Shown here piece by piece: positions 1-64,000 of a DNA stretch of 64,000 bases. Every line of letters starts with the position of its first letter. Position 1 is the first letter of the stretch. Source of the stretch: Phycisphaeraceae bacterium (GTDB lineage Bacteria > Planctomycetota > Phycisphaerae > Phycisphaerales > SM1A02); NCBI GenBank assembly GCA_015709595.1, contig CP054178.1, positions 2,175,205 to 2,239,204 of the forward strand, written 5' to 3'. The position numbers were made by a program, and so were the translations under genes. The notes under the pieces were generated by a model. It ran no database searches and had not been told where the DNA came from. It saw only the letters and a list, made by a program, of their open reading frames with translations.

Positions 1-1204
1 CGGTGAGCAGGCCGCCATCCTTGATGAGGTAGAGCACTCCGTCGTAGAGCAGGGGCGATGGCATGTCGGGCATGCCGCGCCGGTTGGTGTACGTCCATTC
101 CACGTGGCTGTCCGACACGTCGCCCTCGCCGCCCAGGCGGATGGCGAAGACGCCGCCGGTGGCCGTCTGGCGCTTGAGGGCCATGGCCCACTCCGATCCG
201 TCCATGAAGGTGTCGTTGTCCAGGTCGTAGAGGAACCAGAGTTCCTTGAGGGCGGGGAACTCGAACTCATCGACGACGAGTTTCCCGTCCGCGTTCCTGT
301 CGCGCGCGGCGAGGGATTCCTCCCACGTGCCGCTCAGCTTGGGCGCGCCGAACTCATTGGGCGCGCCGAACGCCGCGTGGATGAAGACGTGCGAGTGGTT
401 CTCGTCCATCACGGGAACAGTCTTGGTCTGCCACGCCATGCCGTTCACCCACCAGAGTTTTTCGCCGGTCTTGACGTCGTAGGAAACCGTCTCGAACGAG
501 CCCGCGACGATGACCTGCTCCGGGCCGTCCTTGGGTCGCGCGATGGCGGGCGTGGCGTAGCTGTGCGCGAAGCCGGGCCGCTCCGCCCGCCAGCGCGGCT
601 CGCCGGTGAGCGCATCCAGCGCCGCGACGTGCGAATCGGTGTCCTGGTCGCATTGCACGATCACCAGCCCACAGGCCAGCACCGGCGATGACGACATGCC
701 GTGCGGCACGTTGAACGGCGCCATCTCGCGCTTCCACAGTTCTCTGCCCGACAGGTCATAGCAGACCAATCCGAAATGCTCGTAGAGCACGTACAGGCGC
801 TCGCCGTCGCTGGCGGGCGTGGATGACACCGGCGAGTTGGGCGTGCCACGCTTGGCCGGCAGGGGCGTGGGGGCCTCGACGCGCCACATCGGCTCGCCGG
901 TGGCGCGGCTGAGGGCCAGGGTGAACGACTTGCCGTCCGCGTGCGTGGTGAGGATGACCATGTCACCCACCACGACCGGGGAGGAGTACCCCTTGTCGAT
1001 CTCGCGCTTCCACAGCAGGTGGCTGTCGAGGTCCAGTGCCTCGGGCAGCGTGGATTCCGTCACCCCCGACCCGTTGGGGCCGCGAAAGCCCGGCCAGCCG
1101 GGCTCGGCCGCCGCGCCCGCGAGCATGGCGCAGCCCGCGAAGCCAAGGAGCACGGAGACGAACCGTACAGTGGAAGCGGCCGACGACGAAGAGGAGCGTG
1201 GCAT
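1..1204 (-). CDS. PQQ-binding-like beta-propeller protein with EF-hand pair (C-terminus outside window)
   Basis: Secreted beta-propeller protein of the PQQ/quinoprotein-like repeat type; the 3' end lies beyond the left edge. The frame opens with an ATG at 1204, a short signal peptide (hydrophobic LLGFAGCAMLAGAAA, possibly a lipoprotein Cys) and then WPGFRGPNGSG, the usual opening of planctomycete PQQ-like proteins. Blades follow, with phrases such as LLWKREIDKG, GLVCYDLSGRELWKRE and VSYDVKTGEKLWW. Around residues 300-340 two EF-hand-like loops interrupt the propeller: DRNADGKLVVDEF and DLDNDTFMDGSEW. Together these suggest a calcium-binding extracytoplasmic protein. There is no sign of a dehydrogenase active site, so an enzyme function is not claimed. 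It stands alone, 198 bp from the next gene. Confidence 0.85.
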   Translation of the reverse strand, partial: MPRSSSSSAASTVRFVSVLLGFAGCAMLAGAAAEPGWPGFRGPNGSGVTESTLPEALDLDSHLLWKREIDKGYSSPVVVGDMVILTTHADGKSFTLALSRATGEPMWRVEAPTPLPAKRGTPNSPVSSTPASDGERLYVLYEHFGLVCYDLSGRELWKREMAPFNVPHGMSSSPVLACGLVIVQCDQDTDSHVAALDALTGEPRWRAERPGFAHSYATPAIARPKDGPEQVIVAGSFETVSYDVKTGEKLWWVNGMAWQTKTVPVMDENHSHVFIHAAFGAPNEFGAPKLSGTWEESLAARDRNADGKLVVDEFEFPALKELWFLYDLDNDTFMDGSEWAMALKRQTATGGVFAIRLGGEGDVSDSHVEWTYTNRRGMPDMPSPLLYDGVLYLIKDGGLLT

Positions 1205-1402
1205 GTGGAACAGCACCCCGCGTGAGGTTGGGCGGATGGACGATGCAGGGTGTATGAGCGGGGAAGGGCGCGGTTGCGGGAGGCATTCAAAGGATGGCGG
1301 CATGACACCCCGATCCTCAAGGCGTTGAGCCGCGAGGATCGAATCGGTGCAAGGACGCACCGGCTTGCGGAGGGGTGGCGCGACGCTCCGCGTCGTGCAT
1401 CC

Positions 1403-2623
1403 TCACTGGTCATCAATCGGGCTGGTATCCGGCACGGTGATCTCACCGGGCGGCTGGTCGTCGCCCTCATCATCCTCGCCGCCGCGCGGCGTGCCCAGCC
1501 CCTCGGGACGGGGAGGTACGGGGCGGCTGACCCACTTGAGTTCGCCCTTGAGCGCGGGAATGACCGCCTTCTGAGCGAGGATCGCCGTCAACCGCCTGGC
1601 TCCGTGGACGTTGAGGTGCGAGAGGTCGCGGAAGACCGTCTCATCGAACGTCTCGCCGAGATCCTCGATGTGGAGATATGGGGCACGGTACTTGTTCGTC
1701 AGCCGCTGGGCGATGCGGCGCATCTGCTCCAGCGTGCCGCGGGGGTAGTTGCGGCGGAGAGTTTCGGAGAGCGGCACCTCGTACACGATGATGGTCACGC
1801 CCGCGTCCCGGCACTGTGACAGGATCGACTCGAAGCGCCGCGACGCCTCGCCCCCAAGCGGATGGCGGTTGCCCTGCATGCGAGGACGCAGGTAGCGTTG
1901 CACGAAGGCGTCTCTCACCGGGTGATCCGCCAGCCGCCGGTCGGGTTCATCCACCTGCTGGAAGGTCAGGTCGCCCGCGATAGGGTTGGAGTGGATCGAT
2001 TCCCAGCCGAGCAGAGCCCGCAATCTGATCCACGCGATGTCGCGGTAGGCGTAGAGGCGGCACCACCGGCCGGCTTCGTTGTGCATGGCCATCGCCCGCA
2101 ACCGACGGGCGGCGTTCGCCGGCAGGGTGGCGGCCTCGCGTTCCCAGTCGTCCAGCGTCCACAGCCGCCCGGCGTGACGCGCCGCCGCCGCCTTGGTGGA
2201 AAGTTGCAGCGGCGAGATGCCGTAGAGGATCAACTTCGGCTTTCGCCGCTGGGAGAGCAGCACGCGGACGATGGAATCGACTTCATCTGCGCCGGCGGCC
2301 GGTGATGCGTAGTTGCCCACGGTCACGGTCCGCCCCAGGGCGGCCTCGCAGGCGGCGCGCAGGTCAGGGGCGGCGATCGACTCCCGTGCACGGCTGGAGC
2401 CCACGACCGCCACCTCCGCCGGGCCGTCCTTCTCGATGAAGTGCCGCACCGCCGGGTAGGTGCTGTCGCCCGCGTTGACGTAGGGAATCACCCAGCGCGA
2501 CGGCGCCACGCGCACCGCGCCTTCGCACGCCAGGACCACCAGCAGCGCGGCGACCAGCGCCCACGGTGCGGCGCCCACGTCGAAGGGCTGCTCAGAACTG
2601 GAAGTAGATGAACGGGGATTCAC
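1403..2623 (-). CDS. SGNH-hydrolase-like membrane-anchored protein, partner of MBOAT acyltransferase
   Basis: About 406 residues. An N-terminal signal anchor (ALVAALLVVLACEGAV) is followed by an SGNH/GDSL-like extracytoplasmic domain: block I VVGSSRARES carries the nucleophile Ser, and block V DLSHLNVHGARR carries the Asp/His pair. Proteins of this AlgJ/AlgX/DHHW type take acyl groups exported by an MBOAT protein and place them on surface polysaccharide. The gene overlaps the 3' end of the MBOAT gene by 32 bp, so the two are probably translationally coupled. GTG at 2623 was chosen because GGAG lies 6 nt upstream; TTG 2635 and GTG 2578 are alternatives. The C-terminal 40 residues are acidic and Pro-rich with no recognised motif. 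Confidence 0.75.
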   Translation of the reverse strand: MNPRSSTSSSEQPFDVGAAPWALVAALLVVLACEGAVRVAPSRWVIPYVNAGDSTYPAVRHFIEKDGPAEVAVVGSSRARESIAAPDLRAACEAALGRTVTVGNYASPAAGADEVDSIVRVLLSQRRKPKLILYGISPLQLSTKAAAARHAGRLWTLDDWEREAATLPANAARRLRAMAMHNEAGRWCRLYAYRDIAWIRLRALLGWESIHSNPIAGDLTFQQVDEPDRRLADHPVRDAFVQRYLRPRMQGNRHPLGGEASRRFESILSQCRDAGVTIIVYEVPLSETLRRNYPRGTLEQMRRIAQRLTNKYRAPYLHIEDLGETFDETVFRDLSHLNVHGARRLTAILAQKAVIPALKGELKWVSRPVPPRPEGLGTPRGGEDDEGDDQPPGEITVPDTSPIDDQ

Positions 2624-4262
2624 CGAATGCTCCAAACAGCACGAAGCCCAGCATCAATGCCGCGTACACCGCCGCCCGCGCCGCCAGCGGCCAGCGGAAG
2701 ACGATCATCAGGTCGCGCGAGCGGTACTGGATGAACTGTACGACGAAGAGGAAGATCATCAGCGCCGCCAGCGAGATGCCGCCGCTCGGTCCCATCAGAT
2801 CCACCTGGCTGCCCAGGTCAGTGAACATGGCCCTGGCCATCGCCCACAACTGGTCCATCGACCGGGCGCGGAAGAGCAGCCAGCCCAGGCACGTCAGGTG
2901 GAAGAAGAAGACGATCATGATGACCTTCCACAGGTCGCGCATCCACTTCGCCTTGAAGGCGTACCAGCGCTCGAAATGTCCCTGCAGCATGCGGTGGATC
3001 GCCAGCAGCCCGCCGTGATAGATGCCCCAGAGTACGAACGTCCATGCCGCCCCGTGCCACAGCCCGCCGAGCACCATGGTGGCCATCAGGTTGACGTAGG
3101 TGCGCACCGGTCCCTTGCGGTTGCCTCCAAGCGGGATGTAGAGGTAGTCCCGCAGCCACGTCGAAAGCGAAATGTGCCAGCGCCGCCAGAAGTCGCTGGG
3201 ATTGACCGCGAAGTAGGGCAGGTTGAAGTTGAGCATCAGGTCGAAGCCCATCATCCGGGCCGTGCCCCGCGCGATGTCGGAATAGGCGGAGAAGTCGCAG
3301 TAGATCTGGATGGCGAAGGCGTAGACGCCCAGCCACGCGGTGAAGCCCGCGCCTTCAGGCGGCTTGTCGCCCGCGAAGGCGGCGAACACACTGTCGCAAA
3401 TCAGCGCCGCGTTGTCCGCCAGCACCACCTTCTTGAACATTCCCCACCCCAGCAGCCAGAAGCCCGTGTACACGTGCCACCGCGTGATGGGCAGCACGCG
3501 AGACATCTGCGGCAGCAGGTGGCTGGCGCGCTCGATCGGCCCCGCCACCAGTTGCGGGAAGAACGCCACGTAGAGCGCGAAGGAGAGCAGGTTGCGCTCC
3601 GCGCCCATCTGACCCCGGTACACGTCGATGGTGTATGAGAGCGTCTGGAAGGTGTAGAACGAGATGCCCACCGGCAGCACGATCTCCAGCACGTGGGGAT
3701 GGGCTTCGATGCCGAACCGCTGCAGCACCTCCACCGCGCTGGTGACGAAGAAGCCGTAGTACTTGAAGAAGCCCAGCAGCCCCAGGTTGGCGACCAGAGA
3801 GGCCAGCAGGAAGGCCCGTCTGCGCCCCGCTTCGCCCAGCCGGAACATGCCCTCGTTGATGAATGGCCAGAGCAGCGCGACGACATAGCAGGCGATGATC
3901 GCCGGGCGCGCCCCCGTGTGCGATGGCCAGAGAATGTTGCCGAGCGACCAGTCGTATGTTCCGGCGCGCACCGACTCCCAGTTCACACCGACCAGCGCCA
4001 GACCCGACAGCACCAGCAACGCCGAGATGCCCGCGCGCCTGAGCCACGAGAGCCGCTCGCCAACAATGCCCAAGGCGGCCACGTAGTCGATCGCCGTGCT
4101 CAGGTAGATGAGCACCAGGAACTTCGCGTCCCAGTAGCCGTAGAAGTAGTACGACGCCCCCAGCAGCAGCACGTTGCGCCCGGTGATCCACCGGCGCAGC
4201 AGCAGCGTAAGCGCGTACACCACGACGAAGAAGACGACGAACTCGAAGCTCTTGAAGTTCAA
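2592..4262 (-). CDS. MBOAT family O-acyltransferase (AlgI-like)
   Basis: About 556 residues, the usual size for AlgI/DltB/PatA-type membrane-bound O-acyltransferases, with roughly ten or more hydrophobic segments. The opening NFKSFEFVVFFVVVY is the family's normal N-terminus and supports the TTG start at 4262. Conserved MBOAT blocks are visible: FPQLVAGPIERA, DFWRRWHISLSTWLRDYLY, GGNRKG, and GGLWHGAAWTFVLWGIYHG with the catalytic His near residue 400. It should move acyl groups across the inner membrane for transfer to an exported glycan, with the overlapping downstream SGNH protein as periplasmic partner. The glycan is unknown, since no polysaccharide synthase gene is adjacent. Confidence 0.93.
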   Translation of the reverse strand: MNFKSFEFVVFFVVVYALTLLLRRWITGRNVLLLGASYYFYGYWDAKFLVLIYLSTAIDYVAALGIVGERLSWLRRAGISALLVLSGLALVGVNWESVRAGTYDWSLGNILWPSHTGARPAIIACYVVALLWPFINEGMFRLGEAGRRRAFLLASLVANLGLLGFFKYYGFFVTSAVEVLQRFGIEAHPHVLEIVLPVGISFYTFQTLSYTIDVYRGQMGAERNLLSFALYVAFFPQLVAGPIERASHLLPQMSRVLPITRWHVYTGFWLLGWGMFKKVVLADNAALICDSVFAAFAGDKPPEGAGFTAWLGVYAFAIQIYCDFSAYSDIARGTARMMGFDLMLNFNLPYFAVNPSDFWRRWHISLSTWLRDYLYIPLGGNRKGPVRTYVNLMATMVLGGLWHGAAWTFVLWGIYHGGLLAIHRMLQGHFERWYAFKAKWMRDLWKVIMIVFFFHLTCLGWLLFRARSMDQLWAMARAMFTDLGSQVDLMGPSGGISLAALMIFLFVVQFIQYRSRDLMIVFRWPLAARAAVYAALMLGFVLFGAFGESPFIYFQF

Positions 4263-4355
4263 GGGGCGGCGGATTCCGTCGTCTGAATGGCTGGGATGCG
4301 GCGCACGAGATTGGGAACCTGCGATCGGTGAACCTATCGAGCGGGGGGAAGGTCG

Positions 4356-5189
4356 TCAACCGGTGGAGCAGTTCACGTCGCTCGCCGGGGCGGATTGATC
4401 CAGCCGCTCCGTTCGTCGAACTCGACCGGCGAAGCGGACCACGTGGTCGTACCCCGCTTCGCGAAGTCGTTCAGCCCCCCGATCAAAGTCCCGCAGCAGA
4501 TCCGCCGGCTTGTGCGCGTCGGCGGCCAGCATGGTCTCAATGCCGCGTTCACGACACGCGCGGAGCAGGTCCAATGATGGATACGCATCCGCGCAGGGCT
4601 TGCTCCACCCGGCGGTGTTGAGTTCCACCGCCAGCCCGTGCTCGGCGATGGCGTCCAGGGCGGGCTCGATCACGTCCCACGGCTGGGCGCGCGGGAGATG
4701 GCCGAACTTCTTGGGCAGATCGAGGTGGGCCACGATGTCCACCAGCCCGCTGCGGGCCATGCGGGCGAGCCGCTCCCAGTAGCCGCGGTGGAGGGCGTCG
4801 ATGTCGTCCTGGGTGAGTTTACCCCAGCGCGAGGGGACGCCGTCCACCGGGAAATCACCAACGAAGTGGACGCTTCCAAGGACATAGTCAAAGGGATGCG
4901 CCGCCACCGCCCGCGCGAGGACCGACTCATGGCCATCGAACCAGTCCAGTTCCAGTCCGAGGCGCACGACGATGTCGCAACGGCTCATCTCAGCGCGAAC
5001 GGCCTCCACGTAGTGAGTCAGTTGATCGGGCTTCATGCTCCACGGCACAACCCGCCCCCCGGGGTGGAGCGTCAAGTGGTCGGACAGGCCGACCTCGCTG
5101 ACGCCCATCGCGGCGGCGGCGTCGATCATCTCCTTCACCGACGCCTTGCCGTCGCTGAAAGTCGAGTGATTGTGGTACGTGACGACCAT
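4356..5189 (-). CDS. PHP-domain phosphatase (histidinol-phosphatase-like)
   Basis: A 277-residue PHP-superfamily metal-dependent phosphoesterase. The first metal-binding motif is YHNHSTFSDGK at residues 5-15. Further motifs include GLSDHLTLHP, GLELDW, DYVLGSVHF, DIVAHLDLPKKFG and LAADAHKPADL, spaced as in HisK/YcdX-like histidinol-phosphatases. ATG 5189 was chosen because it puts the HxH motif at the N-terminus and leaves 35 bp to the upstream methyltransferase gene; the frame stays open further upstream without homology. It probably acts in histidine biosynthesis or as a general sugar or nucleotide phosphatase. No his gene is nearby, so the substrate is not assigned. Confidence 0.82.
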   Translation of the reverse strand: MVVTYHNHSTFSDGKASVKEMIDAAAAMGVSEVGLSDHLTLHPGGRVVPWSMKPDQLTHYVEAVRAEMSRCDIVVRLGLELDWFDGHESVLARAVAAHPFDYVLGSVHFVGDFPVDGVPSRWGKLTQDDIDALHRGYWERLARMARSGLVDIVAHLDLPKKFGHLPRAQPWDVIEPALDAIAEHGLAVELNTAGWSKPCADAYPSLDLLRACRERGIETMLAADAHKPADLLRDFDRGAERLREAGYDHVVRFAGRVRRTERLDQSAPASDVNCSTG

Positions 5190-5224
5190 GAGCGATGGTA
5201 GGAGGGAGATCTGGTGAGTCCCGT

Positions 5225-6085
5225 TCAGACCCGCGCCCCGCGCGAGAAGCGGTGCAGGCACACCGCCGCCGCCACGCCCACGTTGAGCGAATCCACGCCC
5301 GGCGCCATGGGGATGCGCGCCGCATCATCGCAGGCCGCGATGGTCTGCGGGGTCAGTCCCGACTGCTCTGAGCCGACGATCAGCCCCACCCGCCGCGGCG
5401 CGTTGATGGCGTCTATCGACCGGGCCTGTCCGCCCGTCGCGGCGGCGATCAGCGTCACGCCCCACTCGCGCCGCAGTCGCTGCAGGTCGCCAAGCCAGTC
5501 CGTCGAGCGCGCCCAGGGCGTGGTCAGTACGTGGCCGATCGACACACGCACGCTCTTGCGGTAGAGCGGGTCGTGGCATCGCGGGCTGAGGATGACCGCA
5601 TCCACCCCGAACGCCGCCGCGTTGCGGAAGAGCAGCCCGATGTTGTCGATGTTGGTGATGTCCTCGCACAGCAGCAAAGTGAGATGATCCCGCCCGCGCG
5701 GCACAACGTGGTCAAGCGTGCGTTCGCTGGCGGGCGGGCGATGGCCCACCGCGATGACGCCTCGGTGAATCGGGAAACCCGCCACCCGCTCGATCGCCGC
5801 GGGCGACACCACGTACACCGGAACGGGCGCGGCGGCGGGGGGCTGCGACGGCGCTGCGGCGGCGCGCCCGATCTCATCCACGTGGGCCGCCGTCGTCATG
5901 ATCGACTTCGTCATGCCGGGTATCGCGAGCATCTTGGCCACCGTCTTGGCCTGCTCACCCATGAACAGCCCCGGCCGCCCGGATTCACCCTTCAGATCGC
6001 GGTCGCGGATGTGCCGATAGTCCTCCAGCCGCGGGTCGGCGGGGTCGTCGATGGGGATGAACTCGAGACGAGGCGATTGTCGCAC
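5225..6085 (-). CDS. TrmH/SpoU family RNA methyltransferase
   Basis: A 286-residue SPOUT-class RNA 2'-O-ribose methyltransferase. The three SpoU motifs are present in order: motif 1 NIDNIGLLFRNAAAFGVDAV, motif 2 LIVGSEQSGL, motif 3 MAPGVDSLNVGVAAAVCLHRF-like at the C-terminus. The first ~110 residues form a substrate-binding extension (LEDYRHIRDRDLKGESGRPG). GTG 6085 is preferred: the open frame runs on to 6280 but that part has no homology and would run into the divergent gene starting at 6216. The gene lies 35 bp upstream of the PHP gene and may be co-transcribed with it. The target RNA (tRNA or 23S rRNA) cannot be told from the sequence. Confidence 0.88.
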   Translation of the reverse strand: MRQSPRLEFIPIDDPADPRLEDYRHIRDRDLKGESGRPGLFMGEQAKTVAKMLAIPGMTKSIMTTAAHVDEIGRAAAAPSQPPAAAPVPVYVVSPAAIERVAGFPIHRGVIAVGHRPPASERTLDHVVPRGRDHLTLLLCEDITNIDNIGLLFRNAAAFGVDAVILSPRCHDPLYRKSVRVSIGHVLTTPWARSTDWLGDLQRLRREWGVTLIAAATGGQARSIDAINAPRRVGLIVGSEQSGLTPQTIAACDDAARIPMAPGVDSLNVGVAAAVCLHRFSRGARV

Positions 6086-6215
6086 GATGCAGGATAGCTT
6101 GAACGATGGTGTGCCACGGCTCGGTGAGCCGCGCTGATCTTCTGAGACGGGAGATCGTGTGTAGAGTGACCGGCTGCCGGGAGATCGCGACACGCCCAGG
6201 CATTGAGGAATGAGC

Positions 6216-7010
6216 ATGATCGGTCGTTTCGTCACTGCGGCTGTCTGGGTGGCGCTGGTCGCTGACCCGCCCGCGTTCATTCATGAGCCGGTCGAATCGT
6301 ACGAGGAGCGAACGGTTCACGGCTTCCGCGTGCTGGTGAGCGCGGCGGCGCGGGCCAACCCCGACACCACCGACCCGGCCCTGCGCGTGCTGGAGGCCCA
6401 ACTCGCGGCAGTGGTTGAAGTGATCCCGCCCAAGGCGCTGGGAACGCTGCGGACGATCCCCGTATGGGTGGAGCACATGAACCCCGACCGTCCCTGTGCG
6501 TGCTACCACGTCAGCGCGCGGTGGCTCACCGCCAACGGGTACCTCGCCCAGAAGGAGCGTTCGGTCGAGATCTCCAACCCGGTCAACTTCGTGCGGTGGG
6601 TTGAGCGCACCCAGCCGTGGATGACGCTGCACGAACTGGCCCACGGCTATCACGACATCGTGTTCGGCTACGGCGATGCGTCGATCCGCGCTGTGTTCGA
6701 GAAGGCCCGCGACGCCGGGCTGTATCAGCGCGTCGCCTACATCCACGGCGGCGAGCAGCGCCACTACGCGCTCACGAACCAGATGGAGTATTTCGCCGAA
6801 TTGACCGAGGCGTACTTCGGCAGGAACGACTTCTACCCGTTTACACGCGAGGAGCTGCGCGAGTACGACCCGGACGGCTTCGCCATGATCGAGCGCTGCT
6901 GGGGCGTGCGCGAGGGCAGGCCAGTGGAGTCGGTTGGTGATCGGACCTCAGCACTGCCCGAGGGGTTCGAGCGGCGATGGGGCGTGCCGGTGCGGCGACC
7001 GACGCGCTGA
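6216..7010 (+). CDS. Secreted putative zinc metallopeptidase-like protein (HELAH motif)
   Basis: 264 residues with an N-terminal signal peptide. A zinc-binding HELAHGYHD motif lies at about residues 139-147 in the setting WMTLHELAHGYHDIVFG, and a Glu-rich helix NQMEYFAELTEAYFG at about 188-202 could supply the third ligand, as in gluzincins. Aromatic- and Cys-containing segments (RPCACYHVSARWL) lie before it. ATG 6216 is preferred over 6210 because GAGGA sits 6 nt upstream of it. I do not recognise the precise peptidase family; it resembles planctomycete proteins annotated only as hypothetical metallopeptidases. It diverges from the RNA methyltransferase gene and converges on lpdA. Confidence 0.72.
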   Translation: MIGRFVTAAVWVALVADPPAFIHEPVESYEERTVHGFRVLVSAAARANPDTTDPALRVLEAQLAAVVEVIPPKALGTLRTIPVWVEHMNPDRPCACYHVSARWLTANGYLAQKERSVEISNPVNFVRWVERTQPWMTLHELAHGYHDIVFGYGDASIRAVFEKARDAGLYQRVAYIHGGEQRHYALTNQMEYFAELTEAYFGRNDFYPFTREELREYDPDGFAMIERCWGVREGRPVESVGDRTSALPEGFERRWGVPVRRPTR

Positions 7011-7068
7011 GTGCGATCTGTGTGTGGTCAGTGGTCGGACGAAGATGTCGCGGCCAAAGAATTGGAGT

Positions 7069-7087
7069 CACAGGCGAGACGCCTGTG
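7069..7087. terminator. Candidate bidirectional terminator hairpin
   Basis: Perfect 8-bp stem CACAGGCG / CGCCTGTG with a 3-nt loop, midway between two convergent genes (ends at 7010 and 7113). There is no clear U-tract on either side, so it may instead be one of the dispersed palindromic repeats seen elsewhere in the window. Confidence 0.45.
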
Positions 7088-7112
7088 TCACTATTGATGA
7101 GCCGATCCCGGC

Positions 7113-8591
7113 TCAGTTGTGAATCATCCGACCCTCGGTGGCCAGGGCCGCCTCGTGGATGCTCTCGGCCATGGTCGGGTGGGCGTGGACGGTGGAGATG
7201 ATGTCCTCCGCCGTGGCTTCCAGCCGCTTGGCCAGTCCGAGTTCGGCGATGAGTTCGCTGGCGTCCTCGCCGATGATGTGGGCGCCGAGGATCTCGCCGT
7301 ACTTCTTGGTGGTGATGATCTTCACCAGGCCGTCCGCCGCACCCACCGCGATGGCCTTGCCGTGCGCCTTGAGCGAGTACTTGCCCACGTTGTACTCGAT
7401 GCCCTTCTCCTTGACCGCCCGCTCGGTGAGCCCGATGGAGGCGATCTGCGGGTTGCAGTAGGTGCAGCCGGGAATGGCGTCGTAGTCGATGCCGATAGTG
7501 TGGTGGCCGAACATGCGCTCCACCGCCACGACGGCTTCCTCCGAGCCCTTGTGGGCGAGCGCGGGCGGGCCGATCACGTCGCCGACGGCGTAGATTCCCG
7601 GCACGCTGGTCTGATACGTGGGCTCCTTGGCGGTGCGGTAGTCGGTCTTGATGCAGCCCTTCTCGATCTGGATGCCCAGTTTGTCGCTGAACAGTCCATC
7701 GAAGCGGGCCGCCACGCCCACGGCCACCAGCACCACGTCCGCGTCGATGGTCTGCGTCTTCTTCTCGTCCTTCACATCGACGATGGTGACCTTGGCGCCG
7801 CCCTTGGACTTCACATCCACGGCCTTCACGGTGTGGCCCACGTGGAAGGTGATACCCTGCTTCTCGAACGCGCGCTGGGCGAGTTTGCTGATCTCATCAT
7901 CCTCCACCGGCAGGATGCGATCGACCATCTCGACCACCGTCACCTTGGTGCCGAAGGCGTTGTAGAAGTAGGCGAATTCCATGCCGATGGCGCCCGAGCC
8001 GATGATGACCATGTGCCTGGGCTGGTCGGGCAGGATCATCGCGTGATACGAGGACACGATGGTCTTGCCGTCGAACTTGGCGAAGGGCAGCTCGCGCGGG
8101 GCCGCGCCGGTGGCGATCAGCACGCGGTCGGCGGTGAGCGTCTTCTTGAGATCCTTCCCGGTGCCGTGGTAGTAGTTGTCGTCGGGTGTGCGTACTTCGA
8201 CTGTGCAGGGCTTGCCGCCTGTCTTTCCGGAGACGATGGTGGCGTGCCCCTCGTGGTGATCGATCTTGTTCTTCTTGAACAGGAAGGCCACGCCCTTGTT
8301 GAGCTGGTCGGTGACGCCGCGGGAGCGCTTGATGATCGTCTCCCAGTTGACCTTCACGTTGTCGAATTCGATGCCCCATTCCTTGCCGTGCTTGACGGCC
8401 TCGGTGTAGAGCTCGGCGTTATGCAGCAGGGCCTTGCTGGGGATGCAGCCCCAGTTGAGGCAGACGCCGCCCAGGCGGTTGCGCTCCACGCAGGCGACTT
8501 TTTTGCCCAACTGGGCGGCCCGGATGGCGCCCACGTACCCCGCGGGACCGGCGCCGATGACGATGAGGTCGTAGTGCGTGCTGTCTGCCAC
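7113..8591 (-). CDS. lpdA: Dihydrolipoyl dehydrogenase (E3)
   Basis: A 492-residue flavoprotein disulfide reductase that reoxidises dihydrolipoamide in 2-oxoacid dehydrogenase complexes or the glycine cleavage system. FAD-binding YDLIVIGAGPAGYVGAIRA is at the N-terminus. The redox disulfide GGVCLNWGCIPSKAL uses C44 and C49. The NAD-binding GSGAIGMEFAYFYNAFG follows, then the second FAD motif YAVGDVIGPPALAHKG and the dimer-interface catalytic HAHPTMAESIHEA near the C-terminus. GTG 8591 was chosen because AGGAA precedes it at a normal distance; the open frame extends to 9113 without homology. No E1 or E2 gene is in the window, so the partner complex is unknown. Confidence 0.95.
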   Translation of the reverse strand: MADSTHYDLIVIGAGPAGYVGAIRAAQLGKKVACVERNRLGGVCLNWGCIPSKALLHNAELYTEAVKHGKEWGIEFDNVKVNWETIIKRSRGVTDQLNKGVAFLFKKNKIDHHEGHATIVSGKTGGKPCTVEVRTPDDNYYHGTGKDLKKTLTADRVLIATGAAPRELPFAKFDGKTIVSSYHAMILPDQPRHMVIIGSGAIGMEFAYFYNAFGTKVTVVEMVDRILPVEDDEISKLAQRAFEKQGITFHVGHTVKAVDVKSKGGAKVTIVDVKDEKKTQTIDADVVLVAVGVAARFDGLFSDKLGIQIEKGCIKTDYRTAKEPTYQTSVPGIYAVGDVIGPPALAHKGSEEAVVAVERMFGHHTIGIDYDAIPGCTYCNPQIASIGLTERAVKEKGIEYNVGKYSLKAHGKAIAVGAADGLVKIITTKKYGEILGAHIIGEDASELIAELGLAKRLEATAEDIISTVHAHPTMAESIHEAALATEGRMIHN

Positions 8592-8816
8592 GGTTGATTC
8601 CTCGCAGCGATGTGAATGGTGGGCGGGATTGTAGCGGCGGAGCGCGGGGGGACGAGGGGTCACTCGCGCTCGCGCGGTCTCAGGGCGCGGTCCCGATGGC
8701 GAGGCGCGCGCATGAGCAACGGCTCGGTCGCGGGGTCCGCCGATCTGAACTCCCGCCTGGGGCGACCTACCCTTGGGCTCCCGGCCGCTCGGTGCGACCG
8801 ACACCCAGGGTCCGCC

Positions 8817-9515
8817 ATGCCCATTCTTGCGCTCAAACGATACCTGCGACGATGGCGTCTCAAGCGTCACGGCGTGTTCGAGGAGATCGAGGTCAATCGC
8901 CTCGCGCTGGCGTATGAGCACGGCGGCTGGATGATCTGCCCGGACGGCATCGGGCCGGACAGCGTCGTCTATTCCTTCGGCGTGGGCACCAACGTGGCGT
9001 GGGATCTGGCCATGATCGAGCGCTTCGGCTGCACCATTCACGCCTTCGACCCCACGCCGCGCAGCGTGCAGTGGGTTCGGTCGCAGCAGCTGCCCGGTCA
9101 GTTTCGGTTTCATGACCTGGGCATCGCCAACGTGGATGGCGAGAAGGCGTTCTTTCCCCCGCGCCGGGCGAGTTCGACCAACTATTCACCCATCGACCGC
9201 GGGCAGGCCTTCGACGGCAAGGAAGTGGTGAAAGCGCCGGTCGCCCGTCTGGCGACGATCATGCAGCGCCTGGGCCACGATCGGCTCGATCTGCTGAAGA
9301 TGGACATTGAGGGCGGAGAGTACGACGTGATCGACGACATGCTCGCCAGCGATCTGGACGTGCGGCAGTTCATCGTGGAATTTCACCACAACTTCCGCAC
9401 TGTCCCGCTGCAGCGCACGCTGGACGCGGTGGCGGGGCTTCGCAGGGCGGGGTTCCGGCTCTTCCACGTGTCGGATCGGAGCTACGAGATGTCGTTCATC
9501 CGCGGGGTGGCCTGA
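8817..9515 (+). CDS. FkbM family methyltransferase
   Basis: 232 residues. SAM-dependent methyltransferase of the FkbM/Methyltransf_21 type: motif I VVYSFGVGTNVAWDLAMI, then IHAFDPTPRSVQWV, DLLKMDIEGGEYDVIDDML and QFIVEFHHNF, the order typical of this family. These enzymes O-methylate sugars or polyketides. ATG 8817 is the last start before homology begins (MPILALKRYLRRWRLKRHG); the frame is open further upstream to 8616. The next gene, also a methyltransferase, starts 66 bp downstream on the same strand, suggesting a small modification operon. It diverges from lpdA across a 225-bp gap that should hold both promoters. Confidence 0.87.
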   Translation: MPILALKRYLRRWRLKRHGVFEEIEVNRLALAYEHGGWMICPDGIGPDSVVYSFGVGTNVAWDLAMIERFGCTIHAFDPTPRSVQWVRSQQLPGQFRFHDLGIANVDGEKAFFPPRRASSTNYSPIDRGQAFDGKEVVKAPVARLATIMQRLGHDRLDLLKMDIEGGEYDVIDDMLASDLDVRQFIVEFHHNFRTVPLQRTLDAVAGLRRAGFRLFHVSDRSYEMSFIRGVA

Positions 9516-9580
9516 CCGGGTAGAATCCATTGCTTGTGGACGGGCCTGCGGGGTCGCTGGGGGGGGACTGGGAGGTTCCC

Positions 9581-10282
9581 GTGCAGACCCACAAACGACA
9601 TCATTCCACGCATGAGTTCATTTGCGAGCGTTTCGGTTCTCCCGAAGCCGCGGAGAAGTACGCCGCCGCGCAGGTGGGCACGGCGATGCATCGGCGCGAG
9701 GTGCGCTGCATCAAGCGCGTGCTGGGCGATCTGCCGGCGGGCGCCGCGGTGCTTGATCTGCCGTGCGGGACGGGTCGGCTGCTGCCCGCTCTCCTTCGGC
9801 GCGGGTATCGGGTGACGGAGGCGGATTCCTCGCCTCACATGGTGGAGAAGGCGAAGGAGACGCTCGCCCGCATCGGGGGCCGCGAAGAGCAGGTGCGATA
9901 TATCGTGGCCGACGCCCTGAGCACGGGGCTGCCCGACCGCTCCTTTGACGCGGTCATCTGCAACCGACTGCTGCATCATTTTCCCGATTCGCAGACGCGG
10001 CGTCGCGTGCTGGCGGAACTGGCCCGCGTGGCGCGGGGACGAATCGTGGTGTCGTTCTTCTGCAGCGCGGCGTGGGATTCCGCGGTCTTCTTCGCACGCA
10101 ATGCCCTGCGGCGCGTGCACCCGGATGACCGAGTGCCGATCTCGTACTCGACGATGTCGGCGGACGCGCGGGCCGTCGGGCTGCGTGTGGCTCGTGTGGC
10201 GGCCGTGCGGCCCGGCATCTCGAAGCAATGGTATCTCGGGCTGGAGCACGCCGAGGCGATGACCATGCTCAAGGCCGGATGA
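9581..10282 (+). CDS. Class I SAM-dependent methyltransferase
   Basis: 233 residues. Rossmann-fold methyltransferase: motif I AVLDLPCGTGRLLPALL, the acidic strand-2 VTEADSSPHMVEKAKE, and motif IV/post-IV FDAVICNRLLHHFPDSQ. The fold suits methylation of a small molecule; the substrate cannot be told. GTG 9581 was chosen because GGGAGG lies about 7 nt upstream; a TTG at 9530 in the same frame is an alternative. It follows the FkbM-type methyltransferase on the same strand, and its 3' end overlaps the convergent gene at 10269 by 14 bp. Confidence 0.82.
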   Translation: MQTHKRHHSTHEFICERFGSPEAAEKYAAAQVGTAMHRREVRCIKRVLGDLPAGAAVLDLPCGTGRLLPALLRRGYRVTEADSSPHMVEKAKETLARIGGREEQVRYIVADALSTGLPDRSFDAVICNRLLHHFPDSQTRRRVLAELARVARGRIVVSFFCSAAWDSAVFFARNALRRVHPDDRVPISYSTMSADARAVGLRVARVAAVRPGISKQWYLGLEHAEAMTMLKAG

Positions 10283-10562
10283 GCGCGGGAATCTCCCGGT
10301 CCGCATCAGGGTGGCGGCGTCGCAGCCGCGCCACGTCGAAGGTGGATTCGATCTCCGCCGCCGGCTCGCGCGACAGGGCGAAGGCGAGCGCGGCCCGCGC
10401 CACCGCCTCGGGGGCGACCGTGCCATCCGGGCACCACAGGTTGTAGTCCGCCCAGGCCAGCCGCATGGTGAACGGCCAGGCGCGGCCTCGCGGGTCGGTG
10501 GCGCGGGCCTCGAACGTCCAGCCGGCGCCCTGCTCGGTTTCGCGGAGGATCTCGATGCGCAC
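10269..10562 (-). CDS. Small conserved hypothetical protein
   Basis: 97 residues, GTG start at 10562. The sequence looks like a real small cytoplasmic domain (WTFEARATDPRGRAWPFTMR, LAWADYNLWCPDG, AALAFALSR), rich in aromatic and acidic residues and without a signal peptide or membrane segment. Codon use (G/C in third positions) supports coding on this strand. I do not recognise the family. It is convergent with the methyltransferase gene and overlaps its end by 14 bp. Confidence 0.6.
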   Translation of the reverse strand: MRIEILRETEQGAGWTFEARATDPRGRAWPFTMRLAWADYNLWCPDGTVAPEAVARAALAFALSREPAAEIESTFDVARLRRRHPDADREIPALIRP

Positions 10563-10745
10563 GCGGGAGTGTACGCGGCGCGGAACCGGCGGCGGCTTCG
10601 TCGGTATACACCCACCCGACCCGGCGACCGGGCGCGAAGTCGTCGCGGCACGGGGCCTACACTGAACCCGCGGGCACGACGCCTGCCCGGTTCACCGCCC
10701 GATTCTCGTCGCCATCACCCGTTCACCCGTTCCACGACGCTGGTC

Positions 10746-12077
10746 ATGACCTTTCTGCTCGAGATCATCCGGCTCGGACTGAGCAACCTGCGGCTGCACA
10801 AGCTGCGGTCGCTGCTCACGTCGCTGGGCATCATCCTGGGTGTGGCGGCGGTGATTTTGATGGTCTCGATCGGCGAAGGCAACAAGCAGGCCGCCCTGCG
10901 CAGCATCCAGGCGCTGGGGGCTTCCAACATCATCGTGCGCTCCGCCAAGCCGGCCCAGTCCAATACCTTCGCGTCGGGGCAGATGTCGATGGTGGTGAAG
11001 TACGGGCTGTCGTTCGCCGACTTTCGGCGCATCGAGCACAACTTTCCGGACGCGGAAGCAATCGTTCCGCTCAAGGCGGTGGCCTCGGAGGTCTCGTACA
11101 GCTCACAGCGCGACGTGAGCCAGGTGTTCGGTACGACGCCGCAGCTGATCGGCGTGACCAACCTGCGGCTCGAGCCGGGCAGTCGCTACCTGACCGACGA
11201 GGACATGGCGTCACGGGCGCCCGTGGCGGTGATCGGGTCGGAGATCGCCAAGAAGCTCTTCCGGCTGGATGAACCGATCGGGGCGGAGTTCCGCATCGAC
11301 GACCGCGTCTTCCGCGTGGTGGGGGTGCTGCGGCCGGTGGGCCTGGCGGGCGGCTCCGGCTCGGCCCTGGTAGGGCGCGACCTCAACCGCGACGTGCATA
11401 TTCCGCTCACCACCGCCGAGGCGCTCTTCGGCAACATCCTCTTCCGGCGCACGGCGGGGCAGTTCACCGGCGAGGAGATCGAACTGTCCGAGGTGTACGT
11501 GACGGCGCCGTCCACGGACGAGGTGACCAACCTGGCCTCCCGCGTGGAGCGCGTGGTGCGCGTCGAGCACCCCGACATGGCCGATGTGCAGATGATCGTG
11601 CCCTGGGAGCTCATCGAGAACGCCAAGAAGACGCAGCTGGTGTGGGACATCGTGCTGATCGCGGTGGCGGCGATCTCGCTGCTGGTGGGCGGCATCGGCA
11701 TCATGAACATCATGCTGGCCTCGGTGACGGAGCGCACGCGCGAAATCGGCATCCGACGCGCGCTGGGGGCGACGCGCCGGCACATCACCGCCCAGTTCCT
11801 GGTTGAGACGGGCACGCTTTCCACGCTCGGCGGGCTGCTGGGCATCGTCCTCGGCGTGAGCGTGTCGGTGGGGCTGGAGCGCGTGCTGCCCGCGGTGCTG
11901 AAACTGCCGATCGTGGCCCGTTTCGTCAACGCCGAGTTCAAACTGGAGACGCAGGTGACCGGCTGGTCGATCATCGCGTCGTTCATCGTGGCGGCGTCGA
12001 TCGGCCTGATCTTCGGGCTCTACCCCGCGATCGTGGCCAGCCGCAAGGATCCGATCGTGGCGCTGCGGCACGATTGA
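10746..12077 (+). CDS. ABC transporter permease, MacB/FtsX type
   Basis: 443 residues. Permease of the MacB class: TM1 near residues 20-45 (LTSLGIILGVAAVILMVSIG), a large periplasmic MacB_PCD domain (about 50-290), then three C-terminal TM helices including GGIGIMNIMLASVTERTREI, the hallmark of this family, and RRALGATRRHI. Such permeases work with a separate ATPase in efflux or lipoprotein/envelope transport. No ATP-binding subunit lies next to it: the upstream gap (10563-10745) is non-coding and the next gene is a convergent glycosyltransferase. ATG 10746 puts the N-terminal amphipathic helix and TM1 in their usual place. Confidence 0.9.
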   Translation: MTFLLEIIRLGLSNLRLHKLRSLLTSLGIILGVAAVILMVSIGEGNKQAALRSIQALGASNIIVRSAKPAQSNTFASGQMSMVVKYGLSFADFRRIEHNFPDAEAIVPLKAVASEVSYSSQRDVSQVFGTTPQLIGVTNLRLEPGSRYLTDEDMASRAPVAVIGSEIAKKLFRLDEPIGAEFRIDDRVFRVVGVLRPVGLAGGSGSALVGRDLNRDVHIPLTTAEALFGNILFRRTAGQFTGEEIELSEVYVTAPSTDEVTNLASRVERVVRVEHPDMADVQMIVPWELIENAKKTQLVWDIVLIAVAAISLLVGGIGIMNIMLASVTERTREIGIRRALGATRRHITAQFLVETGTLSTLGGLLGIVLGVSVSVGLERVLPAVLKLPIVARFVNAEFKLETQVTGWSIIASFIVAASIGLIFGLYPAIVASRKDPIVALRHD

Positions 12078-12097
12078 TCCGGGGATCCGCTTCCGCA

Positions 12098-13795
12098 TCA
12101 CCGGTCGAGCCGGTACACCCGCACCTCGCCGCGTCCCCAGTCGGCCCAGCCGGGCAGTGACAGGTCCATCCCGTAGCCCAGGGATCGCAGCAGTTCGGTG
12201 CGCTCGGGAGTGAGCAGGTGCGGGTATGTCACGATCACCCAGTCGGGCGAAGTGCTTCGCAGCATGATGTTGAAGTCGTCGCGGCCGTGCGTCGTGACCT
12301 GCGTCGGCGCATCTCTGGGCAGGTTGAGCAGGTAGACGCGGATCGGCTCGTGGAAGAGATCAAGCGCCAGCACGCGGTCGCCGGGCCGATGCCGCGCCGC
12401 GACATGGTTCACCGCCTCGCGCATCGGCTGTTTCGGCGGGCGCGTGGCAAGGTCGGCGATCGAGACGCCGAGCACGATGACGACGCCCAGCCCGAGCGCC
12501 GAGGCGCGGCGTCGAGCCAGAAAGTCCAGCCCCAGCGCGATCAGCACCATCGCCGACGGCATCGCGAAGAGCATGAACCGGGCGTAGACCCACGACCCGC
12601 CGACCAGCACGACAAGAATCATGAGCGGCAGCCCCAGCCCTGCCGAGGCGGCGAGTGATCGCGCGGATCGGTCCCCCGCCGCCGCGATCATGCCCAGCCC
12701 GAGCAGGACCAGTCCCGGCAGCGCCGCCCACCACGCCCACGCGCCACCCAGCTGCAGGAGTGCGTGCAGTCCTTCCGGTCCGAACAGGGACGGCTGATCC
12801 TCGGTGGAGCGGGCGAATGCGGACTGATCGGTCATCAGGCGCAGGAAATCCGGCAGGAGCGGCGCATGAAGGGTGATCGCCCACAGTCCCGCGAGCGCGA
12901 TCGCCGCGCCGCCCTGGAGCGTCACGCACCAGGACGAGCCGCCAAGTCGGCGCATGACCAGCCACGCCGCGTGCCCGAGCGGGACGAACGCCGTCACCAC
13001 GTGCGACCACACGCCCATCGCGGCGAGGAGCGCGTAGAACAGCCACCATCCGGAGACGCCCACGCGCGCGGCTCGGAGCAGCGCCCACGTTGAAGCCGCG
13101 CTGAAGAAGATCATCATGCCGTATCCGCGGGCTTCGACGCCTTCGAGCACGATGACCGGCAGCACCGCCGCCAGCCCCGCGGCGAGCATCGCGGCACGGG
13201 GGCGCGCGATTTCACGGACCAGCGCCCACATCGCGGGGATGGTCGCCAGCGAAAAGAGCAAGGCGGGGAGACGGAACGCCCATTCCAGCGGCAGCGAGTC
13301 GCCGAACACCGCCAGCGACGCCCAGAGCAGCACCCCGTACGCGACATGGTTGGAGGGATCGAAGTAGTTGCCCACCACGACGCCCGGGCCGTGCTGTACA
13401 TACGTGCCCCACATGGCGACTTCGTCATACCACAGGCCTTCGCCGAGCCGCGCGGCCCGCAGCACGAACCCCAGGGCGATCAGACCAGGGAGCACCCATC
13501 GTTCGCGGCGCACGGGGGGTCGCGATTCCACGGCGGGCACGCACGATCGGCTTCCTGACATGCGGCGCAGCGCGAGGAGCACGATCGGCGTCATCACCGC
13601 CGACGCGATGAGCATCACGCGCCAGAGGTTCGCGCCCTGTCGGGTCACGTCCGGAACCGGCGTTCTCGACGGATGTGCGAAGAACTCGACCCACGAGGAG
13701 CCGGGAATCAGGGCCAGTCCGAGCAGGCCGAAGGATGTCGCGCCCACCAGCGCGGCGCTGATCCAGCGGCTCGTTGCGGCGTTGTCCGGCTGCAT
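12098..13795 (-). CDS. Glycosyltransferase family 39-like integral membrane protein
   Basis: 565 residues with about 11-12 hydrophobic helices and a soluble C-terminal tail. The first loop carries LRAARLGEGLWYDEVAMWG, matching the Asp/Glu-containing loop of GT39/ArnT-like polyprenyl-phosphate-sugar transferases (the catalytic DE pair). FRLPALLFSLATIPAMWALV and the following TM pattern also fit. It would transfer a lipid-linked sugar to protein or lipid on the periplasmic side. ATG 13795 is preferred; a TTG at 13849 extends the frame. It is convergent with the ABC permease (20-bp gap). Confidence 0.8.
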   Translation of the reverse strand: MQPDNAATSRWISAALVGATSFGLLGLALIPGSSWVEFFAHPSRTPVPDVTRQGANLWRVMLIASAVMTPIVLLALRRMSGSRSCVPAVESRPPVRRERWVLPGLIALGFVLRAARLGEGLWYDEVAMWGTYVQHGPGVVVGNYFDPSNHVAYGVLLWASLAVFGDSLPLEWAFRLPALLFSLATIPAMWALVREIARPRAAMLAAGLAAVLPVIVLEGVEARGYGMMIFFSAASTWALLRAARVGVSGWWLFYALLAAMGVWSHVVTAFVPLGHAAWLVMRRLGGSSWCVTLQGGAAIALAGLWAITLHAPLLPDFLRLMTDQSAFARSTEDQPSLFGPEGLHALLQLGGAWAWWAALPGLVLLGLGMIAAAGDRSARSLAASAGLGLPLMILVVLVGGSWVYARFMLFAMPSAMVLIALGLDFLARRRASALGLGVVIVLGVSIADLATRPPKQPMREAVNHVAARHRPGDRVLALDLFHEPIRVYLLNLPRDAPTQVTTHGRDDFNIMLRSTSPDWVIVTYPHLLTPERTELLRSLGYGMDLSLPGWADWGRGEVRVYRLDR

Positions 13796-13891
13796 GAGCG
13801 ACAGTGTCGCGTCGTCTCGCCTCGCCGACAAGGGCGGGAACGACGACAACGCTGATTCCGTTCATCGGCGCGAGCCGGGAGCGTCACGCCG

Positions 13892-14350
13892 TCATCCTTC
13901 CACGCGCTTCCGCAGCGAGGTCCAGCCATCCCGGATGGTCTTCTCGGCGGCGGCCTGGATGAGCGATGAGGGCACGGCGCTCATCAGGCCCTTGCGCTCC
14001 AGCACCGCCGCCTCCCACAGGAGGCGCGACGCCCTGCCGCCCTCGTGCGGTTCAATGGTCATCTTCGCCTCGATCTCCATTCCGACGCCGATCCCGCTGG
14101 CGCTGGTGCGCATCACCGCTCGTCGGGGCGCTTCGGAGTCGGTGAGCGTGACGGTGACCTTCATGGTCCCGCGCAGGAAGGAGAAACCGGGGCGCACCAC
14201 GGCGCGCACGGTGCGGTCGTCCACGACTTCCGACGACTGCACGTCGGGCATCGAGCCAGCCAGGGCCTTCAGGTCCGTGAGCGTGGTGAAGAGTTTCTCG
14301 GGCGTCGCGGCGAAGGTCTCCTCGCCGGAGAAGCGGTCGGTGGGTGGCAT
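13892..14350 (-). CDS. SRPBCC/CoxG-like lipid-binding domain protein
   Basis: 152 residues. START/SRPBCC fold of the CoxG (carbon monoxide dehydrogenase subunit G-like) type: FSGEETFAATPEKLFTTLTD at the N-terminus, then LAGSMPDVQSSEVVDD, VRPGFSFLRGTMKVTVTLTD and a C-terminal amphipathic helix AAEKTIRDGWTSLRKRV. ATG 14350 starts just before the domain; the frame is open upstream to 14590 inside the mlaE gene. No CO dehydrogenase genes are present, so the name is structural only; binding of a hydrophobic ligand is the likeliest role. It lies 89 bp downstream of the MlaE permease gene. Confidence 0.75.
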   Translation of the reverse strand: MPPTDRFSGEETFAATPEKLFTTLTDLKALAGSMPDVQSSEVVDDRTVRAVVRPGFSFLRGTMKVTVTLTDSEAPRRAVMRTSASGIGVGMEIEAKMTIEPHEGGRASRLLWEAAVLERKGLMSAVPSSLIQAAAEKTIRDGWTSLRKRVEG

Positions 14351-14374
14351 GGCGGGACTCGGGAGAACAGAAGT

Positions 14375-14438
14375 CAGGGGACGGGAGACAGAGGACGGGG
14401 ATGAATCATTCGCCATCAGCCAGCGAGCCGACAGCGCT
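14375..14438 (-). repeat. TCRGNNN-type heptad repeat, degenerate copy
   Basis: On the minus strand this gap reads as 7-nt-spaced units (CCCGTCC, TCTGTCT, CCCGTCC, CCTGACT) preceded by GTCGGCTCGCTGG. It is a degenerate member of the family described in the findings, oriented along the flanking minus-strand genes. Confidence 0.4.
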
Positions 14439-14439
14439 C

Positions 14440-15282
14440 TCATCCCAGTTCCAGCGTGTAGAACAGCATGGTGAAGATGAGGTCGGCGATAATGACCCAG
14501 ACGACGGTCTGGACGACGGTGTCGGTGGTGGCGCGTCCCACGCCCGCCGCCCCGCCGGTCACTTTCAGCCCGTTGTGGCAGGCGATGCATCCCAGCAGCG
14601 TGCCGAATACGCCGGCCTTGGCCAGTCCGGTGACGAAGTCGGTGGAGGTGATGGCGTTGAGCGTATTGGTCTTGTACAGCTCGTAGGGCACGTCGAGAAA
14701 CCCCACCGCCATCACCCCGCCGGCGAACACCGCCGTCACGTCGCCGAGCACGGTGAGCAGGATGAGCGAGACGGTGGTGGCGATGACGCGCGGCACGACC
14801 AGGAATCGCACCGGGTTGAGGGCGTGGGCTTCGAGCGCCTCGATCTCCTCGCCGACGACCATGGTTCCGATTTCCGCGGCGATGGACGCCCCGGCGAAGC
14901 CCGTCAGCACGATGGCCGCGATCAGCGGGCCCAGTTCACGAAACACCGCCACGCCCACGATGTTGGCGATCTTGTCGGTCTGGCCGAAGTCCGCCAGGGG
15001 CGGCTCCATCTGCAGGGCCAGGATGAAGCCGATGCAGGCGCTGACCAGCAGCACGATGCCGATCGAACGCCAGCCGACGCGCACCATCTGGGTGATGATG
15101 GCGGTGCGTCCCAACCGGATGCGCCGGCGCACCGCCGCCCGCCAGATCCACACGCTCACGTCCCACGCCAGCCACGAGACGCCGCCCACCAGCGAGAAGA
15201 CCGCCAGCCACATCTCTCCCCAGCGCGCCACGATGCGGCTGGGGATCGAGAATCGCACGGGCTGGGCGTTGTTGGAAGGCAT
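14440..15282 (-). CDS. MlaE-family ABC transporter permease
   Basis: 280 residues, five to six TM helices. Characteristic MlaE/YrbE segments: QMVRVGWRSIGIVLLVSACI, LGPLIAAIVLTGFAGASIAAEIGTM with the conserved AEIGTM block, EIEALEAHALNPVRFLVVPR, and a C-terminal GCIACHNGLKVTGGAAGVGR. In Gram-negative bacteria MlaE works with MlaF (ATPase) and MlaD (MCE protein) in phospholipid transport between membranes. Neither MlaF nor MlaD lies next to it here. The upstream neighbour is a STAS protein, which may be an MlaB-like partner or a signalling protein for the RsbW-like ATPase beyond it. Confidence 0.9.
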   Translation of the reverse strand: MPSNNAQPVRFSIPSRIVARWGEMWLAVFSLVGGVSWLAWDVSVWIWRAAVRRRIRLGRTAIITQMVRVGWRSIGIVLLVSACIGFILALQMEPPLADFGQTDKIANIVGVAVFRELGPLIAAIVLTGFAGASIAAEIGTMVVGEEIEALEAHALNPVRFLVVPRVIATTVSLILLTVLGDVTAVFAGGVMAVGFLDVPYELYKTNTLNAITSTDFVTGLAKAGVFGTLLGCIACHNGLKVTGGAAGVGRATTDTVVQTVVWVIIADLIFTMLFYTLELG

Positions 15283-15295
15283 GGGGAACAGGACC

Positions 15296-15362
15296 AGAGG
15301 GCGGCAACCGAATCAACCGAAACCGACGACCGACAACCGAGAATCCACCACCAAACCGATCT
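15296..15362 (-). repeat. TCRGNNN heptad array between STAS and mlaE genes
   Basis: On the minus strand it reads TCTCGGT, TGTCGGT, CGTCGGT and then TTCGGTTGATTCGGT, i.e. 7-nt units with a fixed TCGGT core. It occupies most of the 86-bp gap between two co-directional genes. Confidence 0.6.
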
Positions 15363-15368
15363 CTCCTC

Positions 15369-15716
15369 TCACGCCGTCAGCGCCGCCTCGGTCGAATCCA
15401 CGATCGTGAACACCATGTCCAGGCGGGCGATTTCGAAGATGGCCCGCACCTTGGGCTGGATGGCGCAGAGCACCAGTCGGCAGCCGCGCTTGCGCGCGAT
15501 CTGCATGGCCTCGAGCAGGGTGGCGACGCCGGAGGAGTCCATGTACGTGACGCCGCTCAGGTCGATCACCAGCCGGCGCGGGGTGCGTCGCTGCAGTTCG
15601 GCGATCTCCGTGCGCAGGACGGGCGATGACGCCAGGTCCACGTCGCCGGTCGGCGTCAGGATGTACCCATCCGCGATCGGCTTGACTTCCACGCTCAGCC
15701 CGTCGTTGTCGCGCAT
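15369..15716 (-). CDS. STAS-domain anti-sigma factor antagonist
   Basis: 115 residues, a single STAS domain (SpoIIAA/RsbV type). LVIDLSGVTYMDSSGVATLLEAM holds the phosphorylatable Ser in the DSSG motif around residues 58-61. In the partner-switching model a cognate RsbW-type kinase phosphorylates this Ser; the unphosphorylated form frees the sigma factor. The RsbW-like ATPase gene lies 24 bp upstream, supporting that pairing. A second possibility is an MlaB-like role with the downstream MlaE permease, since MlaB is also a single STAS domain. No sigma factor gene is in the window. Confidence 0.88.
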   Translation of the reverse strand: MRDNDGLSVEVKPIADGYILTPTGDVDLASSPVLRTEIAELQRRTPRRLVIDLSGVTYMDSSGVATLLEAMQIARKRGCRLVLCAIQPKVRAIFEIARLDMVFTIVDSTEAALTA

Positions 15717-15740
15717 CGTGCTTCCTGCCTTCCCGGTGGA

Positions 15741-16196
15741 TCAGCGCCCGCCCCCGGCCGCGGATCGGCCCTCGATGTACTTGGTCAGCGTCAGTCGCAT
15801 CCCGCCTTCCGTCCGTCGTTCGTAGACCACCGAATCCATGACCTCCCGGATGATGTGGACGCCCAGCCCACCCGGCCTGATTTCGTCGAGATCGCGCGGG
15901 CGGATGTCGGCGGGGTCCACCTGCCTCGCCACATCCTCGATCACCACGCGGATGCCCGGCGGGTGCTCCACCGGCCAGACGCTCACCCAGATGCGGCCGT
16001 CCTCACGCTTCTCGTAGCCGTGATTGATGACGTTGCAGAGCGCCTCGTCCACCGCCAGCGAGATCTGGTTGCAGTCCGACTCGCTGAATCCGAACCGCTG
16101 CGCGACGTTCTGCACCATGGCGCGAACCGCGCTGAGATAGCGCGGCTGGCTGAGCATCTCGAATCGCAGCGGGGGAGATTCGTCGGACTCACCCAT
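15741..16196 (-). CDS. RsbW-like serine kinase/ATP-binding anti-sigma factor
   Basis: 151 residues. GHKL-fold ATPase of the HATPase_c_2 type: N-box ISLAVDEALCNVINHGYEK, middle strand IRVVIEDVARQVDPADI, and G1-type GGLGVHIIREVMDSVVYER. It is the likely kinase for the STAS protein encoded 24 bp downstream. The start lies inside the end of the upstream lipoprotein gene (8-bp overlap if ATG 16196 is used, 17 bp with ATG 16205), so the three genes look like one operon. Its target sigma factor is not in the window. Confidence 0.88.
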   Translation of the reverse strand: MGESDESPPLRFEMLSQPRYLSAVRAMVQNVAQRFGFSESDCNQISLAVDEALCNVINHGYEKREDGRIWVSVWPVEHPPGIRVVIEDVARQVDPADIRPRDLDEIRPGGLGVHIIREVMDSVVYERRTEGGMRLTLTKYIEGRSAAGGGR

Positions 16197-16581
16197 TGGA
16201 GACATTCCGACCCGGGGGTGTGGAGGACTCGACCGTGCCGAAGGCGGACTCGTGCCAACGGACCCACCGAAGGACCGCCTCGCGGCGGATCGAAGGCGGA
16301 TCATCGTAGCGGTACCCCAGCGTCTGACCCGTGCGGGACTCCAGGATGGACGCCGCCCGCCAGCGAACGGCGGGATCGTCGTGATCCAGTTGTTCAATGA
16401 GCCGTCGCGCAGACTGCCGCAGGCCTGGCTCCACCGCCAGCCCGGACATTGCTCCGTGACGCGCCGCTGGAAGCGGCGAGTCGGGGTCGCCCGTCACGGT
16501 CGGCGCCGTGCAGCCCTGCATCCCGGCAATGAACAGCGCGGCTCCCAAGGCGGCCAGACGTGTCCCTGCGGTCCGTGACAT
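16189..16581 (-). CDS. Small HEAT-like putative lipoprotein
   Basis: 130 residues. N-terminal signal sequence (LAALGAALFIAGMQGC) ending in a Cys that could be lipidated. The mature part contains a short HEAT-like segment (SARRLIEQLDHDDPAVRWRA, ASILESRTGQTLGYRYDD, SIRREAVLRWVRWHE). ATG 16581 was chosen because GGGGGTG lies shortly upstream and it gives a proper signal peptide; ATG 16599 is an alternative. The 3' end overlaps the RsbW-like gene, which suggests co-expression. The function is unknown. Confidence 0.65.
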   Translation of the reverse strand: MSRTAGTRLAALGAALFIAGMQGCTAPTVTGDPDSPLPAARHGAMSGLAVEPGLRQSARRLIEQLDHDDPAVRWRAASILESRTGQTLGYRYDDPPSIRREAVLRWVRWHESAFGTVESSTPPGRNVSNG

Positions 16582-16601
16582 GCGTCGCACCCCCATCATG
16601 A

Positions 16602-16955
16602 TCACCCGGCGCCGAACACCGGCGATACGCCCAGCCAATGCAGCCCGCGCTCCAGCACGAAGACCAGCCCCGCGTTGACGGCGATCACCAGCAGCGTCAC
16701 CGGCACGGCCCGCAGCTCCCAGTCAGGCAGGCCGCGGCGCCATACTTCCATCGCGCTGAAGAAATACGCATTGAGGATTCCGCCCAGGAAGCCGACCCAG
16801 GAAAGAAACTTCCACTCCCAGCCGAACAGCACCAGAAACGGCAGCACGATCAGCGCCGGGCTGAAGGCCCAGAGCCATCGCTTCCAGCCCACGGGAGGCG
16901 GGAACAACGGTCTCGCCTGTGCCGCGTCCGGCGTGGGCTGGGTGGGGTGGGTCAT
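16602..16955 (-). CDS. Small hypothetical membrane protein
   Basis: 117 residues with three to four hydrophobic segments (FSPALIVLPFLVLFGWEWKF, FLGGILNAYFFSAMEVW, AVPVTLLVIAVNAGLVFVLE) after a Pro-rich N-terminal stretch. No recognised family or catalytic motif. ATG 16955 was chosen; GTG 16961 lies two codons upstream. The stop at 16602 is 20 bp before the lipoprotein start, so it probably heads the same transcript as the lipoprotein, RsbW-like and STAS genes. Confidence 0.65.
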   Translation of the reverse strand: MTHPTQPTPDAAQARPLFPPPVGWKRWLWAFSPALIVLPFLVLFGWEWKFLSWVGFLGGILNAYFFSAMEVWRRGLPDWELRAVPVTLLVIAVNAGLVFVLERGLHWLGVSPVFGAG

Positions 16956-17006
16956 GGTCACAGTCTACACGCGATGAACGTGGGTCGGGGGTCACGCCCG
17001 GTTGCG

Positions 17007-18173
17007 TCACCCCGCCCGACGCGCAAACGTGCTGCGCCCGATCATCACGTCCAGCGTCTGGCAGACCAGATCGACCTCACGCTCGCGCAGCGCGCTGTAG
17101 AACGGCAGCGCGATGGTGCGCGTGCTGGCGCTGACGGCGCAGGGAAAGTCCTCCGGCGAGAAGTCGAACATGCGACGATAAAACGGCAGCATGGGGATCG
17201 GCGGGAAGTAGTTGCTGGCTCCGACATCATGGCGCCGCAGGCCGGCGATGATCTCATTGCGATCGAGTTCGGTGAACTCGGTGGACAGGCGCACCACGTA
17301 GACGAACCAGTTCATCACCGTGCTTGGCTCGATGGTGGGCAGAATCAGGTCGCGGTGACCGGCCAGCCGGCGGGTGTAGGCGGCGGCGACGCGGCTGCGC
17401 TTCTCCATGATCTCGTCGAAACGCTCCATCTGGGCCACGCCCAGGGCCGCGTGAAGCTCCGACAGCCGGTAGTTGTACCCCACCCGCTCATGCACGAGCC
17501 ACGAGCCCAGCCCCGGCACGGCTTCGGGATTGTCAGGCCGCCCCTGGTTGCGCAGCGAGCGGCACAGGGACGCGAGGTTGTCGTCGTCGGTCACGATGAC
17601 CCCCGCCTCGCCCGCCGTCACCTGCTTGTTGGGGTAGAAACTGAACACGCCCACGCGCCCGAAGGAGCCGACGGGGCGTCCGTCGATGCGGCAGCCGAGC
17701 CCCTCGCAGCAGTCCTCCACGAGCGGAATCTCGTGACGGTTGGCCAGCGCCTCGATCTCGGGCATGTGAGCGGGGTTCCCGAACACCTCGACCGCGATGA
17801 TGGCCTTGGTGCGCTCGGTGATGCGGCGTTCGATGTCCTCGGGCTTGACGTTGAGCGTGCCGGGATCGCAGTCCACGAACACCGGCGTGGCCCCGACGTG
17901 CATGATGCAGTTGGCCGAGGCCACGAAACTGAAGGCCGGCGTGATGACCTCGTCGCCCGGCCCCACGCCCAGCGCCATGAGCGCCAGTTGCAGGCCCGAC
18001 GTGCCGGAGTTGACCGCCACGGCGTGGGCGCGATGGGCGCGCGAAGCGATGTGGTACTCGAACTCCGGAACGCGCGGGCCCAGACTCAGCCGTCCCGATC
18101 GAAGCGTGGCGGCGACGGCGTCGATCTCGTGGTCGGTGATGTCCGGGCGACTGAGCGGGATCGATTCCGACAC
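17007..18173 (-). CDS. DegT/DnrJ/EryC1/StrS family aminotransferase
   Basis: 388 residues, normal size for this PLP-dependent sugar aminotransferase family. N-terminal IPLSRPDITDHEIDAV, substrate/PLP loop VNSGTSGLQLAL, VEDCCEGLG, and the Schiff-base lysine in GVFSFYPNKQVTAGEAG (K183). These enzymes make 4-keto or 3-keto nucleotide sugars into amino sugars for surface glycans. GTG 18173 was chosen because GGAG sits about 7 nt upstream and the N-terminus then matches the family; the open frame runs to 18323. No sugar dehydratase gene is adjacent; the NeuD-like acetyltransferase at 50004 could act in the same kind of pathway but is far away. Confidence 0.92.
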   Translation of the reverse strand: MSESIPLSRPDITDHEIDAVAATLRSGRLSLGPRVPEFEYHIASRAHRAHAVAVNSGTSGLQLALMALGVGPGDEVITPAFSFVASANCIMHVGATPVFVDCDPGTLNVKPEDIERRITERTKAIIAVEVFGNPAHMPEIEALANRHEIPLVEDCCEGLGCRIDGRPVGSFGRVGVFSFYPNKQVTAGEAGVIVTDDDNLASLCRSLRNQGRPDNPEAVPGLGSWLVHERVGYNYRLSELHAALGVAQMERFDEIMEKRSRVAAAYTRRLAGHRDLILPTIEPSTVMNWFVYVVRLSTEFTELDRNEIIAGLRRHDVGASNYFPPIPMLPFYRRMFDFSPEDFPCAVSASTRTIALPFYSALREREVDLVCQTLDVMIGRSTFARRAG

Positions 18174-18217
18174 GATGGGCTCCGGGGTTGAAGTGCGTGG
18201 TGGCGCGGTGTGAGAGT

Positions 18218-19765
18218 TCAGCGCGAAGCGCCGCCCGTCCTGGCGTCGCCCGCGCCGCCGGAGGACCGGAACAACTCCGCCATCGCGTGTTCGATGCGCT
18301 TCGCGTGCCTCAGGTAGAGCCACGCCGCCTGAACCTTGTGCGAGGGGGAGACCCGGCCCTGTCCGGAGGCGATGGCGCCCAGGTCGCGCAGTTCAGACGC
18401 GGTGAGCGATTCGCTGTGCCGGGCGATGAGAATCAGCGCCAGCGAATCCGCGCGGCCCAGGCCGATGCGCCGCAGCTTCCTGGCTCCTTCCAGGGCCTCG
18501 GGACGGTTGGAGGCGAGCAGGCCCATCAGCAGGGCCTCCTGCTGGCGGCTGTCATCCTCCGCCTCGGCCAGCAGAGCCAGCGCCCGCGGAGCATCGAGCT
18601 CGACGAGCATGGCGATGGCGCGGATGGCGATGGCCTCGCGCTCCTCGCGGCGGTGATCGCTGCGGAACATGCGCCGAACCGCGTGCTCCAGCACGCCCAG
18701 CCGCTCGGCGACCGGCAGGCGCTCGACGGCGATCATCACGATTTCGCTGCTGCGCCAGTGGTCCAGATCGATCACCTCGCGCAGCGCGGCGGCGGCCTTC
18801 TCCGGCGTGGCCAGCGCCGCCCCGGCCGCGGCGACCCGGTCGTTGAGGATCTCGCCGTCGCGGAGCAGCGCGAAGGGGTCCGCCGGAATATCCATCTCGG
18901 CGGCGGCGGCGAAAAGCAGCAGCCCGAGTCGAGACCGCTCCGTCCCGGTGCGGGCGGCGGCCAGCCGCTTCCGCCAGGCCGATACGCCGCGCTCCGCGTC
19001 GGTGCGCAGCGAACTGGCGATGGCGACCTGCTCCAGGGCGGGGTCGAGCGCCGGGCGGGCGAGGATCGCGTCCAGCCACCACTGCATCCGATCAAGCCGG
19101 TAGCGTCCGATGTCGCTCACCAGCCAGAGTTCGTCCTTCAGCCGGGCCTTGTCGTCCAGCGTCTCCAGCCGCGACAGGAAGGGCTGAATCCATTCGCGCG
19201 AATCCGTCAGTTGCACCATGAGGCACGCGGCCACGGTCTTGACGGCCTCCGTGGTCGAGGCGAGCAGGGGGCGCACCTCATCCGGGCTGACCTGCTCACG
19301 CCGGCGCACCAGGTCAGCCAGGATGGCCAGCCGGGGCGTCTCCTGCAGGTCGTTCCAGCCGAGCATCAGTCGCAGGTCGGCGGGGGTGACCAGGTTCAAC
19401 CCGATGGCGAGGTTGACGGCGTAGAGACGATTGGCCTCGGAGTCGAGCTTGCTGATGAGCCACGGGTCGATGCGTCTCGCCTCGCTGAGTTCCGCCAGCC
19501 CGAGGATGCCATTGATGCGGATCACCGCGTCGTCATGCGAGGTGAGACGACTGAACAGCGGGGTGAGCGACGGGTCGCGCAAGGCGCGCAAGGCGCGGAG
19601 CAGATCGTGATGCGCCCCGCTGCGCTGCACGGTGACGGCGGAGCGAAGCTCCGAGATGGCGGATGCGGACGCGTCGGTCGCCTGCGCCCGGGCCGATGAC
19701 GCCACGGCGCCGAGGATCAGCGCGATGCACGGAAGCAGAAAGATGCCCTGGGCGCCCCGAGCCAT
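18218..19765 (-). CDS. Secreted HEAT-repeat-like protein
   Basis: 515 residues with a clear signal peptide (IFLLPCIALILGAVASSARA, AxA cleavage). The rest is helical and built of HEAT/armadillo-like units: DPSLTPLFSRLTSHDDAVIR, INGILGLAELSEARRIDPW, AACLMVQLTDSREWIQPFL, ALRALRALRD. It is likely a periplasmic scaffold; no catalytic residues are apparent. ATG 19765 gives the signal peptide; the frame extends to 19819. It lies between the DegT gene and dnaA, all on the minus strand, but there is no evidence for a joint function. Confidence 0.72.
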   Translation of the reverse strand: MARGAQGIFLLPCIALILGAVASSARAQATDASASAISELRSAVTVQRSGAHHDLLRALRALRDPSLTPLFSRLTSHDDAVIRINGILGLAELSEARRIDPWLISKLDSEANRLYAVNLAIGLNLVTPADLRLMLGWNDLQETPRLAILADLVRRREQVSPDEVRPLLASTTEAVKTVAACLMVQLTDSREWIQPFLSRLETLDDKARLKDELWLVSDIGRYRLDRMQWWLDAILARPALDPALEQVAIASSLRTDAERGVSAWRKRLAAARTGTERSRLGLLLFAAAAEMDIPADPFALLRDGEILNDRVAAAGAALATPEKAAAALREVIDLDHWRSSEIVMIAVERLPVAERLGVLEHAVRRMFRSDHRREEREAIAIRAIAMLVELDAPRALALLAEAEDDSRQQEALLMGLLASNRPEALEGARKLRRIGLGRADSLALILIARHSESLTASELRDLGAIASGQGRVSPSHKVQAAWLYLRHAKRIEHAMAELFRSSGGAGDARTGGASR

Positions 19766-19861
19766 TCGCGTGGAGTGTACGCCGACTTTCACGATGCGGC
19801 GCGGCGGGGCGCGCGCCACCCTGCGCGCGCCCCGCCCGGAGAGGAAGAAGCGGGTGAGTCC

Positions 19862-21286
19862 TCACTCCCGCGGAAGCCGCCGGATGTCATGACGCAGCCG
19901 GTCGGCCAGCTCCCGGAGCGGCACCGGTTCGCCTCCGTCCTCCAGGTCGATGCGCTCGTTGCGCTCGATCTGGTCGCCCACGCGGCGTCCGGCGGTGAGC
20001 ACGGTGGAATGATTCCGCCGTCCCAGGGCCCGTCCGATCTCGGGGAAGCTGAGCGTGGTCAGTTCGCGGGCGAGGTAGGAGATCAGCCCCCGGGCGATGA
20101 CCACGCGATGGTGGCGCGTCTTGCCCAGCAGGTCGCCCCGCTCGACGCAGAGCCGGGCGCAGACCGCGTCGATGATGGTGTTGACCCGCAGGGGCCTGCC
20201 TCCGGGTGCGTCGGCCTTGAAGAGCCGCTCGATCATCACGCAGCCGACCTCGCCCTGACCCTCGCCTTCGAGCCGGCAGAGCGCGTCCAGTTTCGAGAGC
20301 ACGCCCTCCATCTCGCGCACCGAGCCGACGCAGTGAGCCGCCACCTGCTCCGCGGCGGCGTCGTTGAGGCGCAGCCCGCGACGTTCCGCCAGCCGCCTGA
20401 CGAGGGCCAGTCGCGTGCCGCGGTCGGGGGGCTCGATCTGGCACACCATGCCTGCGAGGAAGCGGCTGATCAGCGCCCGGCTGACGGCCTTGAGATGGCG
20501 TGGATGCTCATCCGACGCCATCGCCAGGCGGGCTCCCGAGAGGTCGATGGCGTCAAGCGTGTGCAGAAACTCGTTCTGCGTCGCGGTCTTGTTGGACAGG
20601 AAGTGAACGTCATCCACGGCCAGCAGGTCGAGCCCGCGCACCTTGCGGCGGAACTGCTCCACCGAGTTGTTCTTCACCGCCACGATGTACTCATTGGTGA
20701 ACTGCTCGCAGGTGGTGTAGCGCACGGTGGCGCCGGGGAAGCGGTCGAGGTGACGCCGACACACCGCCTGCAGCAGGTGCGTCTTGCCCACGCCGCACTC
20801 CCCGTGGATGAACAGCGCGCCCAAGGTCCGCGGATCGGGCGCCTCGGCGAGTCGGGTGGCTGCGGTGAAGGCGAGTTCGTTGGTCGCGCCGACCACGAAG
20901 TCCTCGAAGCGGTGACGCAGCGGCAGGGAGAGATCGGGCCGTCGGGCGCCGGCCAAGTCGTTGCGGCGCGCCGGGCCGGGCGAGGGAACGGCGCTGGGCG
21001 CGGCCTGCCTGGCGGGCGTGTGCAGGCCGTTGCTCATGGCGTCGGGGGCTTCGTCCACGCGCACGTCCACCACGGCCTGCGCGCCCAGGGTCATTTCAGC
21101 GGCCTGCCGCAGATCCTCGGCGAAGTTGGCGCCGATCCAGTCCGCCACCCGCTGATTCTTCGCCGTCACCTCCAGCTTCTTGCCGTCGATCCGGAACCGG
21201 GTGGCGGGTCCGAACCACAGGTCATACTTTCGTTCACCAAGTCGTTTGGCCAGGTATTCCGACACCTGTTTCGCCGCCGCACTCAC
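19862..21286 (-). CDS. dnaA: Chromosomal replication initiator DnaA
   Basis: 474 residues. Domain I is VSAAAKQVSEYLAKRLGERK followed by a Pro-rich domain II. Domain III (AAA+) has Walker A GECGVGKTHLLQAVCRR and Walker B LDLLAVDDVHFL. Domain IV carries the DNA-binding signature GRALGRRNHSTVLTAGRRV; the family norm is GGRDHTTVLHA, so RNHSTVLTA is a mild variant. GTG 21286 is well supported: AAAGGAG lies 6 nt upstream, whereas longer starts have no RBS. dnaN, recF and gyrB are not adjacent, as in other planctomycetes. The 534-bp gap upstream holds DnaA boxes, which suggests an origin and/or autoregulation. Confidence 0.96.
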   Translation of the reverse strand: MSAAAKQVSEYLAKRLGERKYDLWFGPATRFRIDGKKLEVTAKNQRVADWIGANFAEDLRQAAEMTLGAQAVVDVRVDEAPDAMSNGLHTPARQAAPSAVPSPGPARRNDLAGARRPDLSLPLRHRFEDFVVGATNELAFTAATRLAEAPDPRTLGALFIHGECGVGKTHLLQAVCRRHLDRFPGATVRYTTCEQFTNEYIVAVKNNSVEQFRRKVRGLDLLAVDDVHFLSNKTATQNEFLHTLDAIDLSGARLAMASDEHPRHLKAVSRALISRFLAGMVCQIEPPDRGTRLALVRRLAERRGLRLNDAAAEQVAAHCVGSVREMEGVLSKLDALCRLEGEGQGEVGCVMIERLFKADAPGGRPLRVNTIIDAVCARLCVERGDLLGKTRHHRVVIARGLISYLARELTTLSFPEIGRALGRRNHSTVLTAGRRVGDQIERNERIDLEDGGEPVPLRELADRLRHDIRRLPRE

Positions 21287-21292
21287 AGGCAA

Positions 21293-21299
21293 CTCCTTT
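21293..21299 (-). promoter_or_regulatory. dnaA ribosome binding site
   Basis: AAAGGAG on the minus strand, 6 nt before GTG 21286. It fixes the dnaA start against longer in-frame candidates. Confidence 0.85.
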
Positions 21300-21491
21300 G
21301 CTCGTGGTTGAGGTCTGGTTCGCGTGGTCATGCGTTCTCTCGTGGCCCGCGGGCGCGGGGCAACAGTGCCCGCCCGAAGGCAGTTCGCCGGACCGTTGGG
21401 TTGGTGAGTTCGGAATCCGTCCGAGACGCCCGCCCGCGCCCCACGCGCGGTGCTCCGCGCGCCATCCGTCAGCCGACGTGTCGGGCGGGTA

Positions 21492-21500
21492 TCGTCCACA
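21492..21500 (+). promoter_or_regulatory. Weak DnaA box
   Basis: TCGTCCACA, one mismatch from the high-GC variant TTGTCCACA and two from TTATCCACA. Confidence 0.35.
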
Positions 21501-21746
21501 GGACGCATGCCCCGCCCATCGGCCCGTCGAGTCGAGCGCCCGTGCGTGATGCGCGGCGACGACCGTGGATGGTCACGTCAGGTTCGGTCGGGATCGCTCA
21601 TCCCTGAGCGACGAGGCAGAGAATAGTCGTCGGATCGTTTCGGACAAGGGGTGGCGGCGATGCTGGCGATCACCAACCGCGTTCAAGGCGACGGAAACCC
21701 CGCAGCCACGCGGGTTCGGATCGCGCACAGATTTTCTTGCGCCACG

Positions 21747-21755
21747 TTATGCACA
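21747..21755 (+). promoter_or_regulatory. DnaA box
   Basis: TTATGCACA, a perfect match to the consensus TTATNCACA, in the gap upstream of dnaA. Confidence 0.7.
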
Positions 21756-21769
21756 GCGCGCGCGTTCGA

Positions 21770-21778
21770 TGTGGACAA
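21770..21778 (-). promoter_or_regulatory. DnaA box (inverted)
   Basis: TTGTCCACA on the minus strand, the common variant in high-GC genomes. It faces the box at 21747 with a 14-bp spacer. Confidence 0.62.
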
Positions 21779-21820
21779 CATCTGAGAAGCGGCGCCGGCC
21801 CCGTGCGACTTGACACGCGA

Positions 21821-22789
21821 TCAAGAGGTCTCCATCGCGCGGATCAGCGCCTGACGACGCAGCACGCACGTGAAACCATGGCGCGCGTACAGCCGACGCG
21901 CCGGCTCGTTTCGCTCGTCCACCGCCAGCGACAGCGTGCGCTCCGATCGCGACGCGGTCTGACGCAGTCCGTGCCGCAGCAGCGCCGAACCAAGTCCGCG
22001 TCCTCGCGCCCACGGCGCCAGTCCAAGGTAGACCAGTTCGATCGATCCCTGGCGCGGCGTGGGGTTGAGCAGCAGCACGCCGGACGGTCGCCCGTCAACG
22101 CGCAGCAGCGTCCACAGCGATGGCTCGAAGCATCCCGTGGCCTGGTGCCCGGTCAGCACGTCGGAAGGATCGCGCAGTCCGCTCAGGCCCGGGCAGTCGA
22201 GCGTGCCTTCATACGACGCACCCAGCGCCTCCACGAAGTCCATCCGCGCGGCGCGTGAGAAGGGCTCCAGTGAGATCGATCCGCCGAGCGCCGGCTCGGG
22301 GTGCGACTTCGCGTCATGGCGCTCGTGGCGCCGCTCCATGTACGAGAGCATGGCGAGTGTTGAGAAACCCGCCTGCTCCAGAACGCGCCTTTCGGCCCGC
22401 TCGCGGGGCTCGATGAGCGCCTGCGCCAGTCGCGCGCCGGCTTCGCAGGCGTCCTGACAGGCGCGGTCCACGGCGCGCACCGTCGCCTCGGCCCGACCGT
22501 CCCGAACGCCCCGGCTGGCGAAGACCATCGCCGTGCGCCCGGGATTAGGTACGGCGATGGCGCATCCGAGAATCTCCCCCCGCCGGTCGGTCACCATCCA
22601 CCAGTGATCGAGCGTGATGCGGTTGTCCGACGCATAGGCCAGGAACCGTTCGCCCGCCACAGGATCGGGCCGCTCTCCCGCGGAGACCAGACGGGCGGCG
22701 GCCTCAGGACGCCACGACGGGGTCACCCGGACTGGGAACCCGGCTTCCGCTGTCGCCAGCCCCGCAATGGATGGGTGGAGAGTGGTCAT
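21821..22789 (-). CDS. GNAT family N-acetyltransferase
   Basis: 322 residues. The C-terminal half is a GNAT domain: IELVYLGLAPWARGRGLGSA holds the acetyl-CoA pyrophosphate loop (RGRGLG), followed by LAVDERNEPARRLYARHGF, the usual beta-alpha end of the fold. The N-terminal half (WMVTDRRGEILGCAIAVPNP) looks like a second, degenerate GNAT domain, so the protein may be a tandem GNAT of the MshD-like layout. The substrate is unknown. It lies across the candidate origin from dnaA and is divergent from the secreted protein at 22993. Confidence 0.8.
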   Translation of the reverse strand: MTTLHPSIAGLATAEAGFPVRVTPSWRPEAAARLVSAGERPDPVAGERFLAYASDNRITLDHWWMVTDRRGEILGCAIAVPNPGRTAMVFASRGVRDGRAEATVRAVDRACQDACEAGARLAQALIEPRERAERRVLEQAGFSTLAMLSYMERRHERHDAKSHPEPALGGSISLEPFSRAARMDFVEALGASYEGTLDCPGLSGLRDPSDVLTGHQATGCFEPSLWTLLRVDGRPSGVLLLNPTPRQGSIELVYLGLAPWARGRGLGSALLRHGLRQTASRSERTLSLAVDERNEPARRLYARHGFTCVLRRQALIRAMETS

Positions 22790-22992
22790 CGATGGAGCGG
22801 CGGGTCGGAGGCGACGGATCGCGGGGAATGCCCGCGCCCGTCGGGCCGGGTGGGTGGGAAGCCGGGACGGCGGGTTTCCTGCCCTTTCCCGTTGCCGGGG
22901 GGTTGGCGTTCCGCCTGACTTCCATTAGAATACCCCGCTTGCCCCCCTTTCGGCGGGCGGTCTGCTCCATTGTCTGTCCGAGGATTCTTCCG

Positions 22993-23619
22993 ATGGCACG
23001 ACTGACGTCCGTTTCCCTTCGTCGATCCGCCACTCTCGTCGCCGCGATGGCGGTGCTGGCGCTCACCGCGGGCGCGCTGGCCTATCCCAAGCCGGCCCGT
23101 GTGCCGATCCGCTGGGAACTGACCTTCCAGCCGGGGCCGCTCCGGCTGTACGTCGACCGCGCCGGGGGCGGGCAGGCCTACTGGTACTTCACCTACAAGG
23201 TCACCAACCTCACGGGGCAGGATCGGTTCTGGGCGCCGCGCGTGACGCTCTTCGCCGACACCGGCGAGATCACGGACGGCGGCGAGGGCGTGCCGCCCTC
23301 CGTCGAGATGTCACTCATCGAACTGCTGGGCAACCCCTTCCTGCAGCGTCAGAACCAGGTGATCGGCAAGATCTTCGTCGGGCACGACAACGCCATCGAG
23401 GGGTTGGTGGTCTGGCCAGCCCACAATCTCCAGGCCACGGAGTTGTCGGTCTTCGTCTCCGGCATCAGCGGTGAAACGGCGGAGGTCAACAATCCGGTCA
23501 CGGGTCAGCGCATCGTCCTGCAGAAGACCCTGCAGCGCAACTACGTGGTGCCCGGCGACCCCCTTTCACGCCGCAGCACCCCGGTGGAACTGGCCAGCGA
23601 GGACTGGGTGATGCGTTGA
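22993..23619 (+). CDS. Secreted conserved hypothetical protein
   Basis: 208 residues with a signal peptide ([18 protein letters not shown], cleavage before YPKP). The mature protein has beta-rich segments ([73 protein letters not shown]) that look like an immunoglobulin-like fold. It resembles proteins found across planctomycete genomes without known function. ATG 22993 gives the signal peptide. It lies 149 bp before rpmA on the same strand, in the place where rplU normally sits. Confidence 0.78.
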
Positions 23620-23768
23620 GCGATTCGCCGCAGTCGCCCGCTCGGGGTTGAATCCGCGGCGATCCCCGCCTAGTGTTCGTGCTCGCACCGGCGATTGTGC
23701 CGGTTCGCGTTCGGCTTGAGACGATCCCGGCGTCGTCGGGCGTCGGAAACTGATGGGAGCGTGTCGTC

Positions 23769-24056
23769 GTGGCACACAAAAAGGGACAGGGCTCGGTCAA
23801 GAACGGTCGCGACTCCAACCCGCAGTACCGCGGACTGAAGCTGTTCGGCGGGGAGCGGGCGCAGCCGGGCGCGATTATCGTGCGTCAGTGCGGAACGCGC
23901 TTCAAGCCGGGATACCTGGTCAAGATGGGCAGCGACAACACCCTCTACGCGACCGCGCCGGGCATTGTCCGCTTCCGCAGCCGCTTCGTGGACATCATCC
24001 CCGAGGATTCTTCGGTACCGGCGTACAAGGCCGCAGGCAGCGTGGCAGGCGGCTGA
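23769..24056 (+). CDS. rpmA: Large ribosomal subunit protein bL27
   Basis: 95 residues. The N-terminus [20 protein letters not shown] is the bL27 signature (family form AHKKGGGSTRNGRDS), without the cleaved leader found in Firmicutes. LGVKxFGG-like [18 protein letters not shown] and [20 protein letters not shown] follow. bL27 reaches into the peptidyl transferase centre. GTG start at 23769. It is followed by a strong hairpin terminator and then obg; rplU, normally immediately upstream, is absent. Confidence 0.96.
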
Positions 24057-24088
24057 AGGCGTCGGCTGTGCCTGATTCGATTGTCCCC

Positions 24089-24118
24089 GGGGCGCCGCGC
24101 GGCGCCCCGTTGTTATTG
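24089..24118 (+). terminator. Intrinsic terminator after rpmA
   Basis: Perfect stem GGGGCGCC / GGCGCCCC around GCGC (24089-24108), followed by GTTGTTATT. It separates rpmA from obg. Confidence 0.75.
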
Positions 24119-25357
<1,239 letters not shown>

Positions 25358-25392
25358 AGGAGGGTTCGGGGGGTTCGACCGGTTCGCAGCGT

Positions 25393-25638
25393 GTGCCACG
25401 GCTGTCTCAGCCGTGCGAGCGGGCAGTGACGTTCGATCGCGCCGATGCTTCGGTTCGAGCGTCCCCATCGCGACTCGATCACTCTGCCGGCCGCACGGCT
25501 CCCGCACGAACGCACGGCCGACACGGCCGTGGCACCCCTTCAGGGACGTAGAGACAAAGGGTGGGATGGCGCTTTGGGAATCCCACCGATACTCCGAGCC
25601 GTGGCGGGCACCGGTGGGGTTCGAGGACGTACCCCACC
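25393..25638. repeat. Cluster of dispersed-type inverted repeats (obg-pgsA gap)
   Basis: This 338-bp gap holds no gene. It has a 25-bp arm at 25393-25417 (GTGCCACGGCTG...GCCGTGCG) matched, with a few mismatches, by the inverted arm 25511-25535. Then come two hairpins of one type: GGTGGGAT (25560-25567) with ATCCCACC (25580-25587), and GGTGGGGT (25613-25620) with ACCCCACC (25631-25638). These look like repeated palindromic units rather than terminators; no U-tract follows them. Confidence 0.65.
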
Positions 25639-25695
25639 CTGCTCGCTGAACGAACAGGAGCGTGCGTTTCCCCCTATCCCGTGTACCATCCCGGC

Positions 25696-26400
25696 ATGTC
25701 TTCCGCCCCGCTCTCCCCGCCGCCTTCCCCCCTGCAGCGGCATCTGCCCAATGCGCTCACGGTCGCCCGGCTTGTGCTGGCGGGGGCCTTCTTCGCCTCG
25801 CTCAACGTCTGGCGCTATGACCACGCCAATCCGCTGCCCTTCTGGGGCAACGTGGGGCTGACGCTGTTCATCCTGGCCGCAGTGACCGATGCGCTGGACG
25901 GCTACCTGGCGCGGCGCTGGCAGGTGGTGTCGGTGTTCGGGCGCATCATGGACCCGGTGTGCGACAAGGTGCTGGTGCTGGGGGCGTTCGTGTACCTGGC
26001 CGGGCCTCGCTTTGTCATGCCCGAGAAGGTGGTGGGCGGCGAGCTCTTCGCCATGTCCAGCGGCGTCTACCCGTGGATGGCCGTGGTCGTCATCTTCCGC
26101 GAGCTGCTGGTCACGGGCGTGCGCAGCGTGGCCGAGGCGATGGGCGTGGACTTCTCCTCCAACTGGTGGGGCAAGGCCAAGATGATCCTGCAGACCATCG
26201 CCATTCCGGTGGCGATCTGCGTGGCGGTGAACTTCGACCCGGCGCTCAAGCAGAACACGTGGGCGGTGTGGCTGCGCGACATCCTGGTGTGGGGCACGGT
26301 GTTCGTGACCATCGGCTCGGGCGTGCCCTACGTGCTGGACTTCTGGAGAGTGATGAAGTCGCGCGGGCGGGGCGCGGGCAAATCGGGAGCGGGGGGTTGA
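25696..26400 (+). CDS. pgsA: CDP-diacylglycerol-glycerol-3-phosphate 3-phosphatidyltransferase
   Basis: 234 residues, integral membrane. The CDP-alcohol phosphotransferase signature D-x2-D-G-x2-A-R-x8-G-x3-D-x3-D is complete in TDALDGYLARRWQVVSV through FGRIMDPVCDKVL. It makes phosphatidylglycerophosphate from CDP-diacylglycerol. The N-terminal LPNALTVARLVLAGAFF is the usual first helix. The next gene encodes the phosphatase for the next step and starts 4 bp before this stop, so the two steps of phosphatidylglycerol synthesis are coupled. ATG 25696 follows a Pro-rich short N-terminus. Confidence 0.93.
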   Translation: MSSAPLSPPPSPLQRHLPNALTVARLVLAGAFFASLNVWRYDHANPLPFWGNVGLTLFILAAVTDALDGYLARRWQVVSVFGRIMDPVCDKVLVLGAFVYLAGPRFVMPEKVVGGELFAMSSGVYPWMAVVVIFRELLVTGVRSVAEAMGVDFSSNWWGKAKMILQTIAIPVAICVAVNFDPALKQNTWAVWLRDILVWGTVFVTIGSGVPYVLDFWRVMKSRGRGAGKSGAGG

Positions 26401-26894
26401 ACGGGCCGCGACTGGTGCTGACGATGGGCGGGCTGGGGTTGCTGCGCCCCGCGCCCGGAACGTGGGGCTCGCTGCCCCCCGTGGTGCTCGCGCTGGCGCT
26501 GACGCTGGTCGTCGATCCATCGCAGCGCTGGACGGTGGATGTCTGCATCGCGATGATGGGGCTGACGGGCGCGATCGGCTGCATCCGCTTCGGCGCGCTG
26601 GGCGAGGAACTGTTCGGCCGCAAGGATCCGCCCCAGGTGGTGGCGGATGAGACGGCGGGGCAGGCGATTCCGCTGCTGCTGCTGCCGTGGGGGTTGGGCG
26701 ATGGCTCGCTGGGCTGGAACGCCATGCTGGCGGGGATCGCGTTCGCATCGTTCCGCGTGTTCGACATCCTCAAGCCGCCGCCCGCAGGGGGGATTCAGCG
26801 GCTGCGGAGCGGCTGGGGCATCCTCGCGGATGACCTGATCGCGGGGGTGTACGCGATGGTGGTCACGCAGGCGGTGGTGCGGCTGGTGCTGTAG
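26397..26894 (+). CDS. pgpA: Phosphatidylglycerophosphatase A
   Basis: 165 residues, PgpA family: GGLGLLRPAPGTWGSLPPVV at the N-terminus, the metal-binding VVADETAGQAIPLLLLPW, and FRVFDILKPPPAGGIQRL near the C-terminus, all in the normal order. It dephosphorylates phosphatidylglycerophosphate to phosphatidylglycerol. TTG 26397 overlaps the pgsA stop (TTGA), consistent with translational coupling; GTG 26415 is an alternative. pgsA and pgpA adjacent and overlapping makes a two-step lipid operon. Confidence 0.9.
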   Translation: MNGPRLVLTMGGLGLLRPAPGTWGSLPPVVLALALTLVVDPSQRWTVDVCIAMMGLTGAIGCIRFGALGEELFGRKDPPQVVADETAGQAIPLLLLPWGLGDGSLGWNAMLAGIAFASFRVFDILKPPPAGGIQRLRSGWGILADDLIAGVYAMVVTQAVVRLVL

Positions 26895-26931
26895 GGAAAG
26901 CAGGAGCAGTCGGGTACCAAGAACATTGGTG

Positions 26932-27807
26932 ATGACCGGGCATGAGCACCAATCCGCGTCGGTTTCGCCCGTCGGGTCGCCCATGGCGGCGTTCGCCCAC
27001 GGCTTCTCGCTGCCCATGCGGGCGGTGAACCTGCTGCTGACCACGCGCGGGCTGAAGCGATTCGCGGCGCTGCCGCTGGTTTTCAACGTGCTGCTGTACG
27101 TGCTGTTCCTGGCGGGCGCGGTGTGGCTGATCGGGCTGATCGACGTGCAGGTGGGGCCGTGGGAGTTCTGGTGGGGCTTCGGCGGGTGGCTCTCCACGGC
27201 GATCAACTGGTCGCTTGGACCGCTCAAGTGGCTGGTGGCGGTGCCGGTGCTGCTGCTGTTGTGCTACTACACCTTCACGATGGTGGGGTTGATCGTGGCC
27301 GCGCCCTTCAACGACATGCTCTCGGAGCGCGTGGAGCGGGCCATCTGCGAGCCGAAGGAGAAGCAGTCGCTGCCCCTGCGCGTGACGACGGCGCTGATGG
27401 TCCAGAGCATGCTCGATGCGATCGGCATTCTCGGGCGTCAGATTCTGTGGACGCTGCTGGTGCTGCCGCTCATTTTCGTGCCGCTGGTGGGCTTTCTGCC
27501 GCTCTTTCTGGTGGGCGCGCACTTCGCGGGGCTGGGGTATTTCGACACGTCGATGGCCCGCAACAACCTGCGCAACCGCCACAAAGCCCCGGTGCTGCGC
27601 GTGCATCGCTGGGAGCTGCTCGGTTTCGGCGTGGCGATGCAGCTGCTCTTCCTGATACCCTTCGTGGGGCTGCTCATGCTGCCCGTGGGCGTGACGGCGG
27701 GGACGATCCTCTACACCCGCATCGACTGGGAACGCGCCCTGCGCGAGGCCGGGCTGGAGCGGCCGACGGGCTTCATCCCACCGAGGCCGCGGTTCAACAC
27801 AGAGTGA
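26932..27807 (+). CDS. EI24 domain (CysZ-like) membrane protein
   Basis: 291 residues. EI24/CysZ-like integral membrane protein: PMAAFAHGFSLPMRAVNLLL, then four or more TM helices, VGLIVAAPFNDMLSERVERA and the LGYFDTSMARNNLRNRHKAP loop typical of the family. CysZ proteins carry sulfate; EI24 relatives are often of unknown role, so transport is only inferred. ATG 26932 was chosen over TTG 26926. The last codons and the TGA stop (CAACACAGAGTGA) already belong to the inverted repeat that fills the following gap. It follows pgpA by 37 bp. Confidence 0.82.
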   Translation: MTGHEHQSASVSPVGSPMAAFAHGFSLPMRAVNLLLTTRGLKRFAALPLVFNVLLYVLFLAGAVWLIGLIDVQVGPWEFWWGFGGWLSTAINWSLGPLKWLVAVPVLLLLCYYTFTMVGLIVAAPFNDMLSERVERAICEPKEKQSLPLRVTTALMVQSMLDAIGILGRQILWTLLVLPLIFVPLVGFLPLFLVGAHFAGLGYFDTSMARNNLRNRHKAPVLRVHRWELLGFGVAMQLLFLIPFVGLLMLPVGVTAGTILYTRIDWERALREAGLERPTGFIPPRPRFNTE

Positions 27808-28078
27808 CACGAGAGAAACACAGAGGGGAGAATCGTCCACAGATGAACATGGATGGGCACGGATGCAGGAGGGGAGGAGATCGAGTTCGTTCACTTCACG
27901 GTCGGTCACACCAGACCGAAACACGGGCTCTCGTTGGATTCTTGCAGAACAGGGCCGATTGCCTGAACGATCCCGAGCCGATCGAACGGAAGGTTCTCTC
28001 GCTTCAACCATCCATTTCATCCGTGTCCATCTGTGGACAGTCTTCTTCTCTGTGTCCCTCGCGTGTTTCTCGGTGTTG
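27797..28078. repeat. Large inverted repeat between EI24 and astD genes
   Basis: Arm 1 (27797-27865) reads ACACAGAGTGACACGAGAGA, then AACACAGAGG and GTCCACAGATGAACATGGAT. Arm 2 (28016-28078), read on the minus strand, gives ATGGACACGGATG-type and ACACAGAGAAGA-type segments of the same pattern. The 273-bp gap between the two convergent genes is almost wholly this element. It supplies the stop codon of the EI24 gene and ends 2 bp before the astD stop. Similar ACAGAGAAC / CACAGATG sequences are widespread dispersed repeats in environmental bacterial genomes. Confidence 0.7.
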
Positions 28079-28080
28079 AT

Positions 28081-29580
28081 CTACAAAACCCACCGATCGT
28101 CCCACAGCATGCCGGTCGGCGGGGCGGCGTCGGTGCTCGTCTCCACCATGTTCGCCACGGGGTAGGCGCAGTAGTCCACGCTGAAGGCGCCCGCCGGGCG
28201 GTGGTTGCCGCTGCGGCCGAGACCGCCGAAGGGCAGTTTGCTGGAGGCCCCGGCCGTGCCGGTGTTGCGGTTGATGCACCCGGCGCGGGCGGCGTGGAAG
28301 AACCGCTCGTACTCGCCATCGTCGGCGGTGAAGATCGACGCCGCCAGGCCATAGCGCGAGGCGTTGGTCTGCCCGATGGCCTCATCGAGGTCGTTCACCA
28401 CGGCGATCTGCACCAGCGGACCGAAGACCTCCTGGTCGTGATCGAGCGTGAAACGCTCGACGCGCACCACGCCGGGCGTGACGAACCAGCCGGGCCGACT
28501 CATGCGCGTGGATTCGACGAGCACCTGTCCGCCGCGCCGGGCCAGATCATGCTGGAACTGAAGCACGGCCATCGCCGCCTGCTCGCTCACAACCGGGCCC
28601 ATGAAGACCGGCTCAGTCGCGCGCCCCGGGCCGACGAGAATCGTGCTGGCCGCCTTGCAGAATGCGGCGATGAAGCGATCGGCGACAGTGCGGTGCAGGA
28701 TGATCCGGCGCGTACAGGTGCAGCGCTGGCCGCTGGTGGCGAAGCCGGCTCGCAGACACTCCAGCACCGCCTGCCGCAGGTTGGCGGATGGCATCACCAC
28801 CGCCGCGTTGTTGCCGCCCATCTCCAGTGCGATGATGCGCCCGGGTCGGTCAAGGTTGGCCTCGAGAATCCGGCGACCCACGGGCCACGAGCCGGTGAAG
28901 AGGATGCCGTCGATATCGTCGTGCATGACGAGCGACGAGGCGATATTCGCGCCGCCCTGCACCACGTTGAACACGCCGGGCGGCAGGCCCGCCTCGTGCA
29001 TCAGTTCAGCCATCAACTGGCCCGTTGCCGGGGTCTTGTCGGAGGGCTTGCAGACGATGGTGTTTCCCATCAGCAGCGCGGGCACGAAGTGGCCGTTGGG
29101 CAGGTGGGCCGGGAAGTTGAACGGGCCGATCACCGTCATCACGCCGTGCGGCTTGAAGCGGCAGAGGCCCAGCCGCGAGGGGGCGGCCTGCACCTGGTAC
29201 TGGCGCACGCGCGAAATGCTCGGCTCCGAAAGCGTGATATCCACCTTGTCCGCCAGCGCCCTGGCCTCGAAGCGCGACTCGGAGAGGATCTTCCCCATCT
29301 CGTCGGTGATGAGTCCGGCCAGGCGTTCGGCATGTTTCGTGACCGCCTGCTGCCAGCAACGCAAGTGCTCGATGCGCTGATCCATCGGCAGCGCGGACCA
29401 CGCGGGGAGGGCCGCGCGGGCGGCTTCGACGGCCTGATTCACGTGCTCCAGTCGCGGCGAGCCCGACCACACGACGGAGTCCGGCGCCGCGGGATTGCGC
29501 GACTGCACCGAGTCGCCGGGGATGCCGATGAAGCGGCCTCCCACGTAGTCCGACGGCCGCTGGGTCAGCGCTTCAGTCAT
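28081..29580 (-). CDS. astD: N-succinylglutamate 5-semialdehyde dehydrogenase
   Basis: 499 residues, aldehyde dehydrogenase superfamily, AstD type. Rossmann loop FTGSWPVGRRILEANL, general-base Glu in IALEMGGNNAAVVMPSANLR and catalytic Cys in GFATSGQRCTCTRRI (AstD-specific CTCTRR; family GQRCTCARR). It oxidises succinylglutamate semialdehyde to succinylglutamate with NAD. ATG 29580 overlaps the astA stop by one base (TGATG), implying coupling. In the operon it follows astA and the astC-like gene. AstB and AstE are not here. Confidence 0.93.
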   Translation of the reverse strand: MTEALTQRPSDYVGGRFIGIPGDSVQSRNPAAPDSVVWSGSPRLEHVNQAVEAARAALPAWSALPMDQRIEHLRCWQQAVTKHAERLAGLITDEMGKILSESRFEARALADKVDITLSEPSISRVRQYQVQAAPSRLGLCRFKPHGVMTVIGPFNFPAHLPNGHFVPALLMGNTIVCKPSDKTPATGQLMAELMHEAGLPPGVFNVVQGGANIASSLVMHDDIDGILFTGSWPVGRRILEANLDRPGRIIALEMGGNNAAVVMPSANLRQAVLECLRAGFATSGQRCTCTRRIILHRTVADRFIAAFCKAASTILVGPGRATEPVFMGPVVSEQAAMAVLQFQHDLARRGGQVLVESTRMSRPGWFVTPGVVRVERFTLDHDQEVFGPLVQIAVVNDLDEAIGQTNASRYGLAASIFTADDGEYERFFHAARAGCINRNTGTAGASSKLPFGGLGRSGNHRPAGAFSVDYCAYPVANMVETSTDAAPPTGMLWDDRWVL

Positions 29581-30650
29581 CACGCGACCGCCTTTGCTTC
29601 ACTGGGGTTTCCCGTGGCGGCGGGACGATCGGACTTCTCCGGCACGGGCGTGACGCCCACCTCGCCTCCGGCGACCGCGCCGATGGCTTCGGCGTTCTCG
29701 CGGGGAATGCTGATGGCGTCGCCCTCGATGGTGCAGGGGCAGCGCATGGCGCGGAAGCCCGTTTCGCCCGTGGCGCTCACGATGGCGCGGCCCGCGTATG
29801 CCGATCGTGGCGGAGCGAGCTTCATCGCCCGCGTCGACTGCACCACGGGAATGTCCGCCACCATGGTCTCGAGGTACGGCCCGCCGTCGAAGGGATCGAC
29901 ATGGCCCAGATACTTGAAGCCGAGGTTCTCCAGCATCTTCTTGGCCGGCTCCGTCTCCTTGCCCACCTTGCCGATCAGGTTGCGGGCCTCGGGCGGCAGC
30001 AGCGACACGTAAATCTCGCTGTGCGGCAGCAGCGAGATCATGAACTCCTTGGAATGCTGGCAGAACAGGTCCGCCTCGGCGTAACTCAGGTTGATGAAGC
30101 GGCGGCCGAGGTACTCCCACAGCGTGTTGCGGCTGTCGGGCGTGAGCGGGGCCATCATCTCCGCGATGACGCGCGGCGCGAACCAGCCGCGGTTGAGCGC
30201 GATGAAGTGAAACCGCACCAGCGACAGAAGCGAGCCGAGTTTCTCCTTGTGCCCGCGATAGGCGGGGGAGAGAATCAGCCCGCCGATCTCGGAGGGGCCG
30301 GTTTCGTCCGTGCCCAGCTGAAGCGTCATGTGAACCGCGCCGGTCTGCAGATCCCGGCTCCAGTGCTCGCGGCGGCGCACCTGAAAATACACGTGCGGCT
30401 TGCCCGGCCACGAGTTGGCGGCGATGACTGATGATGTGCCGACGATGTTGCCTGTCTCGGTGTCCTCCACCACGAACATGAACTCGCGCTCACGCTCGCT
30501 GTGGGCCTTGCCCGCGAAACTGCGCCGTGAGCGCTGAATCTTGGCGTTGATGATGTCCGGATCGGCCGGCAGGTTGATGAAGTGGACCATCTTGGCCAGC
30601 TTCAGCAGCGTGGCGGAATCATCGAGATTGGCTTGGCGGATGACGAACAT
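29580..30650 (-). CDS. astA: Arginine N-succinyltransferase (AstA family)
   Basis: 356 residues, AstA/AruG family. Landmarks match the E. coli enzyme: FVIRQANLDDSATLLKLA, EFMFVVEDTETGNIVGTSSV, GGLILSPAYRGHKEKLGSLL, VIAEMMAPLTPDSRNTLWEY, GRRFINLSYAEADLFC and GFKYLGHVDPFDGGPYLE. It transfers succinyl from succinyl-CoA to the alpha-amino group of arginine or ornithine. ATG 30650 is the first residue of homology; the frame continues to 30764. It is about 15 residues longer than E. coli AstA because of a C-terminal tail. It lies between astD and the transaminase gene, separated from the latter by a repeat-bearing 232-bp gap. Confidence 0.93.
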   Translation of the reverse strand: MFVIRQANLDDSATLLKLAKMVHFINLPADPDIINAKIQRSRRSFAGKAHSEREREFMFVVEDTETGNIVGTSSVIAANSWPGKPHVYFQVRRREHWSRDLQTGAVHMTLQLGTDETGPSEIGGLILSPAYRGHKEKLGSLLSLVRFHFIALNRGWFAPRVIAEMMAPLTPDSRNTLWEYLGRRFINLSYAEADLFCQHSKEFMISLLPHSEIYVSLLPPEARNLIGKVGKETEPAKKMLENLGFKYLGHVDPFDGGPYLETMVADIPVVQSTRAMKLAPPRSAYAGRAIVSATGETGFRAMRCPCTIEGDAISIPRENAEAIGAVAGGEVGVTPVPEKSDRPAATGNPSEAKAVA

Positions 30651-30760
30651 GAGAGAGGGCTTTCGGCTGTCGGCGCGTGGCGATCCGACGAGTGGTGGAC
30701 GACCGGCGGATCGAGCAACATCTCGAATGAAACCTGCTGGTGATGCTGAAGCCATCAGAT

Positions 30761-30840
30761 CCACCGCAGAGGCGCAGAGATCGCAGAGTTGATGCCGATC
30801 GGGCGTTTCTCTCTGCGTCCTCTGCGCCTCAGCGGTGAAT
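30761..30840. repeat. Inverted repeat between astA and the transaminase gene
   Basis: Arm 1 (30761-30789, TCCACCGCAGAGGCGCAGAG then ATCGCAGAG) and inverted arm 2 (30812-30840) match except for a few bases. The unit (CGCAGAG, seven-base periodic) resembles the element at 27797. It lies within the ast operon and could form a large hairpin in the mRNA. Confidence 0.65.
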
Positions 30841-30882
30841 CATTGCTCTCGACTTCGCATTTCGCAACCTGCATGTCGTAGG

Positions 30883-32328
30883 TCACGCCACCACCCGCGC
30901 CATCGCGCGCTCCACGATCGGGAACACCTCATCGAAGTGCCCCGGCTCCATGACGCCGATGGGCGGCAGGAAGCGCACGTGGTAGGGCTCGTGGCCGCAG
31001 TAGAAGGCGATCACGCCCTCCTCGAACAGCCGGTGGCAGAGGTCGATGACCTTCTTCTTGTCGCCGCCGAACGGCGTGAAGCGCATCATGCCGCCCGCGC
31101 CGTCGTACAGGTTGGTCGTGGCGCGGGGCGCGGGGCCTCGCAGCGGCGCGGGGGGGAACCACTCGGGATGCTTCGAGATCAGCGCCTTCATGTGCGTGCG
31201 GAACGCCCCCTGCAGCCGCGCGTTGCGCCCGGTGGGTCCGTAGTAGCCGCCGTCCCGCAGTCGGGTCAGAATCGCCCTGCCCACCTGCAGTGAGATGGTC
31301 GAGCCGAGGAACGTGGCGCTGAGCAGCCCCGGCTGGGGGTTCATGTCCGCCGTGAACATGCAGGCGCACACCTGGCTCATCTTGCCCAGCGTCAGCACAT
31401 CTACGTATTCGCCCAGCCCCAGGGCATCGTACGCGAACATCTCGGTGGTGCGTCCGAAGGTCTGAATTTCGTCGAACCACACCGGCACGCCGTGCCTGCG
31501 GCAGAGCTCCACCAGGGGCACGAAGAACTCGCGCGGCGCGGTGTTGAAGCCGCCTTCGCCCTGCACCAGCTCGAACACGCACGCCGCGTGCTGGCCGGGG
31601 TAGCGGGCCAGGTACTGCTCCAGTTGCCACCTCGCCCGTGCGATGGATGCTTCGCCATCATCCGGGTCGTAGAAGGGCAGGTAATCGACCAGCGTGTTCA
31701 GCGTCACGCCCACGCGGTAGGCGGGCCCGTCGCCGATCTGCGTCATGGTGGTGCTGCGGCCCATGAAGCAGTCGTTGAAGGCCAGAATCCGCGGCGCCTT
31801 GCCCTCGCGCTTCTGCATGCACACCTTCAGGGCCGACTCATTGGCCATCGCTCCGCCGTTGATGAGGAAGGCGTGGCGCAGTTTCGAGCCCTTGGATGCC
31901 TCCTTGACGAGGAACTCGCCGAACTCGATGGCGTCGGCGTTGAACTGCAGGTTGCCCTGCATGATGGTGTCGCCCAGCGAAGCCCGCAGGGCCGTGGCCA
32001 CCAGGTCCGGGTCGCTGTGGCCGAACATGTGAACGCCGATGCCGTTGATGAGGTCCCACTTCACCGAGCCGTCGAGCAGTTCCACCAGCGGGCCGCGTCC
32101 GATGCCCGAGCCGACGTAGGGGTAGAAGATCGGCCGACCCTTGATGGCGTTCTGCCGCGCGATCCACTGGGCGTACGTCTCCTTGAGTTCGCCGATCGGC
32201 CCGCGGGCGCGGGTGATGGACTGCTGATGCTCGCGCAGCTCGCGCACGATGGTCTCGATGGCGTCCTGCACGGCGGGGTTGGCGGCGAACTCCGCGGCGA
32301 CGGTGCGCTGAGCGGTGTGGACGGGCAT
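30883..32328 (-). CDS. Class III aminotransferase (succinylornithine transaminase-like)
   Basis: 481 residues, PLP fold-type I class III. Visible blocks: WDLINGIGVHMFGHSDPDLV, LINGGAMANESALKVCMQK, FELVQGEGGFNTAPREFF, PVWFDEIQTFGRTTEMFAYD (PLP-binding Asp) and the Schiff-base Lys in VDVLTLGKMSQVCACMFT. It is longer than AstC (about 406 residues), with an N-terminal extension like lysine 6-transaminases, so the name is cautious. As first gene before astA and astD, it probably removes the delta-amino group of succinylornithine, or of ornithine or lysine. ATG 32328. Confidence 0.8.
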   Translation of the reverse strand: MPVHTAQRTVAAEFAANPAVQDAIETIVRELREHQQSITRARGPIGELKETYAQWIARQNAIKGRPIFYPYVGSGIGRGPLVELLDGSVKWDLINGIGVHMFGHSDPDLVATALRASLGDTIMQGNLQFNADAIEFGEFLVKEASKGSKLRHAFLINGGAMANESALKVCMQKREGKAPRILAFNDCFMGRSTTMTQIGDGPAYRVGVTLNTLVDYLPFYDPDDGEASIARARWQLEQYLARYPGQHAACVFELVQGEGGFNTAPREFFVPLVELCRRHGVPVWFDEIQTFGRTTEMFAYDALGLGEYVDVLTLGKMSQVCACMFTADMNPQPGLLSATFLGSTISLQVGRAILTRLRDGGYYGPTGRNARLQGAFRTHMKALISKHPEWFPPAPLRGPAPRATTNLYDGAGGMMRFTPFGGDKKKVIDLCHRLFEEGVIAFYCGHEPYHVRFLPPIGVMEPGHFDEVFPIVERAMARVVA

Positions 32329-32680
32329 GGGGGGCTCCGGGGACGATGGGCGATGTCGGCCTCTGGTGAAGGAATGCCGTGCTGGTCCGATGATCCTATT
32401 CAGGCCGGCCGAGTTGTTCGAAGGCGATGAACTCGCGCCGAAGTGGTTGCGGCCAGGTCCTGTACTCCCGCCGGGTCGAACGGTCGCCAGGGAGACAGAG
32501 GGGGTGGAATGAGGGTGACCTGAAGACCCCTCTCGTTCGTAGAGAGGGGCAGGTGTGAGGGATTCTGCGTGACTCCGCCGACTCCCAACCACTCACTTCC
32601 AGCTTGACACCACCTCCGCCCCGGATGACAATGCTCCAAGCCGGGGCCTTGGCGGCAAGTTCCGAGATCGGGAGTCCGCA
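32329..32680. other. Non-coding gap before the duplicated secreted module
   Basis: 352 bp between divergent genes. It has a hairpin at 32527-32549 (CCCCTCTC, loop GTTCGTA, GAGAGGGG) followed by CAGGTGTGAGGG, which looks like a common dispersed palindrome. It should also hold the promoters of the transaminase gene and of the module to the right, but no convincing -35/-10 pair was seen. Confidence 0.5.
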
Positions 32681-32683
32681 ATG
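32670..32683 (+). promoter_or_regulatory. RBS and start codon upstream of the CT tract
   Basis: GGGAG at 32670-32674, 6 nt before ATG 32681. This is the best translation start for the following gene, yet it is out of frame with it because of the CT tract length. Confidence 0.7.
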
Positions 32684-32688
32684 ACACG

Positions 32689-32712
32689 CTCTCTCTCTCT
32701 CTCTCTCTCTCT
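32689..32712 (+). repeat. (CT)12 dinucleotide tract, candidate phase-variation switch
   Basis: Twelve uninterrupted CT units directly after ATG ACA CG. With 12 units the frame from ATG 32681 soon ends at a TGA; with 10 or 13 units it would join the long frame and encode MTRSLSLSLSLC-type signal peptide. Confidence 0.8.
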
Positions 32713-32726
32713 GCGCAACGGTCTTC

Positions 32727-34115
32727 ATGACCACCTCCGCCGTTGCGCCTGAGCCGATGCTGCTGGTCAGCGGGAAACTGTGCCTTGTCCAGTTCGCCTC
32801 CCATGACGTCTACCGCGACACTGCCTCGCAGACCAGATACAATCACGACTGGCTCGACGACAACGCCGATGGTGACCTCTTGGACGAAGGCGATGTACGC
32901 GCGCCGGTATGCTGCACGTGCGACGAAGATGTCGAAGTCACCGTCGTATCGATCATCTACCCGAGCCAGATTTCTCTCACGAATGCGGTAATCAGAGGCC
33001 GCGTCAATGGGGAGGTCGTGTACACAGGCACGAACCTGACGCAGGATCAGACATTTGATGGCAAGTTTGACGTGCGGTCGACCACGTTCACGGGGATGAT
33101 GAATGCGCCTTCAACCATTGAAGTGTGGAACGACCTGTCGATTTCGTGGGCGGTTGAATACACCACGATGCTCAACACACACCCCGGCGGAACCAGTACG
33201 AATGACTTCTTCTTCGTGCTTCGCGATCCGCCCGCGGGTTGGAAACTGCTCCACACGGTACTCACTCTCGCCTGCTTCGGCGGCGAAGGCCTTGACCTCT
33301 CACAACCGGAGCTTGTCGCGGAGGGCATTTTCGACCTTTTCACGAAATTGAACGTGAAGAGAGCCGAGGATCAGGAGGAACTCGCGTACTACGGCTCCTG
33401 GATGACGCCGTGGAGCGATTATCTCGAACTGGTCAAGGAGCGCGATGCCAACTGTTTCGCTTGGGCTGACCTCTACGTGAAGTGCTTGCTCGCCGCAGGC
33501 CTTGGCGATCCGAATACGGATGGTGCGATCTATAAAGTTCAGTTCAAATACAACAGAGTCGGGCTCGGCGGACCGAGTGCATGGATGTTCGTGAAAGATT
33601 GGACGCCCGCGCAATCCCGAACTCCGGACCAGTACGACAACGACTTTCCGGATCAAGGCGATGCATTCCCGCACCTGAACATCCCTGTACAGACGTACCC
33701 GACGGCCTTTTACACGAACGACCAGTACAACTGGCATGCCAACTTCGCGGACTTCACCGACCAGGCGGGCGATGCGGGGCAGAACGAGCCGGATCCGGCA
33801 TCCCTCTTCACAGACCATGTCGTGGTTCGGTATGGCGATGTCCTCTTCGACCCGTCCTACGGGAAGAGGTATAATGTTCCACAGGGCGCCACCGGCAACG
33901 ACATTCTGGCGCCCATAGACGCGGTGATGGATGGGTATGGGCTTGGGTATCTCAACAGTCCATTGCTTTGGCTCAACGAAGCTGATCTGAATGTTGATCT
34001 CGGTCCACCGGCCGGTATCCAGGACATGTACGTGCAAACGAAGTGCTTCATCATCATGGAAAACCCGGCGGGGAACCAACTCGCCGTGCATTCGACAACG
34101 CCCCAGTCCCGATGA
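32727..34115 (+). CDS. Secreted protein, possibly transglutaminase-like, in a phase-OFF state (module gene A)
   Basis: The frame from ATG 32727 gives 462 residues; the likely native start is ATG 32681 (see the RBS entry), two bases out of frame through the CT tract. With 13 CT units the product would begin with a signal peptide whose core is (SL)n, ending in TTSAVA (AxA site). The mature protein has a calcium-loop-like WLDDNADGDLLDEGD, a beta-rich middle, then DANCFAWADLYVKCLLAAGL and DHVVVRYGDVLFDPSYGK, a Cys/His/Asp order that resembles transglutaminase-like cysteine enzymes (inference). Its bases are less GC-rich than the neighbours. Gene B follows 14 bp on. Confidence 0.75.
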   Translation: MTTSAVAPEPMLLVSGKLCLVQFASHDVYRDTASQTRYNHDWLDDNADGDLLDEGDVRAPVCCTCDEDVEVTVVSIIYPSQISLTNAVIRGRVNGEVVYTGTNLTQDQTFDGKFDVRSTTFTGMMNAPSTIEVWNDLSISWAVEYTTMLNTHPGGTSTNDFFFVLRDPPAGWKLLHTVLTLACFGGEGLDLSQPELVAEGIFDLFTKLNVKRAEDQEELAYYGSWMTPWSDYLELVKERDANCFAWADLYVKCLLAAGLGDPNTDGAIYKVQFKYNRVGLGGPSAWMFVKDWTPAQSRTPDQYDNDFPDQGDAFPHLNIPVQTYPTAFYTNDQYNWHANFADFTDQAGDAGQNEPDPASLFTDHVVVRYGDVLFDPSYGKRYNVPQGATGNDILAPIDAVMDGYGLGYLNSPLLWLNEADLNVDLGPPAGIQDMYVQTKCFIIMENPAGNQLAVHSTTPQSR

Positions 34116-34129
34116 AGGAGTGAACCATC

Positions 34130-35077
34130 ATGATGCTTGAGATTCTTCTCGCCGCGTGCCTGATCGACGCCGGTTTCGCCGCCACCGAGGCGGTGGCGAC
34201 GCCGGATCGCGTGCTCCTGTGTCCGGCCGATCCGTTGGATCCATTCGTGTCAGACAAGATGCTGATGCTCGATTTTAGTGCATCCGAGTTCCAATTCGAG
34301 CAGAGCAAGATGGGGCCGTGTCGCAGCCGATACGGCCCGATGAGTTGGGGAGTGACCGGAAACGCGCTGTACCTCGTCGGCACCATCGAAGCTCCTGGCG
34401 CATGGCTGGGATGTGGAATCCAACCGCTTTCGGAGCTCATTCCACTTCTACGTCAGAATCGCGAGACAGGTCGTGTGGACTTTGATGCGGATCGCCGCAT
34501 TCGCGCCTACAGCGCCGAACACGGGCGGCAGATGGACGCGATCGGGCGGTTCGTTGACAGTCAACAAAGCATTCACAACATCCAGCACGACGCCTGGGAC
34601 TTGTACATCGACCTCGCCTACACCGCCCCCAACCACGTCACCGTGATCGTGGTCCGCGAGGGCCAGCTCCGCTGGTGGACGTGGAACAAGCCGGAGGAGA
34701 CCGACTGGGTGGATCGGGGGACGATGGAGACGCGCCTCGAAGGCGCGTTCCGCATCGTGCAGGCGGGCGATGACCTGTACCTGGTGGACCGCCGGGGGTG
34801 GGTGTTCAGTTCACCCGACCAAGGCGCGCGGCTGCTGGGCACGATCGCGGGCTGGGGCCAGCCGCGCGAGGGCGAGACGCTGTTCCTGCTGGAGGAGCAG
34901 AAGCATGGCAAGATCGCCGTGGTGAAGGTGGCCGAAGGGAAGACGACCGTGCTTGAAGCGCTGGTGGAAGCCGAGGCCCGCGAGGACTTCATGACGACGA
35001 TCGACGATGAAGACCTGGACCGGGCCATCATCCGCATGGCGGCGGCGCTGCGCGAGGAGGAGCGGGGCGGGAAGTAG
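34130..35077 (+). CDS. Secreted hypothetical protein, module gene B (copy 1)
   Basis: 315 residues with an N-terminal signal-like helix (LEILLAACLIDAGFAATEA). RBS AAGGAG is 9 nt before ATG 34130. Residues about 1-160 are divergent from copy 2 apart from GPMSWGV and a few others. Residues from about 161 (DLAYTAPNHVTVIVVREGQL) to the end are nearly identical to copy 2, including RWWTWNKPEETDWVDRGT, GWVFSSPDQGARLLGTIAGW and DDEDLDRAIIRMAAALREEE. The C-terminal half reads like beta-propeller or sensor blades followed by an acidic helix. No known family recognised. It probably acts with the gene A product. Confidence 0.72.
   Translation: MMLEILLAACLIDAGFAATEAVATPDRVLLCPADPLDPFVSDKMLMLDFSASEFQFEQSKMGPCRSRYGPMSWGVTGNALYLVGTIEAPGAWLGCGIQPLSELIPLLRQNRETGRVDFDADRRIRAYSAEHGRQMDAIGRFVDSQQSIHNIQHDAWDLYIDLAYTAPNHVTVIVVREGQLRWWTWNKPEETDWVDRGTMETRLEGAFRIVQAGDDLYLVDRRGWVFSSPDQGARLLGTIAGWGQPREGETLFLLEEQKHGKIAVVKVAEGKTTVLEALVEAEAREDFMTTIDDEDLDRAIIRMAAALREEERGGK
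34610..35077 (+). repeat. 468-bp direct repeat, copy 1 (second copy at 36338-36805)
   Basis: The 3' 468 bp of gene B are duplicated at 36338-36805 with no length difference. The last ~190 bp before the stop are almost base-for-base identical, which suggests recent duplication or gene conversion. Confidence 0.85.
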
Positions 35078-35162
35078 GTGGGGGTTTCTGCCAGAGCCGC
35101 AAGGACTTGACACTGGCGGACTGGAGCGGCAGCGTGCTTTCACTCAGTGGGAGGACTATGTG

Positions 35163-35924
35163 ATGCGCATGTCGATTCTCAGGGCTGCCGCGCTCGTTTC
35201 GGTGATTGCTGGTGCCTCGCAACGGGGGGGCATCGCCCCGGCGAACGAGATGGCTTCCGCAGTCGTGATGGCCGCGCCGATGCTGGCCGTAGTTGAGCCA
35301 TTCGTAACAAGTGCCCCTTCCGTGACCAGCGCCATGAACGAAGGGACGATGACGGCGAAGGTGTGGGCTGTACAGTTCGGGGGCTGGCCAGAGTTTGTGT
35401 ACAAGGATCGTGTCGCGGAAGATTGGTACCGCAACCGATGGATCGATGCGAATCTCGATGGGGATGCGCGTGATTTCCCGAACGATCACCGAGACCCAAT
35501 CTGTTACACCGTCGAAGCGCTGATCGCAATCCAGGGCGTGGGGATCGCCGTGACGCCGGAGAACGCTTTCGACCCCGCTGATGCGAGAATCGTCGGTCGG
35601 GTTCAGGGGCAGGATCGATTCACGGTGAATACGGTTCAAGCGAGTTCAATTCCCGGCGTTGGTTGGGTCGTTTCGGGCAGTCCCGTCATCGGCACAATAG
35701 CACCGCCACCGACCATCGCACTTTGGGAGAACTGGACGATCGATTGGCGCGATGATCAAGCCGAATCCACCGGGAAACCAGCTGAAATTGTCCGGCGGTT
35801 CGACGACGCCGATGTTTCGCTGATCCGATTCTTGAAAGGAGTGAACCGATGGTGTCATCGCTCATCGTCACCCTGTGGCTTTTCGGGTGTGGGAGTGAGT
35901 ACCCTGCCGCTAAGGCGATCATGA
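35163..35924 (+). CDS. Truncated paralogue of module gene A (copy 2)
   Basis: 253 residues with a signal peptide (ILRAAALVSVIAGASQ). RBS GGGAGGA lies a few bases before ATG 35163. It parallels the N-terminal ~185 residues of gene A: WIDANLDGDARDFPNDHRDP against WLDDNADGDLLDEGD, VGRVQGQDRFTVNT against IRGRVNGEVVYTGTN, and IALWENWTIDW against IEVWNDLSISW. The Cys- and His-containing C-terminal half of gene A is missing. The frame then runs 76 bp into gene B copy 2 and ends there, giving a foreign tail (CHRSSSPCGFSGVGV). This looks like an internal deletion that also removed the stop codon. Confidence 0.65.
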   Translation: MRMSILRAAALVSVIAGASQRGGIAPANEMASAVVMAAPMLAVVEPFVTSAPSVTSAMNEGTMTAKVWAVQFGGWPEFVYKDRVAEDWYRNRWIDANLDGDARDFPNDHRDPICYTVEALIAIQGVGIAVTPENAFDPADARIVGRVQGQDRFTVNTVQASSIPGVGWVVSGSPVIGTIAPPPTIALWENWTIDWRDDQAESTGKPAEIVRRFDDADVSLIRFLKGVNRWCHRSSSPCGFSGVGVSTLPLRRS

Positions 35925-36805
35925 CGCAGGATCGGCAGATTGTGTTCCTCGCTGGCGAGACGGATCCAGCCATCCAGCCGGTCATCAACGTGCTTCAGGT
36001 GGATGAATCGAGGTTGCCGGCAAGGGAGCGATTCGAGGTGGCCTCGCGCGGCCAGACGCGCCGTTCCGGCCCCATGTCGTGGGGTGTGAGGGGCGACTGC
36101 TATCACTACGTCGTCCACAGCGAGATGGGAGGACGGTGGATCGCTGCCATCAATCATCCGTTCGAGTCTCGTCGGGTGATCGACCGCGAGTTGCGCGAGA
36201 ACCGTCCCCCGTTCGCGGAGCAGCGCCAGATGGACCTGCATAGTGGCGCATACGGTCGCCGGATCTGGGTGCTGGAGAACTTTATTGACGATTTGGGCGG
36301 GCGTGGAGTATCGTATGCTCGCAGCAACCTCTTCTTCGACCTCGCCTACACCGCCCCGAACCACGTCACGCTGATCGTGGTCCGCAACGGCCAACTCCGC
36401 TGGTGGACGTGGAACAAGCCGGAGGAGACCGACTGGGTGGACCGGGGCACGATCGAGACGCGGGTCGAAGGCGTCTTCCGCATCGTCCAGGCGGGCGCAG
36501 ATATGTACCTCGTGGACGGCCGTGGGTGGGTGTTCAGTTCGCCCGACCAAGGCGCGCGGCTTCTCGGCACAATCGCCGGGTGGGGCCAGCCGCGCGATGG
36601 CGAGACGCTGTTCCTGCTGGAGGAGCAGAAGCATGGCAAGATCGCCGTGGTGAAGGTGGCCGAAGGGAAGACGACCGTGCTTGAAGCGCTGGTGGAAGCC
36701 GAGGCCCGCGAGGACTTCATGACGACGATCGACGATGAAGACCTGGACCGGGCCATCATCCGCATGGCGGCGGCGCTGCGCGAGGAGGAACAGGGCGGGA
36801 AGTAG
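35849..36805 (+). CDS. Secreted hypothetical protein, module gene B (copy 2)
   Basis: 318 residues. The leader AAAGGAGTGAACCGATG is nearly the same as that of copy 1 (AAGGAGTGAACCATCATG). The N-terminus (SSLIVTLWLFGCGSEYPAA) looks like a lipoprotein signal with Cys at residue 14, unlike copy 1. Residues up to about 163 are diverged from copy 1 except around RRSGPMSWGVRGD; the C-terminal 155 are nearly identical to it. So the two B proteins share a constant C-terminal domain behind a variable N-terminal one. Function unknown. It starts inside the tail of the truncated A paralogue. Confidence 0.72.
   Translation: MVSSLIVTLWLFGCGSEYPAAKAIMTQDRQIVFLAGETDPAIQPVINVLQVDESRLPARERFEVASRGQTRRSGPMSWGVRGDCYHYVVHSEMGGRWIAAINHPFESRRVIDRELRENRPPFAEQRQMDLHSGAYGRRIWVLENFIDDLGGRGVSYARSNLFFDLAYTAPNHVTLIVVRNGQLRWWTWNKPEETDWVDRGTIETRVEGVFRIVQAGADMYLVDGRGWVFSSPDQGARLLGTIAGWGQPRDGETLFLLEEQKHGKIAVVKVAEGKTTVLEALVEAEAREDFMTTIDDEDLDRAIIRMAAALREEEQGGK
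36338..36805 (+). repeat. 468-bp direct repeat, copy 2
   Basis: Partner of 34610-35077; differences cluster at its 5' end and almost vanish toward the stop codon. Confidence 0.85.
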
Positions 36806-36888
36806 CAACCCTTCCCGGACTCCGGTCTGTCACCCGCCTGCTCATGCGCGCGGCTCGCTTGGAGTGCGTCTGGTGTCGTGCGTTCGTC

Positions 36889-37350
36889 TCACGCCGCCTC
36901 GCTCAGGCCGCGGCGGAACTCGTCCTCATCGTGACCCGGCTTTCGGAACACACCCGCCGGGGCGTCGGCCCGCTCCGTCCAGTCCGGCGCCCGATTGCCC
37001 AGGTTCAGCTCCGACGGCTGCGTCTTGCGGTAGCCCAGTTTGCGGATGATCTCCAGCACGTCCGTCCATGACGGGAAGGTCTTGCCATTCACGCGCTTGA
37101 AGGTGTCGATGGCCATGACGAACATGAACTGTTCGTCGGTCATCTCGCCCTCTTCGGCGGCGCGCAGGTAGTCGGTGCGTCGGCGGCCCGGGCCGCGGCG
37201 TCTTTCAAGGTTCGTCCCCGACGGCCCGCCTCCGTCCTCGCCGCCCAGGCGTCGGTCGTTCTGCATGGCGCGTCGATCCAGGCCGCTTCGTCGATCGACG
37301 ACCTCGTCCTGATCCCACCGGGGTTGTTCCGCCTCGTGCTGTTCGTTCAT
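36889..37350 (-). CDS. Conserved hypothetical protein with Arg-rich DRR repeats
   Basis: 153 residues, cytosolic. The N-terminal half has repeated Arg clusters: VVDRRSGLDRRAMQNDRR and LERRRGPGRRRTDYLRA. The C-terminal half is a compact helical domain: MTDEQFMFVMAIDTFKRVNG, then TFPSWTDVLEIIRKLGYRKT. The RRxGxDRR type of pattern occurs in several bacterial proteins of unknown role, and the C-terminal domain looks like a conserved planctomycete domain. Binding to RNA, DNA or an acidic partner is possible but not shown. ATG 37350 was chosen over 37398. It is divergent from the membrane protein at 37411. Confidence 0.7.
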   Translation of the reverse strand: MNEQHEAEQPRWDQDEVVDRRSGLDRRAMQNDRRLGGEDGGGPSGTNLERRRGPGRRRTDYLRAAEEGEMTDEQFMFVMAIDTFKRVNGKTFPSWTDVLEIIRKLGYRKTQPSELNLGNRAPDWTERADAPAGVFRKPGHDEDEFRRGLSEAA

Positions 37351-37410
37351 CGGGCGCATGCTCCGTTTGGCCGATACACTCCCACGACGCGACGCCACGG
37401 GACTGCATCG

Positions 37411-38055
37411 TTGACCGACCCATCACCCCCGCCACAACCTTCGGGCACGCTCCGCAGCGCGACCGATCCGCCTTCGTCGCCCTCGTCGTCGCCCCAGGGC
37501 GGGGCGGGTCGTTTCGACCCGTTCTGCCTCGTCCTCGGCTGGATTCTGCCGGGGCTTGGGCATCTGCGGCTGGGGCAGCCCCGTCGCGGGTGGGCGATCA
37601 TGGCGGGCGTGCTCGGACTCTTCTTCATCGGCCTGCTGGTGGGCGGGGTTCACGTGGTGGACCGCCGAGATCAGTGGTTGTGGTTCCTGCCCCAGTCGCT
37701 GATGGGCCCGCTGGCGCTGGCGGCGGATTCCCTGAACGCGACATTCGTCAAGACCGGCAGAATCGGCACGTCTTCGCTGGGCCGCGTCAACGAACTGGGC
37801 ACGCTCTTCGTCGCCCTCGCCGGGCTGCTGAACCTGGCCGCCATGATCGACGCCGCCACCCGCCAGCCGGGCACGGATATGCGCCCGGGACGCCCGGCTG
37901 CCGACAGACGACGCCGGCGGTCCGATGACGCCCCCCGCGCCGGCTCGCCCTCCGAGTCGCCGACTGATTCGTCGTCCGACGCGCCTGCGGCGCGGCATGA
38001 TCCCCGCGTTTCGATCCAGATGGATCGAGCGGGGCGCGAAGGGGGCGTGCCGTGA
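37411..38055 (+). CDS. Hypothetical membrane protein (TM2-like)
   Basis: About 214 residues from TTG 37411; the start is uncertain because no ATG or GTG gives a better fit and the frame stays open upstream to 37324, across the start of the divergent gene. A Pro/Ser-rich N-terminus is followed by LGWILPGLGHLRLGQPRRGW, AIMAGVLGLFFIGLLVGGVH and further hydrophobic stretches, resembling a TM2-type or DUF6677-like membrane domain. The C-terminus is long, hydrophilic and disordered (RRRRSDDAPRAGSPSESPTD). The stop overlaps the next small membrane protein start (GTGA). Confidence 0.62.
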   Translation: MTDPSPPPQPSGTLRSATDPPSSPSSSPQGGAGRFDPFCLVLGWILPGLGHLRLGQPRRGWAIMAGVLGLFFIGLLVGGVHVVDRRDQWLWFLPQSLMGPLALAADSLNATFVKTGRIGTSSLGRVNELGTLFVALAGLLNLAAMIDAATRQPGTDMRPGRPAADRRRRRSDDAPRAGSPSESPTDSSSDAPAARHDPRVSIQMDRAGREGGVP

Positions 38056-38324
38056 TCATCGCCTGGGCTTCCATGTTCGCCGCCCCTTCGTGGGTGCCGT
38101 TCTTCAGCCCGATCAACCTGTTCTTTGAATGGTGGTTCCTGCTGGCGATTCCCATGGCGTTCCTGATCGCCATGACGTACAAGGCCATGCGCGTCCGGGC
38201 GGCGGGGCAGTACTGGCGTCAGGTGCTGGTGATGACCCTGCAGATCCTGCTGGGGATGGTCGCCCTGCACCTGGGGATTCTGGTGCTCATGGACGTGGCG
38301 CTGCCGCTGCTGGCGGGTGAGTGA
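38052..38324 (+). CDS. Small hypothetical membrane protein
   Basis: 90 residues, two hydrophobic helices (FFEWWFLLAIPMAFLIAMTY and QILLGMVALHLGILVLMDVA) separated by a basic loop (KAMRVRAAGQYWRQ). GTG 38052 overlaps the upstream stop by 4 bp, so the pair is likely translationally coupled and the two proteins may form a complex. No family recognised. The next gene begins 99 bp on. Confidence 0.68.
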   Translation: MIIAWASMFAAPSWVPFFSPINLFFEWWFLLAIPMAFLIAMTYKAMRVRAAGQYWRQVLVMTLQILLGMVALHLGILVLMDVALPLLAGE

Positions 38325-38423
38325 GTGCGACGACAAACCACCACGCCGGCCGCAGGTCGAAGCGACCCGCGGATCAAGCGGTACCATTGATTCGATGACG
38401 CCATGTCAATCGGAGGCCCTCCC

Positions 38424-39662
38424 ATGTCACTCAATGTCGCGCTTGTCCTTGGGCTCTGTGCGGGTTCGTTCTCATTCGTCGGGTTGTCCGCGGGCGACAC
38501 GCCCCTCCGCGCCGAGAACCTCTACAACGGCGTCAACCGCTCGGCGCCGATCGTCATCGAGCCGCCGGGCGGTTCCGCGGCCGGCGCGCCTGAGTCGGGC
38601 GTGCTGCAACTGGCTCTGATGAACGCCCGGGGCGAACTGCTGCTCGACGGCGTCGCCGTGACTCCCGGCACGATCGATCTGGCCGAGTTGATGCCCGACA
38701 TCTGGCGCATCCGCAAGACGTGCTACCTGCAACTGGTGAAGGATGGGGAGCCGGTGGGCTCGGCGCTGGTGCTGCAGCCGATGCTCAATCGCCCGCCGAT
38801 CTGGACGGAGCGGGCGACACGTCCGGACGGGCGGACGCGGTACACGCGGATCGTGGGCTGGGGGAATGAGCCGCCTGCGGGGTGGAAGTCTGCGGCTCCC
38901 CCCGCGACTCCGCCCGGTTCACCGGGCTCGCCGACGGGTGCGACGCCTCCTCCTCCGGCGGGTGGCGGCGGTGGTGGGGCATCGGGGCAGGAACCGCCCG
39001 CGGGTTCGCAGCCGCCCGCGCGACCCGAGGATGCGCCCGAGGAGGAGGAAGAGGCCTTCACCGGACTTCGCATCTATCCCGAACGGGACGTGGTCATCGA
39101 AACCAGCAAGGGCGATATCGTGGTCGCGCTCGTGCCGTCCGAAGCCCCGAACACCGCGTGGAACTTCCGTCACCTGGCGGAGAACGGCTTCTACACCGAG
39201 GTCATCTTTCACCGCATCGTACCGTTCGATCGCAACGGGTTTCCGTTCGTGATCCAGGGCGGCGACCCGAGCGGCACGGGAAGCGGCGGGCCGGGCTACT
39301 GGCTGCCGATCGAGCCGTCTCAACTGCCGCACGACTTCGGCGTGATCTCGATGGCGCGGTCGGATGACCCGGACTCGGCGGGCAGCCAGTTCTTCTTCGG
39401 CCTGTCGCGCGAGGGGACCGCCCGCCTGGATGGCCAGTATTGCGCGTTCGGCTACGCGGTGAAGGGAGCGGGCGTGATCCGCGCCATCGCCGATGAAAAA
39501 CTGGCGGACGTGGCGGCAGGACGCCCGGAGAACCCCCCGGTGATCTACCGGATGCGTCTGATTCCCTCCCCGCCGCGCACGCCCGGACTGGGGCGGCTGG
39601 ACCGCAAGGTCAGTCCAACAGACGACCTCTCGCCCACGCACCCCAACCGTGTGCCTCGGTAG
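38424..39662 (+). CDS. Secreted cyclophilin-type peptidyl-prolyl cis-trans isomerase
   Basis: 412 residues. Signal peptide (VALVLGLCAGSFSFVGLSAG), an N-terminal ~150-residue domain of unknown type, a Pro/Gly-rich linker (about residues 165-205), and a cyclophilin domain: IETSKGDIVVALVPSEAPNT, FYTEVIFHRIVPFDRNGFPF, VIQGGDPSGTGSGGPGYWLP and GSQFFFGLS. The catalytic Arg (FHRIV) and GGDP-GTG loop are intact, so proline isomerase activity is expected in the periplasm. ATG 38424 was chosen because GGAGG precedes it by 7 nt; ATG 38403 is an alternative. Confidence 0.9.
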   Translation: MSLNVALVLGLCAGSFSFVGLSAGDTPLRAENLYNGVNRSAPIVIEPPGGSAAGAPESGVLQLALMNARGELLLDGVAVTPGTIDLAELMPDIWRIRKTCYLQLVKDGEPVGSALVLQPMLNRPPIWTERATRPDGRTRYTRIVGWGNEPPAGWKSAAPPATPPGSPGSPTGATPPPPAGGGGGGASGQEPPAGSQPPARPEDAPEEEEEAFTGLRIYPERDVVIETSKGDIVVALVPSEAPNTAWNFRHLAENGFYTEVIFHRIVPFDRNGFPFVIQGGDPSGTGSGGPGYWLPIEPSQLPHDFGVISMARSDDPDSAGSQFFFGLSREGTARLDGQYCAFGYAVKGAGVIRAIADEKLADVAAGRPENPPVIYRMRLIPSPPRTPGLGRLDRKVSPTDDLSPTHPNRVPR

Positions 39663-39688
39663 GAAGGCAGAGCGGCTCCCTGTTCGAG

Positions 39689-40450
39689 TCAGGCGGGCGG
39701 TGCGAGCGACTTCTTCACCGCCTCGATGCGCCGGCCGGAGAGCACGCCGTACACGTGCATGATGGGCCAGAGCAGGGCGTACGCCCAGCCGGGCAGTATG
39801 AACCGCGTGACGGGCGTGAGCAGAGCCAGCAGCACGGAGAGCATGCCCACTGCGGCGAGGATCAGCCATGCGCCGACTTCCGAGCGGGTGCTGATTCGCT
39901 CCACCGGATCGAGCCGCAGCCGGTCGCCAAGGCGCAGGGCGTGCAGGTTGAGCGCCGCGAGAACGAGGCAGAGCATCACGAACCCCGCGCCGTAGATGGC
40001 GAAGATGGCGTGCAGCTCGCCCGGCGACTGCAGCGTCGCGCTGCCGGAGATGCGCCCGCCCGAGATCCAGTGCATGAACAGCGAGGAGAGAAATTTGAGC
40101 GGATAGACGTAGCACAGGATGAGGAACACGAGCAGCAGGGAGAGCAGCACGCTGGGCCAGTCCTCCAGCCCGAAGCGGCGGCTCCACTTCCAGTGCCCCG
40201 CCCAGAAGTTCAGCAGCAGCGCGAAACTGAAGGCGAAGGCCGGGATGCCCTTGATGGCGTTGAGCAGTTCATCGAAGTTGGTCGGAATCGCGTCGATGGA
40301 GACGACCAGCAGCGTGACCGCGAAGGCGAAGGCCGCGTCGGTGAACGTCTCCGTGCGGGTCATCTCCAGCCCGCGGAGGCGGTAGCCGCCCTTGACGGGC
40401 AGCCCGGCGAGATGCTCATCGGTGTACAGGGGTTTGATGGGCGCTGGCAC
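39689..40450 (-). CDS. TMEM175 family potassium channel-like protein
   Basis: About 253 residues, six hydrophobic helices. The TMEM175 signature is clear in RTETFTDAAFAFAVTLLVVS (family form RxxxFSDAVFAIAxTLL). The bacterial TMEM175 proteins are single-repeat subunits that form tetrameric K+ channels; here the usual FSD is FTD. GTG 40450 is tentative: TTG 40489 and ATG 40363 also lie in frame. It is convergent with the cyclophilin gene, 26 bp apart, and has no other transport gene beside it. Confidence 0.82.
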   Translation of the reverse strand: MPAPIKPLYTDEHLAGLPVKGGYRLRGLEMTRTETFTDAAFAFAVTLLVVSIDAIPTNFDELLNAIKGIPAFAFSFALLLNFWAGHWKWSRRFGLEDWPSVLLSLLLVFLILCYVYPLKFLSSLFMHWISGGRISGSATLQSPGELHAIFAIYGAGFVMLCLVLAALNLHALRLGDRLRLDPVERISTRSEVGAWLILAAVGMLSVLLALLTPVTRFILPGWAYALLWPIMHVYGVLSGRRIEAVKKSLAPPA

Positions 40451-40522
40451 GCCGGAGATTGTAACGATGAACGCGCGTGGCCGCCGCAAGGCGCGAGGAG
40501 CGGTCGCGTGAGAACGGGCCCG

Positions 40523-41251
40523 CTACCCGGGGCGGCGACGAATCTGCTCGAACTGCCGACGCACGTCCGGCGGCATGTCCTCCACGCGGTCGTAGGTGCG
40601 CGTCACGCCGTCGGGGCCGGTGACCGAGAAGCGTTCGACCGTCTGTTGATGCTCGATGATTCGAGAGCCGCTCACACGCCCCAACCCGAGGTCTACGCGC
40701 ATCTCGCGCAGCACGTCGCGGAGCGATGGCGGCAGGTCATCGACGGACTGGACGGTGCGGCGTGCGCCCGTGCCGCGATCCGTGACGACCAGTTGATCGG
40801 GCCCCTGGATGTCGAGATCGCCGATCATGGCGTGAGCCGGTCCCTGCGCCAGAATCCTGCGCTTGACGTGCTCGGGCACCGCGTCCCACGAGGTCCATTC
40901 GCCCCGCTCGCCGGTGGTCTCGTCCTCGAAGCGGATGGTTGCTGACCTGTGAACGCTGACTTCGGCGCCGAGGGCCTTGACCGCGGCGCGGATGGCGTCC
41001 AGCGGGGTCGGCTTGGCGCGAGGCGGCGCCGGGTCCGTCCGGCGATCTGGCGCGGAGCGGGCTTCGTACCGGACCGTGGTCCGGGTGTCCTCCAGACCGT
41101 CGTGGTGACGGAGACTTCGGTCCATGCCGAAGAGCGAACGAAGCATCCCTCCCAGCCAAGCCAGCACGCCGCGGCGGCGGGGCGCGCCGCACTTGAGGCA
41201 GACGAGGCGGCCTTCCTCCAGCAGGGCATGGCATCGGTGGCAGAAGTTCAT
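40523..41251 (-). CDS. Zinc-ribbon hypothetical protein
   Basis: 242 residues. The N-terminus has two CxxC pairs (MNFCHRCHALLEEGRLVCLK followed by CGAP), a zinc ribbon. The rest is hydrophilic with two resembling segments: ATIRFEDETTGERGEWTSWD AVPEHVKRRIL and FSVTGPDGVTRTYDRVEDMP PDVRRQFEQI, each a short beta part followed by (D/E)-x-(V/M)-P-x-x-(V)-(K/R)RR, i.e. a repeated motif. No known family recognised. ATG 41251 was chosen because it places the ribbon at the N-terminus. Confidence 0.72.
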   Translation of the reverse strand: MNFCHRCHALLEEGRLVCLKCGAPRRRGVLAWLGGMLRSLFGMDRSLRHHDGLEDTRTTVRYEARSAPDRRTDPAPPRAKPTPLDAIRAAVKALGAEVSVHRSATIRFEDETTGERGEWTSWDAVPEHVKRRILAQGPAHAMIGDLDIQGPDQLVVTDRGTGARRTVQSVDDLPPSLRDVLREMRVDLGLGRVSGSRIIEHQQTVERFSVTGPDGVTRTYDRVEDMPPDVRRQFEQIRRRPG

Positions 41252-41379
41252 GATGTCAAGTGAGCGGGGAGCTCTGATCGACCGGATGATCCTACGGCGC
41301 ATCACCCCGTGTGAGTCGCGTCGTTGTCGGTTCCGACCCTCTGTGCCGTCTGTCCCACAGACCGATGGGGTGTTTGTCG

Positions 41380-43419
41380 TCAGGGATTCACGCGCAGCCG
41401 CCGGCTTGGTTCGAACACGCGCCGGTCGATGACCTGCTCGTTCTTCCACACGATTGTCGAATCCCGCGTGTAGAAGGTGATGAGCCGAAGCCGTGACCAG
41501 CCGGCGTCGCCGTTGGCGTGAAAGATCGTGATGAAGCGCCCCGGCTGGTCGGGGTGGGGCATGGTGTGCAGCACGGCGTGCTCGGGATCGGCGAAGACAG
41601 CATCGCCCAGCGTGAATGAGCCGTCCCGCACGGCGATGGCGTTGGCGGCGCGCTCGATCAATGCCCGGTGCGCGGCGATCGCCTTGGCGCCGATGAGCAG
41701 CAGGTTCTCGCCCTTCTCATCGTGGTTCACACGGGGCAGGAAGGCGTCGAACTCCGGTCTTTCCGCGTCGCCCGCCACGCGCATGCCGCCGGGGCCGAGC
41801 GTGCCCGCCAGCGTGGGGATGACCTGCTCGGGCGGAAGCAGCCGGTAGACGAGGAAGCCGGGGTCGATCTCGCGCCAGGCGCCCTGCTCGTCGCGGCCGA
41901 AGCCGACATCCAGCAGTTCATCGCCGCTGAAGAAGTCGCGGCGGAACGTGCCCATCGCCGCGCTGGACCAGGCGGCGGGCGTCCTGGGGACATTGTGCGA
42001 ATCGATCCAGCGGGCGAAGAAGTCCGCGCGCGATTCGCTCCACTCGGCTTCGATGGTGCGGCGAAGGTCATTCCACGTGGCCCGCCGGCCCATGAACTCG
42101 GCGGCGAATCGCTTGAGCGCGGCGAACATCGCGGTGCGGTCGGTCTGCTCGGGCGGAATGCCGGGGCCGTGCTCCAGCATCATGAAAACGAATGATCCCT
42201 TGTCATAGCCAACGAATCGATCAATGGCCGCGTCGACGCCGAAGCGGCCCACCGGCCCGTTGTCAAGCGAGGGATCGGCGGAGGCGCGCATGATGATGCC
42301 GCGCCGGTACTCGCGCCCGGCGGGCTCGCCCCCTTCATGCACGCGGCGGAAGTAGTTGGCGCAGTAGCTCGTCAGGGCCTCGCACCAGTTGCCCGAGCGC
42401 GGATCGACGTACACGCCGTTGCCCCACCAGTTGTGGACCAGTTCGTGGTCGAGGTAACCCGGGGCCGGCGAGCGTTCGCCCATCGCCACCACCTGCGGGC
42501 CGAGCAGCGTGAAGCCGGGGTAGGCGAAGCCGGACGAGAAGAAGTTCTCCACGATCGAGAATCGCTGGTACGGGAACGGCCCCAGCAGGGGGACGTAGAG
42601 GTCGAGATACGACGCCGCCGCGTCGAGGTAGAGGTCGCTCTGTGGCGCGTTCCGGTCGGAGAAATGCGTGACGATTTCGACGGGGCCGTGAATGGTGTCG
42701 TGGGTGATTCCCTTGAGCACATGGCGATTGCCGACGACCGCGACGCCGTCCACGCCGCGGGGGGTTTCCCATGTCCAGATGGGTCGGGCCAGATCATCCG
42801 GCGCCGGGCGCGGCATGGGCGCCCGTTCGGGCGATCTGGTCTGGCCGGTGGCCTCCGTTGCGGGGCGCTCGTTGGAGCGCGGCCGCGCCGCCTCCCCGGC
42901 GGGATCGCCCGAGCAGACGAAGGCCCAGCCATCGAGCGGCGTGATCTCGATGAGCGCCGGCAGCAGGTGGGGCACACCTCCCTCGTCGATCCACTGCGGG
43001 TGCCACGCGCTGCCGTCGGAGAGAAAAACCCCCTCCGGCCCGATGTGTGCGTTGACCGAGTGGTTGTGGATGACGCCCGCCCGCTCGCCCCGCGACACAT
43101 CCTGGCGCAGCACGGCTTCGCACAGGAAATCAAGGCGGCTTTCGTCGCCGGTCAGGTTGACGGTGATGCGGTCGTGGCGCGACCCGTCGTCGGCGGGCTC
43201 GCGCGTGATCAGCACTTCCTCGCGATCCGCCAGGACCGCCTTCACCTGCACGTCGGGGTGAAGACGGAAGATCAGCGACCCGACGCCGTCAACCACCGCC
43301 CGGTACGTGAACAGAACGTGGTTCCGCTCCGGCGCGAACTGAACCGTGATGATCTGGCGCGAAATGGACGCGTCCTGGGCGGGGCCGAGCAACGCGGCGG
43401 CGAGACACGTGAGGATCAT
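41380..43419 (-). CDS. Secreted M1 family aminopeptidase-like protein
   Basis: 679 residues. Signal peptide (ILTCLAAALLGPAQDAS). The beta-rich N-terminal domain leads to a gluzincin catalytic domain: YLDHELVHNWWGNGVYVDPR holds HExxH near residue 324, and NWCEALTSYCANYF supplies the third ligand Glu about 20 residues on, the M1 pattern. The GAMEN exopeptidase motif is not clear; the equivalent region reads FFSSGFAYPGFTLL, so substrate choice may differ from classic aminopeptidases. ATG 43419 has GGGAG 5 nt upstream; ATG 43434 is also in frame. Confidence 0.87.
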   Translation of the reverse strand: MILTCLAAALLGPAQDASISRQIITVQFAPERNHVLFTYRAVVDGVGSLIFRLHPDVQVKAVLADREEVLITREPADDGSRHDRITVNLTGDESRLDFLCEAVLRQDVSRGERAGVIHNHSVNAHIGPEGVFLSDGSAWHPQWIDEGGVPHLLPALIEITPLDGWAFVCSGDPAGEAARPRSNERPATEATGQTRSPERAPMPRPAPDDLARPIWTWETPRGVDGVAVVGNRHVLKGITHDTIHGPVEIVTHFSDRNAPQSDLYLDAAASYLDLYVPLLGPFPYQRFSIVENFFSSGFAYPGFTLLGPQVVAMGERSPAPGYLDHELVHNWWGNGVYVDPRSGNWCEALTSYCANYFRRVHEGGEPAGREYRRGIIMRASADPSLDNGPVGRFGVDAAIDRFVGYDKGSFVFMMLEHGPGIPPEQTDRTAMFAALKRFAAEFMGRRATWNDLRRTIEAEWSESRADFFARWIDSHNVPRTPAAWSSAAMGTFRRDFFSGDELLDVGFGRDEQGAWREIDPGFLVYRLLPPEQVIPTLAGTLGPGGMRVAGDAERPEFDAFLPRVNHDEKGENLLLIGAKAIAAHRALIERAANAIAVRDGSFTLGDAVFADPEHAVLHTMPHPDQPGRFITIFHANGDAGWSRLRLITFYTRDSTIVWKNEQVIDRRVFEPSRRLRVNP

Positions 43420-43487
43420 GTCTGCTCCCTTCATGACTGACGGATGATCACCAATCGGACCGTTGTCCGTTTTCCGCCGCAACCCCG

Positions 43488-43545
43488 GGCCGAACCCGTG
43501 GCCAACGACTGTCCAATGCCTGATGCCCAGCGCCCAACGCCTTCG
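43488..43545 (-). repeat. TCRGNNN-type heptad repeat between nuoG and M1 peptidase genes
   Basis: On the minus strand it reads GCGTTGGGCGCTGGGCATCA then GGCATTGG, matching the GGCATCAGGC...GCGCTGGGCG part of the copy at 59889. It is oriented along both flanking genes. Confidence 0.5.
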
Positions 43546-43546
43546 C

Positions 43547-45193
43547 CTACAACTCCACCATCACCATGTCCGGCTCCACCGGGGCTTCGGGCGACGGCAC
43601 ATGCAGATCGGCGGTGAACTCGGTCAGCCCCAGCGCGTCGGCCATGGTGCGGCGCACGGCGGGGGCGTCGTACGCAGCGCCTGGTTCGCCGGCGCGCAAG
43701 GCCATCATGTCGAGGGCGATCTGGGCTTCGCTCTTGCAGAAGTCGATCGGCTCGATGGCCCGCTCGAAGGCCTGCAGGCGACCCTTCACGTTCTCGAACG
43801 TACCCGACTTCTCCATCCACGTCGCCCCGGGCAGAACAACGTCCGCGATGTTGACCAGCGCGGTCTCCAGCGTGTCGAGCAGAATGATGGTCTTTCCCTT
43901 CAGCGCATCAATGAGCGCGGGCGTGACCCAGTCGCTTGGGTAGTTGCCGGTGAGAATCACCGCCCCGCTCGACCCGATGGCCTTGAGGAATCCTTCATAT
44001 TCATGGGCCGTGTCCGTGAGCTGGCTCAGCACTCGGCGCACGCCGCGGGCGTTGGGGGCCTTCTCGGCGTACATGGTGAAGCCGCCGGGGAACGTCCTGT
44101 CCTCGCCCATCACCGGCACCGGGCCCACGCCCATCACCGCGTCTGGGTCGATCGAGAGCGTCAGTGACCCGAGCAGGTAGGCCTCCTCGCAGGAAAGCAT
44201 GGGGCTGACCATGAGGGCGACGCCCTTGCCCTGACTGCGCACGCTGTCGAGCCGCGCCTTCATCGCGCCATAGCCGGCCATCCACGCCTCGCGGGCGGCG
44301 GACTCCTCGAAGGGCGCTCGTCCCTTCACGCGAGGCAGCGTGAGCCGCCGGGGGCCGTGTACGAACTTCCACCCGTAGCGCACCTCGTCGGTGATCCACC
44401 ACTTGTTCACGTCCAGGTTGGTGCGCGGCTTGACGCGGTAGACCTTGCCTTCGTGATGCTCCACCCACAGGTTGTCGCCCGACGCGGTGAGCCCGTCAAT
44501 GGATGCGGCGCGCTTGAGGAACCAGACGCGCTGGGTGAAGAGGAAGTCCTTGTCCAGCAGCGCCCCGACCGGGCAGATGTCCACCACGTTGCCGGAAAGT
44601 TCGTTGTCCAGCGCGCGGCCGGGGAAGACGTCGATCTGCGCCGTCGAGCCGCGCCCTTCCACGATGAGTTCGCCCGTGCCGGTGACCTCGCGCGTGAAAC
44701 GCACGCAGCGCGTACACATGATGCAGCGGTCGGAGTACAGCAGCACGTGCGGACCAACGTCCTTCTTGGGCTGCTTGTTCTTGGCCTCCTGGAAGCGCGA
44801 CGCCGAGCGGCCGTACTGGTAGGAGTAGTCCTGCAGGTAGCACTCGCCCGCCTGGTCGCACACCGGGCAATCCACGGGGTGATTGATGAGCAGGAATTCC
44901 ATGACCGCCTTCTGATTGGCGACGGCCTTGGGCGACTGAGTCGAGACCACCTGCCCATCACCCGCCGCGGTCTGGCACGTGGGCATGAGCTTGGGGATGG
45001 GCTCGAGGGCGTTGTTGTTGCGCGGGTTGGGCGCCCAGATTTCCGCCAGGCAGATTCGGCAGTTGGCGGGAATGCTCAGACCCGGGTGATAGCAGTAGTG
45101 GGGGATCTCGATGTCGTGATCCAGCGCCACCTGCAGAATGGTCTGACCCGGGGTGAAATCGAGCTTGCGGCCGTTGATCGTGATCTGGGGCAT
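43547..45193 (-). CDS. nuoG: NADH-quinone oxidoreductase subunit G-like iron-sulfur protein
   Basis: 548 residues. N-terminal [2Fe-2S] ferredoxin fold with C34, C45, C48 and C73; the His/Cys [4Fe-4S] site HPVDCPVCDQAGECYLQD uses H105, C109, C112, C118; then a ferredoxin-like CIMCTRC...CPVGAL pair. A truncated molybdopterin-oxidoreductase-like domain follows, ending in VLPGATWMEKSGTFENVKGR. This is the NuoG layout. All other nuo genes are missing from the window, so either they lie elsewhere or the protein serves another NAD(P)-linked complex. ATG 45193 starts right at the ferredoxin domain. Confidence 0.88.
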   Translation of the reverse strand: MPQITINGRKLDFTPGQTILQVALDHDIEIPHYCYHPGLSIPANCRICLAEIWAPNPRNNNALEPIPKLMPTCQTAAGDGQVVSTQSPKAVANQKAVMEFLLINHPVDCPVCDQAGECYLQDYSYQYGRSASRFQEAKNKQPKKDVGPHVLLYSDRCIMCTRCVRFTREVTGTGELIVEGRGSTAQIDVFPGRALDNELSGNVVDICPVGALLDKDFLFTQRVWFLKRAASIDGLTASGDNLWVEHHEGKVYRVKPRTNLDVNKWWITDEVRYGWKFVHGPRRLTLPRVKGRAPFEESAAREAWMAGYGAMKARLDSVRSQGKGVALMVSPMLSCEEAYLLGSLTLSIDPDAVMGVGPVPVMGEDRTFPGGFTMYAEKAPNARGVRRVLSQLTDTAHEYEGFLKAIGSSGAVILTGNYPSDWVTPALIDALKGKTIILLDTLETALVNIADVVLPGATWMEKSGTFENVKGRLQAFERAIEPIDFCKSEAQIALDMMALRAGEPGAAYDAPAVRRTMADALGLTEFTADLHVPSPEAPVEPDMVMVEL

Positions 45194-45441
45194 GGGAGCG
45201 GTAGTGTATGGCGCGGTGCGGCTCGTTGTCGTCGTGGCGACGGGTCGGTCGGCTTGTCGCATGCGTCGATTCCCCGCCCGGTCCTCCCCGGGCGTCAGCG
45301 ACTCCGGAGAACCATCGCCCCAGGAGAAACGCGGGCCATCCACCCCGTCGCGTCGGCGGTCCCAACGACCCCGGCCAGGTGAATCCTCCTATGCTTTGGC
45401 GCGCCTTCGGCGGTGAATCCCTCGTCTACGGGAGCCAGTTC
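45194..45441. promoter_or_regulatory. Divergent intergenic region nuoG / paaA-like
   Basis: 248 bp between divergently read genes, so both promoters should lie here. No regulator-binding palindrome or clear -35/-10 was found. Confidence 0.4.
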
Positions 45442-46470
45442 ATGAGCGGCAGTTCCAACGTCGGCATGCACATTGACCACTGCATCGAGGAAGACCCGGT
45501 CCTCCTGGCCGCGTTCGAGGCCAAGATGGCCGCGGGCGAGATGATCGAAGCGGATGACTGGATGCCGCAGGCGTATCGCACGGGCATGCTGAAGATGGCC
45601 GAGCATCACGCCAACTCGGAGATCGTCGGGGCGCTGCCCGAAGGGGAGTGGATCACGCGCGCCCCGTCGCTGAAGCGAAAGCTCGCGCTGACGGCCAAGG
45701 TGCAGGACGAGGTGGGCCACGGGCAGATGCTCTACCGCGTGTCGCAGGACCTGGGCAAGAGCCGCGATGACATGCTGCGCGACCTGATCACGGGCAAGAC
45801 GAAGTATCACAACTGCTTCAACTACCCCGCGCCCACGTGGGCCGACATCGCCATGATCCAGTGGCTGATCGACGGGGCGGCGATCATGAACCAGAAGACG
45901 CTGGCCGACGGCGCGTATGGCCCGTACGTGCGGACGATGCGCCGCATCAACATGGAGGAGGCGTTTCACTTCAAGAGCGGCGAGGACATGGTGCTGACCT
46001 TGATGAGCGGCACGAAGCGTCAGAAGCAGATGACGCAGGAGGCGTTCGACCGCTGGTGGGGCCCGGCGATCATGTTCTTCGGCCCGCCCGACAAGCCCAA
46101 CGCCCGCGAACTGCCGCCCATGCGCTGGCGCATGAAGACGGTGACCAACGATGAACTGCGTCAGCGGTTCGTGGACCGCTTCGCGCCCGCGGCGATCGCG
46201 CTGGGGCTGACGATCAACATCGTGGAGAAGGATGAGCAGGGGATGGTGGTGCCGGGGTCCGTGCGCCCGGATGAGCGGGTGGTGCTGGATGAGAAGACGG
46301 GTCACTGGGGCTTCACGCCGCCGGACTGGGACGAGTTCTTCCGCGTGATCCGCGGCGGCGGGCCGTGCAACGCCAAGCGGCTGGCGCTGCGGCGGTTCTC
46401 GTACGAGCAGGGCCAGTGGGTGCGGCGTGCGGTGCTGGGTGGGAAGGTGAACCTGCCGCCGGCGGCGTAG
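45442..46470 (+). CDS. PaaA-like diiron oxygenase subunit (phenylacetyl-CoA epoxidase family)
   Basis: 342 residues. Ferritin-like diiron protein closest to PaaA: DDWMPQAYRTGMLKMAEHHA, NSEIVGALPEGEWITRAPSL, KLALTAKVQDEVGHGQMLYR (ExxH), and a second ExxH in RINMEEAFHFKSGEDMVL. PaaA is the catalytic subunit that epoxidises phenylacetyl-CoA with PaaB, C, D and E. None of those follows here: the next gene is hslU on the opposite strand. ATG 45442 was chosen because GGGAG lies 7 nt upstream; ATG 45391 is in frame. The substrate may therefore not be phenylacetyl-CoA. Confidence 0.85.
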   Translation: MSGSSNVGMHIDHCIEEDPVLLAAFEAKMAAGEMIEADDWMPQAYRTGMLKMAEHHANSEIVGALPEGEWITRAPSLKRKLALTAKVQDEVGHGQMLYRVSQDLGKSRDDMLRDLITGKTKYHNCFNYPAPTWADIAMIQWLIDGAAIMNQKTLADGAYGPYVRTMRRINMEEAFHFKSGEDMVLTLMSGTKRQKQMTQEAFDRWWGPAIMFFGPPDKPNARELPPMRWRMKTVTNDELRQRFVDRFAPAAIALGLTINIVEKDEQGMVVPGSVRPDERVVLDEKTGHWGFTPPDWDEFFRVIRGGGPCNAKRLALRRFSYEQGQWVRRAVLGGKVNLPPAA

Positions 46471-46515
46471 CGGGTCATCGCTGTCGGCTGCGCCACTGCT
46501 CTTCCAACAAACCCC

Positions 46516-47976
46516 TCACAGCACAAACCGGCTCAGATCCTCATCCTTCAGGATCGGCCTCACCCGCTCGCGCACGAAGTCGGCGGTGATGATGACTTTG
46601 CTCGTCTTCTTCCTGGCCGCCAGTTCCGGGGCGTCGAAGGAGATCTGCTCGAAGACGCGTTCGAGGATGGTCATCAGCCGCCGCGCTCCGATGTTTTCCA
46701 ACCGGCTGTTGGCCTCGGCGGCGAGTTCGGCCATGGCGTCGATGGCGGCCGGTTCGTAGGTGATCGTCAGCCCCTCCGATTCCAGCAGGGCCTTCTGCTG
46801 CGCAGTGAGCGCGTTGCGCGGCTCGGTGAGGATGCGCTGAAAGTCCTGCCTGGTGAGCGGGCTGAGTTCCACGCGGATGGGGAACCGCCCCTGCAGCTCG
46901 GGCATCAGGTCGCTCACGCTGGCCGAGTGGAACGCCCCGGCGGCGATGAACAGGATGCCGTCCGTATGCACCACGCCGTGGCGGGTGTTGACGGCCGAGC
47001 CCTCCACGATGGGCAGCAGGTCGCGCTGTACGCCCTGGCGGCTGACATCCGGACCGCCGTGCTTGCCGTCGCCGGGCGAGGCGATCTTGTCGATCTCATC
47101 GAGGAAGATGATGCCCGACTCCTGCGTGCGCTCGATGGCGGTCTCGACGAGTTTCTCGTTGTCGATGAGTTTGGCCGTCTCCTGCTCCATCAGGATCGCG
47201 CGGGCCCGCGCCACAGTGACGCGGCGGCGGCGCGACTTCTCTGGCATCAGGTTTTCGAGAAACGAGGTCATGCCCGGGTCCATCTGCTCCGGGCCCATCA
47301 TGCCGATGATGGGCATGGTGGGTTTCTCGCTGACGGAGATTTCGATCTCGCGCTGATCGAAGACGCCCTCGCGCAGTTTCTGACGCATCTTCTCGCGCAC
47401 GCGGGCGGCGGTGTCGATGGTGGCGGCGGTCGTGGGCGGCGGCGCGGTCGTCACGCGCGGACCGTTCGAGGACGAGTCGCCTTCAAGGCCCCCATCGCTG
47501 TCACCCCCGGGTGTCTCGACCGTCTCGGATTCCTCTTCATCATCGCGCTCCTCGTCACCCGAGCGGCCCATGAGGATCGAGACGAGCCGATCCTCCACGG
47601 CCTTGGCCGCCTGTTCGCGGACCTTCTCCGCCTGCTCGGCCCGGACCATGTTGATGGCGACTTCCAGCAGGTCGCGGATCATGGACTCGACATCGCGCCC
47701 GTGGTAGCCGACCTCGGTGTACTTGCTGGCCTCGACCTTGATGAAGGGCGCACCGGTGAGATTGGCCAGGCGGCGGGCGATCTCGGTCTTGCCGACGCCC
47801 GTAGGGCCGACCATGATGATGTTCTTGGGGTTGACCTCGCGGGCGACCTCGGCGGGCAGTTGCCGCCGCCGCCAGCGGTTGCGCACGGCCACGGCGACGG
47901 CCCGCTTGGCGTCATCCTGGCCGATGATGTACTTATCCAGTTCCGCGACGATGGCGCGGGGGGTGAGGTTGAGCAT
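46516..47976 (-). CDS. hslU: ATP-dependent protease ATPase subunit HslU
   Basis: 486 residues. AAA+ unfoldase that feeds HslV: AELDKYIIGQDDAKRAVAVA, Walker A IIMVGPTGVGKTEIARRL, GYHGRDVESMIRDLLEVAIN, Walker B GIIFLDEIDKI, sensor SVSDLMPELQGRFPIRVELS, and the C-terminal EDLSRFVL, the tail that inserts into HslV and activates it. About 50 extra residues at 139-190 form an acidic, Gly/Ser/Thr-rich insert in the I domain (E. coli HslU is 443). hslV is not adjacent, although the intact C-terminal tail implies one exists. ATG 47976. Confidence 0.95.
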   Translation of the reverse strand: MLNLTPRAIVAELDKYIIGQDDAKRAVAVAVRNRWRRRQLPAEVAREVNPKNIIMVGPTGVGKTEIARRLANLTGAPFIKVEASKYTEVGYHGRDVESMIRDLLEVAINMVRAEQAEKVREQAAKAVEDRLVSILMGRSGDEERDDEEESETVETPGGDSDGGLEGDSSSNGPRVTTAPPPTTAATIDTAARVREKMRQKLREGVFDQREIEISVSEKPTMPIIGMMGPEQMDPGMTSFLENLMPEKSRRRRVTVARARAILMEQETAKLIDNEKLVETAIERTQESGIIFLDEIDKIASPGDGKHGGPDVSRQGVQRDLLPIVEGSAVNTRHGVVHTDGILFIAAGAFHSASVSDLMPELQGRFPIRVELSPLTRQDFQRILTEPRNALTAQQKALLESEGLTITYEPAAIDAMAELAAEANSRLENIGARRLMTILERVFEQISFDAPELAARKKTSKVIITADFVRERVRPILKDEDLSRFVL

Positions 47977-48087
47977 GGGGGATGGTAGTGCGCGCTTTGC
48001 GGCGAGCCCGGATGCTGGACGGCCACTGATTGGGGCGGTGGTTGCACGACGCCTACGCCGTTCCCGCGTCGCACTATGATGCGTGCG

Positions 48088-49302
48088 ATGCCCACCCTCA
48101 CCCTCCAAACCGCCGGCGAATCGCACGGGCCGGCCCTCACCTGCCTGATCCGCGGTCTGCCCGCCGGGCTGGATGTCGATGGGCCCTTCATCAATGCGGA
48201 ACTGGCCCGGCGTCAGGGCGGATACGGGCGTGGCGGGCGGCAGCGGATCGAATCGGATGCGGCGACGTTCCTCGCAGGCGTGCGGAACGGGCTTACCACC
48301 GGCGGGCCGATCGTCATCCAGATTCCCAACCGCGATTCGCGGCTGGATGACCCTGCGAAGACGCCGCCCGTGACGCGGCCGCGCCCAGGTCATGCCGACC
48401 TGTCGGGGTCGATCAAGTGGCTGACGACCGACGCCCGCAACGCGCTGGAGCGTGCCAGCGCCCGCGAGACAGCGGCGCGCGTGGCGGGCGGCGCGCTGTG
48501 CCGCGTCTTCCTGCGGGCGATGGGCATCGAGTGCTTCGGCTTCGTGCGCGGCATGTTGGATGTCGTCGCCGCTGCGCAGGTGACCGAGTCGAACTGGCGC
48601 GACCTGCGCGCGAAGCGCGATGACAGCGAGGTCTACTGTCCGGATGAAGCCGCCTCGGCCCGCATCATCGAGCACATTCACCGGGCCAAGACCGAGAAGG
48701 ACACCGTGGGAGGGGTGTGTGAAGTGCACATCTTCGGCTGCCCGCCGGGGCTTGGCTCGTGTGCGCAGTGGGATGAGAAGCTCGACGGGCGGCTGGCTCA
48801 GGCGGTGATGAGCATCCAGGCGTTCAAGGCGGTGGAGATCGGGCTGGGAACGGAGTGCGCCCGGCGAATGGGCTCGCAAGTACACGACCCGATTCACTTT
48901 GACGTGGCGCGCCTCGGCACGTCCTCGCTGGGCTACACGCGCCCCACCAACAACGCGGGCGGACTCGAAGGCGGCATGACCAACGGCATGCCCATCGTCA
49001 TCCGCGGCGCCATGAAGCCGATCTCCACGCTCCTGCGCGGCCTGCCCAGCGTGGACATGTCCACGCGCCGGCCCGAGCACAGCGCCTACGAACGCAGCGA
49101 CGTGTGCGCCCTGCCCGCGGCGAGCGTGGTCATGGAGAACGTGGTGGCGTTTGAGATCGCCCGGGCCGCGCTGGAGAAGTTCGGCGGCGACTCAATGACC
49201 GAGACGTTGGCGAACCACCGCGCGTTTCTCGATGCGGCGCGGCGGCTGGGTGGCGGCGGGGGAACGCCGACATCCGGCGCGGCGGACGACACCGAGGCGT
49301 GA
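48088..49302 (+). CDS. aroC: Chorismate synthase
   Basis: 404 residues. Family blocks are intact: TLQTAGESHGPALTCLIRGL at the N-terminus, RRQGGYGRGGRQRIESDAAT, SIKWLTTDARNALERASARE then TAARVAGGA, NNAGGLEGGMTNGMPIVIRG, and RPEHSAYERSDVCALPAASV. It converts EPSP to chorismate using reduced FMN, the last common step of aromatic amino acid synthesis. ATG 48088 gives the usual start (family MxTLG...GESHG); ATG 48076 is also in frame. It is divergent from hslU across 111 bp. Confidence 0.95.
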   Translation: MPTLTLQTAGESHGPALTCLIRGLPAGLDVDGPFINAELARRQGGYGRGGRQRIESDAATFLAGVRNGLTTGGPIVIQIPNRDSRLDDPAKTPPVTRPRPGHADLSGSIKWLTTDARNALERASARETAARVAGGALCRVFLRAMGIECFGFVRGMLDVVAAAQVTESNWRDLRAKRDDSEVYCPDEAASARIIEHIHRAKTEKDTVGGVCEVHIFGCPPGLGSCAQWDEKLDGRLAQAVMSIQAFKAVEIGLGTECARRMGSQVHDPIHFDVARLGTSSLGYTRPTNNAGGLEGGMTNGMPIVIRGAMKPISTLLRGLPSVDMSTRRPEHSAYERSDVCALPAASVVMENVVAFEIARAALEKFGGDSMTETLANHRAFLDAARRLGGGGGTPTSGAADDTEA

Positions 49303-49453
49303 GCGGGCGGCGCGGCCGTTCGGAGTGCGCCGGTCGATGACGGTGGGATCGCATCGCAGGCGGGACGCCCGCGCCACTGGGTTGGCCCCAGGCCCGATGC
49401 CCGCGCCACGTGTTCGGGCATCTCTCCGCGCCGCGGCACTATGATGGTGCGGC

Positions 49454-50014
49454 ATGCGCATCGACGTGCGACAACCCGATCGGAAGCGGATTGGTCGCGT
49501 CACGATTGATCCGGCGCTGCGCCCGACCCGCGCCCGGATCGAAGATGGTGAGGTCGACCGCGAGGTGTTTCTTGAGTGGGAGGCCGCCACGGATGACGCG
49601 GGACGGTTGCGGCGATGCGTGGTGTGCGGCTGCCGCGATCTCTACGCCGTGCGGACTTTTCCACAGTTGACGGGTTTCGTCGTGGTGCTGGCCTTCGCGG
49701 GCGCGGTGATCGGTCTGCTGGGCTACACGACGAACCCGATCGTGCTGGCGGCGCTCATCGTGGTGCTGCTGCTGGACATCGGGTCGCTCGTCTTTTCAAG
49801 GCACCGATTGGTGTGCTACCAGTGCCGTTCGACCTATTCCGACGTGGAGATCGCCCGCCATCACAGGCCGTGGGATCGAACGGTGGGTCAGAAGTATCCC
49901 CCGCCCGCCGCCACTCTGGTGGATGATGCGGCGATGGCCCCCGAGGCGGAGCCGTCATCGAGGGTGGCTCGTCCCGCGCCGGTGGCGCGGGAGGCGGGAG
50001 CCCATGTCCTCTAG
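49454..50014 (+). CDS. Hypothetical membrane protein with two zinc-finger CxxC motifs
   Basis: 186 residues. A cytosolic CVVCGCRD motif (CxxC) precedes two close TM helices (FVVVLAFAGAVIGLLGYTTN, IVLAALIVVLLLDIGSLVF), followed by CYQCRSTYSDV (CxxC) and a disordered Pro/Ala tail. The two halves of a zinc ribbon may come together at the membrane face. No known family recognised. The 3' end overlaps the acetyltransferase start at 50004 by 11 bp, suggesting one transcript. The 151-bp gap upstream holds GGCGGGACGCCCGCGCCAC-like palindromic repeats. Confidence 0.68.
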   Translation: MRIDVRQPDRKRIGRVTIDPALRPTRARIEDGEVDREVFLEWEAATDDAGRLRRCVVCGCRDLYAVRTFPQLTGFVVVLAFAGAVIGLLGYTTNPIVLAALIVVLLLDIGSLVFSRHRLVCYQCRSTYSDVEIARHHRPWDRTVGQKYPPPAATLVDDAAMAPEAEPSSRVARPAPVAREAGAHVL

Positions 50015-50636
50015 CCCCGCGATGGTCATCCTGGGCGGCGGGGGGCATGCGGCGGTGGTTGTCGAGGCCGCTCGACTGGCGGGGTTTGAGCTCATCGGGT
50101 TCCTCGATGATGACTCGTCGGCGCGTCTCTTCGATCTGCCGCACCTCGGACCGATCGCGCCGTGGAGTCCGCCGGTCGAGCGACGGGGGACGCTCGTCAT
50201 CCATGCGGCGGTGGGAGATGGCGCGAAGCGGGAGGCATGGATCGATCTCGCTCATCACACGTGGGGGCTTGCGGCAGCTCCGGTGATTCATCCTTCGGCC
50301 GTCATCTCGTCCACCGCGGCGGTGCTGGAGGGGGCTTTCATCGGTCCGCGGGCGGTCATCAACGCACGGGCCACGGTGGGCCGGGGCGTCATCATCAATA
50401 CCGGTGCGATCATCGAGCACGATGTCGCCGTTGGCGATTTCGCGCACGTCGCGCCCGGCGCGGTGCTGGGCGGCGCGGCGGCGGCTGGTCGTCGGTGCCT
50501 CATTGGCCTCAACGCCGCAGTCCTGCCGGGCGTGCGGGTTGGCGATGAGGCCACGCTCGGCGCCGGCGCGGTGGCGACGCGCGACGTACCGAATAGAACT
50601 ACGTACGCGGGCGTGCCGGCTCGTGTGGTCGCTTGA
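50004..50636 (+). CDS. NeuD/PglD-family sugar O- or N-acetyltransferase
   Basis: 210 residues. N-terminal Rossmann-like domain with MVILGGGGHAAVVVEAARLA and FELIGFLDDD, then a left-handed beta-helix of hexapeptide repeats (HPSAVISSTAAVLEGAFIGP, RAVINARATVGRGVIINTGA, IIEHDVAVGDFAHVAPGAVL) and the C-terminal TYAGVPARVV typical of the family. Such enzymes acetylate amino or nonulosonic sugars bound for glycans. ATG 50004 follows GGGAGGCGGGAG; ATG 50022 is an alternative with no RBS. No other sugar-biosynthesis gene is adjacent. Confidence 0.87.
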   Translation: MSSSPAMVILGGGGHAAVVVEAARLAGFELIGFLDDDSSARLFDLPHLGPIAPWSPPVERRGTLVIHAAVGDGAKREAWIDLAHHTWGLAAAPVIHPSAVISSTAAVLEGAFIGPRAVINARATVGRGVIINTGAIIEHDVAVGDFAHVAPGAVLGGAAAAGRRCLIGLNAAVLPGVRVGDEATLGAGAVATRDVPNRTTYAGVPARVVA

Positions 50637-50673
50637 TCCCGCGATCCGCCCGGTGACGCGGGAGTTCGAGCCA

Positions 50674-51603
50674 TCACGGAACGACCCAGGCCAGCATCTT
50701 GGCCAGTCCGATGAGCGTCAGGAAGAGTCCCAAGGCGATGCCGCCCAGCACGCCGGCTTCACGGAAGGAGAGCGCGAAGAGCCCCCGAGCGCCCACCATG
50801 AAGATGCCGCCCATGAGGATCAACTGCAGGAGCGTCTCCGCGAAGCCCCAGCCCTCGCCGAGGTTGATGAGCAGCGCGATGCCGCACAGGGACACCACGG
50901 CGAGCGATCGGACGAGAGCCAGATTCACGTCTCCCAGCGGGCGTTTGTCGAGTCGGGCGATGACCGTCACGCCCGCCAGCGTGCTGCCGCCGACGATGAG
51001 CGTGAACAGGTAGTAGCGCATCATTTTGCCCACGCGGTGCGTCATCAGCGGCGCGGGTTCGGTGAAACGGTCCTTGTCGCGCGTGTACTGGGCGTGATTG
51101 GCGTTGAGGTAGTATCCCTCGCTGCTCTCGAAGAGCCCCTTGCTTCCCATCAGAAACGCGATGGTCATGATGAGGACGCAGCACCCGGCGACCACCGCCG
51201 GGAGCGGCATGCCGCCTCGCCCCGGCGGCGAGATCGGCTTGGGCGGGGGCGGCGGCTCTTCGTCCTTGGACCCCACCGGGCGTCCCGTTTCGTCCACCAC
51301 CACCTCGCCGGTGCGGGTTGTGACGCGCCGATTGTTGGCCAGGTCGAAACCGCAGCGAAGGCAGAGAATCTCGTTCTCACCCGGGAGGGGGGCGCCGCAG
51401 TCGGGACACACCATCTGCCCCGACTCGTCGAGCACCGGCTTCCAGTCCTCCGGGGCCAGCGGCACGCCCGTTCGATCTCCGCTGGGCGCGCGGCCCCCCG
51501 GCGAAGGCGGCTCCCTGTGTTCACGCCCGGCGCCATCTTCGTCCGCCAGCCCGTAGATTTCCTTCCGGGGCCTGGCTTTGCTGATGTCCTGCGACTCGTC
51601 CAT
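50674..51603 (-). CDS. Zinc-ribbon membrane protein of unknown function
   Basis: 309 residues. An N-terminal hydrophilic region holds a zinc ribbon (MVCPDCGAPLPGENEILCLR followed by CGFDL), then a Pro-rich linker (PPPPPKPISPPGRGG) and about six TM helices (PAVVAGCCVLIMTIAFLMGS, YYLFTLIVGGSTLAGVTVIA, AVVSLCGIALLINLGEGWGF and others). The ribbon-plus-membrane layout is common among planctomycete proteins of unknown role. ATG 51603; the frame continues upstream to 51762 over a hairpin. It is convergent with the acetyltransferase gene. Confidence 0.72.
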   Translation of the reverse strand: MDESQDISKARPRKEIYGLADEDGAGREHREPPSPGGRAPSGDRTGVPLAPEDWKPVLDESGQMVCPDCGAPLPGENEILCLRCGFDLANNRRVTTRTGEVVVDETGRPVGSKDEEPPPPPKPISPPGRGGMPLPAVVAGCCVLIMTIAFLMGSKGLFESSEGYYLNANHAQYTRDKDRFTEPAPLMTHRVGKMMRYYLFTLIVGGSTLAGVTVIARLDKRPLGDVNLALVRSLAVVSLCGIALLINLGEGWGFAETLLQLILMGGIFMVGARGLFALSFREAGVLGGIALGLFLTLIGLAKMLAWVVP

Positions 51604-51925
51604 GCGGTTCGCTCCGGAAGGAGGATATCGCACAGTTGCCGCCCGGTCAGCGTCGCGATTGGTACCCAAACGAAAACGCCCGCATCGGCACGGAGGCCGA
51701 TGCGGACGCGCAGAGTGGGGTCGAATCAAACTCGACGAAACCGTGGACTCGGTGGAATCCAACGGCGTTGTTCGGGTCTACTGTATTGCGTGCAGAAAGC
51801 GATTTGGTTCCACATTCCCGCTGAATCTGCCTCAGATTCTTTGGAACTTTTTCGGTTCGGCGCTCGTCTGGAAGGGAAAGCGAACCTCAACCCGAATAGA
51901 CCACAACGACGGCGAGGCGCCACCG
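51604..51925. other. 322-bp non-coding divergent gap
   Basis: No supported gene. It is visibly less GC-rich than its surroundings from about 51720 on. It holds a minus-oriented terminator-like hairpin at 51671-51705 and should hold the promoters of both flanking genes. Confidence 0.5.
51671..51705 (-). terminator. Terminator-like hairpin upstream of the zinc-ribbon gene
   Basis: On the minus strand a 10-bp perfect stem (CCGCATCGGC / GCCGATGCGG, 6-nt loop) is followed by GCGTTTTCGTTT. It lies 68 bp before the start of the minus-strand gene, so it would end a transcript before that gene. Confidence 0.5.
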
Positions 51926-52912
51926 GTGATCGCAGCACTCATTCTCTCACTTTGTACGCTCACGGCGGAAAAGGTATCCCCGGATCGCCTTCACTTGGTC
52001 AATGGAGATGTCCTCCACGTCCAGGTCATTGAAGAGGCCGACGACCATGTGGTGGTCGATCATCCGGTCCTGGGTCGCCTGACCATCCCCCGCGCCAGCA
52101 TCGCGCAGATCGTGCGCCAGGAAGAAGGTTCTCCAGATTCACCGGGTGACGGCAAACACCCCGATGAAGTCACGCGTGACCCAGCGCCCCCTGGGGTGGA
52201 GGCGCCGACGGAACCGGAGAATCAGGCGGCCCCGGCGCTCCCACCCCCCCCGACGCCTGTGCCGTGGAAGGTTTCCCTTGAACTGGGTTTTACCGGCACG
52301 CAGGGCAACACGGAAACCACGGACATCCGGCTGGCCTTGCTGGCCGGGCGGGAGACGACGGAAGCCCGAATCGCGCTGGACACCTCGTACCTGTACGGTG
52401 AAACAAGCGGTGACCGACGTCTCAACCGCTTCACCGCGGGCGGGAGGCATGACTGGCTGTTTCCAGAAAGCCGGTGGTTCATCTTCGCCCAGGCGCGGTA
52501 TGACTATGACGAGTTTCAGTCCTGGGAGCAGCGGGTCACCGGCGGCGCGGGCGTGGGCTACGAGTTCATCAAGAACGATACGGTTCGGTTGATGGGCCGG
52601 GCCGGTCTGGGCGCAGTGTGGGAGATCGGTTCCGAGGATGACGGCATCGAGCCGGAGGCGATTCTCGGACTGGACTTCGGCTGGCAGATCACGTCCAGAC
52701 AGCGACTTGGCGCGACCACGACCTTTTACCCCAATCTGGGCGATCTGGGGGAGTTTCGCATCGTCAGCAGCGCGGACTGGACCATTCAGCTCGATCAGGC
52801 CAGCGGCATCGATCTCAAACTCGGCGTCGCGCACGAACACCAGTCACGCGTGGACCCGGGTCGTGAGAGGGATGACATCAAGGTGTTCGGTTCGATCGTG
52901 ATCCGTTTCTGA
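51926..52912 (+). CDS. DUF481 (YdiY-like) outer-membrane beta-barrel protein
   Basis: 328 residues. Signal-like N-terminus (IAALILSLCTLTAEKVSPD), a short beta domain (DRLHLVNGDVLHVQVIEEAD), a Pro-rich linker, and a C-terminal DUF481 barrel: WKVSLELGFTGTQGNTETTD, EARIALDTSYLYGETSGDRR, FIFAQARYDYDEFQSWEQRV, TGGAGVGYEFIKNDTVRLMG, ending in FGSIVIRF with a terminal Phe as in outer-membrane proteins. GTG 51926 is the best start, with GAGG about 8 nt upstream and the signal at the N-terminus. Role unknown; DUF481 proteins are salt- or acid-stress-linked in E. coli. Confidence 0.82.
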   Translation: MIAALILSLCTLTAEKVSPDRLHLVNGDVLHVQVIEEADDHVVVDHPVLGRLTIPRASIAQIVRQEEGSPDSPGDGKHPDEVTRDPAPPGVEAPTEPENQAAPALPPPPTPVPWKVSLELGFTGTQGNTETTDIRLALLAGRETTEARIALDTSYLYGETSGDRRLNRFTAGGRHDWLFPESRWFIFAQARYDYDEFQSWEQRVTGGAGVGYEFIKNDTVRLMGRAGLGAVWEIGSEDDGIEPEAILGLDFGWQITSRQRLGATTTFYPNLGDLGEFRIVSSADWTIQLDQASGIDLKLGVAHEHQSRVDPGRERDDIKVFGSIVIRF

Positions 52913-52950
52913 GCGTGACCGTTCCGACCGTGACGTTGGCGCAGGTCGGA

Positions 52951-54093
52951 TCATCGCGTCGAGAATCGGTGCTCCATCACGTGCCGGTATGTCTGACCGG
53001 GGCGCAGGATGACGGAAGGCCAGCCGGGGCGGCCTTCCTTGTTGATCGAGTCGGGAAACTTCTGTGTCTCCAGGCAGAATCCGCCGTGCCTGGGGTAGAT
53101 CGCGCCGTCCTTGCCCGGCACATCGCTGAGAAAGTTGCCGGTGTAGAACTGGATGCCGGGCTGGTCGGCGTGAATGGTCATCACGCGCCCGCTGCCCGGC
53201 TCATGCACGATGGCGGCCAGGCGCATGGCGCCGGGGTCGCCATCCACCACGTAGTTGAGGTCGTAGCCGCCGGGGTCGTCGCCGGAAGCGGGCAGCTGCC
53301 CGATGTCCTCGCCCATCGCCTTGGGCATCGTGAAGTCAAAGGGCGTGCCCGTCACGGGCGCGATGACCCCGGTGGGAATCAGCGTGGCGTCGGCCGGCGT
53401 GTAGCTCGAGGCGGGCAACTGCATCTGGTGGGCGAGAATCGTGCCCGAGTTGTGGCCGGCGAGGTTCCAGTACGAGTGATGCACGATGTTGACGATCGTG
53501 GGGGCGTCGGTGGTGGCGGTCGTCTCCACGCGCAGCGCGTTGTCGTGCGTGAGCGTGTAGGTCACCGTCACCAGCAGGTTGCCGGGGTAGTGCTCCTCGC
53601 CGTCGGGCGAGAGGTAGGTGAGCCGAAGCGACGGGCCTTCGGCCGTTGTCCGGGGCGTCGCGTCCCAGACCACCTTGTCGAAGCCCTTGACGCCGCCGTG
53701 CAGGTGATGCGGGCCGTTGTTGGTGTTGAGCTGATGGGTCACCCCGTCGAGCGTGAAACGCCCGTTGGCGATGCGGTTGGCGCAGCGGCCGGCCATGCAG
53801 CCGAAGTAGGGATTGTGATCGACGTACTCGGCGAGGGTGTCGAAGCCGAGCACCACGTCATCCAGTCGACCGTTGCGGTCGGGCACGTGCAGCTCGGTCA
53901 CAATGGCGCCGTAGTTGGTGATCCTGGCCACCAGCCCATGCCGGTTGGTGAGCGTGTAGAGCGAGACGGGCTGGCCGTCCGCAACGCCGAAGTCGGCCCG
54001 TTCGATGGTCATGGACTGGGTGCCTCCGCAGCCGGTGAGAAAGCCGGCGGACGCGATGAACGAAGTGGCCAGAATACGTGCGAGTCGACGCAT
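52951..54093 (-). CDS. galM: Aldose 1-epimerase (mutarotase), lipoprotein form
   Basis: 380 residues. The signal ends in a lipobox (ASAGFLTGC), so the enzyme should be anchored to a membrane as a lipoprotein, unlike cytosolic GalM. The galactose-mutarotase domain has TNRHGLVARITNYGAIVTEL, NPYFGCMAGRCANRIANGRF, NNGPHHLHGGVKGFDKVVWD, the catalytic His in IVHHSYWNLAGH, and the catalytic Glu in GFCLETQKFPDSINKEGRP. It interconverts alpha and beta aldoses. ATG 54093 gives the signal; the frame extends to 54156. The periplasmic location suggests work on sugars as they enter the cell. Confidence 0.92.
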   Translation of the reverse strand: MRRLARILATSFIASAGFLTGCGGTQSMTIERADFGVADGQPVSLYTLTNRHGLVARITNYGAIVTELHVPDRNGRLDDVVLGFDTLAEYVDHNPYFGCMAGRCANRIANGRFTLDGVTHQLNTNNGPHHLHGGVKGFDKVVWDATPRTTAEGPSLRLTYLSPDGEEHYPGNLLVTVTYTLTHDNALRVETTATTDAPTIVNIVHHSYWNLAGHNSGTILAHQMQLPASSYTPADATLIPTGVIAPVTGTPFDFTMPKAMGEDIGQLPASGDDPGGYDLNYVVDGDPGAMRLAAIVHEPGSGRVMTIHADQPGIQFYTGNFLSDVPGKDGAIYPRHGGFCLETQKFPDSINKEGRPGWPSVILRPGQTYRHVMEHRFSTR

Positions 54094-54314
54094 GAGCGCC
54101 TCCTGTGCTGCCCCGGCGGGTGAGCGGGCACAATACCGCAGGGTCACGCGGATCACAAGGCAGTGCGTTGAGGGACGGAATGCTCCATGCCGGCACCGAG
54201 GACCGAGGGTGTCAGGATTCCCAGTAGCGAGTTCTGATCCAGCCGACCGCCGCCCCCTTTTCCAGACCGACTCGATGCCTCGATCCCCTCCTGCCTCTCT
54301 ACAATCGCCGACCC

Positions 54315-56264
54315 ATGCGGTTGGCTCTGGCGCAGATCAACCCGACCGTCGGCGATGTCGAGGGCAACGCCCGGCTGGTGCGCGAGGCGGCCGAGCGGGC
54401 TGCCGCGGCGGGGGCGGATGCGGTCCTCTGCCCGGAAATGGTGCTGCTGGGCTACCCGCCCCGCGACCTGCTGTGGCGCGACGGTGCGGTGGAGGCGTGT
54501 GAGCGGGCGGTGCGCGACCTGGCCGCCGCCTCGATCGAGACCGCCATCATCGTGGGCCACCCGCGGCGGGTCAGCGGCGCCCGACGGGACGCCGCCAACA
54601 GCGCCAGCGTGCTGCGCGGCGGGCGGGTCGTCGCCACCTACGACAAGCAAATGCTGCCCGGCTACGACGTGTTCGACGAGGATCGCTACTTCGAGCCGGG
54701 TCGAACTCCCCGCGTGGTGGACATCGCCGGCACGCGCGCTGGCATTCTCATCTGCGAGGACATCTGGCAGGCCCGCGACGTGGAGGGAGGCCAGCACCTG
54801 GTTCCAGCCGCGCTGCATGATCCGGTCAGGGAGGCCGTGGAAGCCGGAGCGCAACTGCTGCTGATCCTCAGCGCCAGCCCGTTCGTTGCGGGCAAGGGGA
54901 AGCGACACGTCAGCCACCTGCGGAACATCGCCCGCACCTTCCGAGTGCCCATTGCCATGGTCAACCAGGTGGGGGCGAACGACGACCTGATCTTCGACGG
55001 CCGCTCGATTGTGGTCGGCGCGGATGGCGAGGTGCAGGCGGCAGCCCGCGCGTTCGAGAGCGATTTCGTGGTGCTTGAAGTGGGCGGGGGAGCGGGGGGA
55101 AGGCAGCCATCAGCGGTCAGCCGGCAGCCGTCAGGAGGCGACGCGAGGCATGAGACATCAGGCGCCGGGAACCCGGAACCCGGAACCCGGAACTCTCATG
55201 CCCTTCATTCCTCAGATCCCAGTTCTCAGTCCTGCCACGCGGCACGCATCACCCAACCCCCGGTATTCGCTCCGCCCATATCCACCGAGCACGAACTCTT
55301 TGCCGCCCTCGTCCTGGGCATTCGCGACTACTTCCGCAAGACCGGGGCGACGACGGCGCTCATCGGGCTCTCCGGCGGGATCGATTCGGCCCTGACCGCC
55401 GTGCTCGCCTCCGCCGCGCTGGGGCCGGGGAATGTCCGCGGCGTGATGATGCCCTCGCGGTACTCCTCGCCCGGCTCGATCGAGGATTCCGTGGACCTGG
55501 CGAAGCGGCTGCGTCTCGGACGACTGGTGGAAATCCCCATCGAATCCGCTCACGCGGCGTTGGAGGTCATGCTGGAAGGCGGGGAACCATCAGCCGTCAG
55601 CCGTCAGCGATCAGGGGAACGCATCGGGCATCAGGCATCAGGCACTGGGACCACGGAATACGTCAGTCCCCAGTCCTCAGTCCTCGCACCTCGATCCTTG
55701 ATTCCCGGCATCGTGGGCGAGAACATCCAGGCCCGTGTGCGCGGCGTGATCCTCATGGCCCTCTCCAACGCCATGCCGGGCGTCATGGTGCTGGCCACGG
55801 GCAACAAGAGCGAACTGGCCACCGGGTACTGCACGCTTTATGGCGACATGTGCGGCGCGCTCGCCGTGCTGGGTGACGTATACAAGACGCAGGTGTGGGC
55901 CTTGTCGCGGTGGATCAACGCCAATCACGCGGCGTGCGGTTTCGATTCGCCGCCCATTCCGCAGTCGTCGATCGACAAGCCGCCCAGCGCGGAACTGAAG
56001 CCGGATCAGACCGATCAGGACACGTTGCCGCCTTACCCGGTGCTGGACGAGATCATCCGCCGCTGGGTGGATCACGAGGAGGATGAGGAGGCGATCATCG
56101 CCGCCACGGGCTTCCCCCCGGACCTGGTGCGCCGCTGGACGGGCGTGATCGATCGCAACGAGTACAAACGCCGCCAGGCGGCCATCGTGCTCAAGGTAAG
56201 CCCGCGCACGTTCGGCCCCGGTCGGCCCATGCCGGTGGCGATGCGGTGGCGCCTGCCGGGATGA
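54315..56264 (+). CDS. nadE: Glutamine-dependent NAD+ synthetase with two in-frame repeat insertions
   Basis: 649 residues. The N-terminal nitrilase glutaminase has its triad: E41 (CPEMVLLGYPPRDLLWRDG), K111 (TYDKQMLPGYDVFDED), C147 (GILICEDIW). The synthetase domain has the ATP P-loop LIGLSGGIDSALTAVLASAA (about residue 352) and NKSELATGYCTLYGDMCGAL. It makes NAD from deamido-NAD, glutamine and ATP. About 85 residues exceed the usual length: two stretches (262-315 and 424-461) carry the repeat-derived PSAVSRQPSG / PSAVSRQRSG sequences. Both lie in loops, outside the motifs, so the enzyme is probably active. Confidence 0.94.
   Translation: MRLALAQINPTVGDVEGNARLVREAAERAAAAGADAVLCPEMVLLGYPPRDLLWRDGAVEACERAVRDLAAASIETAIIVGHPRRVSGARRDAANSASVLRGGRVVATYDKQMLPGYDVFDEDRYFEPGRTPRVVDIAGTRAGILICEDIWQARDVEGGQHLVPAALHDPVREAVEAGAQLLLILSASPFVAGKGKRHVSHLRNIARTFRVPIAMVNQVGANDDLIFDGRSIVVGADGEVQAAARAFESDFVVLEVGGGAGGRQPSAVSRQPSGGDARHETSGAGNPEPGTRNSHALHSSDPSSQSCHAARITQPPVFAPPISTEHELFAALVLGIRDYFRKTGATTALIGLSGGIDSALTAVLASAALGPGNVRGVMMPSRYSSPGSIEDSVDLAKRLRLGRLVEIPIESAHAALEVMLEGGEPSAVSRQRSGERIGHQASGTGTTEYVSPQSSVLAPRSLIPGIVGENIQARVRGVILMALSNAMPGVMVLATGNKSELATGYCTLYGDMCGALAVLGDVYKTQVWALSRWINANHAACGFDSPPIPQSSIDKPPSAELKPDQTDQDTLPPYPVLDEIIRRWVDHEEDEEAIIAATGFPPDLVRRWTGVIDRNEYKRRQAAIVLKVSPRTFGPGRPMPVAMRWRLPG
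55099..55260 (+). repeat. TCRGNNN heptad repeat inserted in nadE (linker between domains)
   Basis: Ordered blocks: CATCAGCGGTCAGCCGGCAG, then GACATCAGGCGCCGGG, then AACCCGGAACCCGGAACC, then TCAGATCCCAGTTCTCAGTC. It encodes PSAVSRQPSG...SGAGNPEPGTRNS in frame. Confidence 0.8.
55585..55700 (+). repeat. TCRGNNN heptad repeat inserted in nadE (synthetase domain loop)
   Basis: Blocks CATCAGCCGTCAGCCGTCAG, then GGGCATCAGGCATCAGGC, then CAGTCCCCAGTCCTCAGTCC. The encoded PSAVSRQRSG...GHQASGTG uses the same reading frame as the copy at 55099. Confidence 0.8.
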
Positions 56265-56320
56265 AACGATGGGCGCGTGGCTTCCCGCGGGTGCTCGCGG
56301 GGTGCTCGCGGCTTCGAAGA

Positions 56321-58582
56321 TCACCGCAGTCGATAGAGCCGCACGGCCCCGCGCTCGAACGTGCTCACCAGGTCGGCGTGCTCCTCGGCGGCCTCGACGA
56401 GCGCGTCGGGGTCGAGCATCGGGTCGCCCCAGCCGGACTTGCGCCAGCGGTCGAGCATGCCCGCGTTGATGAGCACGTGCGTGAAGCCCTGTCGGCGCAG
56501 CGAAGCGAAGGCGATCGCCCATCCGGCGGGGTCGCGCGCCGCGCTGGACATTGGTCCGCGGTCCCATGTGGTGGCGTAGGCGACGTTCGCGTTGTAATAG
56601 AACGGAGCCGACTCACCCACCAGGAGCGTGCGCGATCCGCCCGGCAACAGATGATTCACCACGATGGCGGGCAACTGGTCCGCCAGGGCGCGACGTTCGG
56701 CGTCGGTGAAGGCGTCGCCGGTGTAGAGCCGGGCCGCACCGAGGAACGCGCTGGGCGCGCCTTCCTTCTCCGACGCGAAGATGAACACCGGCCCGACGCA
56801 CCAGACCAGTGCCAGCAGGCCGCACGCGACCGTGACGAATGGCCGCGGCGCCCGCTGCGGCCGCGTTCCATCGTCATGCGCGAGCGAGGCGTTCCGTGTC
56901 AACCAGCGACCCCGCAGCACGCTGGCGACTCCCAGCGCCGCCAGCACCGAACCCGGCGCGACGACCGGCAGCAGGAAGCGCGACTTGAGATGCGTGAACA
57001 GCAGCCAGAAGCCGATCTGCACGAGGATCATTGCGCCCAGTGAACCGGCGGCGCGGCGAGCATCCGCGCGCCACAGGCACACCGCGAACCCGCCGACCAG
57101 CAGCAGGGGGAAGAATGACCACTGCGGCTTCCACGGATCGGCGGAGCCGGCGGGCGGATCGCCGAAGCCGAATCCCGGAAACTGGTCCCACAGGGCGGCG
57201 ATGCGTCCGCTGAGTCCCACGTCGGAGAAATGTCCTCGCCGCCACGCCTCCGCCTGTTCCGCCGTCCAATGCGCCGAGCCGAACACACTGGTCAGAAACG
57301 GAAACACCGGGTTGCCTGCATGCAGGGCGTTGCGGATCAGGTAGGGAGCGAGGGCGATCAAGCCGCCCGCCGCCGCCAGCAGTGCGAAGGCGAGCCAGCG
57401 CCGCCTGGGAAGGTGGAAGAGCACGAACGCGGCCATCGGCGCCACGGCCAGCCCGGCGGCGGTGAGTTTGGCCCCGCACGCCGCGCCCAGGGCCAGTCCG
57501 ACCGCCAGTCCGTGCCGGCGCGAGCACAGGTCGTGCCGAAGCGTGACGCTCATCGCCCCGGCCAGAAGCAGCACCACGAACATCTCGTTGTACGCCAGCG
57601 AGCCGACGACCACGACCCAGGGAACGCCGAGCAGGATGGCGGAGGCGAGGGGGAAGCACCGGGGGCCGAGGTTTGAAGGGTGAGGACTGGGCGGGTTCCC
57701 GGCTCCGGGTTCCGAGTCCCGAGTTGATGGGTTGGTCGATGCTTCGTGGTCCGCCGGACTGTTCAGCAACTGCCGCGTGACGCCGACGACCAGCAGCCCA
57801 GCCCCGATGGCGACCAGGGCGTGCAGCATCTGACAGGCGTACGCCGCGTCGAATGGGTCGCCGGTGAGGACCATCAGGTGCAGATACGCGCCCTCGACGT
57901 ACGAAGGGAGGAACGAATAGACGTTGTGCTCAAGCGGCTGGATGCGGCCCAGCGCCAGCCATTCCTTGGGCAGCTGCAGGTGGTAGCTCAGGGCGTCGTA
58001 CCCGCCGAACTCGGTGGCCCACAGCCAGCCGGGGGCGGAACAGGCGGCCACCAGGAGTACGGCGACGGCGGGTACCAGGGGCAGGAGCCACCAGGACGAC
58101 AAGGTCGATTGTGACGTGCGAAGCGTGGCGGCGCCGGGAGGCGCGGCTCCGGTCGCCGCGCCGCCCGCCAGGGGTTTCCTGTTCTTCGAGAGGGGTTTCC
58201 GAGTCAGGCCGACCAGCGCCATCGCCCCGCCCACGATCACGAGCGCCCATGCGGGCGCGCCGCCCAGCGCCGTGAGCCAGCCGAGCGAACCCAGGATCAT
58301 GTTCAGCCACAGCAGCGTGGCGACGCCCAGCGTCAGTTGCATTCCCGCCTCGCTGCGAGCGCAACCATCCGGCGCCAGCCAGCGGCGCAGGGGCGTCCCC
58401 CAGCCCCACGCCGCCCCCAGCCACAGCCCCGCGAGCAGGGACGCCGGAATGCATGTCACCACCAGCGGCAGGATGGCCGCGTCGCCTCGTGTCCACGTCG
58501 AGAGAATCGCCATGCCGACAAGCAGCGCCGCCGCGCACGCCAGTGGAGCGGCCGGAATGTTCACGCGGCGAGAGCCGGACAC
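56321..58582 (-). CDS. Large polytopic membrane glycosyltransferase-like protein
   Basis: About 753 residues from GTG 58582 (GTG 58564 also possible; the frame stays open to 59056 without homology). The protein has about 12 TM helices and a soluble C-terminal domain. A luminal-loop-like segment FGGYDALSYHLQLPKEWLAL suggests a GT39/ArnT-like or DUF-type sugar transferase acting in the periplasm; the acidic residue spacing is not a clear match, so the class is tentative. A heptad-repeat insertion (NPSTRDSEPGAGNPPSPHPS) interrupts a loop. It is convergent with nadE and divergent from the flagellar genes. Confidence 0.7.
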   Translation of the reverse strand: MSGSRRVNIPAAPLACAAALLVGMAILSTWTRGDAAILPLVVTCIPASLLAGLWLGAAWGWGTPLRRWLAPDGCARSEAGMQLTLGVATLLWLNMILGSLGWLTALGGAPAWALVIVGGAMALVGLTRKPLSKNRKPLAGGAATGAAPPGAATLRTSQSTLSSWWLLPLVPAVAVLLVAACSAPGWLWATEFGGYDALSYHLQLPKEWLALGRIQPLEHNVYSFLPSYVEGAYLHLMVLTGDPFDAAYACQMLHALVAIGAGLLVVGVTRQLLNSPADHEASTNPSTRDSEPGAGNPPSPHPSNLGPRCFPLASAILLGVPWVVVVGSLAYNEMFVVLLLAGAMSVTLRHDLCSRRHGLAVGLALGAACGAKLTAAGLAVAPMAAFVLFHLPRRRWLAFALLAAAGGLIALAPYLIRNALHAGNPVFPFLTSVFGSAHWTAEQAEAWRRGHFSDVGLSGRIAALWDQFPGFGFGDPPAGSADPWKPQWSFFPLLLVGGFAVCLWRADARRAAGSLGAMILVQIGFWLLFTHLKSRFLLPVVAPGSVLAALGVASVLRGRWLTRNASLAHDDGTRPQRAPRPFVTVACGLLALVWCVGPVFIFASEKEGAPSAFLGAARLYTGDAFTDAERRALADQLPAIVVNHLLPGGSRTLLVGESAPFYYNANVAYATTWDRGPMSSAARDPAGWAIAFASLRRQGFTHVLINAGMLDRWRKSGWGDPMLDPDALVEAAEEHADLVSTFERGAVRLYRLR
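57668..57735 (-). repeat. TCRGNNN heptad repeat inserted in the glycosyltransferase gene
   Basis: On the minus strand it reads AACTCGGGACTCGGAACCCG, GAGCCGGGAACCCG, then CCCAGTCCTCACCC. It is in the sense direction of this gene and keeps its frame. Confidence 0.7.
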
Positions 58583-58756
58583 GCGGCGATTGTACGGGAG
58601 GGGAAGGGACAAAGGGTCAAGGCATCGAGGGATCGAGCCGCCAGCCGGCTCCACGCCCCGGCGGCTGGCGATTCGCTCCGCATCCCTCCCCGGCACGCCC
58701 GGCACGCCATTCGCTTCATTCCTTCCGTCCGACCCCGCGTGGACATGGAGGTCCGC

Positions 58757-59869
58757 ATGAAGGCCGCAAAAACCTTGATGAAGATGCTGGTTGTGCCGGC
58801 GATGCTTGCGCTGGGCGCAACACCTGCGCGAGCGACGGACGTGCAGGATCTGGCTCGCATCAAGGGACATGAGAAGAACATTCTGACCGGGCTGGGCATT
58901 GTCATCGGGCTCAACGGCACGGGCGACAAGAGCAAGGACGCCCTCGCCGCGGCCCGACCCATGGCGCGGCTGCTCTCCAACCTTGGCGCGGGCGTGGGGG
59001 GGCTGGAGGAGCTCGCCTCCGCCAACGCCTTCGCCATCGTGCAGGTGACGATGCACGTGCCCGCCGCGGGCGCGCGGCTGGGCGATGAGATCGACGTCTC
59101 CGTGGACGCCCTCTTCAACGCCAAGTCACTGGCGGGCGGACGGCTCGTGCCGTCAATGCTGCGTCTCCCGCTGCCCGACGCCGCCGACCTGCAGCCGCTG
59201 GCGATCGCCGAGGGCGCGATCATCATCGAGGGCGACAACCCACGCTCCGGCGTGGTGCGCAAGGGCGGCATGGTGCTGGACGACCGGGCCTTCCGCGCCA
59301 ACGTGGTCTCCAGCGGCGGGGCAATGACGCTCGTCCTGCACGATCAGTACGCCTCGCACGCCGTGGCGTCGCTCATCGCCAACACCATCAACGACGAGTT
59401 CGTGCCCGTCGGGCAGCCCGGCATCGCCCAGGTGCAGGACGCCCGCAACATCCGCATCCTGCTGCCGGAGGCGGAGCGGGCCAACCCCGCCAGTTTCATC
59501 GCGGCGGTGATGACCCTGCGCATCGACCCCACGCTCATCCAGACCCCCGCGCGCGTGGTGGTGAATGAGCGCGTGGGTTCGATTGTCATCACCGGCAACG
59601 TGCAGATCAGCCCGGTGGCCATCTCGGTGGATGGGCTGTCAATCACCACGATCACGCCGCCGCCCCAGCCGACCCCGCAGGATCCGCAGGTGATGACCTC
59701 CACCTGGGCGCGGATGGACACCACCCAGGGGACGGCCCGCGACAGCGCGCGGCTGGAAGACCTGATCCGCGCCCTGGAGCAGCTCAACATTCCCGCCCGC
59801 AGCCGCATCGCCGTGCTGTTTCAGTTGCGCGACGCCGGGGCGCTTCACGCGGAGATCATCCGGCAATGA
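58757..59869 (+). CDS. flgI: Flagellar P-ring protein FlgI
   Basis: 370 residues. Signal peptide (MLVVPAMLALGATPARA), then the FlgI core: VQDLARIKGHEKNILTGLGI, VIGLNGTGDKSKDALAAARP, MHVPAAGARLGDEIDVSVDA, NPASFIAAVMTLRIDPTLIQ, ARVVVNERVGSIVITGNVQI. It forms the periplasmic ring around the flagellar rod. ATG 58757 has GGAGG 5 nt upstream; ATG 58745 is in frame. The stop overlaps the next start (ATGA at 59866). It is the first flagellar gene in this run; flgH and flgA are not upstream, where a divergent glycosyltransferase lies. Confidence 0.95.
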   Translation: MKAAKTLMKMLVVPAMLALGATPARATDVQDLARIKGHEKNILTGLGIVIGLNGTGDKSKDALAAARPMARLLSNLGAGVGGLEELASANAFAIVQVTMHVPAAGARLGDEIDVSVDALFNAKSLAGGRLVPSMLRLPLPDAADLQPLAIAEGAIIIEGDNPRSGVVRKGGMVLDDRAFRANVVSSGGAMTLVLHDQYASHAVASLIANTINDEFVPVGQPGIAQVQDARNIRILLPEAERANPASFIAAVMTLRIDPTLIQTPARVVVNERVGSIVITGNVQISPVAISVDGLSITTITPPPQPTPQDPQVMTSTWARMDTTQGTARDSARLEDLIRALEQLNIPARSRIAVLFQLRDAGALHAEIIRQ

Positions 59870-60414
59870 CGACGATCGGGACCATGCCGCTTGCAGCCGT
59901 CAGCCGCCAGCCGTTGGGGGAAGGCGCGGGGCATCAGGCGCCAGGCGCTGGGCGACAGGTGGTCGGCGGTCGGCCGTCGGAGCAACTCTCACTCGGAACT
60001 CGGAACTCGGAACTCGGAACGCACGCAGCACCCGGCACTCAGCACTTCTCCGTCGCACTTGCGGCCGCGAGAGCCGGGAAGTCGCAGGCCGCACGGGCCG
60101 AGGAAGCCGCGGCGTCATTCGTGGCGGTGGCCTTCATCGAGCCGGTGCTGGCGTCGATGTCGAAGTCCACCTTCGCCGAAGCCCCCTTCGCGCCGGGAGA
60201 CGCCGAGCGACGCTTTCAGCCCATGCTGCATTCGCTGCTGGCCGACCGCATCGCGCACGCGGCCCGTTTCCCGCTGACGGACGCGGTGGCGGAGCGGCTG
60301 ATGGGGCGTGGAAGCCATCTGCCGTCAGCCATCGGCCGTCAGCATGACGTGATGGACCTGTCGAACCGGTACGAACCCACCCCTGGCCTGATCGGGGAGG
60401 TCATCCATGCATGA
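59866..60414 (+). CDS. flgJ: Rod-binding protein, FlgJ N-terminal domain only
   Basis: 182 residues. The last ~100 hold the FlgJ rod-binding domain: EAAASFVAVAFIEPVLASMS, DAERRFQPMLHSLLADRIAH, AARFPLTDAVAERLMG. The C-terminal peptidoglycan-hydrolase domain of enterobacterial FlgJ is absent, as in many other phyla. Residues about 8-65 (LAAVSRQPLGEGAGHQAPGA) are encoded by a heptad repeat, so the natural N-terminus is probably short or lost in it; residues near 150-160 carry another short copy. ATG 59866 overlaps the flgI stop by 4 bp. The 3' end overlaps flgN by 8 bp. Confidence 0.82.
   Translation: MTTIGTMPLAAVSRQPLGEGAGHQAPGAGRQVVGGRPSEQLSLGTRNSELGTHAAPGTQHFSVALAAARAGKSQAARAEEAAASFVAVAFIEPVLASMSKSTFAEAPFAPGDAERRFQPMLHSLLADRIAHAARFPLTDAVAERLMGRGSHLPSAIGRQHDVMDLSNRYEPTPGLIGEVIHA
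59889..60055 (+). repeat. TCRGNNN heptad repeat at the 5' end of flgJ
   Basis: Blocks GCAGCCGTCAGCCGCCAGCC, GGGGCATCAGGCGCCAGGCG, ACTCGGAACTCGGAACTCGG (four ACTCGGA units) and GGCACTCAGCACT. It is the most complete copy, with all four block types in order. Confidence 0.85.
60310..60348 (+). repeat. Short TCRGNNN heptad tract near the 3' end of flgJ
   Basis: CTGCCGTCAGCCATCGGCCG then TCAGCATGACG: the first block type only, in frame. Confidence 0.6.
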
Positions 60415-61063
60415 CGATGCGTCGAAATCTCAGCACGCCAGCGAGTGGTCCATGACGTTGGATCGGCTGGAGCGGCTCCTTGTCGAGCAGGTGGCGACGC
60501 AGCGGCGACTGCTGGAAGCGCTCGACCGCAAGCGAGAGGCCATCGCGCGGGCGGATGCCGCCGCGCTGGAGCGACTGTCCCGTGAGGAGCAGCAGTTGCT
60601 CGCCAGGCACGGTGCGCTGGACCAGGAGCGTGAGGCGCTGGTGGCGACGCTGGGGGGAGCGTATGGGAACGAGCCGTCAGCAGGGGGCGGAGCGCACAAC
60701 CGCGGATCGCCAGTCGTGCTTCGGTCGATCCACCCAACTCAGCACTCAGCACTCAGCACCGGGAACTTCAATCCTCTCTCCCTCACCGACATCGCCCATC
60801 GCGAAGGCGGCGCGAGGGGTGAGCGTCTCATCGCCCTCCGCGACCAGGCGCGGGCCAATGTGGCCGAACTCAAACGGCGCAGCGGCATCCTCGCGCAGGC
60901 GGCGGCGGCTCTCAGTGCACACCTGACAGGCATCATGCAGGCCGTCGGGGCGGCGGCGATGGGCGGAATCAACGCCGGGACGTACGGGCGTCAGGGGCGG
61001 CTCGCCGGGATCGGTTCCGGCGCGGGCGTCGTGTCGCTTTCCGCGGTGGACCTGACCACATGA
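60407..61063 (+). CDS. flgN: FlgN-family flagellar chaperone
   Basis: 218 residues. FlgN-like long helices: MTLDRLERLLVEQVATQRRL, LEALDRKREAIARADAAALE and RLSREEQQLLARHGALDQER, then a heptad-repeat insertion at about residues 86-122, then a second helical part (ALRDQARANVAELKRRSGIL) ending in SGAGVVSLSAVDLTT. FlgN escorts FlgK and FlgL, whose genes follow directly, to the flagellar export gate. The repeat splits the two helical halves without breaking the frame. ATG 60407 overlaps flgJ by 8 bp. Confidence 0.83.
   Translation: MHDDASKSQHASEWSMTLDRLERLLVEQVATQRRLLEALDRKREAIARADAAALERLSREEQQLLARHGALDQEREALVATLGGAYGNEPSAGGGAHNRGSPVVLRSIHPTQHSALSTGNFNPLSLTDIAHREGGARGERLIALRDQARANVAELKRRSGILAQAAAALSAHLTGIMQAVGAAAMGGINAGTYGRQGRLAGIGSGAGVVSLSAVDLTT
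60667..60770 (+). repeat. TCRGNNN heptad repeat inserted in flgN
   Basis: Starts with GAGCCGTCAGCAGGG and ends in ACTCAGCACTCAGCACTCAG (three CTCAGCA units). It encodes TQHSALSTGNF in frame. Confidence 0.75.
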
Positions 61064-61136
61064 CCACGACGACTCTTCCATCTCGTCCTCACTTCGTGTG
61101 TTGCGACCGACAAGGAGCGATCGGCGCAATGTCTGC

Positions 61137-61211
61137 GAGCCGCGACCGTCAGGGAGCGGTCGGAACGTCTCTTCCCAACCGAACCGGACCGCTCCCTCAC
61201 GGTCGCGGCTC
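61137..61211. repeat. Long inverted repeat between flgN and flgK
   Basis: 25-bp arms with a single mismatch: 61137-61161 (GAGCCGCGACCGTCAGGGAG then CGGTC) and 61187-61211, with a 25-bp loop. A degenerate third copy (GCGACCGACAAGGAGCGATC) lies at 61103-61122. The hairpin ends 27 bp before the flgK start. Confidence 0.8.
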
Positions 61212-61238
61212 TCTTGCACTTCTTCCGAGCCAATCACC

Positions 61239-62930
61239 ATGAGTCTCAACGGCGCGCTCCAGATCGGTCGGTCGGCCATCGTCACCAGCCAGGCGGGCCT
61301 GCAGGTGGCGGGCAACAACATGGCCAACGCCGCCACGCCGGGATACTCCCGGCAGGTGATGCGGCTGGCGCCGCTGCATGGCGACCCCATCGGCCGCAAC
61401 CAGTTCATCGGGCGAGGGGTGGACCTGGTGCAGATCACGCGACAGGTCGATACCGCCCTGCAGGGCCGCTACCGCGACGCCCTCTCGGGCGAGAACGCCG
61501 CGCTCATCAACCAGCGCTTCCTGGGGGCGCTGGAGTCAATCCGCAACGAACTGACGGACAACGACGTCTCCACGCTTCTTTCGGAGTTCTTCAACTCCTT
61601 CTCCGAGGCGGCCAACAACCCGCAGGATCACGCGGTGCGCTCGCTGGTCATCCAGCGCGGCGCCACCCTCGCCGAGCGGCTGGTGCAGGTGCGCACCGAC
61701 ACCGCGCGGCTGCGCGACGAGATCGACCGCGACCTGAATGTCTCCGTCACGCAGATCAACGGCATCCTCGACCGCCTGGAGCAGGTCAACGCCCAGATCG
61801 TCACCGCGGAAGGGGGCGGCGGCGGGCAGGCCAACGCCCTGCGCGACCAGCGCGACATGCTCGTCGATGAACTGGCGCAGTACCTCGACGTCACCGCCAT
61901 TGAGCAGCCCAACGGCATGGTGGATGTGCTCGTCGGCTCGACGCCCATCATGCTGGCGGGGCGCAGCCGGGGCGTCTCGCTGCGGCTCGAAGCCGTCAAC
62001 GGCGATCTGAAGGCGTCGCTGCGCGTCAGTGCGGACCAGAGCCCGCTGACCGTGACTGGCGGGCGTGTGGGCGGGCTGCTCACGCAGCGGACCGGGCACA
62101 TCGAACCCGCCCTCGCCGCCCTCGACGACTTCGCCGGTCAGTTGATCGAGCAGGTCAACCGGCTGCACTCGCAGGGACAGGGCAAGCAGCCCTTCGCCTC
62201 GCTGACAGGCACGACGCGGGTTCCGGACGCCACGGTCAACCTGAACCACGCCACCGTCCAGTTGCCATTCCGCATCGAGAACGGCAGTTTCCTCATTCAC
62301 GTCACGCACGCGCAGACCGGCGCGCGAACCACGCACCGAATCGACGTGAACGGCGACGCCATGACGCTCAACGATCTGATGGCGGCGATCAACACGACCG
62401 TGCCCAACGTCACCGCGGGACTGAACGCCGAGCGGCGCATGACGCTCGACGCGGCGACCGGCTACCGCATCTCGTTCTCGGACGATTCATCGGGAGCGCT
62501 GGCGTCGCTGGGCATCAACACGTTCTTCTCCGGGCGTGACGCGACGGACATCGCCGTCAACGCCGCGCTCGAGAATGACCCCGGCCTGCTGGCGCTGGGC
62601 AGCGGCCACGAGGATGGCTCCAACGGCGCCGCCCTGGCCATCGCCGGGCTGCAGGACGCGAAGGTGAGTCAGCTCGGCGGGCGCACACTGCGCGAGTTCT
62701 GGCAGCAGACGCTCAGCGCCGAGGCCGTGAAGACCGCCGCCGCGGAATCCAAGGTGGAATCGACGCGCCTGGTGCGTCAGAGCATCGAGGCCCAGATGCA
62801 GGCGGTCTCGGGCGTGTCGCTCGATGAGGAAGCGATCAACCTGATGGCCTTTCAGCGACAGTTTCAGGCGGCGGCCCGTTTCATCTCCGTGATCGACGAG
62901 AGCATTCAGACGCTGCTGGCGATGGTGTGA
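61239..62930 (+). CDS. flgK: Flagellar hook-associated protein 1 FlgK
   Basis: 563 residues. N-terminal flagellar rod motif in QAGLQVAGNNMANAATPGYS and RQVMRLAPLHG, then VDLVQITRQVDTALQGRYRD and a long coiled coil; C-terminal AINLMAFQRQFQAAARFISV IDESIQTLLAMV, the helix that packs with the N-terminus in FlgK. The variable D2-like middle has TGTTRVPDATVNLNHATVQL. It joins the hook to the filament through FlgL. ATG 61239. The gene follows flgN after a long inverted repeat and precedes flgL by 99 bp of heptad repeat. Confidence 0.95.
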   Translation: MSLNGALQIGRSAIVTSQAGLQVAGNNMANAATPGYSRQVMRLAPLHGDPIGRNQFIGRGVDLVQITRQVDTALQGRYRDALSGENAALINQRFLGALESIRNELTDNDVSTLLSEFFNSFSEAANNPQDHAVRSLVIQRGATLAERLVQVRTDTARLRDEIDRDLNVSVTQINGILDRLEQVNAQIVTAEGGGGGQANALRDQRDMLVDELAQYLDVTAIEQPNGMVDVLVGSTPIMLAGRSRGVSLRLEAVNGDLKASLRVSADQSPLTVTGGRVGGLLTQRTGHIEPALAALDDFAGQLIEQVNRLHSQGQGKQPFASLTGTTRVPDATVNLNHATVQLPFRIENGSFLIHVTHAQTGARTTHRIDVNGDAMTLNDLMAAINTTVPNVTAGLNAERRMTLDAATGYRISFSDDSSGALASLGINTFFSGRDATDIAVNAALENDPGLLALGSGHEDGSNGAALAIAGLQDAKVSQLGGRTLREFWQQTLSAEAVKTAAAESKVESTRLVRQSIEAQMQAVSGVSLDEEAINLMAFQRQFQAAARFISVIDESIQTLLAMV

Positions 62931-62937
62931 GGGGAGA

Positions 62938-63028
62938 GCAGGCACGAGATATCAGACACTGGGCAGTAGGCGATCGGAACCCGGAACTCGGAACGTCCTC
63001 AATCCTCAATCCTCAGCACTCCACTTCC
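62938..63028 (+). repeat. TCRGNNN heptad repeat in the flgK-flgL gap
   Basis: Blocks AGATATCAGACACTGGGCAG, then GGAACCCGGAACTCGGAAC, then CCTCAATCCTCAATCCTCAG. It fills nearly the whole gap and ends just before the flgL start. Confidence 0.8.
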
Positions 63029-63029
63029 C

Positions 63030-64000
63030 ATGACCTCCATCCCCTCCTCACTCGCGCGTGTGCCGAACCTGATGAGCAGCCAGGTGATGCTGGGCAATCT
63101 CACGCGCACCAGCAACCAGTTGCTGCGCACGCAGATCGAGCTGGCCACGGGGCGGACGATCAACAAGCCGTCCGACAACGCCGTGGGCGCCGGGCTGGTC
63201 GGCGTGCTGGATGACATCATCGAGCGACGGGATCAGCGGCTGCGCAATCTCTCCCACGCCGAGGCGGTGCTGGGCACGGTCGATCAGGCGCTGGCCGACG
63301 CCACCACCCTGATGCAGGAGGCGCGCGAGGTGGGGTTGAGCCAGATCGGCGTCGGCTCCGATGCGACGACCCGCGCCAATCAGGCCCGCGTCATCGACGC
63401 CATGCTGAATGAGATGATCAGCATCGCCAACCGCACCTTCCAGGATGTTCACCTGTTCGGCGGCTCGCGGACCGCCACGGCGCCGTTCGAGCGGCTGCTC
63501 ACCGGGCTGGCCTACCGGGGCAGCGGGTCAGGCATGGTCACCGACCTGGGCAACCCCACGCCGTTCGGCATCACGCTTTCCGGGGGCGAGGCGTTCGGAT
63601 CGCTCTCCAGCCGCGTGGAAGGGGCCCGCGACCTCGATCCCCGCATGGATGACTCGACGCGCCTGGTCCACCTGCAGGGCGCTCGCGGGTTGGGTGTCTC
63701 GCCGGGGACGATCCGACTGGATGTCAACGGCAACGACTACGAACTCGACCTGACCGGCGCCGAAACGATCGGCGATGTGGCCCGGCTGATCGAGGATTTC
63801 CTCAACGCCAATGAGCCGGGCGCGCTGGACGCAGGGGGCGTCACCATCGATTCCGCCACGGGCAATCGGCTCAACATCGACCTGAATGCTGGCTTCACGC
63901 TCACGTTTGGCGACGCGGGCGCCGGCACGATGGCGCAGGATCTCGGTCTGACCAGCGCCGCCTTCGAGGACGGCGTCAACGAAACGGGCGACGACCTCAA
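63030..64000 (+). CDS. flgL: Flagellar hook-associated protein 3 FlgL (3' end outside window)
   Basis: The first 323 residues are present; the gene continues past the right edge. The flagellin-like N-terminal D0/D1 region is clear: NLMSSQVMLGNLTRTSNQLL, RTQIELATGRTINKPSDNAV, then HAEAVLGTVDQALADATTLM and NEMISIANRTFQDVHLFGGS. The middle carries an internal domain (GTIRLDVNGNDYELDLTGAE) like those inserted in larger FlgL or flagellin proteins. FlgL joins FlgK to the filament. ATG 63030 follows the heptad repeat; no strong RBS is visible, so translation may be coupled or the RBS altered by the repeat. Confidence 0.93.
   Translation, partial: MTSIPSSLARVPNLMSSQVMLGNLTRTSNQLLRTQIELATGRTINKPSDNAVGAGLVGVLDDIIERRDQRLRNLSHAEAVLGTVDQALADATTLMQEAREVGLSQIGVGSDATTRANQARVIDAMLNEMISIANRTFQDVHLFGGSRTATAPFERLLTGLAYRGSGSGMVTDLGNPTPFGITLSGGEAFGSLSSRVEGARDLDPRMDDSTRLVHLQGARGLGVSPGTIRLDVNGNDYELDLTGAETIGDVARLIEDFLNANEPGALDAGGVTIDSATGNRLNIDLNAGFTLTFGDAGAGTMAQDLGLTSAAFEDGVNETGDDL

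Follow-up and report, generated by a model that had tools for sequence, protein, structure and literature searches.

Ordered heptamer arrays in a Phycisphaeraceae genome as probable arms of S23/IVS-type insertion elements

Heptamer arrays in the window and their order along the genome

Tandem arrays of 7-bp units occur both between genes and in frame within genes of a Phycisphaeraceae bacterium, which raises the question of what these arrays are and how they reached so many sites. We examined a stretch of 64,000 bases (the window; C1:2175205-2239204, 67% G+C) of its genome, a single contig of 3,841,330 bases that is 99% complete. The window contained 7 lag-7 runs and 7 runs of three TCRGNNN, where 60 second-order Markov shuffles averaged 0.07 and 0.33, respectively; its arrays are thus far beyond chance. 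We named the heptamer families A (TCAGCCR), B (TCAGGCA/CTGGGCA), C (TCGGAAC/CCGGAAC), D (TCAGCAC), E (TCAGTCC) and F (TCGGTTG), and refer to the GTAGGGTGGG..CCCACC palindrome as P.

Two composites lie in frame on the forward strand of the NAD synthase gene (NadE, 54315-56264). Insert 1 (55099..55240) comprised TCAGCNG units (55104-55134), (GGAACCC)n (55168-55193) and CTCAGTCC-type units (about 55206-55235), and insert 2 (55585..55695) comprised A as TCAGCCG (55587-55617), B as TCAGGCA (55621-55649) and E as TCAGTCC (55663-55685). Both inserts were missing from the aligned NadE of relatives, which had a shorter loop at the position of insert 2. The empty alleles foreseen in the initial annotation are therefore present, and the outcome that it had set against its own reading, namely arrays kept as conserved protein sequence at orthologous sites, was not found in NadE. 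On the reverse strand, an array of the TCGGAAC/CCGGAAC family (57668..57727, with tandem heptamers at 57697-57724) was in frame in a large membrane-protein gene (56321-58564, -), the strand of the array being the sense strand of the gene.

The remaining strong arrays were all on the forward strand. The composite at 59889..60046, in frame at the start of the ORF 59866-60414, carried A (59894-59914), B (about 59930-59955), TCGGCGG (59961-59980), C as four TCGGAAC units (59991-60020) and D as TCAGCAC (60021-60046), and the same ORF contained an A-type array (TCAGCCATCGGCCGTCAG) at 60313..60345. The FlgN gene (PF05130) harboured in frame an A remnant (60673-60685) and a D array of three TCAGCAC units (60737-60759), together spanning 60673..60759. 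Finally, a composite of B-like units, C and (CCTCAAT)n, and D (62938..63022) was located between flgK (FlgK by PF22638) and the following gene. Two weak arrays were found on the reverse strand, one of F type (15306..15340; CAACCGA, i.e. TCGGTTG on that strand) and one of B type (43510..43540; complement of TTGGGCGCTGGGCATCAGGCATTGG). The loci listed in the initial annotation thus carried clear tandem heptamers at 55099-55240, 55585-55695, 59889-60046, 60673-60759 and 62938-63022 (+) and at 57697-57724 (-), were weak at 15296 (CAACCGA) and 43488 (B type, -) and had no clear array at 14375; the array at 60313-60345 had been overlooked. Its statement that all units fit TCRGNNN was true of some families, but CCGGAAC, CTGGGCA and AATCCTC were also present, and other genomes have other heptamers.

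The same families recurred through the 3.84 Mb of the genome. We counted 16 matches to GGAACTCGGAACT (0 for the reversed-pattern control) and, allowing up to one mismatch, 81 to GCCGTCAGCCGTCAG, the GCCGTCA doublet (control 1), and 58 to CTCAGCACTCAGCAC (control 0). For TCRGNNN itself this control is unclean here, since GCCGTCA arrays match the pattern when complemented. In 464 kb (the window and 20 stretches spaced evenly over the genome) there were 13 perfect lag-7 arrays, against none in shuffles, and TCRG was present in 9 of the 13, compared with 15% of random heptamers. In 766 kb that we read (about 20% of the genome), 90 clusters rarely departed from the order A, B, (P, F), C, D: A preceded D in 11:1 cases, B preceded D in 10:0, A preceded C in 9:0, B preceded C in 7:0, C preceded D in 10:2 and A preceded B in 6:1. 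The claim of a dispersed, multi-block family with one fixed order was thereby upheld genome-wide.

In the arrays located inside genes, at least 29, the TCAG strand was always the sense strand; the cluster label showed this for 26, and the remaining three clusters have the TCAGCCG array itself on the sense strand. Read on the TCAG strand, heptamers such as TCAGCCG, TCAGCAC and TCAGTCC are free of stop codons in all frames, whereas the opposite strand has a TGA in each of them, which accounts for this orientation. Pfam identified NAD synthase (CN_hydrolase and NAD_synthase, with two inserts) and FlgN as host genes in the window; elsewhere, the putative hosts, as judged from sequence, would include glutaminyl- and isoleucyl-tRNA synthetases, MnmE, a RimO-like protein, TruA, KsgA, Mfd and proline/aldehyde dehydrogenase.

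Repeats of other kinds were also present in the genome. Further short palindromes (CCCTCTCCC..GGGAGAGGG; GTAGGGTGGGTCGAGTC..GGCCCACC) stood in frame in genes or beside heptamer arrays, at about C1:453150-453190 and many other sites. A single Y1/RAYT gene was present (L388; C1:3836995-3837198 and flanks). It was in frame in a class I tRNA synthetase gene, which reads as valyl-tRNA synthetase with an open frame of 1345 codons, and REPs GAGCCGCGACCGT..AGGGAGCGG flanked it. The same REPs occurred as a pair (GAGCCGCGACCGTCAGGGAGCGG .. CCGCTCCCTCACGGTCGCGGCTC) in the window at 61139-61214, upstream of flgK. A REP pair of genome G107 (L458 15494-15655) was cleanly missing at the orthologous site of G059 (L460), which had 8 bp in place of 160 bp.

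S23/IVP genes between inverted arrays

In genomes G107 and G059, two inverted arrays enclosed a small gene that we identified as S23/23S_rRNA_IVP (PF05635, E 3.5e-41 in G107). At this same intergenic site (L458 9900-10400 in G107 and G059; L464 in G086), G086 had a RAYT with REPs in place of the S23 element of the other two species. A tblastn search over the collected DNA recovered nine S23 places, all of them bracketed either by heptamer arrays or, at L281, by the P palindrome (GTAGGGTGGG) on both sides. The bracketing heptamers differed: one S23 gene of G107 had TCAGYNN arrays and a second, also present in G086, TTGGCNN-type arrays, and elsewhere we found TCAGGAG (G011), TCAGCAC (L345, another organism) and AAATCTS (G157). 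Because the G011 locus came from the NadE comparison, its choice was independent of arrays.

The genome under study contained two complete elements. The A-family element (C1:1708449-1708863) carried an S23 gene between A arrays (about 1708493-1708850) that was 60% identical to the G107 homologue and is probably decayed, since it has one internal stop (in-frame TGA or TAG); its gene neighbourhood was that of the S23 locus in G107. The D-family element (C1:3516911-3517422) had an S23 gene with an open frame between D arrays (3517000-3517350, -), 30% identical to the G107 homologue, and its protein (G000_D) matched the solved structure 2gsc. Both elements are predicted to have terminal inverted repeats forming the outer stem of a hairpin, with array paired to array over about 33 bp in the D element and about 26 bp in the A element. 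Both lie between protein genes and not in 23S rRNA, and strictly speaking are therefore not 23S IVSs.

No S23 gene was found in the window, and its arrays can therefore only be solitary or non-autonomous arms. The composites of the window showed no folding beyond shuffles (z -0.4 to +2.7), and at none of its arrays did we find the inverted partner and hairpin of a complete element; in this genome, an inverted partner within 600 bp was present at 2 of 39 A arrays and 2 of 16 D arrays. The window arrays of A (TCAGCCG, left) and D (TCAGCAC, right) agree in heptamer and side with the arms of the complete elements, a match established for A and D and not for B, C, E or F, for which no S23 partner was found in the approximately 20% of the genome that was read. 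A is the left arm and D the right arm of their S23 elements in this genome, which matches A standing first and D last in the composites.

As an independent sample we took 30 S23 genes from plasmid records, picked by protein similarity alone; the genes are partly non-independent, several cyanobacterial copies being near-identical. About 28 of the 30 were bracketed, by eye, by arrays of 7- or 8-bp units, the exceptions without an array being the S23 genes of Nostoc commune and Pseudanabaena PCC 7367. The unit differed by lineage (AGTAGGG, GGGAACA, GGGAAAA, GTGTAGG, TCAGRAG, GGTGACA, AGTGATT and others). A lag-7 score of at least 9 was reached by 63% of the 60 flanks (38/60) and by 2% of 176 control windows from the same loci, and at other lags the flanks reached 0-2% (lags 5, 6, 9, 10 and 11) and 13% (lag 8). 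Inverted similarity of the two flanks of at least 12 was found for 22 of 30 genes, compared with 3 of 90 controls, and four or five of the 30 had direct rather than inverted arrays (e.g. Pseudanabaena galeata, Treponema, Oscillatoria). One plasmid S23 gene with heptamer arms (Azospirillum) was inside 23S rRNA. Most of the plasmid S23 genes found were cyanobacterial with heptamer arms, and the lead to cyanobacterial STRRs given in the initial annotation was therefore right. Among diverged S23 genes, heptamer and protein relatedness were hardly correlated (Mantel rho 0.05; 374 of 2000 permutations as high), and the heptamer often followed the protein only for pairs above about 60% identity; a clade-wide pairing of S23 and heptamer was thus not borne out and applies to close pairs only.

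Empty sites were recovered in Nostoc plasmids that share a row of three genes. An S23 element with TCAGRAG arms was at the first junction in two plasmids, and one with GGGAAAA arms was at the second junction in a third plasmid; each site was empty in the plasmids without that element, where the genes were about 3 bp apart and no array was present. The 5-bp TTCTA and the ATG repeat at the ends of these elements could be target duplications or may be due to chance. In the same plasmid survey (L498, L500, L505, L514 set), the neighbours on either side of the S23 element were CRISPR-associated genes (cas6/cas4, cas10/cmr3) on three cyanobacterial plasmids and the pair hsdS and hsdR on a Monoglobus plasmid.

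Spread and turnover of the arrays

Among 200 relatives, matches to four consecutive TCRGNNN ranged from 0 to more than 200 per genome and varied even between related genera, and the heptamers differed genome by genome. Congeners (93-95% DNA identity) mostly had their arrays in common at orthologous sites; G107 and G059 showed exact 7-bp unit differences, two of them at one locus, and arrays of G107 and G086 differed by several units. Heptamer units come and go in place, and this in-place change does not create shared families. In genome G160, 18 of 19 arrays that had been detected independently of the core kept TCAG unchanged, with the other three bases varying, and several arrays were inverted pairs around a short interior. 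A universal TCRG core holds in G160, but TCRG was present in about 20% of far arrays in other phyla (7% expected), and we rejected it as a general feature.

The initial annotation, in treating the family as one of this genome, was too narrow. TCAGCAC arrays of 3.5 units were present in at least 120 stretches of Cyanobacteria, Chloroflexi, Chlorobi, Nitrospira, Acidobacteria, Beta- and Gammaproteobacteria and Planctomycetota; 35 viral stretches contained a shorter form. In the TCAGCAC stretches among the matches listed we counted 324 arrays of period 7, against 21-24 for periods 8 and 9; the stretches had been selected for TCAGCAC, yet 170 of the arrays were of other heptamers. At 93 loci of other organisms, from many phyla, the inverted partner of TCAGCAC stood to its left 28 times and to its right twice (background 1.1%), mostly 17-180 bases away. 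The left-partnered loci look like S23-less hairpins, because their polarity is that of the D element with its S23 gene. An S23 gene was close to TCAGCAC arrays in 2 of 120 contigs (among the matches listed, in stretches of up to 8 kb), and none was found in phage records or by a single-protein viral scan.

Origin of the arrays and relation to known repeats

We conclude that the arrays of the window are probably solitary or composite arms of S23/IVS-type insertion elements, that is, S23-less derivatives of such elements. A complete element would consist of a heptamer array, an S23/IVP gene (about 120 aa, a four-helix bundle) and an inverted copy of the array, and its transcript would fold into one long hairpin with the two arrays as outer stem. 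Bracketing, inversion, predicted stems, polarity across phyla, empty sites, gain and loss of units and the stop-free orientation are the observations behind this proposal. The composites may bring together arms of several families that keep their side (A left, D right), which would give the fixed block order. Arms would insert between genes or, on the stop-free strand, in frame in protein loops, after which 7-bp units would be won or lost through slippage. We further suppose that S23 promotes the moving or copying of its own arms and that additional S23 families supplied the B, C, E and F arrays as their arms; how the elements are copied and how composites arise is likewise a matter of inference. 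We saw no movement of an element, and we know of no nucleic-acid chemistry for S23. The single ordered repeat of the initial annotation is hence better read as a series of arms of insertion elements that carry an S23/IVP gene when complete; its observation is partly confirmed and its interpretation partly supported.

Several known systems resemble these elements. The IVS of Coxiella burnetii has an S23p gene within a hairpin of terminal inverted repeats, preceded by tandem GACAGAT heptamers whose number varies by strain (PMC4990558), and it shares with our elements the S23/IVP gene in an inverted-repeat hairpin, the variable heptameric direct repeats and, in one plasmid case, the location in 23S rRNA. 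Unlike it, the complete elements here are mostly between protein genes, their arms have a different heptamer for each S23 lineage, and S23-less arms are scattered through the genome and in genes. Cyanobacterial STRRs or long heptanucleotide repeats, GGGAATC of Xanthomonas and GGGGATT of Nostoc are likewise dispersed 7-bp tandems, mostly intergenic and with a strong preference for period 7, and our arrays, being tandem 7-bp units at many sites beyond chance, belong with STRRs; in the accessible part of that literature they are described alone (PMC4692102), whereas here S23 is the associated gene and the arms are inverted. TAACTGA repeats of Beggiatoaceae, some cyanobacteria and Bacteroidetes have a complement, TCAGTTA, that fits TCRGNNN, a patchy distribution over distant phyla and a position between genes or at gene edges, but they are a single heptamer, and S23 is not considered in the accessible part of that paper (PMC4679880). 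RAYT/REP systems and small non-autonomous elements, as far as the available parts of their descriptions go, are also dispersed short repeats of the kind that flanks one small gene (PMC10969869, PMC2229807). S23, in contrast, is a four-helix bundle without the Y1 fold, and its arms consist of tandem heptamers instead of single palindromes. Rickettsia palindromic elements are short repeats that lie in frame within proteins. The same is described, in the part of the source available, for Borg tandem repeats (PMC9879509); both differ from our arrays in sequence, unit length and hosts, and the heptamer units here are not multiples of three. In the open-licence literature we found no paper joining S23 and STRRs, a link that may exist elsewhere, and none on these heptamers as bacterial repeats. 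We think that what is new is the link itself, in which S23 elements outside rRNA have heptamer arrays for arms, the components being already known.

Other origins have to be weighed against S23 elements. Polymerase slippage in place, favouring units of seven bases and with no mobile element, would produce plain heptanucleotide repeats; it agrees with the 7-bp unit gain and loss between congeners and with the excess of period 7 in other phyla too (324 against 21-24 among the matches listed), and has been proposed for long heptanucleotide repeats (cited in PMC4679880). Identical heptamers at dozens of sites, the fixed block order, the fixed-polarity inverted pairs across phyla and the bracketing of S23 are left unexplained by it, and we consider it an unlikely origin, although slippage probably shapes arrays once they have arrived. 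Similarly improbable is that S23 genes simply insert into, or persist beside, older heptamer arrays of another origin. Most arrays indeed have no S23 gene nearby, and a few S23 genes (Pseudanabaena, Treponema, Oscillatoria) have direct arrays on both sides, but insertion into one array predicts flanks of the same direction when most are inverted, and the array-free empty sites refute this origin at the two Nostoc sites.

Mobilisation of REP-like elements by a RAYT (Y1) transposase is very unlikely: array and Y1_Tnp counts correlated over 201 genomes (partial rho 0.30 given genome size, with phylogeny uncorrected), but the sole Y1 gene present here has its own flanking REPs (GAGCCGCGACCGT..GGGAGCGG) in place of heptamers, and G041 had 207 matches without any match to Y1. 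Membership in the RAYT/REP class, in which the Y1 gene is flanked by the same repeat, was accordingly rejected. Selection on regulatory arrays, as sites of RNA- or DNA-binding proteins, would fit the kept core with three varying bases in G160 and the many arrays directly ahead of start codons; arrays within the coding sequences of housekeeping enzymes and the extreme patchiness among related genera make it highly improbable. The constant core with variable remainder in G160 also resembles repeated priming, as would be expected of RNA-templated repeat synthesis by a reverse transcriptase, and filler DNA of Ku-type end-joining was considered along with it; we regard these origins as extremely unlikely and largely refuted here, through the absence of both RVT_1 and Ku from this 99%-complete single-contig genome, and both were also missing from several of the array-richest relatives.

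Returning to S23 elements as the source of the arrays, a wider proposal can be made tentatively, and we hold it to be possible rather than probable: S23/IVP genes and heptamer arms may form one widespread class of mobile elements, in which the IVSs of 23S rRNA would be the special case that came to notice first and numerous dispersed heptamer repeats, including cyanobacterial STRRs, would be the solitary or non-autonomous remains; with no recognisable transposase, S23 might take part in an undescribed copying of DNA or RNA. To our knowledge, heptamer repeats and rRNA intervening sequences have been described for decades without agreement on where they come from or what they do. Should bracketing of this kind prove general for S23 genes, the two puzzles would merge, S23 gaining a candidate substrate in its own arms and the heptamer repeats a candidate gene. 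This would, if true, also account for the short repeats that lie in frame within housekeeping enzymes of this genome.
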